A stretch of DNA of 44,054 bases. Source: a virus. Location of the stretch: positions 1 to 44,054 of IMG/VR virus record IMGVR_UViG_3300045739_000107. One strand, written 5' to 3'. Position 1 is the stretch's first letter. Each line of letters starts with the position of its first letter. The position numbers and the translations under genes are program-made. Below, piece after piece: positions 1 through 44,054 of this stretch. Below the pieces are notes generated by a model. That model was given only the letters and a program-made list of their open reading frames with translations, made no database searches and had not been told where the DNA came from.

Positions 1-82
1 GAGGTCTCCGACGAGGTCTCCGACGAGGTCTCCGACGAGGTCTGCGGACGCGTCGGACGAGGTCTGCGACGAGGTCTGCGAC
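1..82. repeat. 12-bp tandem repeats at window edge
   Basis: Direct repeats of GAGGTCTCCGAC (three perfect copies, 1-36), one interrupted copy (37-58), then two copies of the variant GAGGTCTGCGAC (59-82). The array begins at base 1, so it may continue outside the window. It could be an iteron-like or terminal repeat array, or the end of a repetitive gene; no start codon and ribosome site accompany it here. The rest of 83-312 holds no supported gene. Confidence 0.75.
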
Positions 83-123
83 CCCCCCGCGGGTGACACT
101 TCCGCCCGCCGCCGCCGCCGGAG

Positions 124-142
124 GGGTTTAAGCGTCAAACCC
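124..142. other. Small perfect inverted repeat
   Basis: GGGTTT (124-129) and AAACCC (137-142) form a 6-bp perfect stem with a 7-base loop in otherwise gene-free DNA upstream of the first gene. There is no T-run, so it is not a convincing intrinsic terminator. It could be a protein-binding site or chance. Confidence 0.35.
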
Positions 143-312
143 GAGCTCCCTGGCACAGCAGGCCGGAGAGCTGCGCCACTTCTGTCCAAACCTGGAAAGA
201 CTGGAATCGACAGGACGGGCGGCCGGAAAGCGCGTTTCCCCGTGCACCCCCTCGAGTGGCGTGCTACTGCCGTACTACGGGACGTCCTAGGTCCCGGGAA
301 AGGTTGCCTACG

Positions 313-681
313 ATGAAGCTCACCCCCAGTCAGGCCCGCACGCTCCTCCGCCTCCTTGCGGAGAGCGGACGGACGAACCCGCGCGCGTTGACCACCGACC
401 AGCGCGCGCTTGTCGGGGCGCTGCGGAACCACGCATCGGCCGAAGACCCCCCGCCGGTCGCGACCGGGCCTGCTGCCCTGGTCGGTCCCACGTCCCCCTT
501 CGACTCCCTCCCCGCCGTCGTGCTCATCCGCACGGACTACGGCACCCCGGCCCTTCCCGTGGTCTGGATCCACGAGACGGCGCGCGACGCGGCCGACCAC
601 GCGGCCGAGATGCGGGGTTGCTGGGACCCAGCCGCCTTGTTCGTGGTTGACGCCGCCGTCCGGCGCCGGGGGCCCAAGTGA
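313..681 (+). CDS. Hypothetical phage protein, 122 aa
   Basis: I do not recognise a family. The ATG at 313 is chosen over upstream in-frame starts because a GGGAAAGG purine run lies about 9 bases before it. The N-terminal part (MKLTPSQARTLLRLLAES) is helical with a 'TPSQARTLL' opening typical of small helical phage proteins; a proline/alanine linker around residues 35-60 leads to a hydrophobic strand-rich C-terminal half (AVVLIRTDYG, LPVVWIHET). It is the first gene of a tightly coupled rightward run and overlaps the next gene by GTGA. No membrane segment or signal peptide is visible. Confidence 0.6.
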   Translation: MKLTPSQARTLLRLLAESGRTNPRALTTDQRALVGALRNHASAEDPPPVATGPAALVGPTSPFDSLPAVVLIRTDYGTPALPVVWIHETARDAADHAAEMRGCWDPAALFVVDAAVRRRGPK

Positions 682-1028
682 CGGCCCCGCGTCGAGACGA
701 CGGCGGACGCCCGTGGTGGCGCTCCGTGGTGTGCGCCCTGCTGTCCACGGGTGTCGGTCTCGCCGTCCACGCCACCCGCGGCATCCCAGCCGAGCATCGG
801 GCACAGGCGTGGGCGGAGGGCTGCGCTTTCGCACTGGGCATGGTTCCGCCGGCCCGCTGGTCCGACGGCGTCGAGGTCCCTGGCCAGCCCCCGACGGACG
901 AACGGTACCGCGAGCGCTGGATCCGCTACGTGCGCGAGGTCGAGCGGGCCTGCCGTGAGGAGTCAACCGCCATCGCGCTACAGCGCGCTTTCGCCGACTT
1001 TGAGCGCCTCACGGGGGGTGAGTCATGA
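678..1028 (+). CDS. Hypothetical protein with hydrophobic N-terminus, 116 aa
   Basis: The GTG start overlaps the previous stop (GTGA) and the gene ends in an ATGA overlap with the next, so all three are translationally coupled. Residues about 14-33 (RSVVCALLSTGVGLAVHATR) are hydrophobic and could be a single membrane segment or signal anchor; the rest is helical and charged (ERYRERWIRYVREVERACREE). No catalytic motif is seen. A small membrane-anchored accessory protein is the most I can say. Confidence 0.6.
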   Translation: MTAPRRDDGGRPWWRSVVCALLSTGVGLAVHATRGIPAEHRAQAWAEGCAFALGMVPPARWSDGVEVPGQPPTDERYRERWIRYVREVERACREESTAIALQRAFADFERLTGGES

Positions 1029-1330
1029 CGCGCCCCAAGGGCACCCCCACACATACGAACCTGTACGCGCTGGCCAGCATCGCGGCCGGCCGCGAGCGCT
1101 TCTCGCGCCGCATCGCGCGCGTGGACGCGCCGCACGTTCGCCGATGCATCGCCGCCGGGCTCCTCGAGATCGACGGCGCCGATCTCGTTCTTACCCCCGC
1201 CGGCATCGCAGCCGTCAACCTCACCGCGGCCGAGTGGAATGCCGCACGCCCGCGCGTGCGCCTCGCCGAGGTCCATCCCGATCACTGCGCCTGCCTCCAC
1301 TGTTCGTGCCGATTCCTGTCCGGCCAATAG
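1025..1330 (+). CDS. Small winged-helix-like protein, 101 aa
   Basis: The ATG overlaps the previous stop (ATGA). The middle, 'HVRRCIAAGLLEIDGADLVLTPAGIAAV' in character (residues about 37-63), has the helix plus beta-wing pattern of winged-helix proteins that end in 'GLLE...LTPAG'. The C-terminus carries an H-x-D-H-C-x-C-x2-C-x-C cluster (DHCACLHCSC, near residue 90), which could bind zinc. This suggests a small DNA-binding accessory regulator, but the fold assignment is inference from a short pattern. It is followed by a strong hairpin. Confidence 0.55.
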   Translation: MTRPKGTPTHTNLYALASIAAGRERFSRRIARVDAPHVRRCIAAGLLEIDGADLVLTPAGIAAVNLTAAEWNAARPRVRLAEVHPDHCACLHCSCRFLSGQ

Positions 1331-1342
1331 ACCGCGCTCCGG

Positions 1343-1362
1343 CGCCGGACCCCGGTCCGGCG
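1343..1362. terminator. GC-rich hairpin after the first three genes
   Basis: CGCCGGACC (1343-1351) and GGTCCGGCG (1354-1362) are perfect 9-base complements, giving in practice an 8-bp stem with a 4-base loop 12 bases after the stop at 1330. There is no T-run, so it would be a non-canonical terminator or an RNA-stabilising or attenuating structure before the 1406-2181 unit. Confidence 0.45.
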
Positions 1363-1405
1363 TCGCATGGGTGGCCTATCACCCCACACACCCCGAGGTT
1401 TCCTC

Positions 1406-1465
1406 ATGCTCTTCCGAATCCAGATCCAGCTTGACGCCGATCCCGACCTTGCGGGGGACCGATGA
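1406..1465 (+). CDS. Possible 19-aa leader peptide
   Basis: A short frame (MLFRIQIQLDADPDLAGDR) starts at an ATG preceded by a GAGG ribosome site about 8 bases upstream, and its TGA overlaps the ATG of the next gene (ATGA). It lies between the hairpin at 1343-1362 and the Gp88-like gene. It may act as a translational coupler rather than as a protein; too short for homology evidence. Confidence 0.35.
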   Translation: MLFRIQIQLDADPDLAGDR

Positions 1466-2181
1466 ACGCCCCCGCCCCGGCGATCCTCGTCGAGCGCTCC
1501 GATAACAAAAAGACCGGAGCCGTGGCCGTGACATGGGCGTCAATCGGCGCCACGTGCCCCCCGTCATGCGCTTCACTCCGGTCGGGCGCCTGCTACGCCC
1601 AAGGCTACCCTTCCGCCCACACCGTCAAGCGCCTGGATGCGGCCGCGGCCGGACTCTCCGATCTCGACGTCGCCCGAGTCGAGGCGGCCGCCATCCGCGC
1701 GGCCTTCGGTGGCGGACCGGTCCCCCGTGACCCGTCCGGCCGGCGCCTGCCGTTGCGGATCCACGTCGCGGGCGACTGCCGGACCCCCGAGGCGGCCGAG
1801 CTCCTGGCCGACGCGGCCGCCGACTGGATCGCCCGAGGCGGCGGACCAGCGTGGACCTATACGCACGCATGGCACGACGTTCCCCGGTCCGCATGGGGGC
1901 CGATCTCCGTGCTCGCGAGTCTCGACGACGCCGCCGACGTCGACGCGGCCGCGGCCCAAGGCTACCGGTGGACGGCGGTCGTGGTCCCGTCGCACGGAAT
2001 CGACCGCGCCGTCCGCACCCACGACGGCCGGACGATCCTTCCCTGTCCCGAGCAAACACGCGGGACTCCGTGCGTCGACTGCCGGGCATGCTTCCGAGCC
2101 GACGACGGCCGGACGACGATCCTTTTCGCCGCCCACGGCCAGAACCGCAAACACCACCCCAGCCTACAGGTGATCCAGTGA
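1462..2181 (+). CDS. Gp88/DUF7227-like cysteine-rich phage protein
   Basis: The 239-residue product resembles the phage Gp88/DUF7227 type: an early segment with N-K-K-T-G and then C-x3-C-x7-C (CPPSCASLRSGACYAQG, residues about 32-48), a series of short hydrophobic strands (RIHVAGDC, WTYTHAW, SVLASLDD, WTAVVVPS) and a C-terminal C-x6-C-x2-C-x2-C cluster (CPEQTRGTPCVDCRACF). The alternating strands suggest a barrel-like fold and the cysteines a zinc or Fe-S site; both are inference and no reaction is known. It is coupled to the tiny upstream frame (ATGA) and to the next gene (GTGA). Family assignment is from pattern memory, not a search. Confidence 0.6.
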   Translation: MNAPAPAILVERSDNKKTGAVAVTWASIGATCPPSCASLRSGACYAQGYPSAHTVKRLDAAAAGLSDLDVARVEAAAIRAAFGGGPVPRDPSGRRLPLRIHVAGDCRTPEAAELLADAAADWIARGGGPAWTYTHAWHDVPRSAWGPISVLASLDDAADVDAAAAQGYRWTAVVVPSHGIDRAVRTHDGRTILPCPEQTRGTPCVDCRACFRADDGRTTILFAAHGQNRKHHPSLQVIQ

Positions 2182-2420
2182 ACCCGTACGCATTCACGCG
2201 AGGCCAGCCCGTCACGTTCCCCGATGGAGTCGACGGGCTCTTCCCGTTCTACATCGGCCCCGGTACCCCCGGCGTGGTACTGCGCGACGACGGCGATCTG
2301 TTCGTGGTCGCCCTACTCGAGGATGCCTCCGGCGACTTCGACGAGTGGGGCGGTTGCCTGATCCTCGACTCCGATCACCCGTGCTACGCCGACGCGCGCC
2401 GGGCGGCGGTGGCGACGTGA
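2178..2420 (+). CDS. Hypothetical acidic protein, 80 aa
   Basis: The GTG start overlaps the previous TGA (GTGA). The product begins MNPYAFTRGQPVTFPDGVDG and has a strand-rich middle (PGVVLRDDGDLFVVALLEDA), suggesting a small beta barrel of SH3/KOW-like size, but I cannot name a family. It ends in a GTGA overlap with the next gene. No cysteine cluster, signal or membrane segment. Confidence 0.55.
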   Translation: MNPYAFTRGQPVTFPDGVDGLFPFYIGPGTPGVVLRDDGDLFVVALLEDASGDFDEWGGCLILDSDHPCYADARRAAVAT

Positions 2421-2626
2421 CCCCGCACGCGATCCGATTCTCGGCCGAGCAGTGGGCCGCCGTGGTCGCGGCCGCAGCTCGGGCGGGACTCCGCCCGACA
2501 ACGCTCGTACGCGAGCTCACCCTTGCCGCCGTGGCCCCGCACCTCGGATCCGGTGGCCGAATCGCCGCAGCGACCGGTGGGCCGATCCCGCCGGCGCTGC
2601 TCGGAGACGGGGCCGACCATGACTGA
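2417..2626 (+). CDS. Ribbon-helix-helix-like small protein
   Basis: The 69-residue product opens with MTPHAIRFSAEQWAAVVAAA followed by 'ARAGLRPTTLVRELTL'. An initial strand (IRFS) followed by two helices with a G-x-x-P-T-x-x-V-R-E turn is typical of ribbon-helix-helix (MobC/Arc-like) DNA-binding proteins. That suggests a small transcriptional regulator or DNA-binding accessory protein; the operator is unknown. It starts at GTG overlapping the previous stop and overlaps the next gene by 8 bases. Confidence 0.5.
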   Translation: MTPHAIRFSAEQWAAVVAAAARAGLRPTTLVRELTLAAVAPHLGSGGRIAAATGGPIPPALLGDGADHD

Positions 2627-2837
2627 CCTCATGCCCCATGCCCCCCGATGCGATGACGCCGTGTGCCCCGGGTGGGTTACCACGGCCGACGGCTACATCG
2701 AGGCCTGTGATGACTGTGGCCGCTACGAAGACGACCGGCACGCCGCCGTCGCCGCTCGGCAGACCCTGCACCGCCTACGCCGCATGGTCCCACGTCTCGA
2801 CGCCCGCCGGATCCGGGCGCGTCCGGTGACCCGATGA
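2619..2837 (+). CDS. Small cysteine-rich (putative zinc) protein, 72 aa
   Basis: The product has C-x4-C (CDDAVCPGW, residues 11-16) and C-x2-C (CDDCG, residues about 30-33), spaced like a zinc finger, followed by a basic helical tail (RLRRMVPRLDARRIRARP). A small zinc-binding, possibly nucleic-acid-binding, protein is inferred. The ATG at 2619 lies inside the end of the preceding gene, and its stop overlaps the next ATG (ATGA). Confidence 0.5.
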   Translation: MTDLMPHAPRCDDAVCPGWVTTADGYIEACDDCGRYEDDRHAAVAARQTLHRLRRMVPRLDARRIRARPVTR

Positions 2838-2944
2838 CTGACCCCACCGATCCGGTCCCGCTCTTCCTGCGGGTCCTCGCCCTGCTGTTCTGGCTCGTTC
2901 TGTACGCCGGGATCTTCGTCGCCCTCCACCTTCTCACCCCATAG
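2834..2944 (+). CDS. 36-aa single-span membrane peptide
   Basis: The frame starts at an ATG overlapping the previous TGA (ATGA) and encodes MTDPTDPVPLF followed by a hydrophobic run (RVLALLFWLVLYAGIFVAL) of about 20 residues, then a stop. Length and composition fit a tiny inner-membrane peptide, such as those many phages encode in accessory regions; it could contribute to lysis, but it is far from the lysis cassette. The gene is supported by coupling and by the hydrophobic segment. Confidence 0.5.
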   Translation: MTDPTDPVPLFLRVLALLFWLVLYAGIFVALHLLTP

Positions 2945-2951
2945 GACCCCC

Positions 2952-3254
2952 ATGGAACCCACGATCGTTGTCCGCTCCGAAAAAATGCCCGGCTCGTGCT
3001 GGGGCGTGTATGCCCGCGTCGTGCTGTACGACGGCGAGCCGCCCGCCGCGATCCGCCAGGATGATCCACAGATCCTCGCGGAGTGGCGCCGGTGCTCGGT
3101 CGGAGGGCTCGCGCGCCCCTCGTTCGCGCAGCGCGACCCCGCCAACCTCCCCGCCGGCGCCCGGTGCGCCTACGCCAAGGCGATCCGCGAGGCGCGCGAA
3201 ATGGCAGCCGAGCTCGAGCGGCTCGGCCGCGCCGGCCGCGCCCTGCTCGGCTAG
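2952..3254 (+). CDS. Hypothetical protein, 100 aa
   Basis: Last gene of the left rightward run. It has a strand-rich N-terminal half (MEPTIVVRSEKMPGSCWGVYARVVLY) and a helical, alanine/glutamate/arginine-rich C-terminus (KAIREAREMAAELERLGRAG). I do not recognise a family. Its TAG stop lies in the sequence CTAG at 3251-3254, whose other strand is the stop codon of the convergent RuvC-like gene, so the two coding regions overlap tail to tail by four bases. Confidence 0.55.
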   Translation: MEPTIVVRSEKMPGSCWGVYARVVLYDGEPPAAIRQDDPQILAEWRRCSVGGLARPSFAQRDPANLPAGARCAYAKAIREAREMAAELERLGRAGRALLG

Positions 3255-3862
3255 CCCTGGACGGGGGGCGGGTGGCCGCCCGGCTCGCCCCCCGTCCACC
3301 ACGTGCGCACCCGCCGAGCCGCGCGCACGGTCTGCCGGTCGAAACAGGCCGCGACGACCGCGGCCGCGTCGGCCGCGTGCTCCTCGAGCATGCCCGTAGG
3401 CCAGTCCGGTAGCGCGACCTGCGGCGCCCACCGGGCGCGCACAGCGGCGATCACGTCGCCCTTCGATGCGCTCCGTCGGCCGGTCATCGCGAGCTTTAGG
3501 TCCGGCGGGAGCGCCGTCTCGACCGGTACCGGCCCCGCCGCGGCGAGGATCACCCCGTGAGCCATCGCCGCCTTGGCGGCCGCGCCGGCGTTCCTCGGCA
3601 AGCTCAGCCCCTCCATGCACACGACGTGGGGCGCCGTCGCGAGCAGGTATTCGCGCACGTGCTCCGCGAGCTCGAGCGCCCGCCGGGCGGTGTCCTCGTG
3701 CACAAGGCGCCCCTTGCGGGCCTGCGTGCGCCACACCCCCCCGCTGAGGATCCGGTCGTTCGATCGGTCCTCGTGCAGCTCGAGCAGCGCGTACCCGCAC
3801 GACGCGAGCCCGGGGTCGAAGCCGACGACGCGGCCGCCCGACGCATAGGGAAGGCCGGTCAC
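3251..3862 (-). CDS. RuvC-like Holliday junction resolvase
   Basis: The 203-residue product has the RuvC RNase-H fold signature: VVGFDPGLASCGYAL with D16, VVCMEGLSLPRN with E84, a K-G-D-V segment near residue 134, and LEEHAADAAAVV with H162 and D165, matching the four-acidic/His catalytic set. RuvC nucleases cut four-way junctions; phage members resolve branched replication products before packaging, which fits a phage with YqaJ and RecT. The GTG at 3862 is chosen because it overlaps the previous gene's stop (GTGA); an upstream start at 3940 would run far into that gene. It ends in CTAG shared with the convergent gene. Confidence 0.9.
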   Translation of the reverse strand: MTGLPYASGGRVVGFDPGLASCGYALLELHEDRSNDRILSGGVWRTQARKGRLVHEDTARRALELAEHVREYLLATAPHVVCMEGLSLPRNAGAAAKAAMAHGVILAAAGPVPVETALPPDLKLAMTGRRSASKGDVIAAVRARWAPQVALPDWPTGMLEEHAADAAAVVAACFDRQTVRAARRVRTWWTGGEPGGHPPPVQG

Positions 3863-4158
3863 TCGATCCTCGCCGCGTGCTGGCGCGCTATCGCCTCGAG
3901 CCGGGCGCCGCGTTTCCGGGGAGCGAGGTCGAAGCCCCACGTCCGGGTCGAGCTCCTCTTCGACCTAAGGCGGTCCGGTGGCACGATCTTCCGCCGCGCC
4001 TCGCCGAGGCCGCACCCGCGGCAGCTCGAGTACCGCAGGTCGTGGTCGGGGTAGCCCCTCCGGCTCGGCTGGTTCGCGAGGTAGTGCCGTTCCGCGCAGC
4101 GCGCGAGCTTCATGTCCCCGTCGTACGTCGGGCAACCTACTTGCAGATCAGGTGTCAT
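3859..4158 (-). CDS. Small cysteine/histidine-rich protein, 99 aa
   Basis: The product starts MTPDLQVGCPTYDGDMKLARCAERHY and carries C9, C21, then a C-x2-C (SCRGCG, near residue 47), suggesting one zinc-binding site; the C-terminal half is very basic (RRKIVPPDRLRSKRSS, RKRGARLEAIARQHAARIE). A zinc-binding, nucleic-acid-interacting role next to the resolvase is plausible, but no family is recognised. It overlaps the upstream gene by 11 bases and the RuvC-like gene by four. Confidence 0.55.
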   Translation of the reverse strand: MTPDLQVGCPTYDGDMKLARCAERHYLANQPSRRGYPDHDLRYSSCRGCGLGEARRKIVPPDRLRSKRSSTRTWGFDLAPRKRGARLEAIARQHAARIE

Positions 4159-4468
4159 CGGATCTCCCCTTCAGCTGGTCCACGATCGCCGCCGCCTGCT
4201 CGGCCCCGTAGCTATCCGGTTGCCGGCCGGGCGGCTGGTAGTGTGACACGCGCAGCGGCGGACGCCTCGAGCGCGCGTTCTCGGTGCCCGGTGGGTCGAG
4301 CGGCCGGGCGAGGAGCTCGTCGAGCGCCCCGTCGTTCAGCCAGGCCGCGACCTCGACCGCCATCCTGCCCGGCCAGCTGGGCCCGATCCGGTGGTCGTCG
4401 ACCGTGACGAACCGGTGGTCCGATCTCTCGTGGTGCGGCTCGGTGCCCGCTCTCTTTCTTGACGTCAC
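4148..4468 (-). CDS. Hypothetical protein, 106 aa
   Basis: The GTG start at 4468 has an AGGAGGG ribosome site five bases upstream, a strong start for this genome. The product is basic at both ends (MTSRKRAGTEPHHERSDHRF) with a short helical centre (RMAVEVAAWLNDGALDELLARPL). I do not recognise it. It is the first gene after a 304-base gene-free stretch in the leftward repressor operon, so it may have its own promoter. Confidence 0.55.
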   Translation of the reverse strand: MTSRKRAGTEPHHERSDHRFVTVDDHRIGPSWPGRMAVEVAAWLNDGALDELLARPLDPPGTENARSRRPPLRVSHYQPPGRQPDSYGAEQAAAIVDQLKGRSDDT

Positions 4469-4772
4469 GCTGTCCCTCCTGCTACGTCCGTCTGGTCGCC
4501 CTCAGTCCTATGTGGGTCTGCGACAACCGGCGATGGCTCCCTCTGGGATGACGGGGTACCGCGAGGCCCCGTGGGCTAAGGACGGTCGACCGAGCGAGGC
4601 TGACCACCCTCCCCCCTCCGAGGCCCGGACCACGACAGCCGGAATACGGCGAGCCCGGGAGCCACCTCGACCGCTGGCCTGCGCCACTCGGTTCCCTGCG
4701 GGGGGAGACTCGAGACCACCGGCGACCGGTGGGGGGGGTTGGGGGGGGGGCGTTCCCGTCTCCCTCGCTCGG
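4469..4772. other. Gene-free stretch with long G-runs
   Basis: No convincing gene was found here; the frames on both strands are repetitive and lack good ribosome sites. At 4731-4750 there are G-runs of 8 and 10 separated by TT, with further G-runs around 4700-4706. This tract could form a G-quadruplex on the + strand, and it could be a slippage or assembly-error hotspot. It separates the two halves of the leftward operon. Confidence 0.5.
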
Positions 4773-5018
4773 CTATTCATCGCCCGGCTCCGCCCCACAT
4801 CGCCGACAGTTGCCCCGGCTGTCGAGGCGTCGGCTGCCGCAGTATCGACAGGGTGACTGCCGGGGCCGAGGTCGGCCAACGAACACCGGTGGCGTCGTCG
4901 AGTAGACGACCTTCAGCGCCTCATCGATCGTCTCGATGCGGGCGCCCTTGCGAATCCACACGCTGGTCATCGTTCCATCAGGGCGACGATCCACCTTGCG
5001 AATCCACATGCTGGTCAT
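4773..5018 (-). CDS. Zinc-ribbon protein downstream of Dam methyltransferase
   Basis: The 81-residue frame starts at ATG 5018, overlapping the methyltransferase stop (ATGA). It ends in a zinc ribbon, C-x2-C-x10-C-x2-C (CRYCGSRRLDSRGNCRRCG, residues about 57-75). The N-terminus holds a duplicated octamer, MTSMWIRK at residues 1-8 and MTSVWIRK at 17-24, so the second ATG (4970) is an equally good ancestral start. Function is unknown; a zinc ribbon coupled to a methyltransferase might bind nucleic acid. Confidence 0.6.
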   Translation of the reverse strand: MTSMWIRKVDRRPDGTMTSVWIRKGARIETIDEALKVVYSTTPPVFVGRPRPRQSPCRYCGSRRLDSRGNCRRCGAEPGDE

Positions 5019-5031
5019 CGGTCCATCAGGG
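4946..5031. repeat. Direct repeat spanning a gene junction
   Basis: Two 38-base copies (4946-4983 and 4994-5031), offset by 48 bases with two mismatches. The copy at 4994-5031 covers the end of the methyltransferase and the start codon of the zinc-ribbon gene; the copy at 4946-4983 lies inside the zinc-ribbon gene and contains a second start-like ATG in frame. Confidence 0.8.
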
Positions 5032-5563
5032 TGCAGATCCCGTGCGGAGCGAACGCCTGCCGCACGTGCCGTGGGCTGTTGCCCCAGTAGATCAGGTTCG
5101 TGTCCTGCTTCGCGCCGAGCCCCCCGGCGCCCTCCCACGCAATCCTCCGCCCCCAGAACACGATCGCGTCGGCCTCGCACCATGCCCTCTTCCACCACCG
5201 CGCCGACGTCGCGACGGGGACGGCGAACACGACGTGCGCCGCCGAGTGCTCGTCGGACCACTCCCTCGCCCGCTCCACCCACGGCATGCAGTTCCCGTAG
5301 GGCGGGTTCACGTACGTCAGGCCCCGCGTGCTCCACGGCTCGACGAGGCCATCGCCGAAGACCACGTCGCCCTCGAAGTGCCCAGCGTACTCCGGGAGCC
5401 ACACCCGCCGGACGGCGTCCACCTTCGACCACGGGTTGCTGCACGGGTCGCAGTCGATGCGCCCGTAGAACGCCCCGGCGATGAGCTCGGCGAGCCACAC
5501 CGGCGTGCAGTGGTCCTGCCGGCCCCGCTCGGGGGGGAAGAGTGCGTAGTTCGTGGTGGTCAC
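5015..5563 (-). CDS. Phage Dam-type DNA N6-adenine methyltransferase
   Basis: The 182-residue product matches the compact phage N6-adenine methyltransferase type (DNA_N-6-adenine-MTase, PF05869): an opening 'RQDHCTPVWLAELI', the D-x-D-P-C-S segment (IDCDPCSNPWS, residues 37-46) where the SAM-binding part is expected, and the catalytic NPPY motif (TYVNPPYG, N86-Y89). It would methylate adenine in phage DNA, typically as protection against restriction. It overlaps the repressor by four bases upstream and the zinc-ribbon gene downstream, so it is co-expressed with, and probably controlled by, the Cro-like repressor. Confidence 0.88.
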   Translation of the reverse strand: MTTTNYALFPPERGRQDHCTPVWLAELIAGAFYGRIDCDPCSNPWSKVDAVRRVWLPEYAGHFEGDVVFGDGLVEPWSTRGLTYVNPPYGNCMPWVERAREWSDEHSAAHVVFAVPVATSARWWKRAWCEADAIVFWGRRIAWEGAGGLGAKQDTNLIYWGNSPRHVRQAFAPHGICTLMDR

Positions 5564-5763
5564 TTTCGCAGCCCCAGGATCTCGGCAGGGTCGATGCCGG
5601 TGGCTTTCGCGAGGGCCTTCGCCGTCGTCGGCGAGGTCTCCCTCGTCCCGTGCACGGCGTGCCAGACCGTCACGTAGTGAAGCCCGGTCGCTCGAGCGAG
5701 CTCTGCGATGGCCCCCCGGCCCTTCAGATCCGCCCAGCGCCGGAGCTTCGTTTTTCTCGCCAT
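5560..5763 (-). CDS. Cro-like helix-turn-helix repressor
   Basis: The 67-residue product is the size of lambda Cro. It carries a helix-turn-helix of the XRE/LacI-like type: AIAELARATGLHYVTVWHAVHG (residues about 18-39), followed by 'TSPTTAKALAKATGIDPAEILGL', the usual last two helices. There is no extra C-terminal oligomerisation or protease domain, unlike CI. The ATG at 5763 lies about 7 bases after a TATAGT -10 box, so the message is predicted to be leaderless, as for lambda cI from PRM. It heads the leftward operon and probably represses both divergent promoters through the inverted repeats at 5774-5787 and 5797-5810. Confidence 0.85.
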   Translation of the reverse strand: MARKTKLRRWADLKGRGAIAELARATGLHYVTVWHAVHGTRETSPTTAKALAKATGIDPAEILGLRK

Positions 5764-5769
5764 GGTCCG

Positions 5770-5798
5770 ACTATAGCGCGTGCGCTTGACAGTGTCTA
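5770..5798 (-). promoter_or_regulatory. Leftward promoter of the repressor operon
   Basis: On the minus strand a TAGACA -35 box (5798-5793) and a TATAGT -10 box (5775-5770) are separated by 17 bases; each matches the sigma-70 consensus at five of six positions. The start of transcription would fall at about 5763, which is the first base of the repressor's ATG. Confidence 0.7.
5774..5787. promoter_or_regulatory. Operator 1 (imperfect palindrome)
   Basis: TAGCGC-GT-GCGCTT is a palindrome with one mismatch and shares its half-site with the perfect palindrome at 5797-5810. It covers the end of the leftward -10 box and the rightward -35 box. Centre-to-centre distance to the second site is 23 bp, about two helical turns. 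Confidence 0.6.
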
Positions 5799-5814
5799 GC
5801 GCCGGCGCTATGGT
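5786..5814 (+). promoter_or_regulatory. Rightward early promoter
   Basis: A perfect TTGACA -35 box (5786-5791) and a TATGGT -10 box (5809-5814) are separated by 17 bases. It drives the early run starting at 5832. Its spacer contains the palindrome TAGCGCCGGCGCTA, and it overlaps the leftward promoter, so polymerase binding at the two must be mutually exclusive. Confidence 0.8.
5797..5810. promoter_or_regulatory. Operator 2 (perfect palindrome)
   Basis: TAGCGCCGGCGCTA is a perfect 14-bp palindrome between the -35 and -10 boxes of the rightward promoter; it also overlaps the leftward -35 box. A dimer of the Cro-like protein encoded next to it is the likely ligand (inference from position). Confidence 0.7.
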
Positions 5815-5831
5815 CGACCTGAGGTGCAGTC

Positions 5832-6035
5832 ATGAACCTTTCCCCCAACGAGATCCTGGATGACAACCTGCGGTTCCGCGTGGAGGTCGTGGGCGGCGGG
5901 AACCTCGTCGTCGAGGAGAACCAGAAGCTGCTCGACATCGTGCACCGGTACGGGCTCAACATCTACGAGCTGCGCGCCATCTCCGTGGGCATGACGATTC
6001 AGCGGGCGCACGCCCGCATCACCAGGACAGAGTAG
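5832..6035 (+). CDS. First gene of rightward early operon, 67 aa
   Basis: The product begins MNLSPNEILDDNLRFRVEVVG and has strands (LVVEENQKLLDIV) and a helix (YELRAISVGMTIQRAHARI). I recognise no family. It follows the rightward promoter directly with a CTGAGG ribosome site about 7 bases before ATG, and is the first early product made on derepression. A regulatory role, such as an antirepressor, is possible but has no sequence support. Confidence 0.55.
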   Translation: MNLSPNEILDDNLRFRVEVVGGGNLVVEENQKLLDIVHRYGLNIYELRAISVGMTIQRAHARITRTE

Positions 6036-6045
6036 GAGGTTGCCA

Positions 6046-6258
6046 ATGGCGAAGCGTCCGAGGCAGAAGTGTGGGCTGTGCGGCAAGGCTGGGCACAACA
6101 GGCTCAGCTGCTCGCACCGCCCCCCGTCCACCACACTGACCGCGCACCGGCGCGGCGGCGTCACTCTCACCATCACGCAGGAGGGTCTCGTCGGCCTGCT
6201 CCGCAGCGTGCCCACGGCCCAGCTGATCGCCGAGGTCTCGAGGCGTGCGAAGGGCTGA
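6046..6258 (+). CDS. CCHC zinc-knuckle protein, 70 aa
   Basis: The N-terminus carries a perfect C-x2-C-x4-H-x4-C zinc knuckle (CGLCGKAGHNRLSC; C9, C12, H17, C22), preceded by a basic stretch (MAKRPRQK). Zinc knuckles bind single-stranded nucleic acid. The C-terminal half (TLTITQEGLVGLLRSVPTAQLIAEVSRR) is one or two helices. The ATG at 6046 is chosen because AGGAGG lies six bases upstream (6034-6039). It belongs to the early operon ahead of the recombination genes. Confidence 0.7.
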   Translation: MAKRPRQKCGLCGKAGHNRLSCSHRPPSTTLTAHRRGGVTLTITQEGLVGLLRSVPTAQLIAEVSRRAKG

Positions 6259-6742
6259 CCGGCCGAAGGAGCGTGCACGGGTCCGTGACAAGATCGCGGA
6301 CCACGTGCGCCGCTTCGTGCGCTCGGTCCACGAGGACCTCGAGCCGCCGGAGTTCTTCGGCCACGACCTGACCGCCTACGTCGAGCGCATGTCGCCCGGG
6401 GCGGTCGAGTCGCCGATGCGGATCATGCGGCTGCTCCGTGAGCGCGACGAGCTCGGCTTCCAGGTCGAGGCGATCGGCAACAGCGGCCGGTACAGGGTTT
6501 CTGCGGCACCCGCAGCACGGCGAGATGACGTGCCCCCCGACCCCAAGGAAAGCCGGCCATGGACAGCCGGAAGAGTTAAGGCGGGGGTGATTCCAGAGCC
6601 GGGGCAGGACCGGCCGGGTGCCAACTATTCTGCGGGGTCACCCGACCGTGCACCCGCTGAACCGTCGCGCCCGGCGGCGGCGACCCCTCGGGACAGGGGA
6701 CCGGGCGTTCAAGTCGACTTCGCCACATGGTTGGACGAGTGA
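6245..6742 (+). CDS. Hypothetical protein with winged-helix-like N-terminus, 165 aa
   Basis: The GTG start overlaps the zinc-knuckle gene by 14 bases. Residues about 15-85 are helical and end in 'LLRERDELGFQVEAIGNSGRYRVS', a pattern resembling a recognition helix plus wing. From about residue 90 the protein is a proline/alanine-rich linker leading to a short C-terminal motif (VQVDFATWLDE), as seen in proteins that use a tail peptide to contact a partner. No family is recognised. It ends in a GTGA overlap with the broken cytosine methyltransferase. Confidence 0.5.
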   Translation: MRRADRPKERARVRDKIADHVRRFVRSVHEDLEPPEFFGHDLTAYVERMSPGAVESPMRIMRLLRERDELGFQVEAIGNSGRYRVSAAPAARRDDVPPDPKESRPWTAGRVKAGVIPEPGQDRPGANYSAGSPDRAPAEPSRPAAATPRDRGPGVQVDFATWLDE

Positions 6743-7028
6743 TCACGATCGGCTCGCTGTTCTCGGGCATCGGCGGCCTTGAGCTCGGCCTCGAGCGCGC
6801 GGGCCTCGGGCCGTGGTGTGGCAGGTCGAAAAGGACCCGTTCTGTAGCGACGTGCTCGCGAGGCACTGGCCCGACGCAGAAAGGTTCGCGAATGTCGAAG
6901 ACTTCGGAGTCGAGTCAGCTGTCCCTGGGGTTGGAATCATCTGCGGAGGCTTCCCCTGCCAGGACATCTCGGTTGCAGATGTGGGCATCGAGAGATCCGG
7001 CGTTCTCGCCGACTCGTCCCAAGATTGA
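6739..7028 (+). pseudogene. Cytosine-C5 DNA methyltransferase, N-terminal remnant
   Basis: The GTG at 6739 (GTGA overlap) opens with motif I of C5 methyltransferases (ITIGSLFSGIGGLELGLERAG). At about 6812 the reading frame changes by one base: the expected continuation (VVWQVEKDPFCSDVLARHWP) is in the -1 frame, consistent with loss of one G in the GGGCCG/TGG stretch. The second frame contains the catalytic Cys motif IV (GIICGGFPCQDIS, 6931-6969), then diverges after 'IERSG' and stops at 7028. Motifs VI to VIII and the target-recognition domain are absent here; a C-terminal remnant follows at 7672-8045. Confidence 0.85.
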
Positions 7029-7040
7029 GAGGAAAGTAAA

Positions 7041-7301
7041 ATGAAGCCTGCGAATGAACGCATCGGGAAGTACCTCAGCGTCGAGCAGTCCGACCACCAA
7101 CCGAAGGGCGGCAAGACAACCCGCTGGCGCGTCATGAGCAACCACGGCGACCAACTCGGCACAGTGGCGTGGTTCGGGCGCTGGCGGCAATACACGTTCG
7201 ATCCAGTCCCGCAGAGCACATTCAACCGCGAGTGCTTGCTGGATATCGCCGCCTACCTGGAGCGGGTGAACAAGGAGCACCGCGAACGGAGGAGCGCATG
7301 A
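7041..7301 (+). CDS. Small conserved phage protein, 86 aa
   Basis: The ATG is preceded by GAGGAAAG about seven bases upstream. The sequence pattern 'GTVAWFGRWRQYTFDPVP...FNRECLLDIAAYLERVNKEHR' is one I have seen in small hypothetical proteins of many phages; no function is known. It sits between the two halves of the cytosine methyltransferase, so it is either inserted cargo or what remains after a recombination. It ends in an ATGA overlap with the next gene. Confidence 0.65.
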   Translation: MKPANERIGKYLSVEQSDHQPKGGKTTRWRVMSNHGDQLGTVAWFGRWRQYTFDPVPQSTFNRECLLDIAAYLERVNKEHRERRSA

Positions 7302-7675
7302 ACGTCGGCCGCTTACGCCCCAAGCCTGGGGAAGATCTCGCGCTGTTTCTGAGCGGAGTGGTCAACGACGCGATCCGCGACGCCACAGAGGCAGGACTTA
7401 GCAATACGGCGGCCATCCAGGTTGTATTCGGTCTTGTCCAGAGCTGGCAGGTGTGTGGACCGCCAGCCACCGAGCGACACGGTCAGACGCCGTGCGTGAC
7501 GCGCTCCGTAGGCGGAGAGAGGGCCGTCTGCGTGTACCTGTCCGATGGGACCAAGATCCGTATCGCACGTGCGGCAGACACGAAGGGAGAGGCTTGGCTG
7601 GAGGTCGTGCCGCAGGATGTCCTGGAGCCGGCTGTTGACCACGAGGACTGTTTTGTTAACCACAAAGTCAAGTGA
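7298..7675 (+). CDS. Hypothetical protein inserted in methyltransferase, 125 aa
   Basis: The ATG overlaps the preceding stop (ATGA) with a GGAGGAG ribosome site just upstream. The N-terminal half is helical (LALFLSGVVNDAIRDATEAGLS), the C-terminal half strand-rich (AVCVYLSDGTKIRIARAADTKGEAWLEVV). I do not recognise it. The stop overlaps the GTG of the methyltransferase C-terminal remnant (GTGA), so this segment is still translationally coupled. Confidence 0.55.
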   Translation: MNVGRLRPKPGEDLALFLSGVVNDAIRDATEAGLSNTAAIQVVFGLVQSWQVCGPPATERHGQTPCVTRSVGGERAVCVYLSDGTKIRIARAADTKGEAWLEVVPQDVLEPAVDHEDCFVNHKVK

Positions 7676-8045
7676 GTCTTGGGACCGGTTCTTCCTGGTC
7701 GCGTGGCGAGTACCCGACGCCAACCGTGACGCAGTACGGCTCGAGCCAGAACGAGGGCCAGGTCGCACACAAGCGCCCCAACATGGCAGTGCCTTCGCTC
7801 GCGCGCTGGGCCAGGTTGTGGCGGGGCCGTGGCCACCGACTTCTGACGACGTGTTCGCACTCGAGCGCATGCCGGTGGAGACTCAACCCGGCATTTGTCG
7901 AGTTGCTCATGGGGTTCCCCGCGGGATGGACGGACGTCGTCTGAGGGCCCTCGGGAATGCGGTCGTGCCGCAGGTTGCCGAGGTGGTCGGGCGCGTGATC
8001 ATGGAAGCCCTGAATGGGGCCCAGCCCTCCGTTTGTTGTGGGTGA
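7672..8045 (+). pseudogene. Cytosine-C5 DNA methyltransferase, C-terminal remnant
   Basis: Starting at a GTG coupled to the preceding gene, the frame shows the 'EYPTPTVTQYGSSQNEGQV' and 'PSLARWAR' segments and then 'LNPAFVELLMGFPAGWT', all typical of the C-terminal half of phage Dcm-type methyltransferases, and stops at 7944. Motif X (RLRALGNAVVPQVAEVVG) continues only in the -1 frame and ends at 8045. Thus this half also contains a frameshift near 7930. The gene is probably inactive unless the two halves assemble or sequencing errors created the shifts. Confidence 0.75.
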
Positions 8046-8103
8046 CGAAATCGGTTTCTGTCAGTCCGGGCCGCGGCTCGGCGTCTAGGAAGGGGAGGTG
8101 GCC

Positions 8104-8991
8104 ATGGACTTCGAGGTGGTGTGCGAAGCGAACGACGATCGCTGGCTCGAGGAGCGGCGCAAGCTGCTCACCGCGAGCGACGTGAGCGCGGTCCTCGGGA
8201 TCAACCCCTGGACCTCGCCGCTGCGGCTGTGGCAGCGCAAGCTCGGGCTCGCTCCCCCCGAGCAGGACAGCGAGCAGTTCACCTGGGCGCGGGAGGCCGA
8301 GCCCTTCGTGGCGCAGGCGTACGCACGGCGCACGGGAAGGCCGACGCAGATCGCGCAACAGCTGCTGCGCTCGGTCCGCTGGCCGTGGCTCGGCGCGACG
8401 CTCGATGCGTGGACCGTGCACCCGGTCCACGGAAGTATCCCCCTCGAGATCAAGTGGACGAGGTCGTCAAAGGCGAACGAGGACTGGGCGGAGGGCGTGC
8501 CCGAGCTCTACGCTCCGCAGCTCGAGACGCAGGCCCGCGTGGCAGGCACCGAGGCTGCGTCGGCCGCGGCCTCCATCTTCGGCGCTCCTATCGTGTGGTG
8601 CGACCGTGAGAACGACCGCGAGCTCTGGACGCGCATCCTCGACGCGACGCGTGACTTCGTGAAGCGCATCGAGAACGAGGACCCGCCGAAGCCACAGGCC
8701 GGCGACGGGAACGCGGTCCGCACGCTGCACCCTGCCGAGACCCCGGGCTCGGCGACTGCTCTCCCCATCGAGGCGGTGGAGATCCACGACCGCCTCGTCG
8801 AGCTGAAGCGCCAGCGGTCACTCGTCGGCGACGAGATCGACCTGCTCAGCCGCGAGCTCGAGCTTATGATCGGCGACCACGAGACCGGGCTCCTTCCCGG
8901 CGGCGGGTCGTACACCTGGAAGACGGTGTCACGTGCGGGCTACATGGTGCAGCCCTCACGCTCCCGTCAGCTGCGATACAAGAAGAGGTAG
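8104..8991 (+). CDS. YqaJ-type viral recombinase/exonuclease
   Basis: The 295-residue product is a PD-(D/E)xK exonuclease of the YqaJ/lambda-Exo type: an N-terminal 'WLEERRKLLTASDVSAVLGINPW' (residues 14-36), the glutamate region WAREAEPFV (E64/E66), LGATLDAW with D101, and the catalytic E-x-K (PLEIKW, E115-K117). It would resect double-stranded ends 5' to 3' to load the partner annealing protein RecT, encoded two genes downstream. A coiled-coil C-terminus (RLVELKRQRSLVGDEIDLLSRELELM) follows. The ATG at 8104 is chosen for the AGGGGAGG site ending at 8098. Confidence 0.92.
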   Translation: MDFEVVCEANDDRWLEERRKLLTASDVSAVLGINPWTSPLRLWQRKLGLAPPEQDSEQFTWAREAEPFVAQAYARRTGRPTQIAQQLLRSVRWPWLGATLDAWTVHPVHGSIPLEIKWTRSSKANEDWAEGVPELYAPQLETQARVAGTEAASAAASIFGAPIVWCDRENDRELWTRILDATRDFVKRIENEDPPKPQAGDGNAVRTLHPAETPGSATALPIEAVEIHDRLVELKRQRSLVGDEIDLLSRELELMIGDHETGLLPGGGSYTWKTVSRAGYMVQPSRSRQLRYKKR

Positions 8992-8993
8992 CC

Positions 8994-9383
8994 ATGGCCG
9001 ACAGCGAACAGTCCCACCACGAGCTTCTGATGGACGTGCTCAGGCGCGCCGCCGAGGGCGGCGTCGTGGACGAGAGCACCCGCAACACCCTCGCCCAGTC
9101 GATGGTGTTCGAGACCTGGCGCCGGCACTTCAAGATGCCGGAGCGCATCAAGGCGTCGCTCGACGACTACTGGCAGAAGGGCCTGCCGCCCGGCAGCTTC
9201 GTGCGAGCGGTGCTCGAGAACGACCTGCACCAGGCCATCGCCAACGCCGATGCCGAGTGCGCCCTCGCGCTCACCGCCATCGTCCGGTACGTCTACAACG
9301 ACATGCCCGGCGACTGCTGGGGCTCGAGGCGCGCCGTCCAGAAGTACCTCACCAGGAAGCGAGAGCTCGATGCCCGCCGTTGA
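8994..9383 (+). CDS. Hypothetical protein between exonuclease and RecT, 129 aa
   Basis: The product is all-helical and acidic in its first half (ELLMDVLRRAAEGG, STRNTLAQSMVFETWRRHF, 'PERIKASLDDYWQKG') with a helical C-terminus (AECALALTAIVRYVYN). I do not recognise a family. Its place between yqaJ- and recT-like genes and its 14-base overlap with recT imply a role in recombination or replication. The ATG follows the exonuclease stop by two bases, with AAGAAGAGG upstream. Confidence 0.6.
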   Translation: MADSEQSHHELLMDVLRRAAEGGVVDESTRNTLAQSMVFETWRRHFKMPERIKASLDDYWQKGLPPGSFVRAVLENDLHQAIANADAECALALTAIVRYVYNDMPGDCWGSRRAVQKYLTRKRELDARR

Positions 9384-10383
9384 CAGCAGCGGTGCCATCG
9401 TCCGCGACCCCGCGGCGTGGATCGAGACGGCGCTCAAGCGGCGCAGGGACCGGCTCGCCGAGCTCCTGCCGGCGGTCATCAGCCCCGAGCGGTTGATCCA
9501 GACGGCGGTCGTGTCGATGCGGGCGACGCCGGCGCTCAGCCAGTGCAGCAAGGGGAGCCTCGTCGCCGCCATCGTGCAGGCGGCGCAGCTCGGGCTCGAG
9601 GTGGGCCCCGGCCTCGGCCAGGCGTTCCTCGTGCCGTACAAGAACGAGGCGCAGATGATCGTGGGCTACCGCGGCTTCTGCGACCTCGCCTACCGCTCGG
9701 GGCTCGTGCGCACCGTCCGCGCGCGGGCGGTCTACGTGGACGACGGGTTCGCGTGGAGCGAGGGCCTGAGCCCCTCGCTCATCCACACCCCGAAGACCGA
9801 GGAGCGCACGGACGACAAGCTCGTGCACGTCTACGCCATCGCCGAGCTCAAGGGCGAGCCGCGCGAACTCTCCCCGTTCGTGGTGCTCGACCGCGAGGAC
9901 ATCGAGCGCTCGCGGGCCAGGTCGCGCGCGAAGAAGGGCCCGTGGCTCACCGACTTCGAGATGATGGCGCGCAAGACCGCCATCCGCCGGCTCATCAGCA
10001 AGGGCGAGGTGCCGACGAGCGTCGAGATGCGGTTCGCATCGCTCCTCGACGAGGCGGTGGACGCCAACCTGCCCCAGCCCCTCGACGTGCCGCAGGCGGT
10101 GGTCGAGGTGGTCGAGGGCGAGCTCGAGGACGAGCCCGTCGAGCCGGTGACCGAGGCGGACCCCGCGTTCGTCTGGCCGATGGGCAAGTACGAGGGGACG
10201 GCAGTCGTCGACCTGCCCGGCGGGTACGTCAGGGAGATGATGTGGCGGTTCAGCGAGGCGGCGGTCGCGGACAATCACCGGGGCGACCCGCTGTGGACGA
10301 CGCTCGCCGCCGAGGTCCGGCGCCGGAGGGAGCTCGGCACGTGGAACACCAGCGGGGAAGAGGAGCCCCCGTTCCCGTCATGA
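9370..10383 (+). CDS. recT: RecT-family single-strand annealing protein with C-terminal extension
   Basis: Residues about 25-235 show the RecT family pattern: 'LLPAVISPERLIQTAVVSMRATPAL', 'CSKGSLVAAIVQAAQLGLEVG', 'GQAFLVPYKNEAQMIVGYRGF', and the late 'MARKTAIRRLIS' helix. RecT anneals complementary single strands made by the YqaJ exonuclease. After an acidic linker (VVEGELEDEPVEPVTEAD, about 246-265) comes a separate segment, residues 267-320, 'FVWPMGKYEGTAVVDLPGGYVREMMWRF', resembling the DUF3820 type (G-K-Y-x-G-x3-x-D-L-P-x-x-Y). That domain is not part of standard RecT. The start at 9370 gives the usual N-terminal length and overlaps the previous gene by 14 bases. Confidence 0.93.
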   Translation: MPAVDSSGAIVRDPAAWIETALKRRRDRLAELLPAVISPERLIQTAVVSMRATPALSQCSKGSLVAAIVQAAQLGLEVGPGLGQAFLVPYKNEAQMIVGYRGFCDLAYRSGLVRTVRARAVYVDDGFAWSEGLSPSLIHTPKTEERTDDKLVHVYAIAELKGEPRELSPFVVLDREDIERSRARSRAKKGPWLTDFEMMARKTAIRRLISKGEVPTSVEMRFASLLDEAVDANLPQPLDVPQAVVEVVEGELEDEPVEPVTEADPAFVWPMGKYEGTAVVDLPGGYVREMMWRFSEAAVADNHRGDPLWTTLAAEVRRRRELGTWNTSGEEEPPFPS

Positions 10384-10646
10384 CGAGCCCCGATGCCATT
10401 CGCCTCGCCGACGTCATGAACGAGGCGCAGAGGGCAGGGAGGCGGAACGCCTCCGCCAACCTCGAGCCGGTCGTGCAGGGCGAGGTGTACGACGCGGCCA
10501 TCGCCCGAGGCCTCAGCGAGGAGGACGCCATCGCCGTGGGCAAGGCGGCGGGCCGCGCCGTCCGGCTGTGGGAGGAGCGGTGCTCGCGCGCGGACGAGCA
10601 GAGGCGTGCGAAGGCCCGTCGCGACGACGAGAAGCTCCGTGGGTAG
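10380..10646 (+). CDS. Hypothetical helical protein, 88 aa
   Basis: It starts at an ATG overlapping recT's stop (ATGA). The product is charged and helical throughout (MTSPDAIRLADVMNEAQRAG, GLSEEDAIAVGKAAGRAVRLWEERCSRADEQRRAKAR). No family is recognised. Its coupling to recT suggests an accessory in recombination, without further support. Confidence 0.55.
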   Translation: MTSPDAIRLADVMNEAQRAGRRNASANLEPVVQGEVYDAAIARGLSEEDAIAVGKAAGRAVRLWEERCSRADEQRRAKARRDDEKLRG

Positions 10647-11097
10647 CCCCAGCGAGGTGATCCAGGCGCTACAGGATCAGGCTGACGAGGACTACGAGGA
10701 GATCGTGCGCTTACGTGCCCGCGTCGCTGAGCTGGAGGCGGAGATTGCCTGCCCGGCGGGATTCGCGGGCGAGGAGGCGTTCGCGGTGCGCGTGTCCGAA
10801 ACGCTGATCGAAGAAAACGAACGCCTCCGCGCCCGCGTCGCCGAGCTGGAGATCGCTGAGGGATGGGCGCTCGGGCGGCTGCTGCGGATGGCTCGCACGC
10901 ACGCGGGCGTGACCCTGGGCGAGCTGGCGCGGCACCTGGGCGTGTCGGTGACCAGGGTGTCGGCGTACGAGCGTGGGCGCGACCGGGCTAGTCGCGCCCA
11001 CCTGACGGCAGCGGTGGAGCTGTTCGAGGCGAGCCTCACGGCGAGAAAGGTGTGTCTCAACGAGGACCCCGAGCCGCCCGGAGAGGAGGGGGAGTGA
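10639..11097 (+). CDS. Coiled-coil plus XRE helix-turn-helix protein
   Basis: The N-terminal half is coiled coil with two copies of the heptad-like motif RLRARVAELE (about residues 24-33 and 62-71). The C-terminal half is an XRE helix-turn-helix: 'LGRLLRMARTHAGVTLGELARHLGVSVTRVSAYERGRD', residues about 81-118. It ends in PPGEEGE. GTG 10639 is taken as start because it overlaps the previous stop by eight bases; a GTG at 10606 with AGAGG upstream is an alternative that adds 11 residues. A DNA-binding regulator that oligomerises through its coiled coil is inferred. Confidence 0.7.
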   Translation: MGSPSEVIQALQDQADEDYEEIVRLRARVAELEAEIACPAGFAGEEAFAVRVSETLIEENERLRARVAELEIAEGWALGRLLRMARTHAGVTLGELARHLGVSVTRVSAYERGRDRASRAHLTAAVELFEASLTARKVCLNEDPEPPGEEGE

Positions 11098-11309
11098 TGG
11101 ACTGGCGATCCGACGTCTACTGTCCCGAATGCGACGATGCCGCGGCGGACGACGCGCGCACGGAGATCGAGCGCCTCCGCGCCCGCGTCGCCGAGCTGGA
11201 GGAGATTCTGGCGGCCGTGCACCAGGCCGGGGGCCTCGTGGCGGTTGCCGTGCCCGACGACATCCTCGACACCACCGAGCCGCCCGGAGAGGAGGGGGAG
11301 GATGACTGA
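11097..11309 (+). CDS. Small Cys-motif plus coiled-coil protein, 70 aa
   Basis: The ATG overlaps the previous stop (TGATG). The N-terminus has C-x2-C (YCPECDD, residues 9-12), the middle a coiled-coil block 'ERLRARVAELEEILAAV' encoded by 30 bases identical to part of the upstream gene, and the end PPGEEGEDD encoded by a 24-base copy of the upstream gene's end. The gene therefore looks derived by partial duplication of its neighbour with loss of the helix-turn-helix. Possibly it forms heterodimers with that neighbour. Confidence 0.6.
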   Translation: MDWRSDVYCPECDDAAADDARTEIERLRARVAELEEILAAVHQAGGLVAVAVPDDILDTTEPPGEEGEDD

Positions 11310-11520
11310 TCGGTGCGAGTGGCCCGGGTGTGAGAGGGAGGGGGTGCACGACGTGAGGACGGAGGATCACGGGTACGAGACCGACGACCGGCGCACCCGT
11401 CGCATGTGTGCGGAGCACCGTCATGAGGCGCTGTGCTTGCTGGGCCCGTGGGAGGACGGCGTGGGCCCGGCTTATGTCGTTCGGCTCGTCAGTCACCGCG
11501 CCGAGCCCCGAGGTTCCTAG
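11302..11520 (+). CDS. Small zinc-binding-type protein, 72 aa
   Basis: It starts at an ATG inside the end of the previous gene (8-base overlap), after GGAGGGGGAGG. The pattern C-x4-C (RCEWPGCERE, residues 4-10) followed by 'MCAEHRHEAL' (C and two H near residues 37-41) fits a small treble-clef or HNH-like zinc site, although no HNH catalytic triad is seen. It is the last gene of the early rightward run and its last 32 bases overlap the convergent gene at 11489-12064. Confidence 0.55.
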   Translation: MTDRCEWPGCEREGVHDVRTEDHGYETDDRRTRRMCAEHRHEALCLLGPWEDGVGPAYVVRLVSHRAEPRGS

Positions 11521-12064
11521 CCCCGCACTCGACAGGGACCCACCCCCGGGCCACCATCTGCGAGCGATACGACCGCCCATCCCACGACTCGATCGAGCCG
11601 CCCGGGCACGGCTCCCAGACCACCCGTCCCGAGACGAGGGCCCGCGACCACCATAGCGCCCGCTCGATCCAGGGCAGGTTCCGGGGCCAGGACAGGGCCT
11701 GGGGCCAGAGGGCGGGACGGGATAGGCCCGGCTCGAGCTGCCTCACTACCAGCGTCCAGGGGCGCCGTGGGGCCGCGGAGCCGGCCACCCGGGGCGAGTG
11801 GCGCCGGAGCCACCGGAGGCGCTCAGCGGGCGTCTCACCGTGGCTCAGCGTGGCCTGGTGAATTAACGCGACGTCCACCACCGAGGGGCCCGCCTCGTGG
11901 ACCGAGACGCGCCAGATCTGCGCGGCCAGGGCCTCGCTGGGGGCGTCGAGCTCGATCCAATCCGAGCCCCGGGCCGTGGGCGAGCAGTAGACGAGGGCCA
12001 CGCCGAGGACCACGAGGACCACAAAGGCGATGGCGCTGCGCTGGATCTGGAGGGCCACGGCCAA
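11489..12064 (-). CDS. Membrane-anchored phage protein, 191 aa
   Basis: An N-terminal hydrophobic segment (AIAFVVLVVLGVALVYCS, residues 11-28) is a signal anchor or, with the Cys, possibly a lipoprotein signal. The remainder has 'QIWRVSVHEAG', 'ERLRWLRRHSPRV', 'PRRPWTLVVRQL', 'LSWPRNLPWIERALWWSRALVSG' and 'EPCPGG'. This W-rich pattern resembles a periplasmic protein seen in various tailed phages and sometimes annotated only as hypothetical; a cell-wall role is a guess. The start is uncertain: TTG 12064 or GTG 12058. It diverges from the HTH gene at 12113. Confidence 0.55.
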   Translation of the reverse strand: MAVALQIQRSAIAFVVLVVLGVALVYCSPTARGSDWIELDAPSEALAAQIWRVSVHEAGPSVVDVALIHQATLSHGETPAERLRWLRRHSPRVAGSAAPRRPWTLVVRQLEPGLSRPALWPQALSWPRNLPWIERALWWSRALVSGRVVWEPCPGGSIESWDGRSYRSQMVARGWVPVECGARNLGARRGD

Positions 12065-12077
12065 CGACCTACCGCAG

Positions 12078-12107
12078 ATGACCCGGCCGGTCCACCGGTG
12101 CTACGGT
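12078..12107 (+). promoter_or_regulatory. Possible promoter of the lone HTH gene
   Basis: ATGACC (12078-12083) and TACGGT (12102-12107) are separated by 18 bases; each matches the -35/-10 consensus at four of six positions. Transcription would begin about at the ATG 12113, again a leaderless arrangement. There is no Shine-Dalgarno match immediately upstream other than GGTGGGG, so evidence is modest. Confidence 0.3.
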
Positions 12108-12112
12108 GGGGC

Positions 12113-12658
12113 ATGGCCGGAAGCCCCAAGAAACGTGAGCGGCGCGAGAAGCTGGTGCGCCGAACGGCCGAGGAAACAAGGGCCGTCATGGTCCACGTGC
12201 TCGCCGCGATGGCCGGCGGAGCCGACCTCGAGGAAGCCGCCGGAATCGCTGGGATCCCCAAGACCACCGCCCGGCGGTACCTGAAAAGGCCAGAGTTCTC
12301 GGCGATGCTCGACGCGGCGATCGCCGAGGCGGCGGGGGTGGCTGCCCGGAAGGGCCGAGCCCGGCTCGCCGCCGCCGCCACCGCAGCGGTCGGCGCCCTC
12401 GTGGAGATCGCCCGGGGCACGAAGCAGAAAGACGGGCGCTACCCCGACGCCCACGCCAGGGTCAAAGCGGCCATGGCGATCCTCGACCGGGCCGGCCTCG
12501 GACCACGGCAGGCGGTCGACCACGTGCACCACAGCGGACCGGAGTCATGGGACGACGCCCGGCTCCTCGCCGCCAAGGAGAAGGCGTCGGCCGTGATCGA
12601 CGCCTCGGCGAAGGCGCTGGCCCCCGTCGTCGCCGTCGAGGGCGAGCTCGAGGACTAG
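12113..12658 (+). CDS. HTH protein, candidate small terminase subunit
   Basis: The 181-residue product starts with a basic stretch (MAGSPKKRERREKLVRR), then a helix-turn-helix 'ADLEEAAGIAGIPKTTARRYLKRPEFSAML' (residues about 39-68) of the type found in small terminase and phBC6A51-like phage proteins, where the motif ends in '...RYLKRPEF'. The following 'AVGALVEIARGT...ARVKAAMAILDRAGLG' also occurs in small terminase-like proteins, and the end is acidic (VEGELED). TerS would recognise phage DNA and stimulate TerL. It lies 24 kb from terL and on the opposite strand, which is unusual, so an HTH regulator is an alternative. Its stop shares CTAG with the amidase gene. Confidence 0.6.
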   Translation: MAGSPKKRERREKLVRRTAEETRAVMVHVLAAMAGGADLEEAAGIAGIPKTTARRYLKRPEFSAMLDAAIAEAAGVAARKGRARLAAAATAAVGALVEIARGTKQKDGRYPDAHARVKAAMAILDRAGLGPRQAVDHVHHSGPESWDDARLLAAKEKASAVIDASAKALAPVVAVEGELED

Positions 12659-13257
12659 GGCACGGTCGCGAGGCCCGCCCGGTACCCCTCGACGTACGAC
12701 TCGAGGCGAGCGCCGGGGCATTCGGGCTTTGCGCGACCACCCCACCGGTCCGCCTCGGAGTGCCACGAGAGACCGCGCCACCCGTTCGCGGCGACGCGCA
12801 GGAAGCGCGCCTGCAGCCAGGGGAACAGCGCCTCCCAGCACTCGATCTGCGCGTCGCTCGGGTCGGTCTCCCGGAGGTCGCCCTGAAACGCCACGGCCGT
12901 CGAGTGGTAGTTCGCTCCGCCGGTGCTCCACGCGACGAGCTCGTCGGGGACCCCGCGGTAGACGCACATCGCTCCCGACCCGTCCCGGTCCGGCTCGAAG
13001 TCGATCCAGTAGGGATAGGCGCACGCCGGGAAATCGCGCTGCTCGACGACGTAGCGTGTCGACCGGTACAGCTCGGCGAAGCCCTCCACGCCCGTGTCGC
13101 CCCACGCGCCAGAGTGGTGAACGAACACCCGCTCGATCTGCTTGGTGTCGCGCCGCGGGTAGCGCCGCCATGGGTGCTCCGGCAGGAGGTGGCTCACGTC
13201 CCAAAGGTGAACGCCGCCCGCGAGTCGCGCCTCAAGGACGCCGTCACTCGGCAGCAC
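12655..13257 (-). CDS. Endolysin, N-acetylmuramoyl-L-alanine amidase type
   Basis: The 200-residue product carries the Amidase_2/T7-lysozyme zinc site: VFVHHSG (H47/H48), GLSWHSEAD (H166) and KPECPG (C180), with 'CAYPYWI' and 'NYHSTAVAFQGDL' between, matching the fold of T7-type amidases. It would cut the amide bond between muramic acid and L-alanine in peptidoglycan. No signal peptide is visible, so it should depend on the holin encoded upstream. The GTG at 13257 overlaps the lipoprotein gene by 14 bases. It is the last gene of the late operon and ends at a CTAG shared with the convergent gene. Confidence 0.88.
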   Translation of the reverse strand: MLPSDGVLEARLAGGVHLWDVSHLLPEHPWRRYPRRDTKQIERVFVHHSGAWGDTGVEGFAELYRSTRYVVEQRDFPACAYPYWIDFEPDRDGSGAMCVYRGVPDELVAWSTGGANYHSTAVAFQGDLRETDPSDAQIECWEALFPWLQARFLRVAANGWRGLSWHSEADRWGGRAKPECPGARLESYVEGYRAGLATVP

Positions 13258-13429
13258 TGTCCTCGAGCAGTCGGTCGGCGGCCTCGTCGATCGCGCGGTT
13301 TGCGGCCTCCTGGCATCCGGCCGCGGCCGTCGCCTTCGCGGCTCGCAGGATCGCCTCGGTCGTCGGCGTGCGCTCGACCGAGCCGCAGCCGACGGCGAGA
13401 AGCGCGAGCACGAACGCCGCGCGGGTCAC
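13244..13429 (-). CDS. Small lipoprotein, candidate outer-membrane spanin
   Basis: The 61-residue product has a classical lipoprotein signal: MTR, a hydrophobic core (AAFVLALLAVG) and a cysteine at position 15 preceded by AVG. After processing about 46 residues remain, mostly helical (ILRAAKATAAAGCQEAANRAIDEAADRLL). Between holin and endolysin, a short lipoprotein is best explained as an Rz1-like o-spanin, or as a u-spanin-like lysis factor. No i-spanin partner is adjacent; the coiled-coil membrane protein at 18226-18675 is a possible one. The GTG start overlaps the holin stop (GTGA). Confidence 0.65.
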   Translation of the reverse strand: MTRAAFVLALLAVGCGSVERTPTTEAILRAAKATAAAGCQEAANRAIDEAADRLLEDSAAE

Positions 13430-13602
13430 GAGCGACCCCCCGCACGCCCCACCGCACCGAAGCGCGGAATCAGTCCCGCGGCCACGCCCCAGATCGCCGT
13501 CGCGATCTCGAGGGGCCCATACAACGCGACGAGAACGCCCGCCGCGATCAGCGCGACGACCACCGCCGCGCCCTGCCAGCTAATGTTTCCTAGTCCGAGC
13601 AT
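13426..13602 (-). CDS. Holin, 58 aa, two membrane segments
   Basis: The frame starts at ATG 13602 with an excellent ribosome site (GAGGAGG about 7 bases upstream). The product MLGLGNISWQG is followed by a first hydrophobic span (AAVVVALIAAGVLVALYG), a short loop (PLEI), a second span (ATAIWGVAAGLIP) and a basic C-terminus (RFGAVGRAGGRS). This is the size and topology of small class II holins and it lies directly before the lipoprotein and amidase genes, which it overlaps by GTGA coupling. It would form inner-membrane lesions that release the amidase. Confidence 0.75.
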   Translation of the reverse strand: MLGLGNISWQGAAVVVALIAAGVLVALYGPLEIATAIWGVAAGLIPRFGAVGRAGGRS

Positions 13603-13612
13603 GGTTTCCTCC

Positions 13613-13951
13613 TCAGGGACTGCCGAAGTCCCTCACTCGCTGCCGGTCTTCGACGGGCAGCGGAAACCGATCGCCGCCCGACGTGACGACCACGATCTTC
13701 CACCGGAAGTTGCCGATGGGGGCCGCGGCCGTCTTCACGTCGGTGACCGAGACAAGGATCGTGCGGGCTCCCGCGTCGAGGACAACCGCGGTCGCGCCAA
13801 TCATTTCCTGGTCGGCCTCGTTCACCACCTCGGCCTCGACCGACGCTCCGGTGAGGTACGTCGTCACGTCGGCGTTCGTCTGGCCGTCGGTCGGGTCGGC
13901 CGTGAAGGTCCCGACCCAGTCGCAGCCGCGGTACATGGGGTCCAGTGCCAT
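13613..13951 (-). CDS. Small beta-rich late protein, 112 aa
   Basis: The product MALDPMYRGCDWVGTFTADP is strand-rich (ASVEAEVVNEADQEMIGATAVVLDAG, TILVSVTDVKTAAAP, FRWKIVVVTSGGDRFPL), like the small immunoglobulin- or jelly-roll-type accessory proteins of phage tails. ATG 13951 is preferred to 13954 because GGAG then lies at a normal distance; both overlap the upstream stop. It is the last structural-type gene before the lysis cassette. A tail or baseplate decoration role is inferred from context only. Confidence 0.55.
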   Translation of the reverse strand: MALDPMYRGCDWVGTFTADPTDGQTNADVTTYLTGASVEAEVVNEADQEMIGATAVVLDAGARTILVSVTDVKTAAAPIGNFRWKIVVVTSGGDRFPLPVEDRQRVRDFGSP

Positions 13952-15627
13952 CATCCACTCCTCAGCGGCCCGTTGACCGCTCCACCGCTGGCGAGCTCCT
14001 CGGTGGCCGCCCCCCCCGACCCGAGCTCGGCATTGACCGCCCCCCCCGACAGTAGGGTTCCGACGATCGCGCCGCCGGTGAGAAGGGGTCCGGTGGCCAC
14101 CGAGCTGGTGACCCCGAAGACCTGGGCGACCACCGCGTCGGCCAGCGCGATCGAGTCCCCCACCGTCCGCTCGTAACCCGCCGCCCCCGTGAGCTCGCGT
14201 GCCACCGCGTCGGCGAGCACGACCGCGTCGGAGGGTGCCCGCGAATAGTCGAGCTCGAGGGCGACCGAGTCGGTCAGCGCGATCGAGTCGGAGACGCTCC
14301 GCTCGAGCGCCCCGGTGAACAGCTCGCGCAGGACGGTGTCAGCCGTCGTCACCGTGTCGGAGGGCACGCGCTCGTAGTCGACGGCCGTTGACGCCACGTC
14401 GGAGACCACGATCGAGTCGGCCACGGAGACGGCGATCTCGATGCCGGCCGTCGCTGCGTCCGCCGTCGTCGCCGTGTCCGACACGGAGCGCTCGTAGTCG
14501 AGCGCCGTCGCCGCCTGGTCGGCCACCACGGCAGCGTCGGCGGCGGAGCGGCCGTACTCCATCGCGACGGCCACCGCGTCGGAGAGCGCCATTGTGTCGG
14601 AGACGCTCCGCTCGAGCACGATCTCCCCGGTCGCCGCGTCGGCCGTCGTGACGGCGTCCGAGATCGCGCGCGCGTAGTCGAGCGCAGTGGTTGCCGCGTC
14701 GGCGAGGACTGCCGTATCGTCGACCGTGCGCGCGTAGTCGAGCGCGGTTGACGCCGCGTCTGCGGTCACGACGGCGTCGGCCGGCGCTCGCTCGTAGTCG
14801 AGGCTGGTCGCCACCGCATCGGTGAGTATGATTGTGTCGGAGACGTTCGCCTCGACCTGCATTCCCGCCCCGACCGAGTCGGTGACGGACACGGCATCCG
14901 ACAGATCCCGCTCGTAGTCGAGGGCGGTCGCCGCCTGGTCGCTGACGGCGGCGGTGTCGGCGACGGAGCGCGCGTAGTCGAGCACCGCCTGCACTGCGTC
15001 GGGGAGTGAGGCGGTGTCGGAGGCGGAGCGAGAGTAGTCGAGCGCCGTCGCGGCCGAGTCGGTGACCGCCGCCGAGTCGTTCGCGCTGCGATCGAACGTC
15101 GAGCCCGCGAGCGTGAACGGCGAGGTGATGTCGAGGGACGGCGTGATCCCCACGTCCTGGGGGCATGAGTTGCCGTTGTCGAACAGGCAGACGACGATCA
15201 CCTTGTCGCCCGCGCTCGGCGACTGCGCCGAGCCGCTGACGGTCGTCGAATAGGTGCCCGTGCCGGACATGTTCTGCCCAAGGCCCGTCGACGATCCGAT
15301 CGTCGCCTGGTTCGTGCAGCTCGAGTTGACGCGGCAGATGTAGACCGCATCCCAGGTCCATTGGTGATTGCCGGTCGTGACGTTAAACCGGACGGTCCAC
15401 GTGCCGCTCGCCCACGTCGTCGAGGCCGGGATGATGCACTCGAACCACAACGCCGCAACGTCCGCAGCGTTGCCGTCGAGGGTGATCGTGATCTCGGTCG
15501 AGCCGGCGGTGCCGCCAACGCTCGCCTGTTTGTTGCCGTCGGTGTCCCCGTTGACCGTGGCGCCCGAGCAGAACGCTGCAGCGCTACACGCGGAGTTGGT
15601 ATCCGTCTGCGTGTAGTTCTGCGTCAC
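13951..15627 (-). CDS. Repeat-containing virion-region protein, 558 aa
   Basis: Three parts are visible. Residues 1-178 are a strand-rich, Cys-containing module (WTVRFNVTTGNHQWTW, VYICRVNSSC, DKVIVVCLFDNG) with at least seven cysteines. Residues about 179-506 are 16 tandem repeats of about 20 residues with the core pattern ERSVSDTxxxxDAxxTALDY, a SDxx-repeat known from secreted proteins of archaea and bacteria. Residues about 515-558 are short GGA-V repeats (TGGAIVG, SGGAVNA, SGGAATE, SGGAVNG). The position among tail genes suggests a long extended tail or head fibre; repeats would form the shaft. GTG start, three bases after the preceding stop. Confidence 0.7.
   Translation of the reverse strand: MTQNYTQTDTNSACSAAAFCSGATVNGDTDGNKQASVGGTAGSTEITITLDGNAADVAALWFECIIPASTTWASGTWTVRFNVTTGNHQWTWDAVYICRVNSSCTNQATIGSSTGLGQNMSGTGTYSTTVSGSAQSPSAGDKVIVVCLFDNGNSCPQDVGITPSLDITSPFTLAGSTFDRSANDSAAVTDSAATALDYSRSASDTASLPDAVQAVLDYARSVADTAAVSDQAATALDYERDLSDAVSVTDSVGAGMQVEANVSDTIILTDAVATSLDYERAPADAVVTADAASTALDYARTVDDTAVLADAATTALDYARAISDAVTTADAATGEIVLERSVSDTMALSDAVAVAMEYGRSAADAAVVADQAATALDYERSVSDTATTADAATAGIEIAVSVADSIVVSDVASTAVDYERVPSDTVTTADTVLRELFTGALERSVSDSIALTDSVALELDYSRAPSDAVVLADAVARELTGAAGYERTVGDSIALADAVVAQVFGVTSSVATGPLLTGGAIVGTLLSGGAVNAELGSGGAATEELASGGAVNGPLRSG
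14110..15093. repeat. 16 tandem 60-bp coding repeats
   Basis: A degenerate 60-base unit (one 20-residue repeat) is repeated about 16 times within the 558-residue gene. Copies differ by up to half their residues but keep the SD/AD pair, a central DA/DS and a LDY end; three copies have insertions of three or four residues (near 14170-14310). This is a coding repeat, not a CRISPR array. Confidence 0.85.
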
Positions 15628-15630
15628 CGG

Positions 15631-16056
15631 TCACCACGTGGACGCGAGGGCCGCCGCCCGCACCTGATACCAGTACTCGTCAGGAACCCAGAGGCCGCGG
15701 CGGACGACGGCGTCGGGGTGGAGCTCGGCGATCTCGTCGAGGCTCGCGGCCGTGCCCTGGACGAGCCCGCGCGGCGTCTCCTCCTCGTAGTAGTACTCCG
15801 CCGTCTGCGCCTGCCGCGTGCCGTCGCTGTAATAGATGATCTTGTACAGCACGCCGACCATGGGCACGTCGTCCCATGTGCACGTGCTCGAGTCGTACAC
15901 CGGCCCGCCCGTCTCCGGGTCCCAGTCGGAGCACCACGCCCGCCAACCCACGGGCGCCTTCGGGGCCGGCGGGCTCGGCTCGTCGCACCCGCAGTCACGC
16001 TCGACCGACACCGCGACGGAGTCGGCCATGCGCAGCGCGTCCTTTGCTCCGGCCAC
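15631..16056 (-). CDS. Hypothetical tail-region protein, 141 aa
   Basis: The GTG at 16056 overlaps the last base of the upstream stop (TAGTG). The product opens MAGAKDALRMADSVAVSVERDCGCDEP, has a proline-rich linker, then a W/Y-rich strand region (WRAWCSDWDPETGGPVYDSS, VGVLYKIIYYSDGTRQAQTAEYYYEEE). Such aromatic, strand-rich sequences are common in tail accessory proteins. It has at least three cysteines. An ATG at 16029 is an alternative start. No family recognised. Confidence 0.55.
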   Translation of the reverse strand: MAGAKDALRMADSVAVSVERDCGCDEPSPPAPKAPVGWRAWCSDWDPETGGPVYDSSTCTWDDVPMVGVLYKIIYYSDGTRQAQTAEYYYEEETPRGLVQGTAASLDEIAELHPDAVVRRGLWVPDEYWYQVRAAALASTW

Positions 16057-16532
16057 TACGTGATCCGCAGCGAATAGGTGATCCGCAGCTTGTCGGCCGT
16101 GGTCTTGTTGACGGCCGTGAAAACGGCGCGCGACATGCACGAGCCGCCGGGGCTGGTGTTCTGGTTCAGAATCACCACCTCGTCGATCCCCGTCGCCGAC
16201 TTCGAGCCGCCGCCGCTCGCGTACGAAACCACGAGCTGGAGCGTGCGCGTCGCCGACAGAAGCGACTTGGAGTCCGCCGTGTCGATCGTTCCCGTCACGG
16301 GTGACAACACGTTCGTCTGGCCGGAGTTGGCCGCCGCGCCGCTCGTTCCGATCCTGAACTGGTCGAAGTCGTTCGTCTGGAGCGCGACGATCCTTCTGAG
16401 GATCTGGCGCTTGCCGCTGTTGACCACGAGATTCCGCGTACGTCGCCGCTGGATCACCTCGGGGCCGTTGCGACCGTCGCGGATCACCTCGATCGTGTAC
16501 ATGCCCCGCGCGGCCATGGGTTCCTGGATCAT
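16056..16532 (-). CDS. Tail/virion structural protein, 158 aa
   Basis: The ATG at 16532 has GAGGAGG about eight bases upstream. The sequence shows the pattern of a phage structural protein with 'RRRTRNLVVNSGKRQILRRIVA', 'FRIGTSGAAANSGQTNV', a strand-rich region (TRTLQLVVSYASGGG) and a C-terminal 'LRITYSLRIT'. The 'N-L-V-x-N-x-G-x3-I' opening is frequent in tail-fibre-associated and head-decoration-like proteins. It overlaps the large glycosyltransferase fusion gene by four bases. Precise location in the virion is unknown. Confidence 0.6.
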   Translation of the reverse strand: MIQEPMAARGMYTIEVIRDGRNGPEVIQRRRTRNLVVNSGKRQILRRIVALQTNDFDQFRIGTSGAAANSGQTNVLSPVTGTIDTADSKSLLSATRTLQLVVSYASGGGSKSATGIDEVVILNQNTSPGGSCMSRAVFTAVNKTTADKLRITYSLRIT

Positions 16533-18229
16533 TTCGTCGCCTCCTCGAACAGTGTCACATTTTTGCGGGCCTCCTCGAAGGCCGCGGGAGGTGCGTCGTC
16601 CGGCAGGAGCTCGACGACGCGGCGGGCCCAGCCGAGGCCCTCCTCGAGCCGGCCGAGCTCGCCGCAAGCGGTCGCGAGCCGCTGCGCCGGGAGGTACGTA
16701 TAGGCGTCGAGGTCGACGAACCACACCGTAAACGGGGGCTCACCGATCGACACGGAGGCGAGCGTGTACCAGCGGTGCGCCTCCTCCCACCTGTCTTCGA
16801 GCGCGGCGAGGTCGCCGAGCCAGATCAGGTGCTCGCTCCGGGTCCAGTCCTCGCCGCCGGCCGGGTGCAGCACGTCGCGCGCCTCGTCGAAGCGGCGCGC
16901 CTTCGCGTGCTCCTTCGCGAGAATCAGCCGTGCTTGGTAGCGCTGTACTCCGTTGTTGCTGCGCGCGAGGAACTCGCTCATGAGGTCCACGGCCTTCGCC
17001 GGGTTGAACGGCCGCCACTCGCCCGCGAGATAGAATAGTGAGTTGACGTCCTCGCGCGTTTTCCAGTCCTCGAGCAGCTCGAGCCGGTTCTGCGCGTTGC
17101 GCTGCACGGCGCGGCGCACGGCGTTGCCGTGGTCGCGGTCGTGCAGGGTGCGGATCTGCGGGGCCTGGATCACGTAGGCCCCCCGCGGAAACTCGAGCAT
17201 GTTGTGGACGGGGCGCACGAACCGGATCGACGGGTCGCGCCTCCACAGCCACGGAAACCCCCATTGCTGCCCCGCGCCCTGCCGGATCACGTACACGACG
17301 GAGGCCGCCTCGGGTAGCTGCTCGAGCCGCAGGAGCACGTCATCGCCGCAGACGAGGCGCTCGTGGCCCTCGGTCATGAAGATCCAGTCACCCGTGCAGC
17401 GATCGATGCACTGGTTCCGCACGTGGGCGAAGTGGACGCCGTCCTCGTGCGCCACCTCCTCGCCAGGGGGGCCGCGCGGTGATTCGAGCTCGAAGACGAC
17501 GTCCGCGAAACGCGCCGCGACGTCGCGCGTGTCGTCGACGGTGCGCGGGTCGACTCCGACCACGAGCTCGTCGGCAACGCCGCGGAACGATGCGAGCGTC
17601 CGGGCGAGGTCGGCGCCCTCGTCGCGGACGGGCAGCGTCACGGAGAGACGATAGGGCTTTTCGGCCGGCTCGCCGCAGACGCCGAGCAGGTACGGGCCGA
17701 GACACTCGACGCGGCACCGCTCGCCCCAGTGCGAGCGGAGCTCGTCGAGGAACGCCCGAGCGGTGTATTGGATTGTATGCTGCGGCTCCTCGTCGGGGCC
17801 GAGCCGGTCGTGCGGCACCGACCACAGCGCCGCCGCGCAATGCTTCGCCGCCCACCCGAGCACCTCGGCGCGGGCGGCCGGAGTGAGGTGCTCGAGGATC
17901 TCCGTCCCGACGGCATACGTCGCATGGTCGGGCACGGGCAGCAGGGGCTCGGGCTCCTCGAGGTCGAGGTGATAGGCCGTGAGTCCGCGGGCCTCCGCCT
18001 GCCGGAGCGCCTCCTGCGAGTGGTCCCACACCTCGACGATGCGGGCGTGTTGCGCGAGGCGCTCGGCGAGCACACCGATCCCGCCGCCGATGTCGACGAC
18101 GTCGACGCCCGGCCGGATCGACCGCTCGATCCTGACGTACACCTGCGACAACGCCGAGCTGCGCCACGTGTCGGCGCCCTCGCGCTCCCAGATCCGATCC
18201 CAGAGGTCCGGTGCGTTCGCGGCCGTCAT
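16529..18229 (-). CDS. Methyltransferase-glycosyltransferase-TPR fusion protein
   Basis: Three modules are visible in 566 residues. Residues about 1-185 are a class I SAM-dependent methyltransferase (motif I VVDIGGGIG at 44-52, acidic strand-2 end VEVWDHS at 65-71, 'GTEILEHL' at 108-115). Residues about 195-390 are a family-2 glycosyltransferase (LSVTLPVRDEGADLARTLAS, ELVVGVDPRTVDDT, 'HVRNQCIDRCTGDWIFMTEGHERL'); where GT2 enzymes have a D-x-D in the DADE position, this one has E-G-H-E (287-290). The rest is helical and TPR-like (FNPAKAVDLMSEFLARS to the end). It may glycosylate and methylate a phage or host surface glycan. The ATG overlaps the upstream stop (ATGA). Confidence 0.85.
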   Translation of the reverse strand: MTAANAPDLWDRIWEREGADTWRSSALSQVYVRIERSIRPGVDVVDIGGGIGVLAERLAQHARIVEVWDHSQEALRQAEARGLTAYHLDLEEPEPLLPVPDHATYAVGTEILEHLTPAARAEVLGWAAKHCAAALWSVPHDRLGPDEEPQHTIQYTARAFLDELRSHWGERCRVECLGPYLLGVCGEPAEKPYRLSVTLPVRDEGADLARTLASFRGVADELVVGVDPRTVDDTRDVAARFADVVFELESPRGPPGEEVAHEDGVHFAHVRNQCIDRCTGDWIFMTEGHERLVCGDDVLLRLEQLPEAASVVYVIRQGAGQQWGFPWLWRRDPSIRFVRPVHNMLEFPRGAYVIQAPQIRTLHDRDHGNAVRRAVQRNAQNRLELLEDWKTREDVNSLFYLAGEWRPFNPAKAVDLMSEFLARSNNGVQRYQARLILAKEHAKARRFDEARDVLHPAGGEDWTRSEHLIWLGDLAALEDRWEEAHRWYTLASVSIGEPPFTVWFVDLDAYTYLPAQRLATACGELGRLEEGLGWARRVVELLPDDAPPAAFEEARKNVTLFEEATK

Positions 18230-18675
18230 CGGTGCGCCCCCCTCATCGACTCGTGTCGATCCAGCGCCCGCTCGAGGCGTTCGATGGCGCGCCGGTTACT
18301 CGCGCGCTGGTTTTCGCCGTCGCTGCTCACCTTGATCACGCCCTCGCCGATCGACCGCAACAGATCCCCGTGCTGCTCCTGCTCCTCCTCGACGGAGTCG
18401 AGCGTGGCGCTCGTCGACGAGACGCGCTCCTCGAGCGCGCCGACCGTCACGACCACGCCGACCGCTCCGCCGCCGACGCTGAGGAGGATCGTAACCGCGA
18501 GCCCGATCGCCCACTTCCGCGCGGCGCGGAGCTCGGTCAGGTGCCCGTCAATCGCCTCGAGCTCGGTCGCCGTTTTCGTGACGCACTTTTCCACGCGCTG
18601 GATGCGGTGACTGTGCTCCGCGCACACGGTGTGCAGGTCGGGCGGCGGGCGCTCCGTGTCGCTGTCTCGGCTCAT
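18226..18675 (-). CDS. Coiled-coil protein with one membrane segment, 149 aa
   Basis: Residues 13-50 are a coiled coil with two cysteines (HTVCAEHSHRIQRVEKC), residues 54-80 are a membrane span (KWAIGLAVTILLSVGGGAVG onward) and residues 82-149 are again coiled coil (LEERVSSTSATLDSVEEEQEQ). This layout is like XhlA-type hemolysin/holin-associated proteins and like inner-membrane spanins. In this operon it lies among tail genes, so it could be a lysis or membrane-targeting protein. The ATG overlaps the upstream TGA (ATGA). Confidence 0.6.
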   Translation of the reverse strand: MSRDSDTERPPPDLHTVCAEHSHRIQRVEKCVTKTATELEAIDGHLTELRAARKWAIGLAVTILLSVGGGAVGVVVTVGALEERVSSTSATLDSVEEEQEQHGDLLRSIGEGVIKVSSDGENQRASNRRAIERLERALDRHESMRGAHR

Positions 18676-19133
18676 ACGTCGTCCACCGTTGCGAAGGCGT
18701 TCTGGTCTGCGCCCCAATCGTGCCCCGCCATCGTCTGGCGAAGCTCGGGAAGGCCGCTGCCCTCGTTCAGTTGCTTCCACGCCGCCTTGATCGTGAGCGC
18801 GGGCTCGGTGTTGTCCGCGAGCAGCTCGGGCAGTGTCCACGCATTGTCAGACGCCTGCGCGAACGCCTTCACGCGCCCGTTGTTCGCCTCGTCGACCGCG
18901 CCACCAACGCCCACGATCTTCGTCGGCTGTCCAACGTCGACGCCGTCGATCTCGGTGCGCCACCAGTACTGCCGCCCGGCATCGTCGACGAGCAGCACCC
19001 ACGGTGAGCCGCTGACAGGCTGCACCTGCACAGTACGAGACCACGTTCCAGGGATGGCGGGCACGGGCACCGTGTCGCCGTCGAGATCCTCGGTCTCGCG
19101 GTTACGAAGGATGACGATCAGCGCGCGTGCCAT
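18672..19133 (-). CDS. Hypothetical tail-region protein, 153 aa
   Basis: The product has a strand-rich N-terminal half (RALIVILRNRETEDLDG, TWSRTVQVQPVSGSPWVLLVDD, YWWRTEID) and a helical C-terminal half (GRVKAFAQASDNAWTLPELLADN, IKAAWKQLNEG). No family recognised. It lies directly downstream of the tail spike gene and is coupled to the coiled-coil gene by ATGA, so a virion or receptor-binding accessory is likely but unproven. Confidence 0.5.
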   Translation of the reverse strand: MARALIVILRNRETEDLDGDTVPVPAIPGTWSRTVQVQPVSGSPWVLLVDDAGRQYWWRTEIDGVDVGQPTKIVGVGGAVDEANNGRVKAFAQASDNAWTLPELLADNTEPALTIKAAWKQLNEGSGLPELRQTMAGHDWGADQNAFATVDDV

Positions 19134-19141
19134 GTGTGCTC

Positions 19142-21391
19142 CTAGATGGGTGCCGTTTCGAGCGGGTAGAAGTCGGAGATCTCACCGTAGAAGTTGCCTG
19201 TGCCGACGGAGGTCGCGCCGATTTCCATATCGACGCCCGAAGCCGACGACCAGTCAGCTTGGCCCGAGATGTCCCACGTCTGATCGCCGGTGGTGAAGCC
19301 GCTCGAACGGATCTCTTTGTTCACGTGGTCGATGACGATCGTGATTTCCTGGAACCGGTCCCACGTCTTCGCAAGGCCGTCGCTGATCGCAGCCGCCCCT
19401 GCTGCGCGGAACTGCATCTGCCGCTGCGCACCCGTCCCGTTCATTCGGAGGAAGTTGCTCGTGCCGAACTGGAGGAAGTGCATGTCGTTATTGAAGGCCG
19501 TCATGTCGTCGCTGTCGACGTAGAACCGGATCTTGAACCAGCAGCCGACGGTGAGAAAGTCGTTGTGGACGCTAGCGCCTGCGACGCTTAGGTTGTCATA
19601 TGCCTTCGTTGCGGACGCGGCGAGCACCGGGGCGAACTGAACCGCTGCGTTGTCCTGCTGCTGGTCGTATCCCCACACCAGCACGGAGCCGGCCACCGCA
19701 TCGTCCCCGTTGTAGATGCGCACGTCTCCCAGCGTTGGCGTGGTGTTCGTCGTGAACGTCGCTGTAAACCGCTGCCAGGTGGTGGTCGCGGTGAAGTTCG
19801 AGGTGATCTGGATACCAACCCCGTCGTTCATCCCAAGCCGGAAAGTTTTGGTTCCGCTCTCCGTGCGCACCCAACACGACACGCGAGTCAGCGTGCTACC
19901 GGCTGGAGTTGCCGCACCGCCAATGATGCGATCGGAGGAGACGGCACCGAAGGTTAGCCTGTTCGCGTTGTTCGAGCCGTCGGGGGCCGTGCCCGCGTTC
20001 TCGTCGACGGACAGTCCTATGGGAGACCACCCGCCCGTAACGGAAATGTCCGTCGGGTCATCGTTGACGAGGTTCGTTACCGGTCCCTCGATCACGCGCA
20101 TCGTCGGGTCAGTGAGGCTCGCGCGCAGCTCACCGGACGCAGCGCTACTCACCTCCTGATCGTCGTCGGAGGCCGTCCACGCTGACGAAGCACGTACGAA
20201 GGTAGCGTCGTCAAGGAGCTGAAGCGCGGCTCGCTGTGGCGCTGTAGCTAGCGGATAGATGTCCGAGATTTCCCCCCAGAACGGTTGTGTCAGAGCCGCG
20301 TTGTTGCCGACTTGTAGCTCGCCCGTGCAGTCGGACCAGTCGCCGCCGCCGGCCGCGATTCCGAAGGCTGGGTTGGGGTCGCCACCGGCCGACGTGACGT
20401 CGTGGAATCGCATGATGCCCGTCGCGTGATCGACCACGACGGCGATCGGCTGTCGCGCGGCCCACGTCAGGAACGGCCCGCTTACCGTCCCGAGCGTGCC
20501 GCGAAACTGAAACTGTGCGGCACTGGCCGCGATTGCGATCAGCCTGTTACCGGGCACCGTGCGGTCGAGCAGTCGCCCCAGGACACCGTAGGCTGCCCAC
20601 TCCGTGTCAGAGTGGTAGGGCCGCCAGCGAAACCAAAAACCGTCGTTGTCGATGGCGGCTGGCACGTCAGCGTCGGCGAAGGTCAGATCGTCGACCGCCT
20701 TCGTACCACTCGCTGCGAGCACGGGGGCGGGGTGAAGGTCGGGGACGTCCTGCTGCCAGTCGGCGCCCCATACAAGAATGGAGCCTGCGTCGCCAGCGGT
20801 GTTGTTCCGAATGCGAAACAACGGTCCGCCGGATGGTGAGGCTGCGGTGGTGAATGTGGCCGTAAAGCGTTGCCACGTCGTGGTGGCCGTGAGGTCGCTC
20901 GACGACTGTACCGCGACGCCGTCGAACATTTCGATTCGGAAGTCCTTCGTTCCGCTTTCGGTCCGTGCCCACACGGACAGACGTTGCGCCGTGGAGCCCG
21001 TCGGAAGCGAGGCTTGTCCGTGGATGCGATCGGCAGCGGACGCCGTGAAGGTGAGCCGCGACGCGGTGGTGGTGCCGTCCGGGGCAGTTGCCACCTGGCC
21101 CTCCGACGTGAGAGCGCCAGTATCAGCCCAGTCGCCTGTGTCGTTGGAGATGTCGACGGGGTCGTCGCTGACCAGGTTAGTTACCGCTCCCTCGATTACC
21201 ACGAACCCGCCGCCGATGCCGCGCACCACATTGTTGCCGTACGGGCCGCGCACCGTCTGAGCATCGGCCGACGCCCACCACGCCGACGACGCGCGGACGA
21301 ACGTGCCCGCGCCGAGCTTCAGCAGGGGCGGGGTGCTCACGCCGCCGAAGCCCCGCAGGCCGCGGCGGTGCCGTGGCCGACGGAAGATCAT
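19142..21391 (-). CDS. Tail spike/fibre with two tandem sugar-binding-like modules
   Basis: The 749-residue protein consists of two homologous modules of about 360-370 residues (about 20-390 and 391-749). Each has 'TFVRASSAW', 'VIEGxVTNLVxDDPxDIS', a carbohydrate-binding-like part ('APDGTTTASRLTF', 'SVWARTESGTKDFRIEMFDG', 'TTTWQRFTATFTT'), a LamG-like part ('IAVVVDHATGIMRFHDV') and the ending 'FWGEISDIYPL'/'FYGEISDFYPL'. The pattern fits phage receptor-binding spikes that display jelly-roll domains. It begins with a basic segment (MIFRRPRHRRGLRG). It ends eight bases before the next gene. Confidence 0.8.
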   Translation of the reverse strand: MIFRRPRHRRGLRGFGGVSTPPLLKLGAGTFVRASSAWWASADAQTVRGPYGNNVVRGIGGGFVVIEGAVTNLVSDDPVDISNDTGDWADTGALTSEGQVATAPDGTTTASRLTFTASAADRIHGQASLPTGSTAQRLSVWARTESGTKDFRIEMFDGVAVQSSSDLTATTTWQRFTATFTTAASPSGGPLFRIRNNTAGDAGSILVWGADWQQDVPDLHPAPVLAASGTKAVDDLTFADADVPAAIDNDGFWFRWRPYHSDTEWAAYGVLGRLLDRTVPGNRLIAIAASAAQFQFRGTLGTVSGPFLTWAARQPIAVVVDHATGIMRFHDVTSAGGDPNPAFGIAAGGGDWSDCTGELQVGNNAALTQPFWGEISDIYPLATAPQRAALQLLDDATFVRASSAWTASDDDQEVSSAASGELRASLTDPTMRVIEGPVTNLVNDDPTDISVTGGWSPIGLSVDENAGTAPDGSNNANRLTFGAVSSDRIIGGAATPAGSTLTRVSCWVRTESGTKTFRLGMNDGVGIQITSNFTATTTWQRFTATFTTNTTPTLGDVRIYNGDDAVAGSVLVWGYDQQQDNAAVQFAPVLAASATKAYDNLSVAGASVHNDFLTVGCWFKIRFYVDSDDMTAFNNDMHFLQFGTSNFLRMNGTGAQRQMQFRAAGAAAISDGLAKTWDRFQEITIVIDHVNKEIRSSGFTTGDQTWDISGQADWSSASGVDMEIGATSVGTGNFYGEISDFYPLETAPI

Positions 21392-21810
21392 ACCGGACCG
21401 CTCCCCTTGCGGATCTCGAGGTTTCCGCCGGCCGCGTCCTGCACGACGCCCAGGTGGACGTGATTGGTGTCAGCCGCCCCGCTGAGGTACCCGCCCGTGT
21501 CGTCGGCATGGAGCTCGGCGAGGTTGACGTGGTACTCGAGGCCGGCGCCCGCCTCGAGCTTCCACCCCTTGTTCGCGACAGCGGCGATGGGGGTGTTCGC
21601 GGTGACGGTCGAGTTGCCCGTCTTGGCGATGGTCGAGATGGCGGTGCCCACCGTGAACCTCACCCAGCAGTCCGTGTCGGGCTTCAGGATGATCCAGCTG
21701 CGGATCAGGGCCTGTGGCAGGACCGCGTCAGCGACCGAGCCGCTGACGGCGATCGAGTACACGGCAACGGGCGGCGGGATGGAGGCGGCGGATCGGACGG
21801 GATCGGACAT
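21388..21810 (-). CDS. Small virion protein upstream of tail spike, 140 aa
   Basis: The product is strand-rich (AVYSIAVSGSVADAVLP, SWIILKPDTDCWVRFTVGTAIST, EYHVNLAELHADD) and ends 'DTNHVHLGVVQDAAGGNLEIRKGS', a glycine-rich end with His repeated as in tail-fibre trimers. The ATG is followed by proline-rich MSDPVRSAASIPPPV. It sits between the giant virion protein and the spike and overlaps the latter by four bases (ATGA). Likely a tail or fibre attachment protein; family not recognised. Confidence 0.6.
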   Translation of the reverse strand: MSDPVRSAASIPPPVAVYSIAVSGSVADAVLPQALIRSWIILKPDTDCWVRFTVGTAISTIAKTGNSTVTANTPIAAVANKGWKLEAGAGLEYHVNLAELHADDTGGYLSGAADTNHVHLGVVQDAAGGNLEIRKGSGPV

Positions 21811-21811
21811 G

Positions 21812-24349
21812 TCAGTTCTCCAGGCGCTGGGTGTCGCTCATCATGGACTCGGCCATGCGGGGGCTTCCGCGGGGGGCCTGCGGCTGGGGCGCCTGCGCGC
21901 CAGCCTGGGCAGCTGCTTGTTCGCGGTAGGGCTGTTGCCACCGCGCAACCGATTCCTGCGTCAGCGTCGGATCTACGTCGAGATCGGGGAAGAGGATAGC
22001 AAGCTGCAGGCGGGTCGAGTAGGGCGGAGGCTCGTCGCGCTCGAGGAGCTCGGCCTGCACCCGGGTCGTGAGGGCCTGGTAGAAGGCGGGGTAGACGTCG
22101 CGGATCGCATCGACGGCCTCGGGCGTGAGCACGCCATTCTCGAGGTCCTCGACGGCAGACAGGGGGTTCTCGACGGCCTCCTGGTAGCGCAGCCACGCGG
22201 CCTTCTCGAAGTCGCTGACCAGATCGCCCCCCGACGCCACCCGGAGCGTGGTCGAACCAGGCGGCAGGGCGCCGCCGGGGAGGCGCAGGACCGGGGCCTC
22301 GACCCGCCGGCGCCACGCCGCCGTCAGCAGGGCAGCCTGCTCGGCGGGGGCGCGCCGGGCGTACTCGGAAGCGGCGGCCGAGTGGGGGTGGTCGCCGCGG
22401 GCGGCGGCCTGTGCGCGCTCGTCGTAGTCGGCAACGTTGGTGCGGGGCTTGCGGCTCTTCTGTGAAGCACCGACCTGAGCCCCCGCCCGGAGCGTCCGTC
22501 GGACGGCGTCGTCGGTCGCGCGGAAGAGGTCCGAGCCGACCCCGATCTCGCGCATGCCACGAGCCGCGCGAATCATCCCACGGGCGAGGTGACGTCGGCC
22601 CGACGTGCGGTAGTATCGCTGAACAGCGCCCGTGGCCAGCATGAACCCGATCGCCCCCACGACCCCGAACTGCATGCCCGTCATGGCGGCGACGACGCGC
22701 GGGACCGAGCCACGGAACAGTTGCAGGGCCGCTCCCATGCCCCCGCTTGCGATGGCGTCCCCCGCCGCGGCGTCGAACGAGATCGCCCGGAGCCTCGAGC
22801 CGAGCTCGTAGGCGCGGTGAGCGTCGCGGATGTTTGCCGAGCCGGCCTCCTCGACGGTGTCCTTGAGCACCGAATCGAGCCCCTCGCGGATCTCCCGCAT
22901 CGCGTTCATGATGGGGGGCATCTCGTTGGGCGCCCTCGCCTTGGGCGAATCCCCGATGAAGTACTGTGCGTCGAGGCTCTGTCGGACGCGGTGCAGCTCG
23001 GAAGCGCTGATGGGGTCGAGACTGAACTGCGAGCCGATGCGCTCGCGTGGCCGGAACAGCCGGATCCAGGCGTCGGGATCGTCGAGCGCCCCGACCTCGG
23101 CGCCGAGGATGCGCTCGTTCATGGGGTCTGCGATGCGACGCAGGCGCTTCCAGAGCTGCTGCTGGAAGGGGCCGTCGTGCTGGTTGACGACGTCTTGAAT
23201 CACGGAGCGCAGCCGCCGCGGATCGACGGTCGGGTTGCCGGCCTCGGCGAAAGCGCGGCCGAGATTCGGCCCGGCACCGTCGCGCAGGAACGCCTGCGCC
23301 GCTCGCCACGTCTCCTCGGGGGAGTCCTGAATGATCTGCGTGGTCCCGTTCAGGCGGTGCAGCCCGAGCCCGAAGACCCCCACGTCGTCGAGCGCCTCGC
23401 GACGCATCAGGTCTTTGATGAAGCGCTTGCGAGCCTGCGTGTGCGCGACGGCCATGCGGTTCGCGAGCCACTCCATGGAGCTCGGCATGAGCCTGCGCGT
23501 GAGCGCCCCGGCCGCGTGCGCGACCCCACCGGCGATGGGCCCGGCAACCATGCCCGTGGCGCCGTGCGTGAGGATGTTCGCGATGACGTCCTCGGCCTCG
23601 AGCTGCTGGCCGAGGAACTGGTTGCGTCGCGCCTCCTCGTTGATGCCGTGCGCGACGCCCTCGATGGCCCCCTCGCCGGCGAGAGCCGCGCCGGTGCGCA
23701 GCAGGCCCGCGGGAAGCGCCCGGCCCAGGGAGGTGCGCGCGAGCGCGCCCCCGAGCCCCATCCCCCCGCCCCCGAGCACGCCCCCGACGCCCATCGAGGC
23801 GCCGGCGATGCCGAGCCCGCGCGCGAGCTCTCCCGTGGCGGGGTTGCCCTCGGAGCGCGCACGCCGTCTCGCGAGTTGCTCTTCGGGCCCCTGCACCTCG
23901 CCGCGGACGATCTGCCGGTGCTGGCCGAACGCCTGCGCGGCGAGCCCCGTGGGCGTGAGCCCCTGGATGCCCATCGTGAGCGCGAGTTGGGCGTTGGGGT
24001 TGTCGGTCAGGCGCTCGGCGACGCCCTGGCCGAGGTCGCTGATGAAGTTCAGCTGCTCGAGCCCGGTGTGCACCATGCCCCCGAGCCCCGTCTCCTGCTC
24101 GTGCATCCGGCGCTGCCGGATGGCCGACAGAAGCTCCTGGCGGCGGCCCTCGGTCACCGGGCGGTACCCACCCGCTCGAGCCGTGGCGAGCTCTGTCGGG
24201 TCGATGGTGCCCGGCCGGCCTCGCGGGTTGACGACGGGGACGCGGTCGCCGCCGACGATGCGCCCGCCCTTGTCGACGATGCTCAGGGCCTCGGCCGCGT
24301 CGGCGACCTCGAAGGCGGCACCCGATGCATCGACGACCTGGATCGTCAC
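21812..24349 (-). CDS. Large virion (ejection-type) protein, 845 aa
   Basis: The product is very long, alanine/glycine-rich and mainly helical. A glycine-rich amphipathic stretch (GLGIAGASMGVGGVLGGGG and following, residues about 195-225) and hydrophobic helices near 265-295 and 560-580 resemble the membrane-interacting parts of internal core/ejection proteins of T7-like phages. The region 'LASGGDLVSDFEKAAWLRYQEA' near 730 is helical and ends in Q/A-rich sequence. It is the first of three large genes after the nozzle in transcription order end; this order (nozzle, then ejection proteins, then spike) matches T7-type virions. No lytic transglycosylase motif was seen. Confidence 0.65.
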   Translation of the reverse strand: MTIQVVDASGAAFEVADAAEALSIVDKGGRIVGGDRVPVVNPRGRPGTIDPTELATARAGGYRPVTEGRRQELLSAIRQRRMHEQETGLGGMVHTGLEQLNFISDLGQGVAERLTDNPNAQLALTMGIQGLTPTGLAAQAFGQHRQIVRGEVQGPEEQLARRRARSEGNPATGELARGLGIAGASMGVGGVLGGGGMGLGGALARTSLGRALPAGLLRTGAALAGEGAIEGVAHGINEEARRNQFLGQQLEAEDVIANILTHGATGMVAGPIAGGVAHAAGALTRRLMPSSMEWLANRMAVAHTQARKRFIKDLMRREALDDVGVFGLGLHRLNGTTQIIQDSPEETWRAAQAFLRDGAGPNLGRAFAEAGNPTVDPRRLRSVIQDVVNQHDGPFQQQLWKRLRRIADPMNERILGAEVGALDDPDAWIRLFRPRERIGSQFSLDPISASELHRVRQSLDAQYFIGDSPKARAPNEMPPIMNAMREIREGLDSVLKDTVEEAGSANIRDAHRAYELGSRLRAISFDAAAGDAIASGGMGAALQLFRGSVPRVVAAMTGMQFGVVGAIGFMLATGAVQRYYRTSGRRHLARGMIRAARGMREIGVGSDLFRATDDAVRRTLRAGAQVGASQKSRKPRTNVADYDERAQAAARGDHPHSAAASEYARRAPAEQAALLTAAWRRRVEAPVLRLPGGALPPGSTTLRVASGGDLVSDFEKAAWLRYQEAVENPLSAVEDLENGVLTPEAVDAIRDVYPAFYQALTTRVQAELLERDEPPPYSTRLQLAILFPDLDVDPTLTQESVARWQQPYREQAAAQAGAQAPQPQAPRGSPRMAESMMSDTQRLEN

Positions 24350-26127
24350 GGAACGTCCTGCTGGAAGGACTGGGGGCGGGGCGCGTTAGCGAGCCGGCCC
24401 CAGCGCTCGGGGTCGCTCTCGAGCTCGTTCCAGTAGTTGGCGATCCGGTCTTGGAGGTCCCGCTCCGCGTCGGCGAGGGCGCGGTCGCTCACACCCTCGA
24501 CTGCGCCGAGCATCCGCCGGGACACGCTGATTGGATCAGCGAGCGCGTCCGACTGGCGCCGGACGCCTCGCTGGTGCACGAAGCGCTGCCAGGCGCGGGG
24601 GTCAGAGGTGTCGTGGATCGTGCCCCAAAGTTCCTCGTTCTCGCGCGCGAGCATGCGGATTCCGGCCAGCACCGTGAGCGGCTGCATCAGGGGCCCGGGG
24701 CCGGCGACGGCCTCGTTGAGGCGGCGGCGCTCCTGCTCGTTCGTCTGCTTGCCCGACAGGGAGAACGTGCGGATCGTGAGCGCGTTCTGGAACGACTGGA
24801 TGAGCCGAACGCCCTGCGGCGACCGCCAGAACGCGTTGGGGATCCGGCCCGCCGAGCCCAGCAGCTCGGCGATCGAGGTTCCCGGCGTGATGCCAGGGAT
24901 CTCGGAGTCCACCGCAGTGTCGAGCACCGACACGAGATCCTCGAGCGCCACGGTTGACGTGTCGAGGGCGCGCGACTGGATCATCCGGCCGATCCACTGC
25001 GTGTGCTTCGGGTCGATCTCGCGCGCCTCGCGGATTGCCTCGAGCGTGTCGCCGAAGTGTTCGTGCCGCGCCTCGGCGTCCTCCTGGATCCCGCGCAGGA
25101 ACTCCTGCCGGGTGACGCGCACGGGGACGCCGCCAACGATCTGCACGTACCGCGGGCCCGAGCCGCGAGCTGCTCGGGCGGCCGCCTCGGCCGCGTGGGC
25201 CGCGAGCTCCTCGCGGGCGCGGAGGCGCTCGTCTGCGATCTGGCCGCGCAGGTCGTTGATCTCGGCCGCCTTGCGCTCGCCGGCACCGAGGTGCCCGAAC
25301 GCCTGCACCATGCGGTCGGCCTCGGCCCACATCATCTCGCGCGCGAGAGCCGAGGAGCGCTCGATGTCCTGGGTGCGTTGCCACATGAGGCGCGTGATGT
25401 TGTCCTCGCGCCCGAGAAGCCCCTTCTTCGTCTCGAGGCTCTCGCGCTGCACTTGCAGATCCTCGGCGATCAGCTTCTCCAGCTGGATCATGGCCTCGTT
25501 GCGGCCCGTGCCCGCCGAGCCGATGGCGCCGAGGAACATACCGATCGCGTTCGCGATGCGCGTGCCCGTGCTCATGCGTGCGAAGAAGTTTTCGCGCCCG
25601 ACGCGCGTCTCGCTCACCTCGCGGCGCAGCCGGTTGGCCTCCTCCTCGTGCTGGCGCAGCTCGGCGTGAGCGACCTCCATACGCTGCTCCTGCTCCTCTC
25701 GCATGAGCTCGATCGCGCGCTGCTGCCGGAAGAGCGCTTCGGCCGAGCGCTGCGACTCGAGCGTGGTCGCGTTGGCCGCTTGGCCGAGGGCGCGCTGCCG
25801 CTCGGCGGCCACGAGGTCGCGCGCCCCGCGCACGTTGCCGAGGTTCTGTTGGGCCTGCTGCGCGGCGAGGACGGCTGCACGCGACGGCCCCCGCCCCGGC
25901 TCGACCGCGAACGTGCGCTGCGGCGGGGGCGGGGGGACGAGCCCCTGGGCCTCGGCCTCGTCGACGTTGGTGGCGAACACCGGCCCTGCCGGCGAGATGG
26001 CTCCGCCAGGCCCGGGGGGGACGCTGGCGAGCGCCTGGGCCTGCTGCTCCGCCACCTCGGCTTCCTGCTTCGCGCGCTGCTGGGCCTCGATATCCGCCAG
26101 CGTTTCAGGATCCCAGTGGTGCGACAT
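24346..26127 (-). CDS. Coiled-coil virion (ejection-type) protein, 593 aa
   Basis: ATG 26127 has GAGGAGAG at a suitable distance and follows the upstream stop by one base. The N-terminal 100 residues are Q/A/P-rich, residues about 105-280 form a long coiled coil (LRQHEEEANRLRREVSETRVG, 'EKLIAEDLQVQRESLETKKG') and around 190-215 there is a small hydrophobic patch (RIANAIGMFLGAIGSAG). The segment 'KQTNEQERRR' near residue 460 is shared with the next upstream gene. Composition and position fit an internal virion/ejection protein. It overlaps the 845-residue gene by four bases. Confidence 0.65.
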   Translation of the reverse strand: MSHHWDPETLADIEAQQRAKQEAEVAEQQAQALASVPPGPGGAISPAGPVFATNVDEAEAQGLVPPPPPQRTFAVEPGRGPSRAAVLAAQQAQQNLGNVRGARDLVAAERQRALGQAANATTLESQRSAEALFRQQRAIELMREEQEQRMEVAHAELRQHEEEANRLRREVSETRVGRENFFARMSTGTRIANAIGMFLGAIGSAGTGRNEAMIQLEKLIAEDLQVQRESLETKKGLLGREDNITRLMWQRTQDIERSSALAREMMWAEADRMVQAFGHLGAGERKAAEINDLRGQIADERLRAREELAAHAAEAAARAARGSGPRYVQIVGGVPVRVTRQEFLRGIQEDAEARHEHFGDTLEAIREAREIDPKHTQWIGRMIQSRALDTSTVALEDLVSVLDTAVDSEIPGITPGTSIAELLGSAGRIPNAFWRSPQGVRLIQSFQNALTIRTFSLSGKQTNEQERRRLNEAVAGPGPLMQPLTVLAGIRMLARENEELWGTIHDTSDPRAWQRFVHQRGVRRQSDALADPISVSRRMLGAVEGVSDRALADAERDLQDRIANYWNELESDPERWGRLANAPRPQSFQQDVP

Positions 26128-26128
26128 C

Positions 26129-27388
26129 TCACTCTCCTCGGCGCCGGCGCAGCTGGGCCGTCCCACCCGTGCGGACGGCGTCCCTCAAGCGGGTCCTGTT
26201 GGCAGCGCCCGCCATGCCCCGGAGAGCAACCTGCCGGTGCAGCCCTCGCGCGAGAGTGTCGACCACCGGCCCCGGATCCGACCGCTGCTCGTCCTCGTCC
26301 TCGTCGCGCCTTCGCCGGCGAACCATCTCCCTCTCCACGGGTTGCGCGAAGAAGCCGGCCTCGACCTCCTCGCCGCCGCCCCCAACCCCGGCCCGGCGAC
26401 GCTCCTGCTCGTTCGTCTGCTTGGGGGGGCCGCTGCTCACCAGCTCTGGCGGCACCGTTTCGAGGGGCGGGGGCCCTGCTGGCTGACGAGACATCGGCTC
26501 GAACCCGCTCCCCACCCGCTCGGGCGGGACGGCCTCGAGGGGTGCCTGGGAGCGCTGGGGCGAGCCCTGCGGGGCCGACCTCTCGGGCGCCCGGCGCCCC
26601 CGCCCCTGGCCCCTCCCCCGCCGAGCCGCCCGCTCCTCGACGAGCTCCTCGCCGTCGCGGTCGTCGAACTCAGCTCCCACGGCAGCCGCCTCCGCCGCCG
26701 CGTCCTCGGCCGCCCGGCGAGCCGTCAGAGGGTTGCCTGTCTCGCCGAGGGCGGCGTGAGGGGCGAAGTTCTCGGGGCGAGCGGAGCGGTCCATGATGGC
26801 ATCCACGGGATCGCCCAGCGAGTAGGACCCCTGTCCTCCGCCGAACCGAGAGGGGGCGCCCGCGCCGCCGGGTTCCGATGTCGAGCGCCACATAACCCCG
26901 CCAGGAAGCGCGGGGCCCGCCTCGATCTGGGCGCGCTGCTGGGCGCCGAGGCCCCGGGCCGGTAGGTTTCGCGGCGTTGTGTACTGCGGCCCCGGCTCGA
27001 AGCCGGGGCGGGCGGACCGCGAAAGCGGGACCTCGTCGGCCGCCGCTTGCGGCTCGAGCAGAGCCGTGAGGTCTGCGCTCGGCTCCATGTCGCGGACGAG
27101 CTCGGAGGCGATCTCCTCGAGCGACTGCGGCCCGCCGCCGAGCAGCCGCGCGATGCCCATGCCGAACGCGCCGGCGCCCGAGCTGTCCGCCTGGATCAAC
27201 TGCCGCTCCTGCTCGCGTTGCGCCTGCTGGCGCTGCTCTGCTTCGAGGAGCACGGCCTCGAGCTCGGGCATCGTGTCCGGGTTGCGGAGGATGGACGTCC
27301 GCGTCCCGTCGGGCATGCGAAGCTCGACGAGGCGCCCCTGCACGCCCACGACCTCGGCGCCGGAGGGGAGTGTCGGGCGCTGCGTCAT
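26129..27388 (-). CDS. Disordered, basic/acidic virion-region protein, 419 aa
   Basis: Only the first 110 residues look ordered (SGAEVVGVQGRLVELRMPDG, 'PELEAVLLEAEQRQQAQREQ'). The rest is low-complexity: proline/glycine/alanine linkers, R-rich patches (RRGRGQGRGRRAPERS, MVRRRRRDEDEDEQRS) and the 'KQTNEQERRR' motif near residue 330. Such unstructured charged proteins occur among ejection proteins and scaffold-like proteins. It overlaps the next upstream gene (ATGA). No family recognised. Confidence 0.6.
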   Translation of the reverse strand: MTQRPTLPSGAEVVGVQGRLVELRMPDGTRTSILRNPDTMPELEAVLLEAEQRQQAQREQERQLIQADSSGAGAFGMGIARLLGGGPQSLEEIASELVRDMEPSADLTALLEPQAAADEVPLSRSARPGFEPGPQYTTPRNLPARGLGAQQRAQIEAGPALPGGVMWRSTSEPGGAGAPSRFGGGQGSYSLGDPVDAIMDRSARPENFAPHAALGETGNPLTARRAAEDAAAEAAAVGAEFDDRDGEELVEERAARRGRGQGRGRRAPERSAPQGSPQRSQAPLEAVPPERVGSGFEPMSRQPAGPPPLETVPPELVSSGPPKQTNEQERRRAGVGGGGEEVEAGFFAQPVEREMVRRRRRDEDEDEQRSDPGPVVDTLARGLHRQVALRGMAGAANRTRLRDAVRTGGTAQLRRRRGE

Positions 27389-27870
27389 CCGCCGAGCCCC
27401 ACGAGCCCACCGGCGACGCTGCCGAGGAAGGCCCCGCCCGAAGCCGACGCCTGCTGCCGAGCCTCGTTCTCTGCCTGGTACTGGGCCATCTGCTGCATCT
27501 TCCTCTGGTTCTCGAGCTGCATAGCGAGAGACGCGTTCTGCTGTTGCTCCTGCGCCGCCAGCTGGGCCGCCTGCAGGTTCATCTGCTGCGCCTGTTGCAT
27601 GCCCTGTTGCTGAGCAGTCCGCTGCGCGAGCACCTGCGCGAGCCCCCCGCCACGAGCCCCCGCGGCGGCGGCCTGCTGCTGCGCGAGCACCTGGCCCATC
27701 CCCTGCTGGAGTTGTGCCTGGCCGGCGGCCTGCTCGCCGCCGAGCGCTCGTCGAGAGAGCGACTCGCCAAGGGCCCGTTGCCGAGCGTCTGCCTCGCGGC
27801 CGGCCAGACCACCCCCGAAGTCTGTGCGCATCCCAGAGAAGGCGCTTCCGATGGCAGGTAGGATGGGCAT
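27385..27870 (-). CDS. Gln/Ala-rich internal virion protein, 161 aa
   Basis: The product starts MPILPAIGSAFSGMRTDFGGG and is dominated by Q/A repeats (QGMGQVLAQQQAAAAGARGG, 'QQQGMQQAQQMNLQAAQLAAQ', 'MQLENQRKMQQMAQYQAENE') before ending in a glycine-rich segment (GGAFLGSVAGGLVGLGG) that could contact membrane. This composition matches small internal virion proteins of T7-like phages (gp14-like). It follows the nozzle gene by three bases and overlaps the next gene by four, so it is part of the ejection-protein set. Confidence 0.65.
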   Translation of the reverse strand: MPILPAIGSAFSGMRTDFGGGLAGREADARQRALGESLSRRALGGEQAAGQAQLQQGMGQVLAQQQAAAAGARGGGLAQVLAQRTAQQQGMQQAQQMNLQAAQLAAQEQQQNASLAMQLENQRKMQQMAQYQAENEARQQASASGGAFLGSVAGGLVGLGG

Positions 27871-27873
27871 GGT

Positions 27874-30800
27874 CTACTCCCTTTGCGAGCCGTCTGCGGC
27901 CACTGAGCCCGTAGCCAAGAGTCGCGCACTGGCGGGCTCGATGCCAGCGACAACGCGCAGGGAGACGAGCTCGATCCCTGCGGTGTTCAGGACGGGTGGG
28001 TCCGGGTTGAGGTCCTTGATCGTCACGTCGGTGATGTCCAACCGGATCGCCTGCGAGCGCTGCCGCGACGGGCGCAGCTCGAGCTGGACGCGGTCAGAGC
28101 CCGCCGCGATCGGGGGGGTGGCGTCGATCTGCTCCCACTCGAACGTCTTCGTGTCCACCACCGCGCCGTCCCGGTCGTGCTCGAGGGTCGCCTGGAGCTC
28201 GGCGCGCCCCAGGCGGCGGCCCAGGAGGAGCAGCTTCCAGAAGCGCTCGTAGCCCTGCAGCGACTTCATGCGCAGCCACGACGTGCGCACGCGCATCGCG
28301 AAGAAGGTCGTGTCGTCCTCGTAGGCGGTGGCGCTGTCGTGGTAGGCGTTGCCGTTCTGCGCGAGCAGCACGTAGGTGCTCTCGGCGCTGCCGCCGATCG
28401 GGTCGTCCCACATCACCGCCGGCCCCGGCTCGGCGAGGTTGATCGCGATGGTGTGGTACTGCCAGGTGTCGTAGAGGTAGTTGTAGACGACGATCGTCGA
28501 GTAGGCGTCGAACGTGAACCGGATCGACCGGAACTCTGGGACGAGAACAGCGCTGGTCACGAGATAGGTGCCGAGGATCGACGAGTCGACTGGGTGGCCG
28601 ACGTACTGCACCTGCGCGCCGCGGCCGAGCAGGTAGAGCCCCTTGCGCGACTGGAAGAACACGCCCTTGGGGGAGAGCACCACGCTCTTGGCGCTCTTGC
28701 ACCCGACGTCGGTGGCGATCTCCTGCACGCGCAGCGACGAGCCCTGCCCGAGGTCGTTGGGAGGCTGCCCCTGGATCATGTAGATGCGGTTCTTCTTGAA
28801 CACGACCATCCACGCGTCCATCGGCTGGATCGCGACGATGGGCTCGTGCTCCTGGCCAACGGGCTGCCGAAGGAAGGCGCTGAAGGCCACGCCTTCGTTC
28901 TCGACGAGCTCCTTCGAGAACCAGAGCTCGTTAGGCTTCTCGGCGCTCACGCCCCAGACACGGTTCTCCCACTCGGCCACGTCGATGAACGACGGCCCCG
29001 CCTCGTTGGGCAGCACGGATCCGGTCGTGTAGAGCGGCTGGTGCTCGTTGATCGGGGACGGGTAGCTAATCACCGACATCGCCACCAGCCCGCTGGCGAC
29101 ATCACGGTCGGCGGCGAGGCCCGGGTAGAGACGGCCGGCGCCGCCGACGTCGTACGGCTCGCGGTAGTACACGCCGTCGGTGTGCCGCTGGTACTGGGCG
29201 AGCCGCACCTTACGCGGCGTCCACGTGTACGCACAGGCGCTCATGGCGCCGCGGGTCGTTGCGGCCGACGGCACGGCCGGTGTTGACTGGTGCGTCCGGC
29301 CCTCCGCGTCCGTCCACTCGTACACGCCCGACAGGTGCACCACGGCGGCACCGAAGGGGTGGGCCTCTGGGACCATCACCGGGCGCCAGAGGAAGCCGAG
29401 GTCGGTCACCTTGTGGCGATCGTAAATATGGGCCATCCCGCCGCCGATGAGCCGCACGGACCCTGCGGCGGTGTTGGCGTACCGCTCCGTGTACGAAGCG
29501 GTGTCGATCATTCCGATGGCCGGCCGGTTGTCGGATACGTGTGCCCGGGTGTCAGGGTCGACGCGCGCCGCGACGCGCGCGGCCACCGCCATCCCGAAGA
29601 TCCAGTTGCCCGTCGTCTCGTCCTCGACCAGGGCGCCAATGTCGTTTCGTCCCGTGTACGTCGACCCCCACACCGCACGCGGGCCGCCGGCGGTGCCCGG
29701 CCGCCACACCCCGCACACTTCCGGCCACGTCTCCCGGAACGGGCCCGACGCGCTCGAGGCCTCGCCCACGCGCTCCCAGCGCATCAGGCCGAAGCACGCG
29801 TCGAGCGTGTTGTCGTCGTAGTAGTCGTCGTTGGCGTCGTCGAAGACCTGGATCCGCGGGTCATTCGCCACCACAAACAGCACACTCCCGTCGCCGCCGG
29901 CGGTCACGTACTTGACCGGCTTGCTCACGAGAGCCGCGTTGTAGATGGGCATGAACTCCTGCGTGATGGTGTACGGGCTCGCGTTCTCGACCAGCACGCC
30001 ATCGAGCTTCTGGAGCTGCCCAACCGGAGCGGGGCTGTCCAACGGTTGGGTGCCCCGGGTCGCATGACCGTCGCCATACCACTGGGTGGCGCTGTCGAGG
30101 TTCCACATGATGAGCACGCTGCCGGTGCTCGCGCCGGGACCTACGACGATCTGGGGGACGTCGCGCCCCGTCGCCCCCGTCTCCGTGTACACCACCCCGT
30201 GGGCCTTCTTAGCCGTGCCCAGGAGCGTGTCGTAAACCGCGAGGTTGATGACGACGTTGGTGGCGTTGTCGTGGGCATCTGCCACGAACACGTCGGTGGC
30301 CACAGGCGCGTCGGGGTCGATGAAGATCGAGATCGCCTCGCTCGGCGCGGTGCCGAACGTCACCGTGCGGGTGGCCGTCGTGGAGCCGGGCGAGAACTCC
30401 TTGACGGTGATCGTGGAGGTGTTGTCTGGGAATGCCACATAGAACGTGCCGGGGTTCCCCGGCACGGCGTCGAAGAAGCCGTTGGACGTGCGCACGTCCG
30501 CAATGAGGTTGAGCGTGGGGTCGCTGTGAGGCTGTCCGTCGGCGATGGTCACGGTGTCGAGGGTGACCGACCGAATGGTCGCGGCGCCGTCGGTCCACAA
30601 GAGCACGAACTTGTTGCCGACCGCCAGGAGCCGCAGCGCCGTGAGGGCCGCCGAGATCCCCTCGACGTCGCTGATCGGGACGACGTAGGCTCCTGTCGCG
30701 ACCTCCTGGACCGAGTACCGGACACCTCCGACGGTCCCGCTCTGCCAGGCGACCATGCGGTAGCCGTTGGTGTAGGCCGCCTGCACCATGGACGCCGTTT

Positions 30801-31209
30801 CGTCGCCAGCGGCGACGTCGAAGCTCTTGCAGAGCACCTGCGCGTGGTTGCTCCTGAACGACCACTCGTCCTGCGCCTTCATTCGCGTGAAGGCGTGGGC
30901 GCCGTCGAAAAGCAGGAGCTCGTCGCCGTGCGCCATGAGGGCCTCGCCGTTGTCGATCGGGCCCGAGAACGATGGGACCGGGATCGTGGTCTCCTCGTCG
31001 TCCTTCTCGTCGTAGAAGCGGTGCACGTCCGTCGGCAGCAGCACCCGCCCCTGTCGCTTTCGCAGCGCCCCGTGCCGGACCTGCTCGACGTTCTGCAGGA
31101 GGTCGAACCGATCTTGGGGCACGAGGTACTCGTGCGTGGCGACGTCCATGCCCTTGTGGAACGCGATCTCTGCCTGGATCTCGTCGAGGGCGCCGTCGCG
31201 GGAGGGCAT
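27874..31209 (-). CDS. Tail nozzle (tail tubular protein B-like), 1111 aa
   Basis: The position directly downstream of the head-tail adaptor and the repeated beta-propeller-like blades ('TRVKAQDEWSFRSNHAQVL'-type, 'NKFVLLWTDGAATIRSVTLDTV', 'GSVLIMWNLDSATQWYGDG', 'MVVFKKNRIYMIQGQPPND', 'VVLSPKGVFFQSRKGLYLLG') fit the nozzle proteins of podovirus tails (T7 gp12 type), but it is larger than gp12. ATG 31209 overlaps the upstream stop (TGATG); an in-frame start 84 bases upstream would run through that gene. The C-terminus includes a strand-rich domain (LELRPSRQRSQAIRLDITDV). Confidence 0.8.
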   Translation of the reverse strand: MPSRDGALDEIQAEIAFHKGMDVATHEYLVPQDRFDLLQNVEQVRHGALRKRQGRVLLPTDVHRFYDEKDDEETTIPVPSFSGPIDNGEALMAHGDELLLFDGAHAFTRMKAQDEWSFRSNHAQVLCKSFDVAAGDETASMVQAAYTNGYRMVAWQSGTVGGVRYSVQEVATGAYVVPISDVEGISAALTALRLLAVGNKFVLLWTDGAATIRSVTLDTVTIADGQPHSDPTLNLIADVRTSNGFFDAVPGNPGTFYVAFPDNTSTITVKEFSPGSTTATRTVTFGTAPSEAISIFIDPDAPVATDVFVADAHDNATNVVINLAVYDTLLGTAKKAHGVVYTETGATGRDVPQIVVGPGASTGSVLIMWNLDSATQWYGDGHATRGTQPLDSPAPVGQLQKLDGVLVENASPYTITQEFMPIYNAALVSKPVKYVTAGGDGSVLFVVANDPRIQVFDDANDDYYDDNTLDACFGLMRWERVGEASSASGPFRETWPEVCGVWRPGTAGGPRAVWGSTYTGRNDIGALVEDETTGNWIFGMAVAARVAARVDPDTRAHVSDNRPAIGMIDTASYTERYANTAAGSVRLIGGGMAHIYDRHKVTDLGFLWRPVMVPEAHPFGAAVVHLSGVYEWTDAEGRTHQSTPAVPSAATTRGAMSACAYTWTPRKVRLAQYQRHTDGVYYREPYDVGGAGRLYPGLAADRDVASGLVAMSVISYPSPINEHQPLYTTGSVLPNEAGPSFIDVAEWENRVWGVSAEKPNELWFSKELVENEGVAFSAFLRQPVGQEHEPIVAIQPMDAWMVVFKKNRIYMIQGQPPNDLGQGSSLRVQEIATDVGCKSAKSVVLSPKGVFFQSRKGLYLLGRGAQVQYVGHPVDSSILGTYLVTSAVLVPEFRSIRFTFDAYSTIVVYNYLYDTWQYHTIAINLAEPGPAVMWDDPIGGSAESTYVLLAQNGNAYHDSATAYEDDTTFFAMRVRTSWLRMKSLQGYERFWKLLLLGRRLGRAELQATLEHDRDGAVVDTKTFEWEQIDATPPIAAGSDRVQLELRPSRQRSQAIRLDITDVTIKDLNPDPPVLNTAGIELVSLRVVAGIEPASARLLATGSVAADGSQRE

Positions 31210-31601
31210 CAGCTCACCACCACCCTGATCGTCATCGCCGCCGAGGCCTCGAGCGACAGCAGCTTCGTCGCGTCGGTCTGCGCCGGCTCCCACACGTCAC
31301 CCGTCGCGCTCTTCGAGACCACGATCCACCGCGTCCACTTGCGGCCGAGCTTGTGCGCGACGTCGAGCGTGCCGGCGCCCGTGAACTCGAACGTCACCTC
31401 GTTGCCGCCGGCGAGGGGGCTCTTGCGGGCCGAGTCGACCGCCTGCGCCGTGGACTCCTGCTGCGCTCGCAACGCGTCGGCCATGCCCGACATCATGGAG
31501 CCAAGCATGCCCCCGCCCCCTCCCATGATCCCGAACCCGCCGAGGGGCTCGGGCACGGGCACCCGCCGGAGGCCGGCGGGCTTGTCCTTCTCGTCGCCCA
31601 C
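31209..31601 (-). CDS. Small virion protein with fibre-hub-like C-terminus, 130 aa
   Basis: The N-terminal part is glycine/methionine-rich (GGFGIMGGGGGMLGSMMSGM) and the C-terminal half is a beta domain, 'TFEFTGAGTLDVAHKLGRKW', 'RWIVVSKSATGDVWEP', 'ASAAMTIRVVVS', a pattern common in phage head-fibre or tail-hub proteins (the 'H-x-L-G-R-x-x-x-x-W-I-V-V' core). It lies between the adaptor and the nozzle, so it may be an accessory of the tail connector. It overlaps the nozzle start by one base of the TGATG junction and follows the adaptor by one base. Confidence 0.65.
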   Translation of the reverse strand: MGDEKDKPAGLRRVPVPEPLGGFGIMGGGGGMLGSMMSGMADALRAQQESTAQAVDSARKSPLAGGNEVTFEFTGAGTLDVAHKLGRKWTRWIVVSKSATGDVWEPAQTDATKLLSLEASAAMTIRVVVS

Positions 31602-31602
31602 C

Positions 31603-32313
31603 TCAGGGCCTCCAGTATTCGGGGAAGAGCTCGCGAGCCGCGACGTACTCCACGTCGACGACCTTGCCCGGCTGACCCTCGTCGATCTCGCCGGCGAGGG
31701 TCTCGAGGTCGGCCTCGATGGCCGCCCGCTCCATCCGCAGGCCCGAGGCGTCGCGCCGCTGCTTCGTCATCGCCTTGATGGCCGCGTCGAGCACCACCCA
31801 GTCCTCCCACCCGTTGACGCCGTCGAAGGTGTCGTCGTCGTCGACGAGCTCGGGGGCCGTGGGCAGGTACCAGATCAGCAGGTTGTAGAGCGCGTTGGGC
31901 GTCGGGTGGAACCTGAACTTCAGCCCCTCGACCATCACGCCGATGTCGCCCTCGCCCCACGTCTGCGTGTCGGTGCTCTGCCGCAGGAACTCCTGCAGCT
32001 CGAGGCGGTTGATCCGCGTGAGGTTGCCACCGCCGCGATCCCACTGGATGCCCTTCAGCTTGAAGAAGTCGGCGGGTACCGCGACGGTGTTCTGGCCCAG
32101 CGCCGTAACGGCGGGGACACGCTTTAGGAAGTAGCCCTCGCCGCGCGCTCGCACGAGCTTGCCGTACCAACGCGCGGCGGACTGGTTGATCCAGCGGGTG
32201 ATCTCGTCGTCCACGATGTGCGGGTCGTTCTCCGTGTCGGAGCGCTGCCGCACCTCGTCGCGAAGCTGGAGCAGCGTGCGACTCCGCGCACCGTGGACCT
32301 CGAGATTCGCCAC
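31603..32313 (-). CDS. Head-to-tail adaptor protein, 236 aa
   Basis: The product is mainly helical with 'TLLQLRDEVRQRSDTENDPHI', 'VDDEITRWINQSAARWYGKL', a strand region (NTVAVPADFFKLKGIQWD), and a C-terminal helix pair (VVLDAAIKAMTKQRRDASG, 'MERAAIEADLETLAGEI'). The opening pattern (L-R-x-x-V-R-x-R-...-I-x-W-I-N-Q) is typical of podovirus adaptor/tail tubular protein A-type connectors that sit under the portal. It lies between the capsid genes and the nozzle, as expected. Confidence 0.75.
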   Translation of the reverse strand: MANLEVHGARSRTLLQLRDEVRQRSDTENDPHIVDDEITRWINQSAARWYGKLVRARGEGYFLKRVPAVTALGQNTVAVPADFFKLKGIQWDRGGGNLTRINRLELQEFLRQSTDTQTWGEGDIGVMVEGLKFRFHPTPNALYNLLIWYLPTAPELVDDDDTFDGVNGWEDWVVLDAAIKAMTKQRRDASGLRMERAAIEADLETLAGEIDEGQPGKVVDVEYVAARELFPEYWRP

Positions 32314-32323
32314 CGGCTACCTC

Positions 32324-32722
32324 CTACGTGAGCCCTCCGCCAGGCACCGAGCTCTTCGAGACGAGGATGAGGAACCCGAGGGTGGCCGAGACCACCCCGC
32401 CGGTCGCCACGGCCCCCGTCGACATGGTCACCGCGTTGAAGACGACCTGCGCGGTGCCCGCCTTGCCCGTCGTGACCGCGTCCACCTGCATGGTGAGCGC
32501 GGACCCGTCGGTGTCGAGCATGATGACCGCCTCGGCGAACAGCACCTGGTTCACGTGGCAGTCGAGGGTGACGGTGTAGAGCCCAGACGCGTGCTCGACG
32601 TTCTGGATGCCCGACCCCTTGCCCACGGAGGAGACGTTGCCGCTCCCGTCGGTCACGGCGGTGCCGCCGAGGACCGCGAGGCCCCGGCCGACCGCCATCA
32701 GATCTGAGAGGGTCTCTGCCAT
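32324..32722 (-). CDS. Head decoration-like protein, 132 aa
   Basis: The product is small and strand-rich (GLAVLGGTAVTDGSGNVSSVG, 'GLYTVTLDCHVNQVLFAEAVIML', 'GVVSATLGFLILVSKSS'), with a hydrophobic Gly-rich opening. It lies directly after the major capsid gene, the usual place of head decoration or minor capsid proteins. The ATG follows the capsid stop at a distance of eight bases. No signal peptide is visible. Confidence 0.6.
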   Translation of the reverse strand: MAETLSDLMAVGRGLAVLGGTAVTDGSGNVSSVGKGSGIQNVEHASGLYTVTLDCHVNQVLFAEAVIMLDTDGSALTMQVDAVTTGKAGTAQVVFNAVTMSTGAVATGGVVSATLGFLILVSKSSVPGGGLT

Positions 32723-32729
32723 GGTGTCC

Positions 32730-33986
32730 TCAGGTCGCCAGCTGGACCACGCCGTTGTAGCCCGGGGCAGTGTTGCCGAGGTTGCCTCGGTACACCTGCC
32801 GGAACTCGACGTCGTCCGACGCTTCGATGGTCATCAGCTTGCCGCCGTTGACCATGATCTGGTGGGGGACGCCCTTCAGGCAGTGGAAGGTCCACGTGTC
32901 CATCTGGAGCATCCAGGCGTAGCCCCGCGGGCAGTTGAGGTCTGCGATGCAGCGAACCTCGCCCGCGGCGGTGGTGATGACGATTCCCGTGAACCCGATC
33001 CGGGCCCTCGTCGGCGCCTTCACGTTGTCGTAGCGAACCCGCGTCGACAGCGACAGCTCGAGCGTGTTGAAGTCGATCGGGTTCAGGAACATGATCCCGG
33101 GCCGGCCCCCGTTGCGGACGAGCCGCACGGCGAGCTTCTTGACCGCCTCCTCGATCGGGTCGCTCGTCCCGTCGTACCGAACGCCGCCGAGGCGGTCGGT
33201 GTCGACGGTGCGATCGACGCCGAAGAACGCGGTGGCCGTCGGGGCGCTGACCGGGATCCAGCCCTGAAGGCCCGTGATGACCGCCCCGAAGTCCCCGTCT
33301 TGGAAGATGTAGTCGTTCGCGGCCCACCCGATGCCGGTGAGGTCGACCCCGGATCCGCCCATGGTGGCGCTGAACGTGACCCGCCCGGTTGACCGATTCA
33401 CCTTGATCACGAAGGCATCGGTGGATCGCGACCCGCTCGCCCCCGTCCCGTCGTTCGTGTCGCCGTACATCGTCATGTCCCTCTCGAAGAACACGACGTC
33501 GTCGGGGTTGGTCAGCACGACGGTGTCGTTCGCGACGGCGTCCGTCTCGAAGCTCGCGACCTGGCCGCGCGCCCCGCCACCGTTGCCGAAGAGCATCGCG
33601 GCGTACTGCCGCGAGAGGTTCTTCATGGCGCCGTCCATCTTGTTCTTGAGGACCTCGATCAGCGTGCCGATGTCTCGGGACGCCGCGTCGATCACCTCGT
33701 TCTCGAGCCGCGCGACCTGGTAGTCGCTCTGCCGGGTGAGCGCGAAGCGCACCTCGTTCCCGGCCGACCGGTTGGCCTGCGCGGTTGCGAAGGCGACGGC
33801 GCGGCCGCCGGACGGCACGCCGTACTGGACGGTGATCTTCAGGGCGTCGTTCACGCCGTAGAAGTCGTCCTTCTTGTTGAGCATCGCGGCGAACGGATGC
33901 TGCGAGTAGAACAGGCTCTCGACCCGCTTCTGCGGATAGATCACCTTGAGCGCGTTCGTGAACGACGCGACAGTGATGTCTGCCAT
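32730..33986 (-). CDS. Major capsid protein, 418 aa
   Basis: Position and pattern fit an HK97-fold capsid protein: an N-terminal 'ITVASFTNALKVIYPQKRVE', a spine helix and loop 'NRSAGNEVRFALTRQSDYQV', 'IDAASRDIGTLIEVLKNKM', 'GRPGIMFLNPIDFNTLELSLS', and the C-terminal domain 'MQMDTWTFHCLKGVPHQIM' and 'TIEASDDVEFRQVYRGNL'. Length 418 is typical. It follows the scaffold gene with a 23-base gap and AGG-rich sequence upstream of the ATG. It would form the icosahedral shell with the chaperonin help suggested by the GroES-like gene at 40256. Confidence 0.85.
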   Translation of the reverse strand: MADITVASFTNALKVIYPQKRVESLFYSQHPFAAMLNKKDDFYGVNDALKITVQYGVPSGGRAVAFATAQANRSAGNEVRFALTRQSDYQVARLENEVIDAASRDIGTLIEVLKNKMDGAMKNLSRQYAAMLFGNGGGARGQVASFETDAVANDTVVLTNPDDVVFFERDMTMYGDTNDGTGASGSRSTDAFVIKVNRSTGRVTFSATMGGSGVDLTGIGWAANDYIFQDGDFGAVITGLQGWIPVSAPTATAFFGVDRTVDTDRLGGVRYDGTSDPIEEAVKKLAVRLVRNGGRPGIMFLNPIDFNTLELSLSTRVRYDNVKAPTRARIGFTGIVITTAAGEVRCIADLNCPRGYAWMLQMDTWTFHCLKGVPHQIMVNGGKLMTIEASDDVEFRQVYRGNLGNTAPGYNGVVQLAT

Positions 33987-34009
33987 GGCCTAGCCCTCGT
34001 GTGCTGGTC

Positions 34010-35038
34010 TCACCCCTTCGACGCAGCCCGGATCGCACGACGCATCATCTCGTCCTCGTCCTGCCAGTACTCTTCCTCTGGCTCGGCGTGCGACGTCTGG
34101 GTCTCGTGGGTGTTCTGAAGTGTCTTGGTGGGGGGTTGTTCTCCCCTGCCAGCTTCGGGGGTCGGGGTTGGCTGCTGCTCTGCGGCGAGCTCGAGGAGCC
34201 TCCGCATGGTCGGGTCGTTGACCACCCGCTTGAGGTCCGCTCGGTACGTGGCTTCCAGCCTGTTGAGGATGTCCGCGGCCTGCGGAACGTCCTCACCGCC
34301 ACTGGCATCATATTGCCGAACGATCTCGTCGAATGCAATCTGGGCCGCCGCTTCGGCGCCCACGGCGCGGATCGTCGGGTAGGCCGGGTCGTCCCCGTCC
34401 ATGCTCCCGATCATGTCGAGGATCCCGCCGTACAGCTCGTTTTCTTCGGCCTCGCGGGCCGCCGCGGCGCTCGATTCCTCGAAGGACTTGATGCGATCGC
34501 GAAGCTCCTGAAGCTCGCGCTGCTGGGCCTCGTTGGGGTCGGGCTTGGAGACCTTCCCCGTCGCGACCTGGTGGTTGAGCATCTCCACCGCGCGGTAGGG
34601 GTCGACCCCCATGATCTTGGCGAAGGTCTCGAGGGGGTTGTCCTTGTTGGGCTCGACGGTCTGCTCGAGTCGGCGCTCCAGGTCGGTCAGTCGCTGCTTC
34701 ATCTCCAGCCGCTCGGTCCGCCAGGCGCTCTCCTTGCGGGCGAGCTCCTCGTGGGCCGTGGCGAGCCGCACGTCGAGCTCGGGGGCCTTCTCTTCCTCGT
34801 CCGGCGGTGGCGGCTCCCCCGCGTCCTGGGGCGGGGCCGCATCGGCCTCCCCGGGCTCGTCGGGCTCCGGCTCTGGCTCCGTGGCAGGGTCCGGCTTCGG
34901 GGCGGGCATGCCCGCCGCCTTGGCCGCCGCGGCGAGCATGGCGTGGTGGTCGAGGAACTCCCCGTCGTCGGTCAGCTCCAGATCCGGCGTCTCTTCTGCT
35001 GCTGCTTCGGCTGTCGTGTCGTTGGCTTCGTCCGTCAT
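34010..35038 (-). CDS. Scaffolding protein, 342 aa
   Basis: The product is highly acidic and proline-rich at the N-terminus (residues 1-90: PDLELTDDGE, EPEPEPDEPGEADAAPPQD), coiled coil in the middle (AHEELARKESAWRTERLEMK, 'RELQELRDRIKSFEESSAAA') and ends with a charged helix (EEYWQDEDEMMRRAIRAASKG). This layout, just before the capsid gene, is typical of phage scaffolding proteins that bind capsid through a C-terminal helix. ATG 35038 forms TGATG with the portal stop; GTG 35041 is the alternative. Confidence 0.85.
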   Translation of the reverse strand: MTDEANDTTAEAAAEETPDLELTDDGEFLDHHAMLAAAAKAAGMPAPKPDPATEPEPEPDEPGEADAAPPQDAGEPPPPDEEEKAPELDVRLATAHEELARKESAWRTERLEMKQRLTDLERRLEQTVEPNKDNPLETFAKIMGVDPYRAVEMLNHQVATGKVSKPDPNEAQQRELQELRDRIKSFEESSAAAAREAEENELYGGILDMIGSMDGDDPAYPTIRAVGAEAAAQIAFDEIVRQYDASGGEDVPQAADILNRLEATYRADLKRVVNDPTMRRLLELAAEQQPTPTPEAGRGEQPPTKTLQNTHETQTSHAEPEEEYWQDEDEMMRRAIRAASKG

Positions 35039-36996
35039 CACAGGACTCCAGGCGCCGCGGGAGGTCCGGCAGCTTCAGGCCCAGGGGGCAACGGCGCTGC
35101 CCCAGGAGCCGCGGGGCCCGGGAGCGGCGTCGGCCCCAGGGCGCCGGGGGCGGGCATCGCCGGGGCGAGGGCCTGGCCTCGCGTGGCGGGCACCCGGCCC
35201 TCGGAGATGTCGAGCAGGCGCTTCGTCGCAACGAGGTACCTGCGCATGAGCTCGAGCCGCGCCTCGGGCACGCGGTCGAGCTTCGCGCGCAAGTACGCCA
35301 TCTGAACGAGTTGCAGCGTGTCCTGCAGGTTCTGGAAAGGCTCGGGGGCGACGAAACGTCCGTGGTCGAGCATCTCCTCGATCGCGTCGAGCACCACCTC
35401 GAAGGACGCGAGCTTGAAGCTCTGGTGCGCCTCGAGGTCCGGGAAGTCGAGCAGGTAGCGCGCCTCCTCCTGGGTGACGAGGCCCGCTCGCATCCACTCC
35501 TGCACCGTTGCCGTCCGGCCCGCGGGCGTCGAGGGCAGCGTCGAGCTCGGGTAGATCTTCATCGCGTAGGAGGCCTCGTCGATGTTGACCTCGCTCCACT
35601 TGATGACCTCGACCCACTTGCGGGAGCGACGCTGGTAGGTGGCCATGACCTGCGGCTCGATGTTCTGCTCGGCCATCATTCGGCTCATGCCGATGATCAC
35701 CTTGGCGCACTGCATGTAGAACGCTTCGTAGGCGAGGGCGGGATCGGCGTGCCGGGTGTCCTCGATGTCGTTCCACTCGCGAAGGGCCGCGCCGGACTCG
35801 AGGTCGGCCGGCTTCTTGTTCTGCGCCGCCATCTGGCTGATGCCCGGGATGTCGTGGCCGTCGCGCTTCAGCTGGTCGAGGTGCTGGAACAGCTGCGGGC
35901 TGATCGGGTTGTGCGTCACGACCTGCGGCGGGACCGAGCCCTCGTACTCGAGGATCCGGCCCATCTCGTTCGTGATGTGCGACTTCACGACGCGCGACGA
36001 GCGATGCACCGCGATCCACGGATTCGCGAAGAGGTGGTAGGCCCGCTGCAGCTTGTCGAGCAGCCGGTTGATCTCGACCTGGATCCCCTGGATGTCCTTG
36101 ATGATGCCCGTGCCCCAGAAGCCGACGACGGGCCGGGTCCAGTGGTACGCGACGATCGGGAACCAGTCGCAGTTCCACTCCTCCTTGAAGAGGGTGCAGT
36201 TGTCGGTGCAGATGACGTGACAGCCGTCCTTTGCGCCTGGGCCCGAGGGCAGGTGCCACGCCTCGACGACGAGCACCTCGTCGGCGATCGTCTCGCCCTC
36301 CCAGTTCTGCGTCGCCGTGAGCGACCCGTCGAGCGCGTTCGCCGCGCTCTTGAGCTTGTCCTCGGTGACGGCGCGACCCCGGGCATCCTTCGGGAACGTC
36401 TCCCGCAGCACCCGGCGGTCAACGTACTTGAGGTGGTACATCTGGCGCGGCTCGCCGTAGCGGCCGTCGTGCCGGTCGACGTACACCTCCCACGGGAACA
36501 CGCGCTCGTTCCACACCTTCCAGCCGTGCGTCGTTTCCCTCGGGAAGAACTTGAGCAGTCCTGTCCCGATGATGGCGCCGTCGCGGAAGGCGGCGCGGCC
36601 CTTCGCGTAGATGTCCGTCTCGTAGAACGAGCCCTCCACATACTTCTCGAGCCGACGCGCCTGCGTCTGCAGCGAGAAGTTGCCGGCGTTCGTGAGGAAC
36701 GTCGCCTTCGGCTTGTTCTTGCCGATGCGCGACACCGCGGTGTCGACGACGGACTTGCACAGGTTGTACTTCAGGTCCGCGTCCCGGACGAGGATGGTCC
36801 CGTCCAGAGCGTAGTCGCTCGGGCCGAGCCCCACGAGGTTGCGGTTTCCGTACAGCCGGAGGTAGTGCAGGATGTGGTCGCGCCGGTTGTCCTCGTCCTC
36901 GTCGATGCGCTGGACAGCCCCGAAGACGGCCCCGTGGGGCTCGTCCTTCATGCGCCACCACCTCAGATCCATGTGGGTGAGCGGGTGGTCGATCAT
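35038..36996 (-). CDS. Portal protein (head-tail connector), 652 aa
   Basis: The 652-residue product lies between the terminase block and the scaffold gene. It has 'DADLKYNLCKSVVDTAVSRIGKNKPKATF' near residue 75-105, 'ETDIYAKGRAAFRDGAIIGTGLLKFF' near 130-155, a wing/stem region 'PIVAYHWTRPVVGFWGTGIIKDIQGIQVEINRLLDKLQ' near 285-320 and a barrel-like helical C-terminus (VVLDAIEEMLDHGRF onward) ending in a proline/glycine-rich tail. These are features of podovirus portals. It forms the dodecameric ring through which DNA is packaged and ejected. ATG overlaps the previous stop. Confidence 0.85.
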   Translation of the reverse strand: MIDHPLTHMDLRWWRMKDEPHGAVFGAVQRIDEDEDNRRDHILHYLRLYGNRNLVGLGPSDYALDGTILVRDADLKYNLCKSVVDTAVSRIGKNKPKATFLTNAGNFSLQTQARRLEKYVEGSFYETDIYAKGRAAFRDGAIIGTGLLKFFPRETTHGWKVWNERVFPWEVYVDRHDGRYGEPRQMYHLKYVDRRVLRETFPKDARGRAVTEDKLKSAANALDGSLTATQNWEGETIADEVLVVEAWHLPSGPGAKDGCHVICTDNCTLFKEEWNCDWFPIVAYHWTRPVVGFWGTGIIKDIQGIQVEINRLLDKLQRAYHLFANPWIAVHRSSRVVKSHITNEMGRILEYEGSVPPQVVTHNPISPQLFQHLDQLKRDGHDIPGISQMAAQNKKPADLESGAALREWNDIEDTRHADPALAYEAFYMQCAKVIIGMSRMMAEQNIEPQVMATYQRRSRKWVEVIKWSEVNIDEASYAMKIYPSSTLPSTPAGRTATVQEWMRAGLVTQEEARYLLDFPDLEAHQSFKLASFEVVLDAIEEMLDHGRFVAPEPFQNLQDTLQLVQMAYLRAKLDRVPEARLELMRRYLVATKRLLDISEGRVPATRGQALAPAMPAPGALGPTPLPGPAAPGAAPLPPGPEAAGPPAAPGVL

Positions 36997-37256
36997 TCGC
37001 TGCTACGGTACCAGTCGTGCTCCCGCTGCTTGAGGAGGTGGTTCTTCAGCACCAGCTTGGCTTCCTCAGTGTACCCCTCGAGCTGGTCTTCGGTCAGACC
37101 CGCGGGGATCGCGGCCCCGGGGGCGTCCCCCACCGTGGCCCAGTCGAACGCCTCCCCCCGAAACGTCACGCGCAGAGACCCGTACTCGAAGCTCTCCACG
37201 CCGAGCTCCTTCATCTTCAGGGTGAACTCGAGGGCCTCCCTGAACTCGGAGGTCAT
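36993..37256 (-). CDS. Small protein between terminase and portal, 87 aa
   Basis: The product (MTSEFREALEFTLKMKELGVESFEYGSLRVTFRG) is followed by a linker and a helical end (LTEDQLEGYTEEAKLVLKNHLLKQREHDWY). The ATG at 37256 overlaps the terminase stop and its own stop overlaps the portal start, so it is coupled to both. Proteins of this size here often act as packaging or portal-assembly accessories. No family recognised. Confidence 0.65.
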   Translation of the reverse strand: MTSEFREALEFTLKMKELGVESFEYGSLRVTFRGEAFDWATVGDAPGAAIPAGLTEDQLEGYTEEAKLVLKNHLLKQREHDWYRSSE

Positions 37257-38758
37257 GCGATGCGCTCCCACCAGGCGCCGCCGCGGCGCTCCTCCTCCTC
37301 GCGGCACTCGGCCTCCTCGAGCTCGCGCTCGAAGCGCTGCCACCACTCCTCGGAGCCCTTTTCTGGTTGGTGCACACGATCCTCCGCTCGGTACCCTCGA
37401 CACTCTCGCCACCCGTAGAGCGCGGCGTCGGTGCAGTGGTCGTCCTGCAGCCGCTCGTCATACTTGTCGCGATTCTTCCCGTTTTTCAAGGTCATCCAGA
37501 CCAGCTGCTCCAGCTGCTTCCTCAGGGGGGCGGTGCCCTCCTTCACGAGCCGCAGGCGGCCGCTGAGCAAATCGCCGTTCATGTTGTCGATGTACGCGAG
37601 CTTCTCGCGCTTCTCGGCGGGCCGGATGAACAGGTTGTGCCGTTGCTCGAACTCCTTCGCGAACGCCTTGCCCATGCCCCCCGTGTCGCCGATCAGGGTC
37701 TCGAACGCGTCCTCGGCGAAGCCCTTGGGCGGGGTGTAGCGCGACTGGAGCAGCCGGACGTGCTCGGCGGCGTCGGAGGGGCTCATGTCCGCGCGCTCGT
37801 ACGCCTCCTCGATGTAGACCGTCGGATTGTGGTCTGAGTACGCGAGCACGACGAACGCCGTGGGGTCGACGACGCCGAAGTCGATCGCGAGCACCCTGTG
37901 GTACCGCTCGCCCTCTGGCAGCTCGGGCAGCTCGTCGACAAGGTTGCGCTCGGCGTCGAACCGGTACACGAGTGCGCTCTCGTCCTTCACCCATTCGCCG
38001 AGGTACTCGCGGCGGTAGCCCGGGTGGTTCTCGCTGAACCCTCGCCGCTTCCGTGTGTCGGCGAGCCACCCCACCGGGTCCTCGAAGAACGGGTTCTGCG
38101 TGACGTTCCAGTTGAAGACGCGGAAGTCCTCGTAGCCAGGCGCGTGCGTCGACGCGTTGTAGAAGAGACCCGCACACGCGCGCCCCGGCGTCCCTGTGAG
38201 CCACAGGTGGCCGCGGTGGTCGCCGAGCGCCGGTTCGATGACATCGAACACGAGCTGCTCGAGGTGGGAGCGGTACGACGCGGCCTCGTCGATCGCGACC
38301 GTCTTGTACGCAGGGCCGCGGAGCTTCTCCATGTCCTCTTCTTTGTCGGCGCCGAGGATCCAGAGCTCGCTCCCGTTCTGGTGGTAGACGGTCAGCTCGA
38401 CCTTGTTGAAGGTCAGCGGCAACTTGTACTGCCGCGCGAATCGCCGCAGCGGCTGCCAGAGCAGGCGCTTCGCGCTCTCGCGCGTCACGCCGATGTAGAC
38501 GTGCACCGTCTCGGGGAACATCCCCATCCGCCAGGCGAGCCCCCGCTTGACCATCTCGGTCTTGCCCGACCGGCGCCCGCAGATGGCGCACTTGAACCTG
38601 CAGGGGCTGTCGAGGAACCGGCGCTGCAGGTCGAAGCAGTCCTTGATGTACTGCGGCTCGCGGAGCTCGGCGCGATGCGCGATCTCGCGCAGCACGCGGC
38701 GCGCGAGGTCCACGTCCATCTCGCTGCCCATCTCGGCCAGCGGATGCTTGTCGCTCAC
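37253..38758 (-). CDS. terL: Large terminase subunit
   Basis: The 501-residue product has the ATPase motifs: Walker A CGRRSGKT (residues 60-67), Walker B TVAIDEA (153-159) and the coupling motif LWLTGTPG (186-192). The C-terminal RNase-H-like nuclease shows LAIDFGVVDPT (D293), FAEDAFE (D350) and DDHCTDAALYG near residue 445, a complete acidic triad. It pumps DNA into the procapsid and cuts concatemers. GTG 38758 overlaps the previous gene (GTGA). The small subunit is not adjacent; the candidate is at 12113. Confidence 0.95.
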   Translation of the reverse strand: MSDKHPLAEMGSEMDVDLARRVLREIAHRAELREPQYIKDCFDLQRRFLDSPCRFKCAICGRRSGKTEMVKRGLAWRMGMFPETVHVYIGVTRESAKRLLWQPLRRFARQYKLPLTFNKVELTVYHQNGSELWILGADKEEDMEKLRGPAYKTVAIDEAASYRSHLEQLVFDVIEPALGDHRGHLWLTGTPGRACAGLFYNASTHAPGYEDFRVFNWNVTQNPFFEDPVGWLADTRKRRGFSENHPGYRREYLGEWVKDESALVYRFDAERNLVDELPELPEGERYHRVLAIDFGVVDPTAFVVLAYSDHNPTVYIEEAYERADMSPSDAAEHVRLLQSRYTPPKGFAEDAFETLIGDTGGMGKAFAKEFEQRHNLFIRPAEKREKLAYIDNMNGDLLSGRLRLVKEGTAPLRKQLEQLVWMTLKNGKNRDKYDERLQDDHCTDAALYGWRECRGYRAEDRVHQPEKGSEEWWQRFERELEEAECREEEERRGGAWWERIA

Positions 38759-38979
38759 CTCTTCTTCTTCGCCTTCCCGGCCGGCGGCTTAGCGGGAGCT
38801 ACGTAGTGGAAGATGCACGACGACTCGTGCACGCGAACGGGTTCGTCGGGGTAGTTGTTGTTCGTGATCAGGACCCAGGGCGGCTCGTGACCAAAGGTGT
38901 ACTGGGTCGCAGAGAAGCGCGTCCCGATAACCCGCACCCCCTGTACCGGGGCCGTCGTCTGCACAGACCTCAGCCGCAC
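38755..38979 (-). CDS. Small basic-tailed protein before terminase, 74 aa
   Basis: Two starts are possible, GTG 38979 (overlapping the previous stop) and GTG 38964; I use the former. The product contains 'VRVIGTRFSATQYTFGHEPPW', 'VLITNNNYPDEPVRVHESSC' and ends with a lysine-rich tail (AKPPAGKAKKKR). Its role is unknown; it is coupled to terL by GTGA. The pattern 'Y-x-F-G-H-x-P-P-W' and its basic tail suggest a small packaging accessory, but with no direct support. Confidence 0.5.
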   Translation of the reverse strand: MRLRSVQTTAPVQGVRVIGTRFSATQYTFGHEPPWVLITNNNYPDEPVRVHESSCIFHYVAPAKPPAGKAKKKR

Positions 38980-39410
38980 TGCGCCACCGGCGGGTAGAAG
39001 GCGTGCCCTGGGGAGTACTCGAGCTGCGGCTGCAGCTGCTCGTTCAACCGGCGCCACTGCCACGTGTCGTGGCTCGCCCACCGCAGCCCGACGCGACGGT
39101 GCGCTTCGCGCACGAGGGCCGTGCCGACGGAGCACCGCCGGTGGTCGCGCTTCACGTAGACGTAGTGAAGGACCTCGGGCTCGAACACGACGAACCCGAG
39201 TTGCTCCTGTGGCACGTCGGCGAAGTTGCACACGAGCACCGTGGAGCGCTCGACCAGCGCTTCGACGACCTGCCGGTGCGCCGGGTAGAGGCGACGCCGA
39301 TCAACGCGCCGGAAGGGGCCGGCGCGGCCCTTCGCGTACGACTTCATCCACGATCGGAAGACGAAGGGGGTGTGGTCCTCCGGGTTCCACGGATGGACCA
39401 CGACCCCCAC
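38970..39410 (-). CDS. GNAT-type N-acetyltransferase, 146 aa
   Basis: The product shows the GNAT core: strand 'VLVCNFADVPQEQLGFVVFEPE', strand 'VLHYVYVKRDHRRCSVGTALVREAHRR' where the R-x-x-x-x-G-T/A acetyl-CoA loop (DHRRCSVGTAL) is present. It lies just before the terminase genes, where GNAT-like proteins occur in some podoviruses as virion or packaging-associated proteins. The start GTG 39410 has GGAGGAG at a suitable distance; a longer frame to 39488 would run through the previous gene. Substrate unknown. Confidence 0.75.
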   Translation of the reverse strand: MGVVVHPWNPEDHTPFVFRSWMKSYAKGRAGPFRRVDRRRLYPAHRQVVEALVERSTVLVCNFADVPQEQLGFVVFEPEVLHYVYVKRDHRRCSVGTALVREAHRRVGLRWASHDTWQWRRLNEQLQPQLEYSPGHAFYPPVAQCG

Positions 39411-39411
39411 G

Positions 39412-40086
39412 TCACTCCTCCCCGCCCCCGGCGACAGCCTCCATGAGGGAGACGTAGTCGGCCGGGTGGACGAGAGCCGGCGGCGCATCGATCAGGTCAC
39501 CGGCGCGGCCAAGCGACAGGCGATAGGGGTTGTCCTCACGGACCCGGCGCCGCTGCTCCTGCACCAGGCGATCGATCTCGAACACGTCCTGCTGAAGCTC
39601 CTGGAGCACGTAGGCCATGCCAGGCGCCACGAGCGGGTCGGGCCTGAGCTCGAAGTTGCCCCACGGAGACCGCAGAACCACGGGGGACGGCTCCACCGCC
39701 TTGCCGTTGACCTCGGTCTTGCCCGAGAACGCGTCGTGCGACAGGTACAGCTTGCCCGAGAACGCGTCGTGCGACAGGTACATCTTGCCCGTCGGGCCGC
39801 CGTCGACCTCCACGTACTTCTTGGCCGCGGGCCGCGGACGCGCCCGAAGCGCGGCGATGGCGTGCTCGCGCGTGGGCCCCGTGGCCTCGCCGTGCTCGGG
39901 GTGCTTCGCGAGGAAGAACGGCTCGGGGTAGTCCGAGCTCATGCAGGCCTCGACCACGAGATCCGCCTCGAACGGGCGGAATCGCTCGCCGTCGTGTCCG
40001 CAGCGCTCGCACTCCTGCGACGTGAACCCGTGATAGGCCGGGCCACCGCACCAGGAGCACACGCCGTTGTAGACCACGACCGTCAT
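39412..40086 (-). CDS. Zinc-ribbon protein with tandem YLSHDAFSGK repeat, 224 aa
   Basis: ATG 40086 is chosen as it overlaps the stop of the upstream membrane peptide. The N-terminus has C-x2-C (CSWCGG) and C-x2-C (CERCGHDG), a zinc ribbon of residues 10-31. Around residues 97-123 the peptide YLSHDAFSGK occurs twice in tandem, encoded by a 33-bp duplication. The C-terminal half is helical (MAYVLQELQQDVFEIDRLVQEQRR). Function unknown; it is the second gene of the late operon and may be an early-late control or head protein. Confidence 0.6.
   Translation of the reverse strand: MTVVVYNGVCSWCGGPAYHGFTSQECERCGHDGERFRPFEADLVVEACMSSDYPEPFFLAKHPEHGEATGPTREHAIAALRARPRPAAKKYVEVDGGPTGKMYLSHDAFSGKLYLSHDAFSGKTEVNGKAVEPSPVVLRSPWGNFELRPDPLVAPGMAYVLQELQQDVFEIDRLVQEQRRRVREDNPYRLSLGRAGDLIDAPPALVHPADYVSLMEAVAGGGEE
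39721..39786. repeat. 33-bp perfect-type tandem duplication
   Basis: Two adjacent 33-base copies (39721-39753 and 39754-39786) differ at only one position and encode an 11-residue repeat in the zinc-ribbon protein. In-frame tandem duplications suggest recent slippage or recombination within this gene. Confidence 0.85.
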
Positions 40087-40196
40087 CGGGCACCGCCGAA
40101 CAGCAGCGCGGCGGCGACCGCGAGGAGCGCCACCACTGCGAACATGGGAGCTACGATGGCCGTGACCACCACCGCCGCGTAGAACTTCGACTTCAT
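40083..40196 (-). CDS. 37-aa membrane peptide, first gene of late operon
   Basis: ATG 40196 has GAGGTG six bases upstream. The product MKSKFYAAVVVTAIVAPMFAV continues hydrophobically (VALLAVAAALLFGGAR) with about 30 nonpolar residues, so it is an integral membrane peptide of one or two spans. It overlaps the next gene (ATGA). Small membrane peptides can be lysis or superinfection factors; no family recognised. Confidence 0.6.
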   Translation of the reverse strand: MKSKFYAAVVVTAIVAPMFAVVALLAVAAALLFGGAR

Positions 40197-40224
40197 AGGA
40201 CACCTCGTCGGCTTGAGAGGACTA

Positions 40225-40238
40225 TAGCGCCCCCACTA
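40225..40238. promoter_or_regulatory. Candidate third repressor operator
   Basis: TAGCGCCCCCACTA matches the perfect operator at 5797-5810 in 11 of 14 positions; the left half-site TAGCGC is exact and the right half is degenerate. It overlaps the predicted -10 box of the late leftward promoter. A similar 11/14 match occurs inside a gene near 11654, so chance is possible. Confidence 0.35.
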
Positions 40239-40263
40239 TAGGCCGATCGGGGCCCTCAGTCCA
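40235..40263 (-). promoter_or_regulatory. Candidate late promoter
   Basis: On the minus strand TGGACT (40263-40258) and TATAGT (40240-40235) are separated by 17 bases. The -10 box matches at five of six positions, the -35 at four. A second TATAGT lies at 40226-40221. Transcription would start near 40228-40214, just before the membrane peptide gene at 40196, and would feed the 26-kb late operon. Confidence 0.4.
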
Positions 40264-40552
40264 CCACAACGGCGACGATGTCCTCGAGGGCGAGGTTTCG
40301 GAGCTCGGTTCCGTCGTTCTCCCAGCAAATCTCGCCGTAGGTGCGCTTGAAGAGCACTTTTTGGCCCTCGGCGAGGTCTGGAGGCACGATCACGCCCTTC
40401 TGGGTCTCGTAACCGCGCCCCACCGACCGCACGAAGCCCTCCATCGTCTGATGGCGCGCCCTGGCGGTCTGGGGCTTGATGATCCCCCCCGGAGTAGCCT
40501 CTGGCTCGGGGATCGGCTCGACGAGGACTCGGTTTCCGAAGGCTTTCAGCAT
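40256..40552 (-). CDS. groES: GroES-like co-chaperonin
   Basis: The 98-residue product has the Cpn10 pattern throughout: 'FGNRVLVEPIPEPE', the mobile-loop segment ATPGGIIKPQTA (residues about 19-30), 'EGFVRSVGRGYETQKGVIVPP', 'AEGQKVLFKRTYGEI' and the final strand 'LRNLALEDIVAVVV'. In GroES the loop's hydrophobic tripeptide (GI-V-L) contacts GroEL; here it is G-I-I-K, so the third position is charged. Phage GroES analogues (T4 gp31 type) help host GroEL fold the large capsid protein. No GroEL gene was seen. It has no good ribosome site immediately upstream; the nearest purine run is far. Confidence 0.88.
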   Translation of the reverse strand: MLKAFGNRVLVEPIPEPEATPGGIIKPQTARARHQTMEGFVRSVGRGYETQKGVIVPPDLAEGQKVLFKRTYGEICWENDGTELRNLALEDIVAVVVD

Positions 40553-40637
40553 GATTATTGGTGGGAGCGACGCTGGCTCTCTTCTCCGAAGGGGGGAACT
40601 GGATCCGTGGGCCGCGTCGCCCCCCGAACGACGTACC

Positions 40638-40799
40638 TCACCTCCGCGAGCGCTTCAAGCCCGCTGCCTCGGCGAGCGACCTCGAGCTTCCGTCCAGCGC
40701 CTTCGAGATCCGCTTCGCGAGCGCCTTGAGGCGCGTTTCCTCGGCCCGTTTGCGCGCCTTGAACGCTCGCCGCGCCTTTTCAGCGGCCTTTTTGGCCAT
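40638..40799 (-). CDS. Small very basic protein, 53 aa
   Basis: The frame starts at ATG 40799, overlapping the previous stop (TGATG). The sequence is almost entirely helix-forming and basic: MAKKAAEKARRAFKARKR, 'AEETRLKALAKRISKALDGS', then SLAEAAGLKRSRR. Such a composition suggests nucleic-acid binding or a virion-DNA protein. It is the last gene before an 85-base gap and the GroES-like gene. No family recognised. Confidence 0.55.
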   Translation of the reverse strand: MAKKAAEKARRAFKARKRAEETRLKALAKRISKALDGSSRSLAEAAGLKRSRR

Positions 40800-41185
40800 C
40801 AGCCGCCCCTCCCGCGCCGCCGCTTGCCCGGCAGCGCATCGGAGAGCCGCCGATCCCGGCTGGGCCGCGACTGGGCCTCGACCATGCGCCGGTCGTGCCG
40901 GGTGAGCGGCTCCTCGGTGGTTGGCCTGGCCATGGTGCGCGAGCGCTCAGCCTCCCGCGCCGCAGCAGGACTCGGCCCCGGGGTCGCCGCGACCACCCGG
41001 GGGCCGCGATCGTCGTAGTCGCCGGGGCGCGACCTTCGCGCCAGCACGCGCTGCGGCACCGGCCCGCTCGGCAGCCGCGTGCGGACGGCGCGCTCCTCCT
41101 TCTCCACGCTCCACTTCCTGCCCTGCACCGTCCCCGCGGTCTTCCACCTCGACGGCACACCGTATCGACCAGGGGCCTTCGGCAT
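40799..41185 (-). CDS. Basic disordered protein with RRLSDAL motif, 128 aa
   Basis: The product is basic and mostly unstructured (MPKAPGRYGVPSRWKTAGTV, proline/arginine/alanine-rich centre) with a C-terminal 'SRPSRDRRLSDALPGKRRRGRGG'. The RRLSDAL core recurs in three neighbouring genes (NRLIDAL, RRLQDAL, RRLIEAL). The ATG overlaps the previous stop (TGATG). A role in DNA binding or virion assembly is inferred from composition only. Confidence 0.55.
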   Translation of the reverse strand: MPKAPGRYGVPSRWKTAGTVQGRKWSVEKEERAVRTRLPSGPVPQRVLARRSRPGDYDDRGPRVVAATPGPSPAAAREAERSRTMARPTTEEPLTRHDRRMVEAQSRPSRDRRLSDALPGKRRRGRGG

Positions 41186-41388
41186 CAGATCCCTCTCCGG
41201 TTGCGGCGGTTGCCGCGCAGTTGGGCGGCGTCCTCGGGCGTGATCGACCCGCGGCCGCCCGACAGCGCATCGATCAGACGGTTGCGCCGGCGACGCGGCG
41301 GCGCCCCAGCGTCCGAGCTCGACCGCAGGTCGCGCCGGATCTGCAGCTGCTCGGGGGTCGCCCGCTTCGGCCGCCGGGTGTCAGCCAT
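41185..41388 (-). CDS. Small basic protein with NRLIDAL motif, 67 aa
   Basis: The product (MADTRRPKRATPEQLQIRRDL) contains 'RRRRNRLIDALSGGRGS' near residues 32-48 and ends in 'RGNRRNRRGI'. It shares the [RN]RL-x-[DE]-AL motif with its neighbours. The ATG is at TGATG with the previous gene's stop. It may be a tandem paralogue of the neighbouring basic genes. Function unknown. Confidence 0.55.
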   Translation of the reverse strand: MADTRRPKRATPEQLQIRRDLRSSSDAGAPPRRRRNRLIDALSGGRGSITPEDAAQLRGNRRNRRGI

Positions 41389-41540
41389 CAGCGGCCCCGG
41401 CGCCTGCGCTCCTGGGCGGCCAGCACGCGGCGACGTTCCTGCTCGCTCACCTGGCGGCCGGATCCCTCGAACGTCCGACGCATCAGCGCATCCTGGAGGC
41501 GCCGCCGGCGCTTCTTCTTGTTGTTCGCGGGATCAGGCAC
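41388..41540 (-). CDS. 50-aa basic protein with RRLQDAL motif
   Basis: The GTG at 41540 has AAGGAGA about six bases upstream and overlaps the previous gene by eight bases. The product MPDPANNKKKRRRRLQDALM continues to 'RRTFEGSGRQVSEQERRRVL' and ends in AAQERRRRGR. It combines the RRLQDAL motif of its neighbours with the EQERRR motif found in two virion proteins. It is too short for domain assignment; very basic, so likely nucleic-acid associated. Confidence 0.5.
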   Translation of the reverse strand: MPDPANNKKKRRRRLQDALMRRTFEGSGRQVSEQERRRVLAAQERRRRGR

Positions 41541-41727
41541 TGGGAGTCTCCTTCTTCGGCTTCTTCGCCGTCTTCTTCTTCGCCGGCTTCGGCTCGGCGG
41601 GCTCGGGGGCGGGCGGCGTGTACGCCTTCGCCTTCGCGAGCTCCGCCCTGAGGGCCTCGTTCTCCTGCTCGAGCCGAGCGATCTTCGCGCAGCTGAAGCA
41701 GACGGGGGATCCGCACGTGCAGCTCAT
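41533..41727 (-). CDS. Small zinc-finger plus coiled-coil protein, 64 aa
   Basis: The product MSCTCGSPVCFSCAKIARLE has four cysteines (C3, C5, C10, C13) that can bind one zinc, followed by a heptad stretch (ARLEQENEALRAELAKAKA) and a proline/lysine-rich tail (PAKKKTAKKPKKETPSA). ATG 41727 is preferred; an in-frame ATG at 41745 lies upstream. TATGGT at 41754-41749 (minus strand) is a possible -10 box. It heads the leftward run of basic genes. Confidence 0.55.
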   Translation of the reverse strand: MSCTCGSPVCFSCAKIARLEQENEALRAELAKAKAYTPPAPEPAEPKPAKKKTAKKPKKETPSA

Positions 41728-41800
41728 GGTCGGACCATACCCCATCTCACCATAGGCATCGACCCCCCCGCCTGATGTGTGCACGCTGGAGGGCCGACGT

Positions 41801-41829
41801 CCCGTTGCGAGCCCCCGTCGGGCAACGGG
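41801..41829. other. Perfect inverted repeat in divergent intergenic region
   Basis: CCCGTTGC (41801-41808) and GCAACGGG (41822-41829) form an 8-bp perfect stem with a 13-base loop. It lies between the divergent genes 41533-41727 and 41945-42304. It may be a binding site for a regulator or an RNA structure; there is no T-run. The region 41728-41944 otherwise holds only weak promoter-like boxes. Confidence 0.4.
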
Positions 41830-41944
41830 GTCCTATGCTCGAAATCCGGGGGAGGTTGCCACGACCCACGGCTCGAGGTGCTCGCCCCAAATGTGCCCCC
41901 GCGTCACCTCGACGTCAACCGGCCCCGCATGATAGTGTCCGGCC

Positions 41945-42304
41945 ATGGCAGATCGTTGGCCCGAGCGCCCCCGGCACACCTCCGCGCGGCTGAAGGACAT
42001 CGGGGTGCCCGGCGCACCCAAACGCCGCGGGAAGCGGGCTCGGCCCCGGCGGCTCATCGAGGCCCTCGATCGCCCAGGCATCGTCGCGCAGGACCGGCGG
42101 CAGGCCGGTAACTGGGACCGCTTCACGGAGGCGAAGCGCTCCTACCGGGGCCTGCCCGCGTCGCCGCCGAGCGTCTCGCAGAAAAAGGGCGGCCGCCCCA
42201 AACAGCAAGCGCCTCGACCAGAGACGCTGCGCGACAGGGAACGCAAGTCCGAGGACGTGGCCGCCAGGCGCGAGGACGAGCGTCGCCGGCGCTTCCCGAA
42301 GTAA
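41945..42304 (+). CDS. Basic protein with RRLIEAL motif, 119 aa
   Basis: The product is very basic (MADRWPERPRHTSARLKDIG, 'KRRGKRARPRRLIEALDRPG', 'SQKKGGRPKQQAPRPETLRD') with no visible fold. It shares the RRLIEAL motif with the three basic genes on the other strand. A GATAGT box at 41931-41936 would put the transcription start near the ATG, suggesting a leaderless or very short leader; the -35 is weak. Function unknown. Confidence 0.55.
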   Translation: MADRWPERPRHTSARLKDIGVPGAPKRRGKRARPRRLIEALDRPGIVAQDRRQAGNWDRFTEAKRSYRGLPASPPSVSQKKGGRPKQQAPRPETLRDRERKSEDVAARREDERRRRFPK

Positions 42305-42577
42305 CCGGCTTGACCTGACGAGCTCCTCGGAGGTACACCAGGAGCATGTGTGCACGCCACACGCTGCGCAGCGCCAAGAAGCTCGCCGTGTGGCCTTGCT
42401 CTGCTGGGTGACTGTCCAGCGAGGTGCGTCCGCTCGGGTCAAGGGCTACCTTCCCGCCTCGGTTCCACGGCCACGTGGACACATCGCCGCAGGGGAAGCC
42501 GAGAGACGCCCTCCGGTGCAAAAACAACCCTTTTGGGGGTTAGGGGGCCATCGGTCTCTCGGAGGACGAACCCGGCA
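42305..42577. other. Intergenic region, no supported gene
   Basis: I see no convincing gene in these 273 bases. A weak hairpin, AACCC with GGGTT across a TTTTGG loop (about 42525-42545), and the G-rich sequence that follows are the only structure noted. A GGAGGACG purine site at 42561-42567 precedes the next gene by about 11 bases. Confidence 0.4.
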
Positions 42578-42982
42578 GTGGCAATCTCGCACGAAGACTT
42601 CATGCGCTACCTCGACGCGGTCACCGCCGACTGGATCGAGTACAACGGCCACCGCTTCCACGGCCGGATCCCGCAGATCTTCTTCCGAGAGGTCCACGAC
42701 GCCGACGCCCTCGAGGTGAGACTCGTCCTCGAGCCCGTGCCGGGCTGCACCCCCTTCAAGTCCAACCCCCCCGGACACCCCCCACACATGGTCGGGCCCG
42801 CCGACACCCTCACCGTCAACAAACGCATCGACGGCGAGGTCTTCGCCGTCTACCAGAGGCGCTGGAAGCACGGCCACCACGGGCTCACGGTCCTCCTACG
42901 CGCCACGTACGAAGAGCTCGCCAGCGCCGCCGGCGCCACGACCAGCAAACCCCACCCCCTCTTCCACCACCTCGGCCCGTGA
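42578..42982 (+). CDS. Hypothetical protein, 134 aa
   Basis: The GTG at 42578 follows GGAGG at a rather long distance; the next in-frame ATG at 42602 is an alternative. The product MAISHEDFMRYLDAVTADWI has aromatic, strand-rich content (YNGHRFHGRIPQIFFREVHD, 'ALEVRLVLEPVPGCTPFK') and a His-rich part (YQRRWKHGHHGLTVLL). I do not recognise it. It overlaps the next gene by GTGA. Confidence 0.5.
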   Translation: MAISHEDFMRYLDAVTADWIEYNGHRFHGRIPQIFFREVHDADALEVRLVLEPVPGCTPFKSNPPGHPPHMVGPADTLTVNKRIDGEVFAVYQRRWKHGHHGLTVLLRATYEELASAAGATTSKPHPLFHHLGP

Positions 42983-43275
42983 CCAAAGACCGCTGGCTCG
43001 ACGACTCCAAGCTCACCCTCCAGTCCATGACCGAGGCCCTCAAGGCCCTCTACCGGCCCGCCCGCGTCAACCTGCCCAAGGGCCAGTTCGCCTGCAGCGT
43101 CACCGGCAAGGCGCGAACCCTCGACTACGCCGACACCGGAACAACCCTCGACTACGCCGACACCGGAACCTGGGCCTGCTCCGAGTGCGGAGCCGAGCTC
43201 GACGGAACCGCGCTCGGGCCCAGGCCCCAGCCATGCCGCGAGCCCGACGACTGGGACCCGGACCTCTACCTGTGA
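42979..43275 (+). CDS. Zinc-finger-like protein with tandem repeat, 98 aa
   Basis: The GTG overlaps the previous TGA (GTGA). The product has C-x-V-T-G (FACSVTG, near residue 40) and C-x2-C (WACSECGAEL, near residue 72), consistent with one zinc site, separated by a tandem nonapeptide TLDYADTGT twice, encoded by a 27-bp duplication at 43116-43169. The insertion lengthens the loop between the two half-sites. Function unknown. Confidence 0.5.
   Translation: MTKDRWLDDSKLTLQSMTEALKALYRPARVNLPKGQFACSVTGKARTLDYADTGTTLDYADTGTWACSECGAELDGTALGPRPQPCREPDDWDPDLYL
43116..43169. repeat. 27-bp tandem duplication
   Basis: Two 27-base copies (43116-43142 and 43143-43169), nearly identical, encode TLDYADTGT twice inside the zinc-finger-like protein. 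The in-frame duplication looks recent. Confidence 0.85.
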
Positions 43276-43475
43276 CCACCATCCGCGAAGGCCTCACCTA
43301 CTCCAACGCCAACGGACACTGGCTCCGCATCGACTTCATCGAGAAAGGCTGGGTCCACTTCGTCTCCGGGACCCGCGCCTCCGAGACCGGAGACCGCGGC
43401 AAGATGAAGCTCAAAACCTTCCGCCAGGCCCTCCGCCGCCACGGACTCCGGCTCGGAATGCCGAGGCCCACATGA
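43272..43475 (+). CDS. Hypothetical protein, 67 aa
   Basis: The GTG overlaps the previous stop (GTGA). The product MTTIREGLTYSNANGHWLRI continues with strands (DFIEKGWVHFVSGTRA) and a short helix (LKTFRQALRRHGLRLG). The pattern resembles small phage proteins of an SH3-like or OB-like size, without a recognised family. It overlaps the next gene by ATGA. Confidence 0.5.
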   Translation: MTTIREGLTYSNANGHWLRIDFIEKGWVHFVSGTRASETGDRGKMKLKTFRQALRRHGLRLGMPRPT

Positions 43476-43768
43476 AACGCCCCCGAAAGCCACCCCGCGC
43501 CTTCGCCGAGGCCCTCCACGCCAAGCTCGCCGAGCTCCGCGAGCACTCCTTCAAACGCCTCCTCGAGTCGGGCATGACCCCAGAGGTCGCCACCCAGATC
43601 TGCTACCCAGACCCCGACCCCCACGAGGACCGCTCCAAGTTCCCCGTCATCCTCCGGCCCTGCCCCTACTGCAACGGCTCCGGCGAAGCCTACGACCCCC
43701 AGACCAACGAGGGGCCCACATGCCCCTCATGCTCCGGCACCGGAGAGGACCCAAAGGGGCCCAGGTAG
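43472..43768 (+). CDS. DnaJ-type zinc-finger protein, 98 aa
   Basis: The C-terminal part has two CxxCxGxG motifs: CPYCNGSG (near residue 63) and CPSCSGTG (near 86), the signature of the DnaJ-type cysteine-rich domain, here one zinc site rather than the usual two. The N-terminal part is basic and helical (MKRPRKPPRAFAEALHAKL, 'ELREHSFKRLLESGMTP'). There is no J-domain, so it is not a DnaJ. It may act as a small zinc-dependent adaptor. It starts at ATG overlapping the previous gene (ATGA). Confidence 0.65.
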   Translation: MKRPRKPPRAFAEALHAKLAELREHSFKRLLESGMTPEVATQICYPDPDPHEDRSKFPVILRPCPYCNGSGEAYDPQTNEGPTCPSCSGTGEDPKGPR

Positions 43769-44054
43769 CCCTTGCGACAGCGTGGGAGGGTGGGGATGCC
43801 CCCGGGGGGGTGGCCGGTAGGGGGGGGCACCCCCCACCCCCGTCTGGGGACTGTTGGGGGGGCTCTCGAGCGGGCTGATAGGGGGGGCGGGGCCACCTGA
43901 CGGCCGGCCGTCACCCACCCAGCAGGCGTGGAGCTCGTCGCCGGCCAGGGTCCGGGCGGCCGCTGTCTCACGACGGCGAGCAGCTGGCCGGTCCGGCGAG
44001 GCCTCCGGCCGCTGGCGGCGAGGTCGCGCGCGGGACGGGGCGGCCGCGTAGCGG
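43769..44054. other. G-rich window end, no supported gene
   Basis: After the last gene, 43790-43880 contains many runs of four or more G (and C), including GGGGGGG runs, on both strands. The frames here look like low-complexity shadows. The end of the window has GCGGCCGCG-type sequence. It may hold a terminator or packaging-related region; I see no decisive motif. Confidence 0.4.

Follow-up and report, generated by a model that had tools for sequence, protein, structure and literature searches.

Small Basic Proteins With a Common Short Motif Upstream of the Terminase Region of an Uncultured Phage

Introduction

Why do four neighbouring genes of one phage, whose very basic products differ over most of their length, carry nearly the same seven-residue word? 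The first-pass annotation of this locus reported RRLSDAL, NRLIDAL, RRLQDAL and RRLIEAL in four open reading frames and proposed a family of small proteins built around one short motif, perhaps a helix that docks on a common partner such as capsid, portal or polymerase. Here, we follow up this proposal in the window, a complete IMG/VR virus record of 44,054 bases that is classed as linear (without end repeats) and has a GC content of 70% across its length. The cluster is a real, non-random and lineage-specific set of small orphan basic proteins, which are probably local paralogs and whose function can be drawn only in outline.

Genome Context and Genes of the Cluster

By its predicted proteins, the window stems from a phage that has not been cultured and whose head module is podovirus-like. 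The leftward genes encode TerL, a portal that matches the T7-type head-tail adaptor family phrog_332, an acidic scaffold candidate, MCP and an internal virion protein, and the left end of the window has the rightward recombination genes YqaJ and RecT. The protein in the scaffold position (34010-35041, minus strand) has a net charge of -43 and no family match, and would be an obvious candidate as partner of the basic proteins. The left contig end (1-82) consists of a 12-nt tandem array of about seven copies (GAGGTCTCCGAC), and at 4946-5040 a 48-nt unit occurs twice (89%), overlapping the end of a Dam-like methyltransferase gene (5015-5563). The cluster comprises the following genes and motifs.

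40638..40799, minus strand: gene E, open reading frame and gene call, 53 aa, net charge +14
Residues 30-37 of E, minus strand: motif-like word RISKALDG
40799..41185, minus strand: gene A, 128 aa, net charge +18, RRLSDAL near the C-terminus
40832..40852, minus strand: motif in A, RRLSDAL, spelled CGG CGG CTC TCC GAT GCG CTG
41185..41388, minus strand: gene B, 67 aa, net charge +11, NRLIDAL
41263..41283, minus strand: motif in B, NRLIDAL, spelled AAC CGT CTG ATC GAT GCG CTG
41388..41540, minus strand: gene C, 50 aa, GTG start, net charge +12, KKKRRRRLQDAL near the N-terminus
41484..41504, minus strand: motif in C, RRLQDAL, spelled CGG CGC CTC CAG GAT GCG CTG
41533..41745, minus strand: gene F, 70-83 aa (start uncertain), first of the leftward run, overlapping the start of C; Cys cluster, short coiled-coil-like stretch and basic tail, without the motif
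41945..42304, plus strand: gene D, 119 aa, net charge +20, RRLIEAL, first of the divergent rightward run
42047..42067, plus strand: motif in D, RRLIEAL, spelled CGG CGG CTC ATC GAG GCC CTC

The four open reading frames and their motifs lie where they were first annotated, with A, B and C leftward and D on the opposite strand, and their net charges bear out the description as very basic. Their codon usage is coding-like (GC3 0.84-0.89), and all four were chosen by a codon-usage gene caller. The first motif residue is at about position 112 in A, 36 in B, 13 in C and 35 in D, in chains of 128, 67, 50 and 119 aa, respectively. No convincing match for the cluster proteins was found in Pfam, PHROGs, NCBIfam or PDB sequences.

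The leftward run is ordered F, C, B, A, E, followed by GroES, the gene 39412-40086, the GNAT gene, TerL and portal. The overlap is exactly 1 nt at C-B, B-A and A-E but 8 nt at F-C, an arrangement that looks as in a translationally coupled operon. D opens the divergent rightward run at 41945, and because the cluster genes flank the divergent region (41784-41945), both operons begin with members of the cluster. If the genome is circularly permuted, the rightward run probably continues into the recombination region. A small protein encoded at 43472-43768 (plus strand) has a CxxCxGxG-type zinc motif and a weak Anti-TRAP/DnaJ match below curated cut-offs.

The GroES-like co-chaperonin (40256-40552, minus strand; PF00166, E-value 1.8e-15) belongs to the packaging run and lies just upstream of the GNAT gene and TerL. 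Two phages with related portals, L060 and L061, carry a second GroES-like gene (L060:6790-7212) between TerS and GNAT-TerL. The divergence between this gene and the window GroES is too great for a BLAST match, and the slot upstream of GNAT-TerL may therefore have received GroES more than once. The GNAT-like gene itself (38970-39410, minus strand) immediately precedes TerL; 45 portal-relative loci have a match to it, and it appears from these sequences to be an unusually constant terminase partner among the portal relatives.

Frequency of the Motif

Translated in all six frames, the 44 kb window has RLx[DE]AL at five sites, four of which are those of A, B, C and D, and the broader pattern [RKN]R[LIVM]x[DE]AL also gives five six-frame sites with four in A-D. 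The fifth site (42844-42864, plus strand) is out of frame with the called gene 42578-42982, and the sense proteome of the window outside A-D lacks the motif. In other high-GC phage DNA (Mx8, phiC31 and L060), RLx[DE]AL turns up about 1-2 times in 100,000 six-frame codons, and none of the annotated Mx8 proteins has R[LI]x[DE]AL. For a single cluster gene, the probability of RLx[DE]AL is about 0.0004-0.001 when composition is shuffled and 0.002-0.01 when dipeptides are preserved.

A de novo test, designed to allow for the post-hoc choice of the motif, compared every word of 5 to 7 residues in which at least five positions are fixed, across the six window genes with at least 25% Lys+Arg. The test was probability-weighted, as a simple count-based version is dominated by Ala or Arg runs. 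RLxDAL is the top shared word among these six most basic genes, and its score is reached by 0 of 1000 composition shuffles with exact letters and 1 of 1000 with a reduced alphabet; dipeptide-preserving shuffles give the same counts (0/1000 and 1/1000). Because so few shuffles reach this score, arginine-rich composition is an insufficient explanation for the shared motif, and codon bias or arginine-rich low complexity, named in the first-pass annotation as a possible source of the pattern, does not account for it. The proposal of a family of small proteins built around one short motif is supported.

The Motif as a Putative Helix

The cluster proteins are poor in hydrophobic residues (V, I, L, M, F, W or C make up only 14-16%). 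For E, B and D, the motif is the most amphipathic of all 11-mers of the protein; in C it is second, and in A it ranks 13th among 118. AlphaFold2 without an alignment places the motif in a helix in B (31-42, the second of three short helices) and D (35-42), which is weak evidence because the pLDDT is about 55-60; a fold search with the B model gave nothing significant. Ranks and models together agree with the earlier suggestion that the motif forms a helix. This amphipathic helix would be the main hydrophobic patch in the otherwise hydrophobic-poor chains, with the Arg-rich flanks binding nucleic acid and the L/I-A-L face packing against another protein, be it itself, a sibling or one common partner. 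The helix would then dock or self-associate while the chains bind nucleic acid.

Probable Relatedness of the Cluster Genes

The description of the four proteins as otherwise dissimilar is slightly too strong. Local protein alignments of B-D, B-C and A-B, motif included, have scores that are reached by 16-20 of 500 shuffles; A-D and C-D are not significant in the same test. Similarity beyond about 20 nt is weak among the cluster genes, and a naive MAFFT alignment of the five proteins did not line up the motif and was not used. At the DNA level, when pairs of in-frame 21-nt stretches are ranked by their match, the motif register comes first for A and B (rank 1 of 7442), A and C (1 of 5368), A and E (1 of 5734) and A and D (1 of 13786), a ranking that partly restates the peptide identity. 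With RISKALDG in the same register, E is probably a fifth, more divergent member; since E was picked by eye before the ranking was made, its rank supports this assignment and does not prove it.

The codons add to this picture. D-A-L is spelled GAT GCG CTG in A, B and C, and GAT makes up 13% of the Asp codons in the window and 26% of those in the cluster genes outside the motif. With local codon usage, the chance that A, B and C agree on a triplet this uncommon is about 8e-4, and the chance of any identical triplet across the three is 0.014. The basic-L residues upstream of DAL are common to the genes as peptide, not as codons, and DNA repeats of equal quality arise by chance in the cluster region. 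LI[DE]AL is common to B and D, but its synonymous codons differ. To judge from these sequences, local duplication fits A, B, C and E, whereas the relation of D to them would be older or convergent.

Our preferred reading, held tentatively and at somewhat short of an even chance, is that A-E are lineage-specific basic proteins of which at least A, B, C and E are local duplicates that diverged fast and kept the amphipathic helix. One small ancestral gene would have given rise to A, B, C and E through local duplication and very fast divergence, through which only a short amphipathic helix, basic-[LI]-x-[DE/K]-A-L, was kept. In its favour, A, B, C and E follow one another with overlaps of 1 nt, and the same genome contains other recent short tandem duplications; against it, the motif is C-terminal in A, central in B and N-terminal in C. 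The likeliest reason for the shared helix would be that these proteins are fast-diverging copies of each other.

Two tandem duplications lie inside coding genes, at 39718-39791 (33 nt, 2.2 copies, 97%) and 43116-43169 (27 nt, two copies, 100%), where they repeat the peptides LYLSHDAFSGK and TLDYADTGT.

Homologues and Portal Relatives

The comparison set consists of 80 IMG/VR loci with portals 35-42% identical to that of the window, 76 of which also match its TerL. In none of the 80 does a sense ORF carry the motif, and none has a match to A-F. A peptide-pattern scan of IMG/VR with A, B, D and GroES found no homologue, nor did tblastn of phage records with B and D (E-values of 1 or worse) or with the portal; tblastn among phage-collection isolates likewise gave none with a related portal. 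A portal alignment against GTDB genomes found one relative (L082), in which the motif is absent. The first-pass annotation had suggested a motif search across related phages, and its idea of a capsid, portal or polymerase partner is not supported by the outcome. Because the 80 portal relatives have neither the genes nor the motif, a conserved head-module partner does not accompany the motif, and a partner peculiar to this lineage is possible. A purely late, capsid-only partner would also fit D badly, since the opposite operon begins with D.

In the relatives inspected, the slot upstream of GNAT-TerL holds TerS or a protein in the TerS position, and in the window A-F are found there. A-F thus fill the same slot as the terminase small subunits and TerS-position proteins of L003, L033, L053, L059, L060, L063 and L080, but A, B, C and 39412-40086 have no profile similarity to the six TerS-position proteins compared. 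Stretches that look alike raised the idea that A, B and C are TerS remnants, which was ruled out by hhalign (probability <1% for A, B, C and 39412-40086 against six TerS-position proteins of relatives). PHROGs gave no TerS match among the window proteins, and TerS profiles gave none for the cluster proteins.

Alternative Explanations and Comparison With Known Systems

The simplest alternative is coincidence, in which small helical proteins rich in Arg, Leu, Ala and Asp, encoded by a 70% GC genome, arrive at the same common helical word. Every residue of the motif is one of those used most often in the region, R[LI]..AL by itself is not unusual in proteins of this kind (0.002-0.024 per gene), and the set comes from one genome and was noticed after the fact. 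The near failure of all shuffles, dipeptide-preserving ones included, to match the best shared word speaks against it, as do the absence of the motif from the remaining sense proteome and its rarity in Mx8, phiC31 and the relatives; as the shuffle null ignores that real proteins contain helices, we regard coincidence as unlikely and still worth keeping in view. It is highly improbable that the common element is instead a repeated DNA or RNA site (CAGCGCATC, three copies), for example a packaging or binding site near the terminase, that is read as DAL by chance. The sequence GATGCGCTG does occur five times in the window, on both strands, with three of the five at the motifs of A, B and C, but all three copies are in the coding frame of their own gene, the upstream basic-L residues agree as peptide rather than as codons, and B and D encode LI[DE]AL with different codons.

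Other explanations assign the motif a function of its own. Lambdoid N-type antiterminators are small disordered phage proteins, encoded near an operon start, that have a short arginine-rich helix. The RRRRLxDAL helix may similarly bind nucleic acid itself, so that the motif reflects a shared RNA or DNA target; this is rather unlikely, as is the example that the target serves the regulation of the two divergent operons. A basic run directly before LxDAL in B, C and D and the position of the genes around 41784-41945, at the start of both operons, fit such a role, but the D-A-L residues are not on the basic face and no sigma-70-like promoter was found in the divergent region. The cluster proteins resemble the N-type in the short arginine-rich helix of a small protein near an operon start and differ in that several copies are encoded together and the hydrophobic L-A-L face, not the basic face, is conserved; no sequence relation between the two was found. 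The only precedent found in the literature is that of the T4 internal proteins IPI, IPII and IPIII, diverse basic proteins that have only a capsid targeting sequence in common, which is N-terminal and cleaved by gp21 (PMC3012670, PMC9026906). Here, too, several small, basic and divergent products of fast-evolving accessory genes share one short sequence, and a prohead address in this style, by which basic cargo docks on the scaffold core, is packaged and is then injected, would suit the strongly acidic scaffold candidate and a cluster that directly precedes GroES, TerL, portal, scaffold and MCP in their common leftward run. We nevertheless consider it improbable: the place of the motif ranges from the N-terminal to the C-terminal part of the chain, a scan of head-region proteins gave no maturation protease, D belongs to the opposite operon and the motif is missing from relatives that have this head module. 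Because the motif sits at no fixed end and no protease was identified, membership in the T4 type is not claimed. A reusable internal docking helix that works at any chain position and takes fast-changing basic proteins to a common partner would be capsid-targeting-like, dispense with a cleaved N-terminal tag and serve proteins from both divergent operons; we consider this quite improbable.

Implications

If the helix serves for docking, a single partner would account for five unknown genes together, and the motif would provide a simple handle on the function of small orphan basic phage proteins. If the cluster is only a burst of local duplication, it would be a compact example of new small phage genes arising beside the terminase region.
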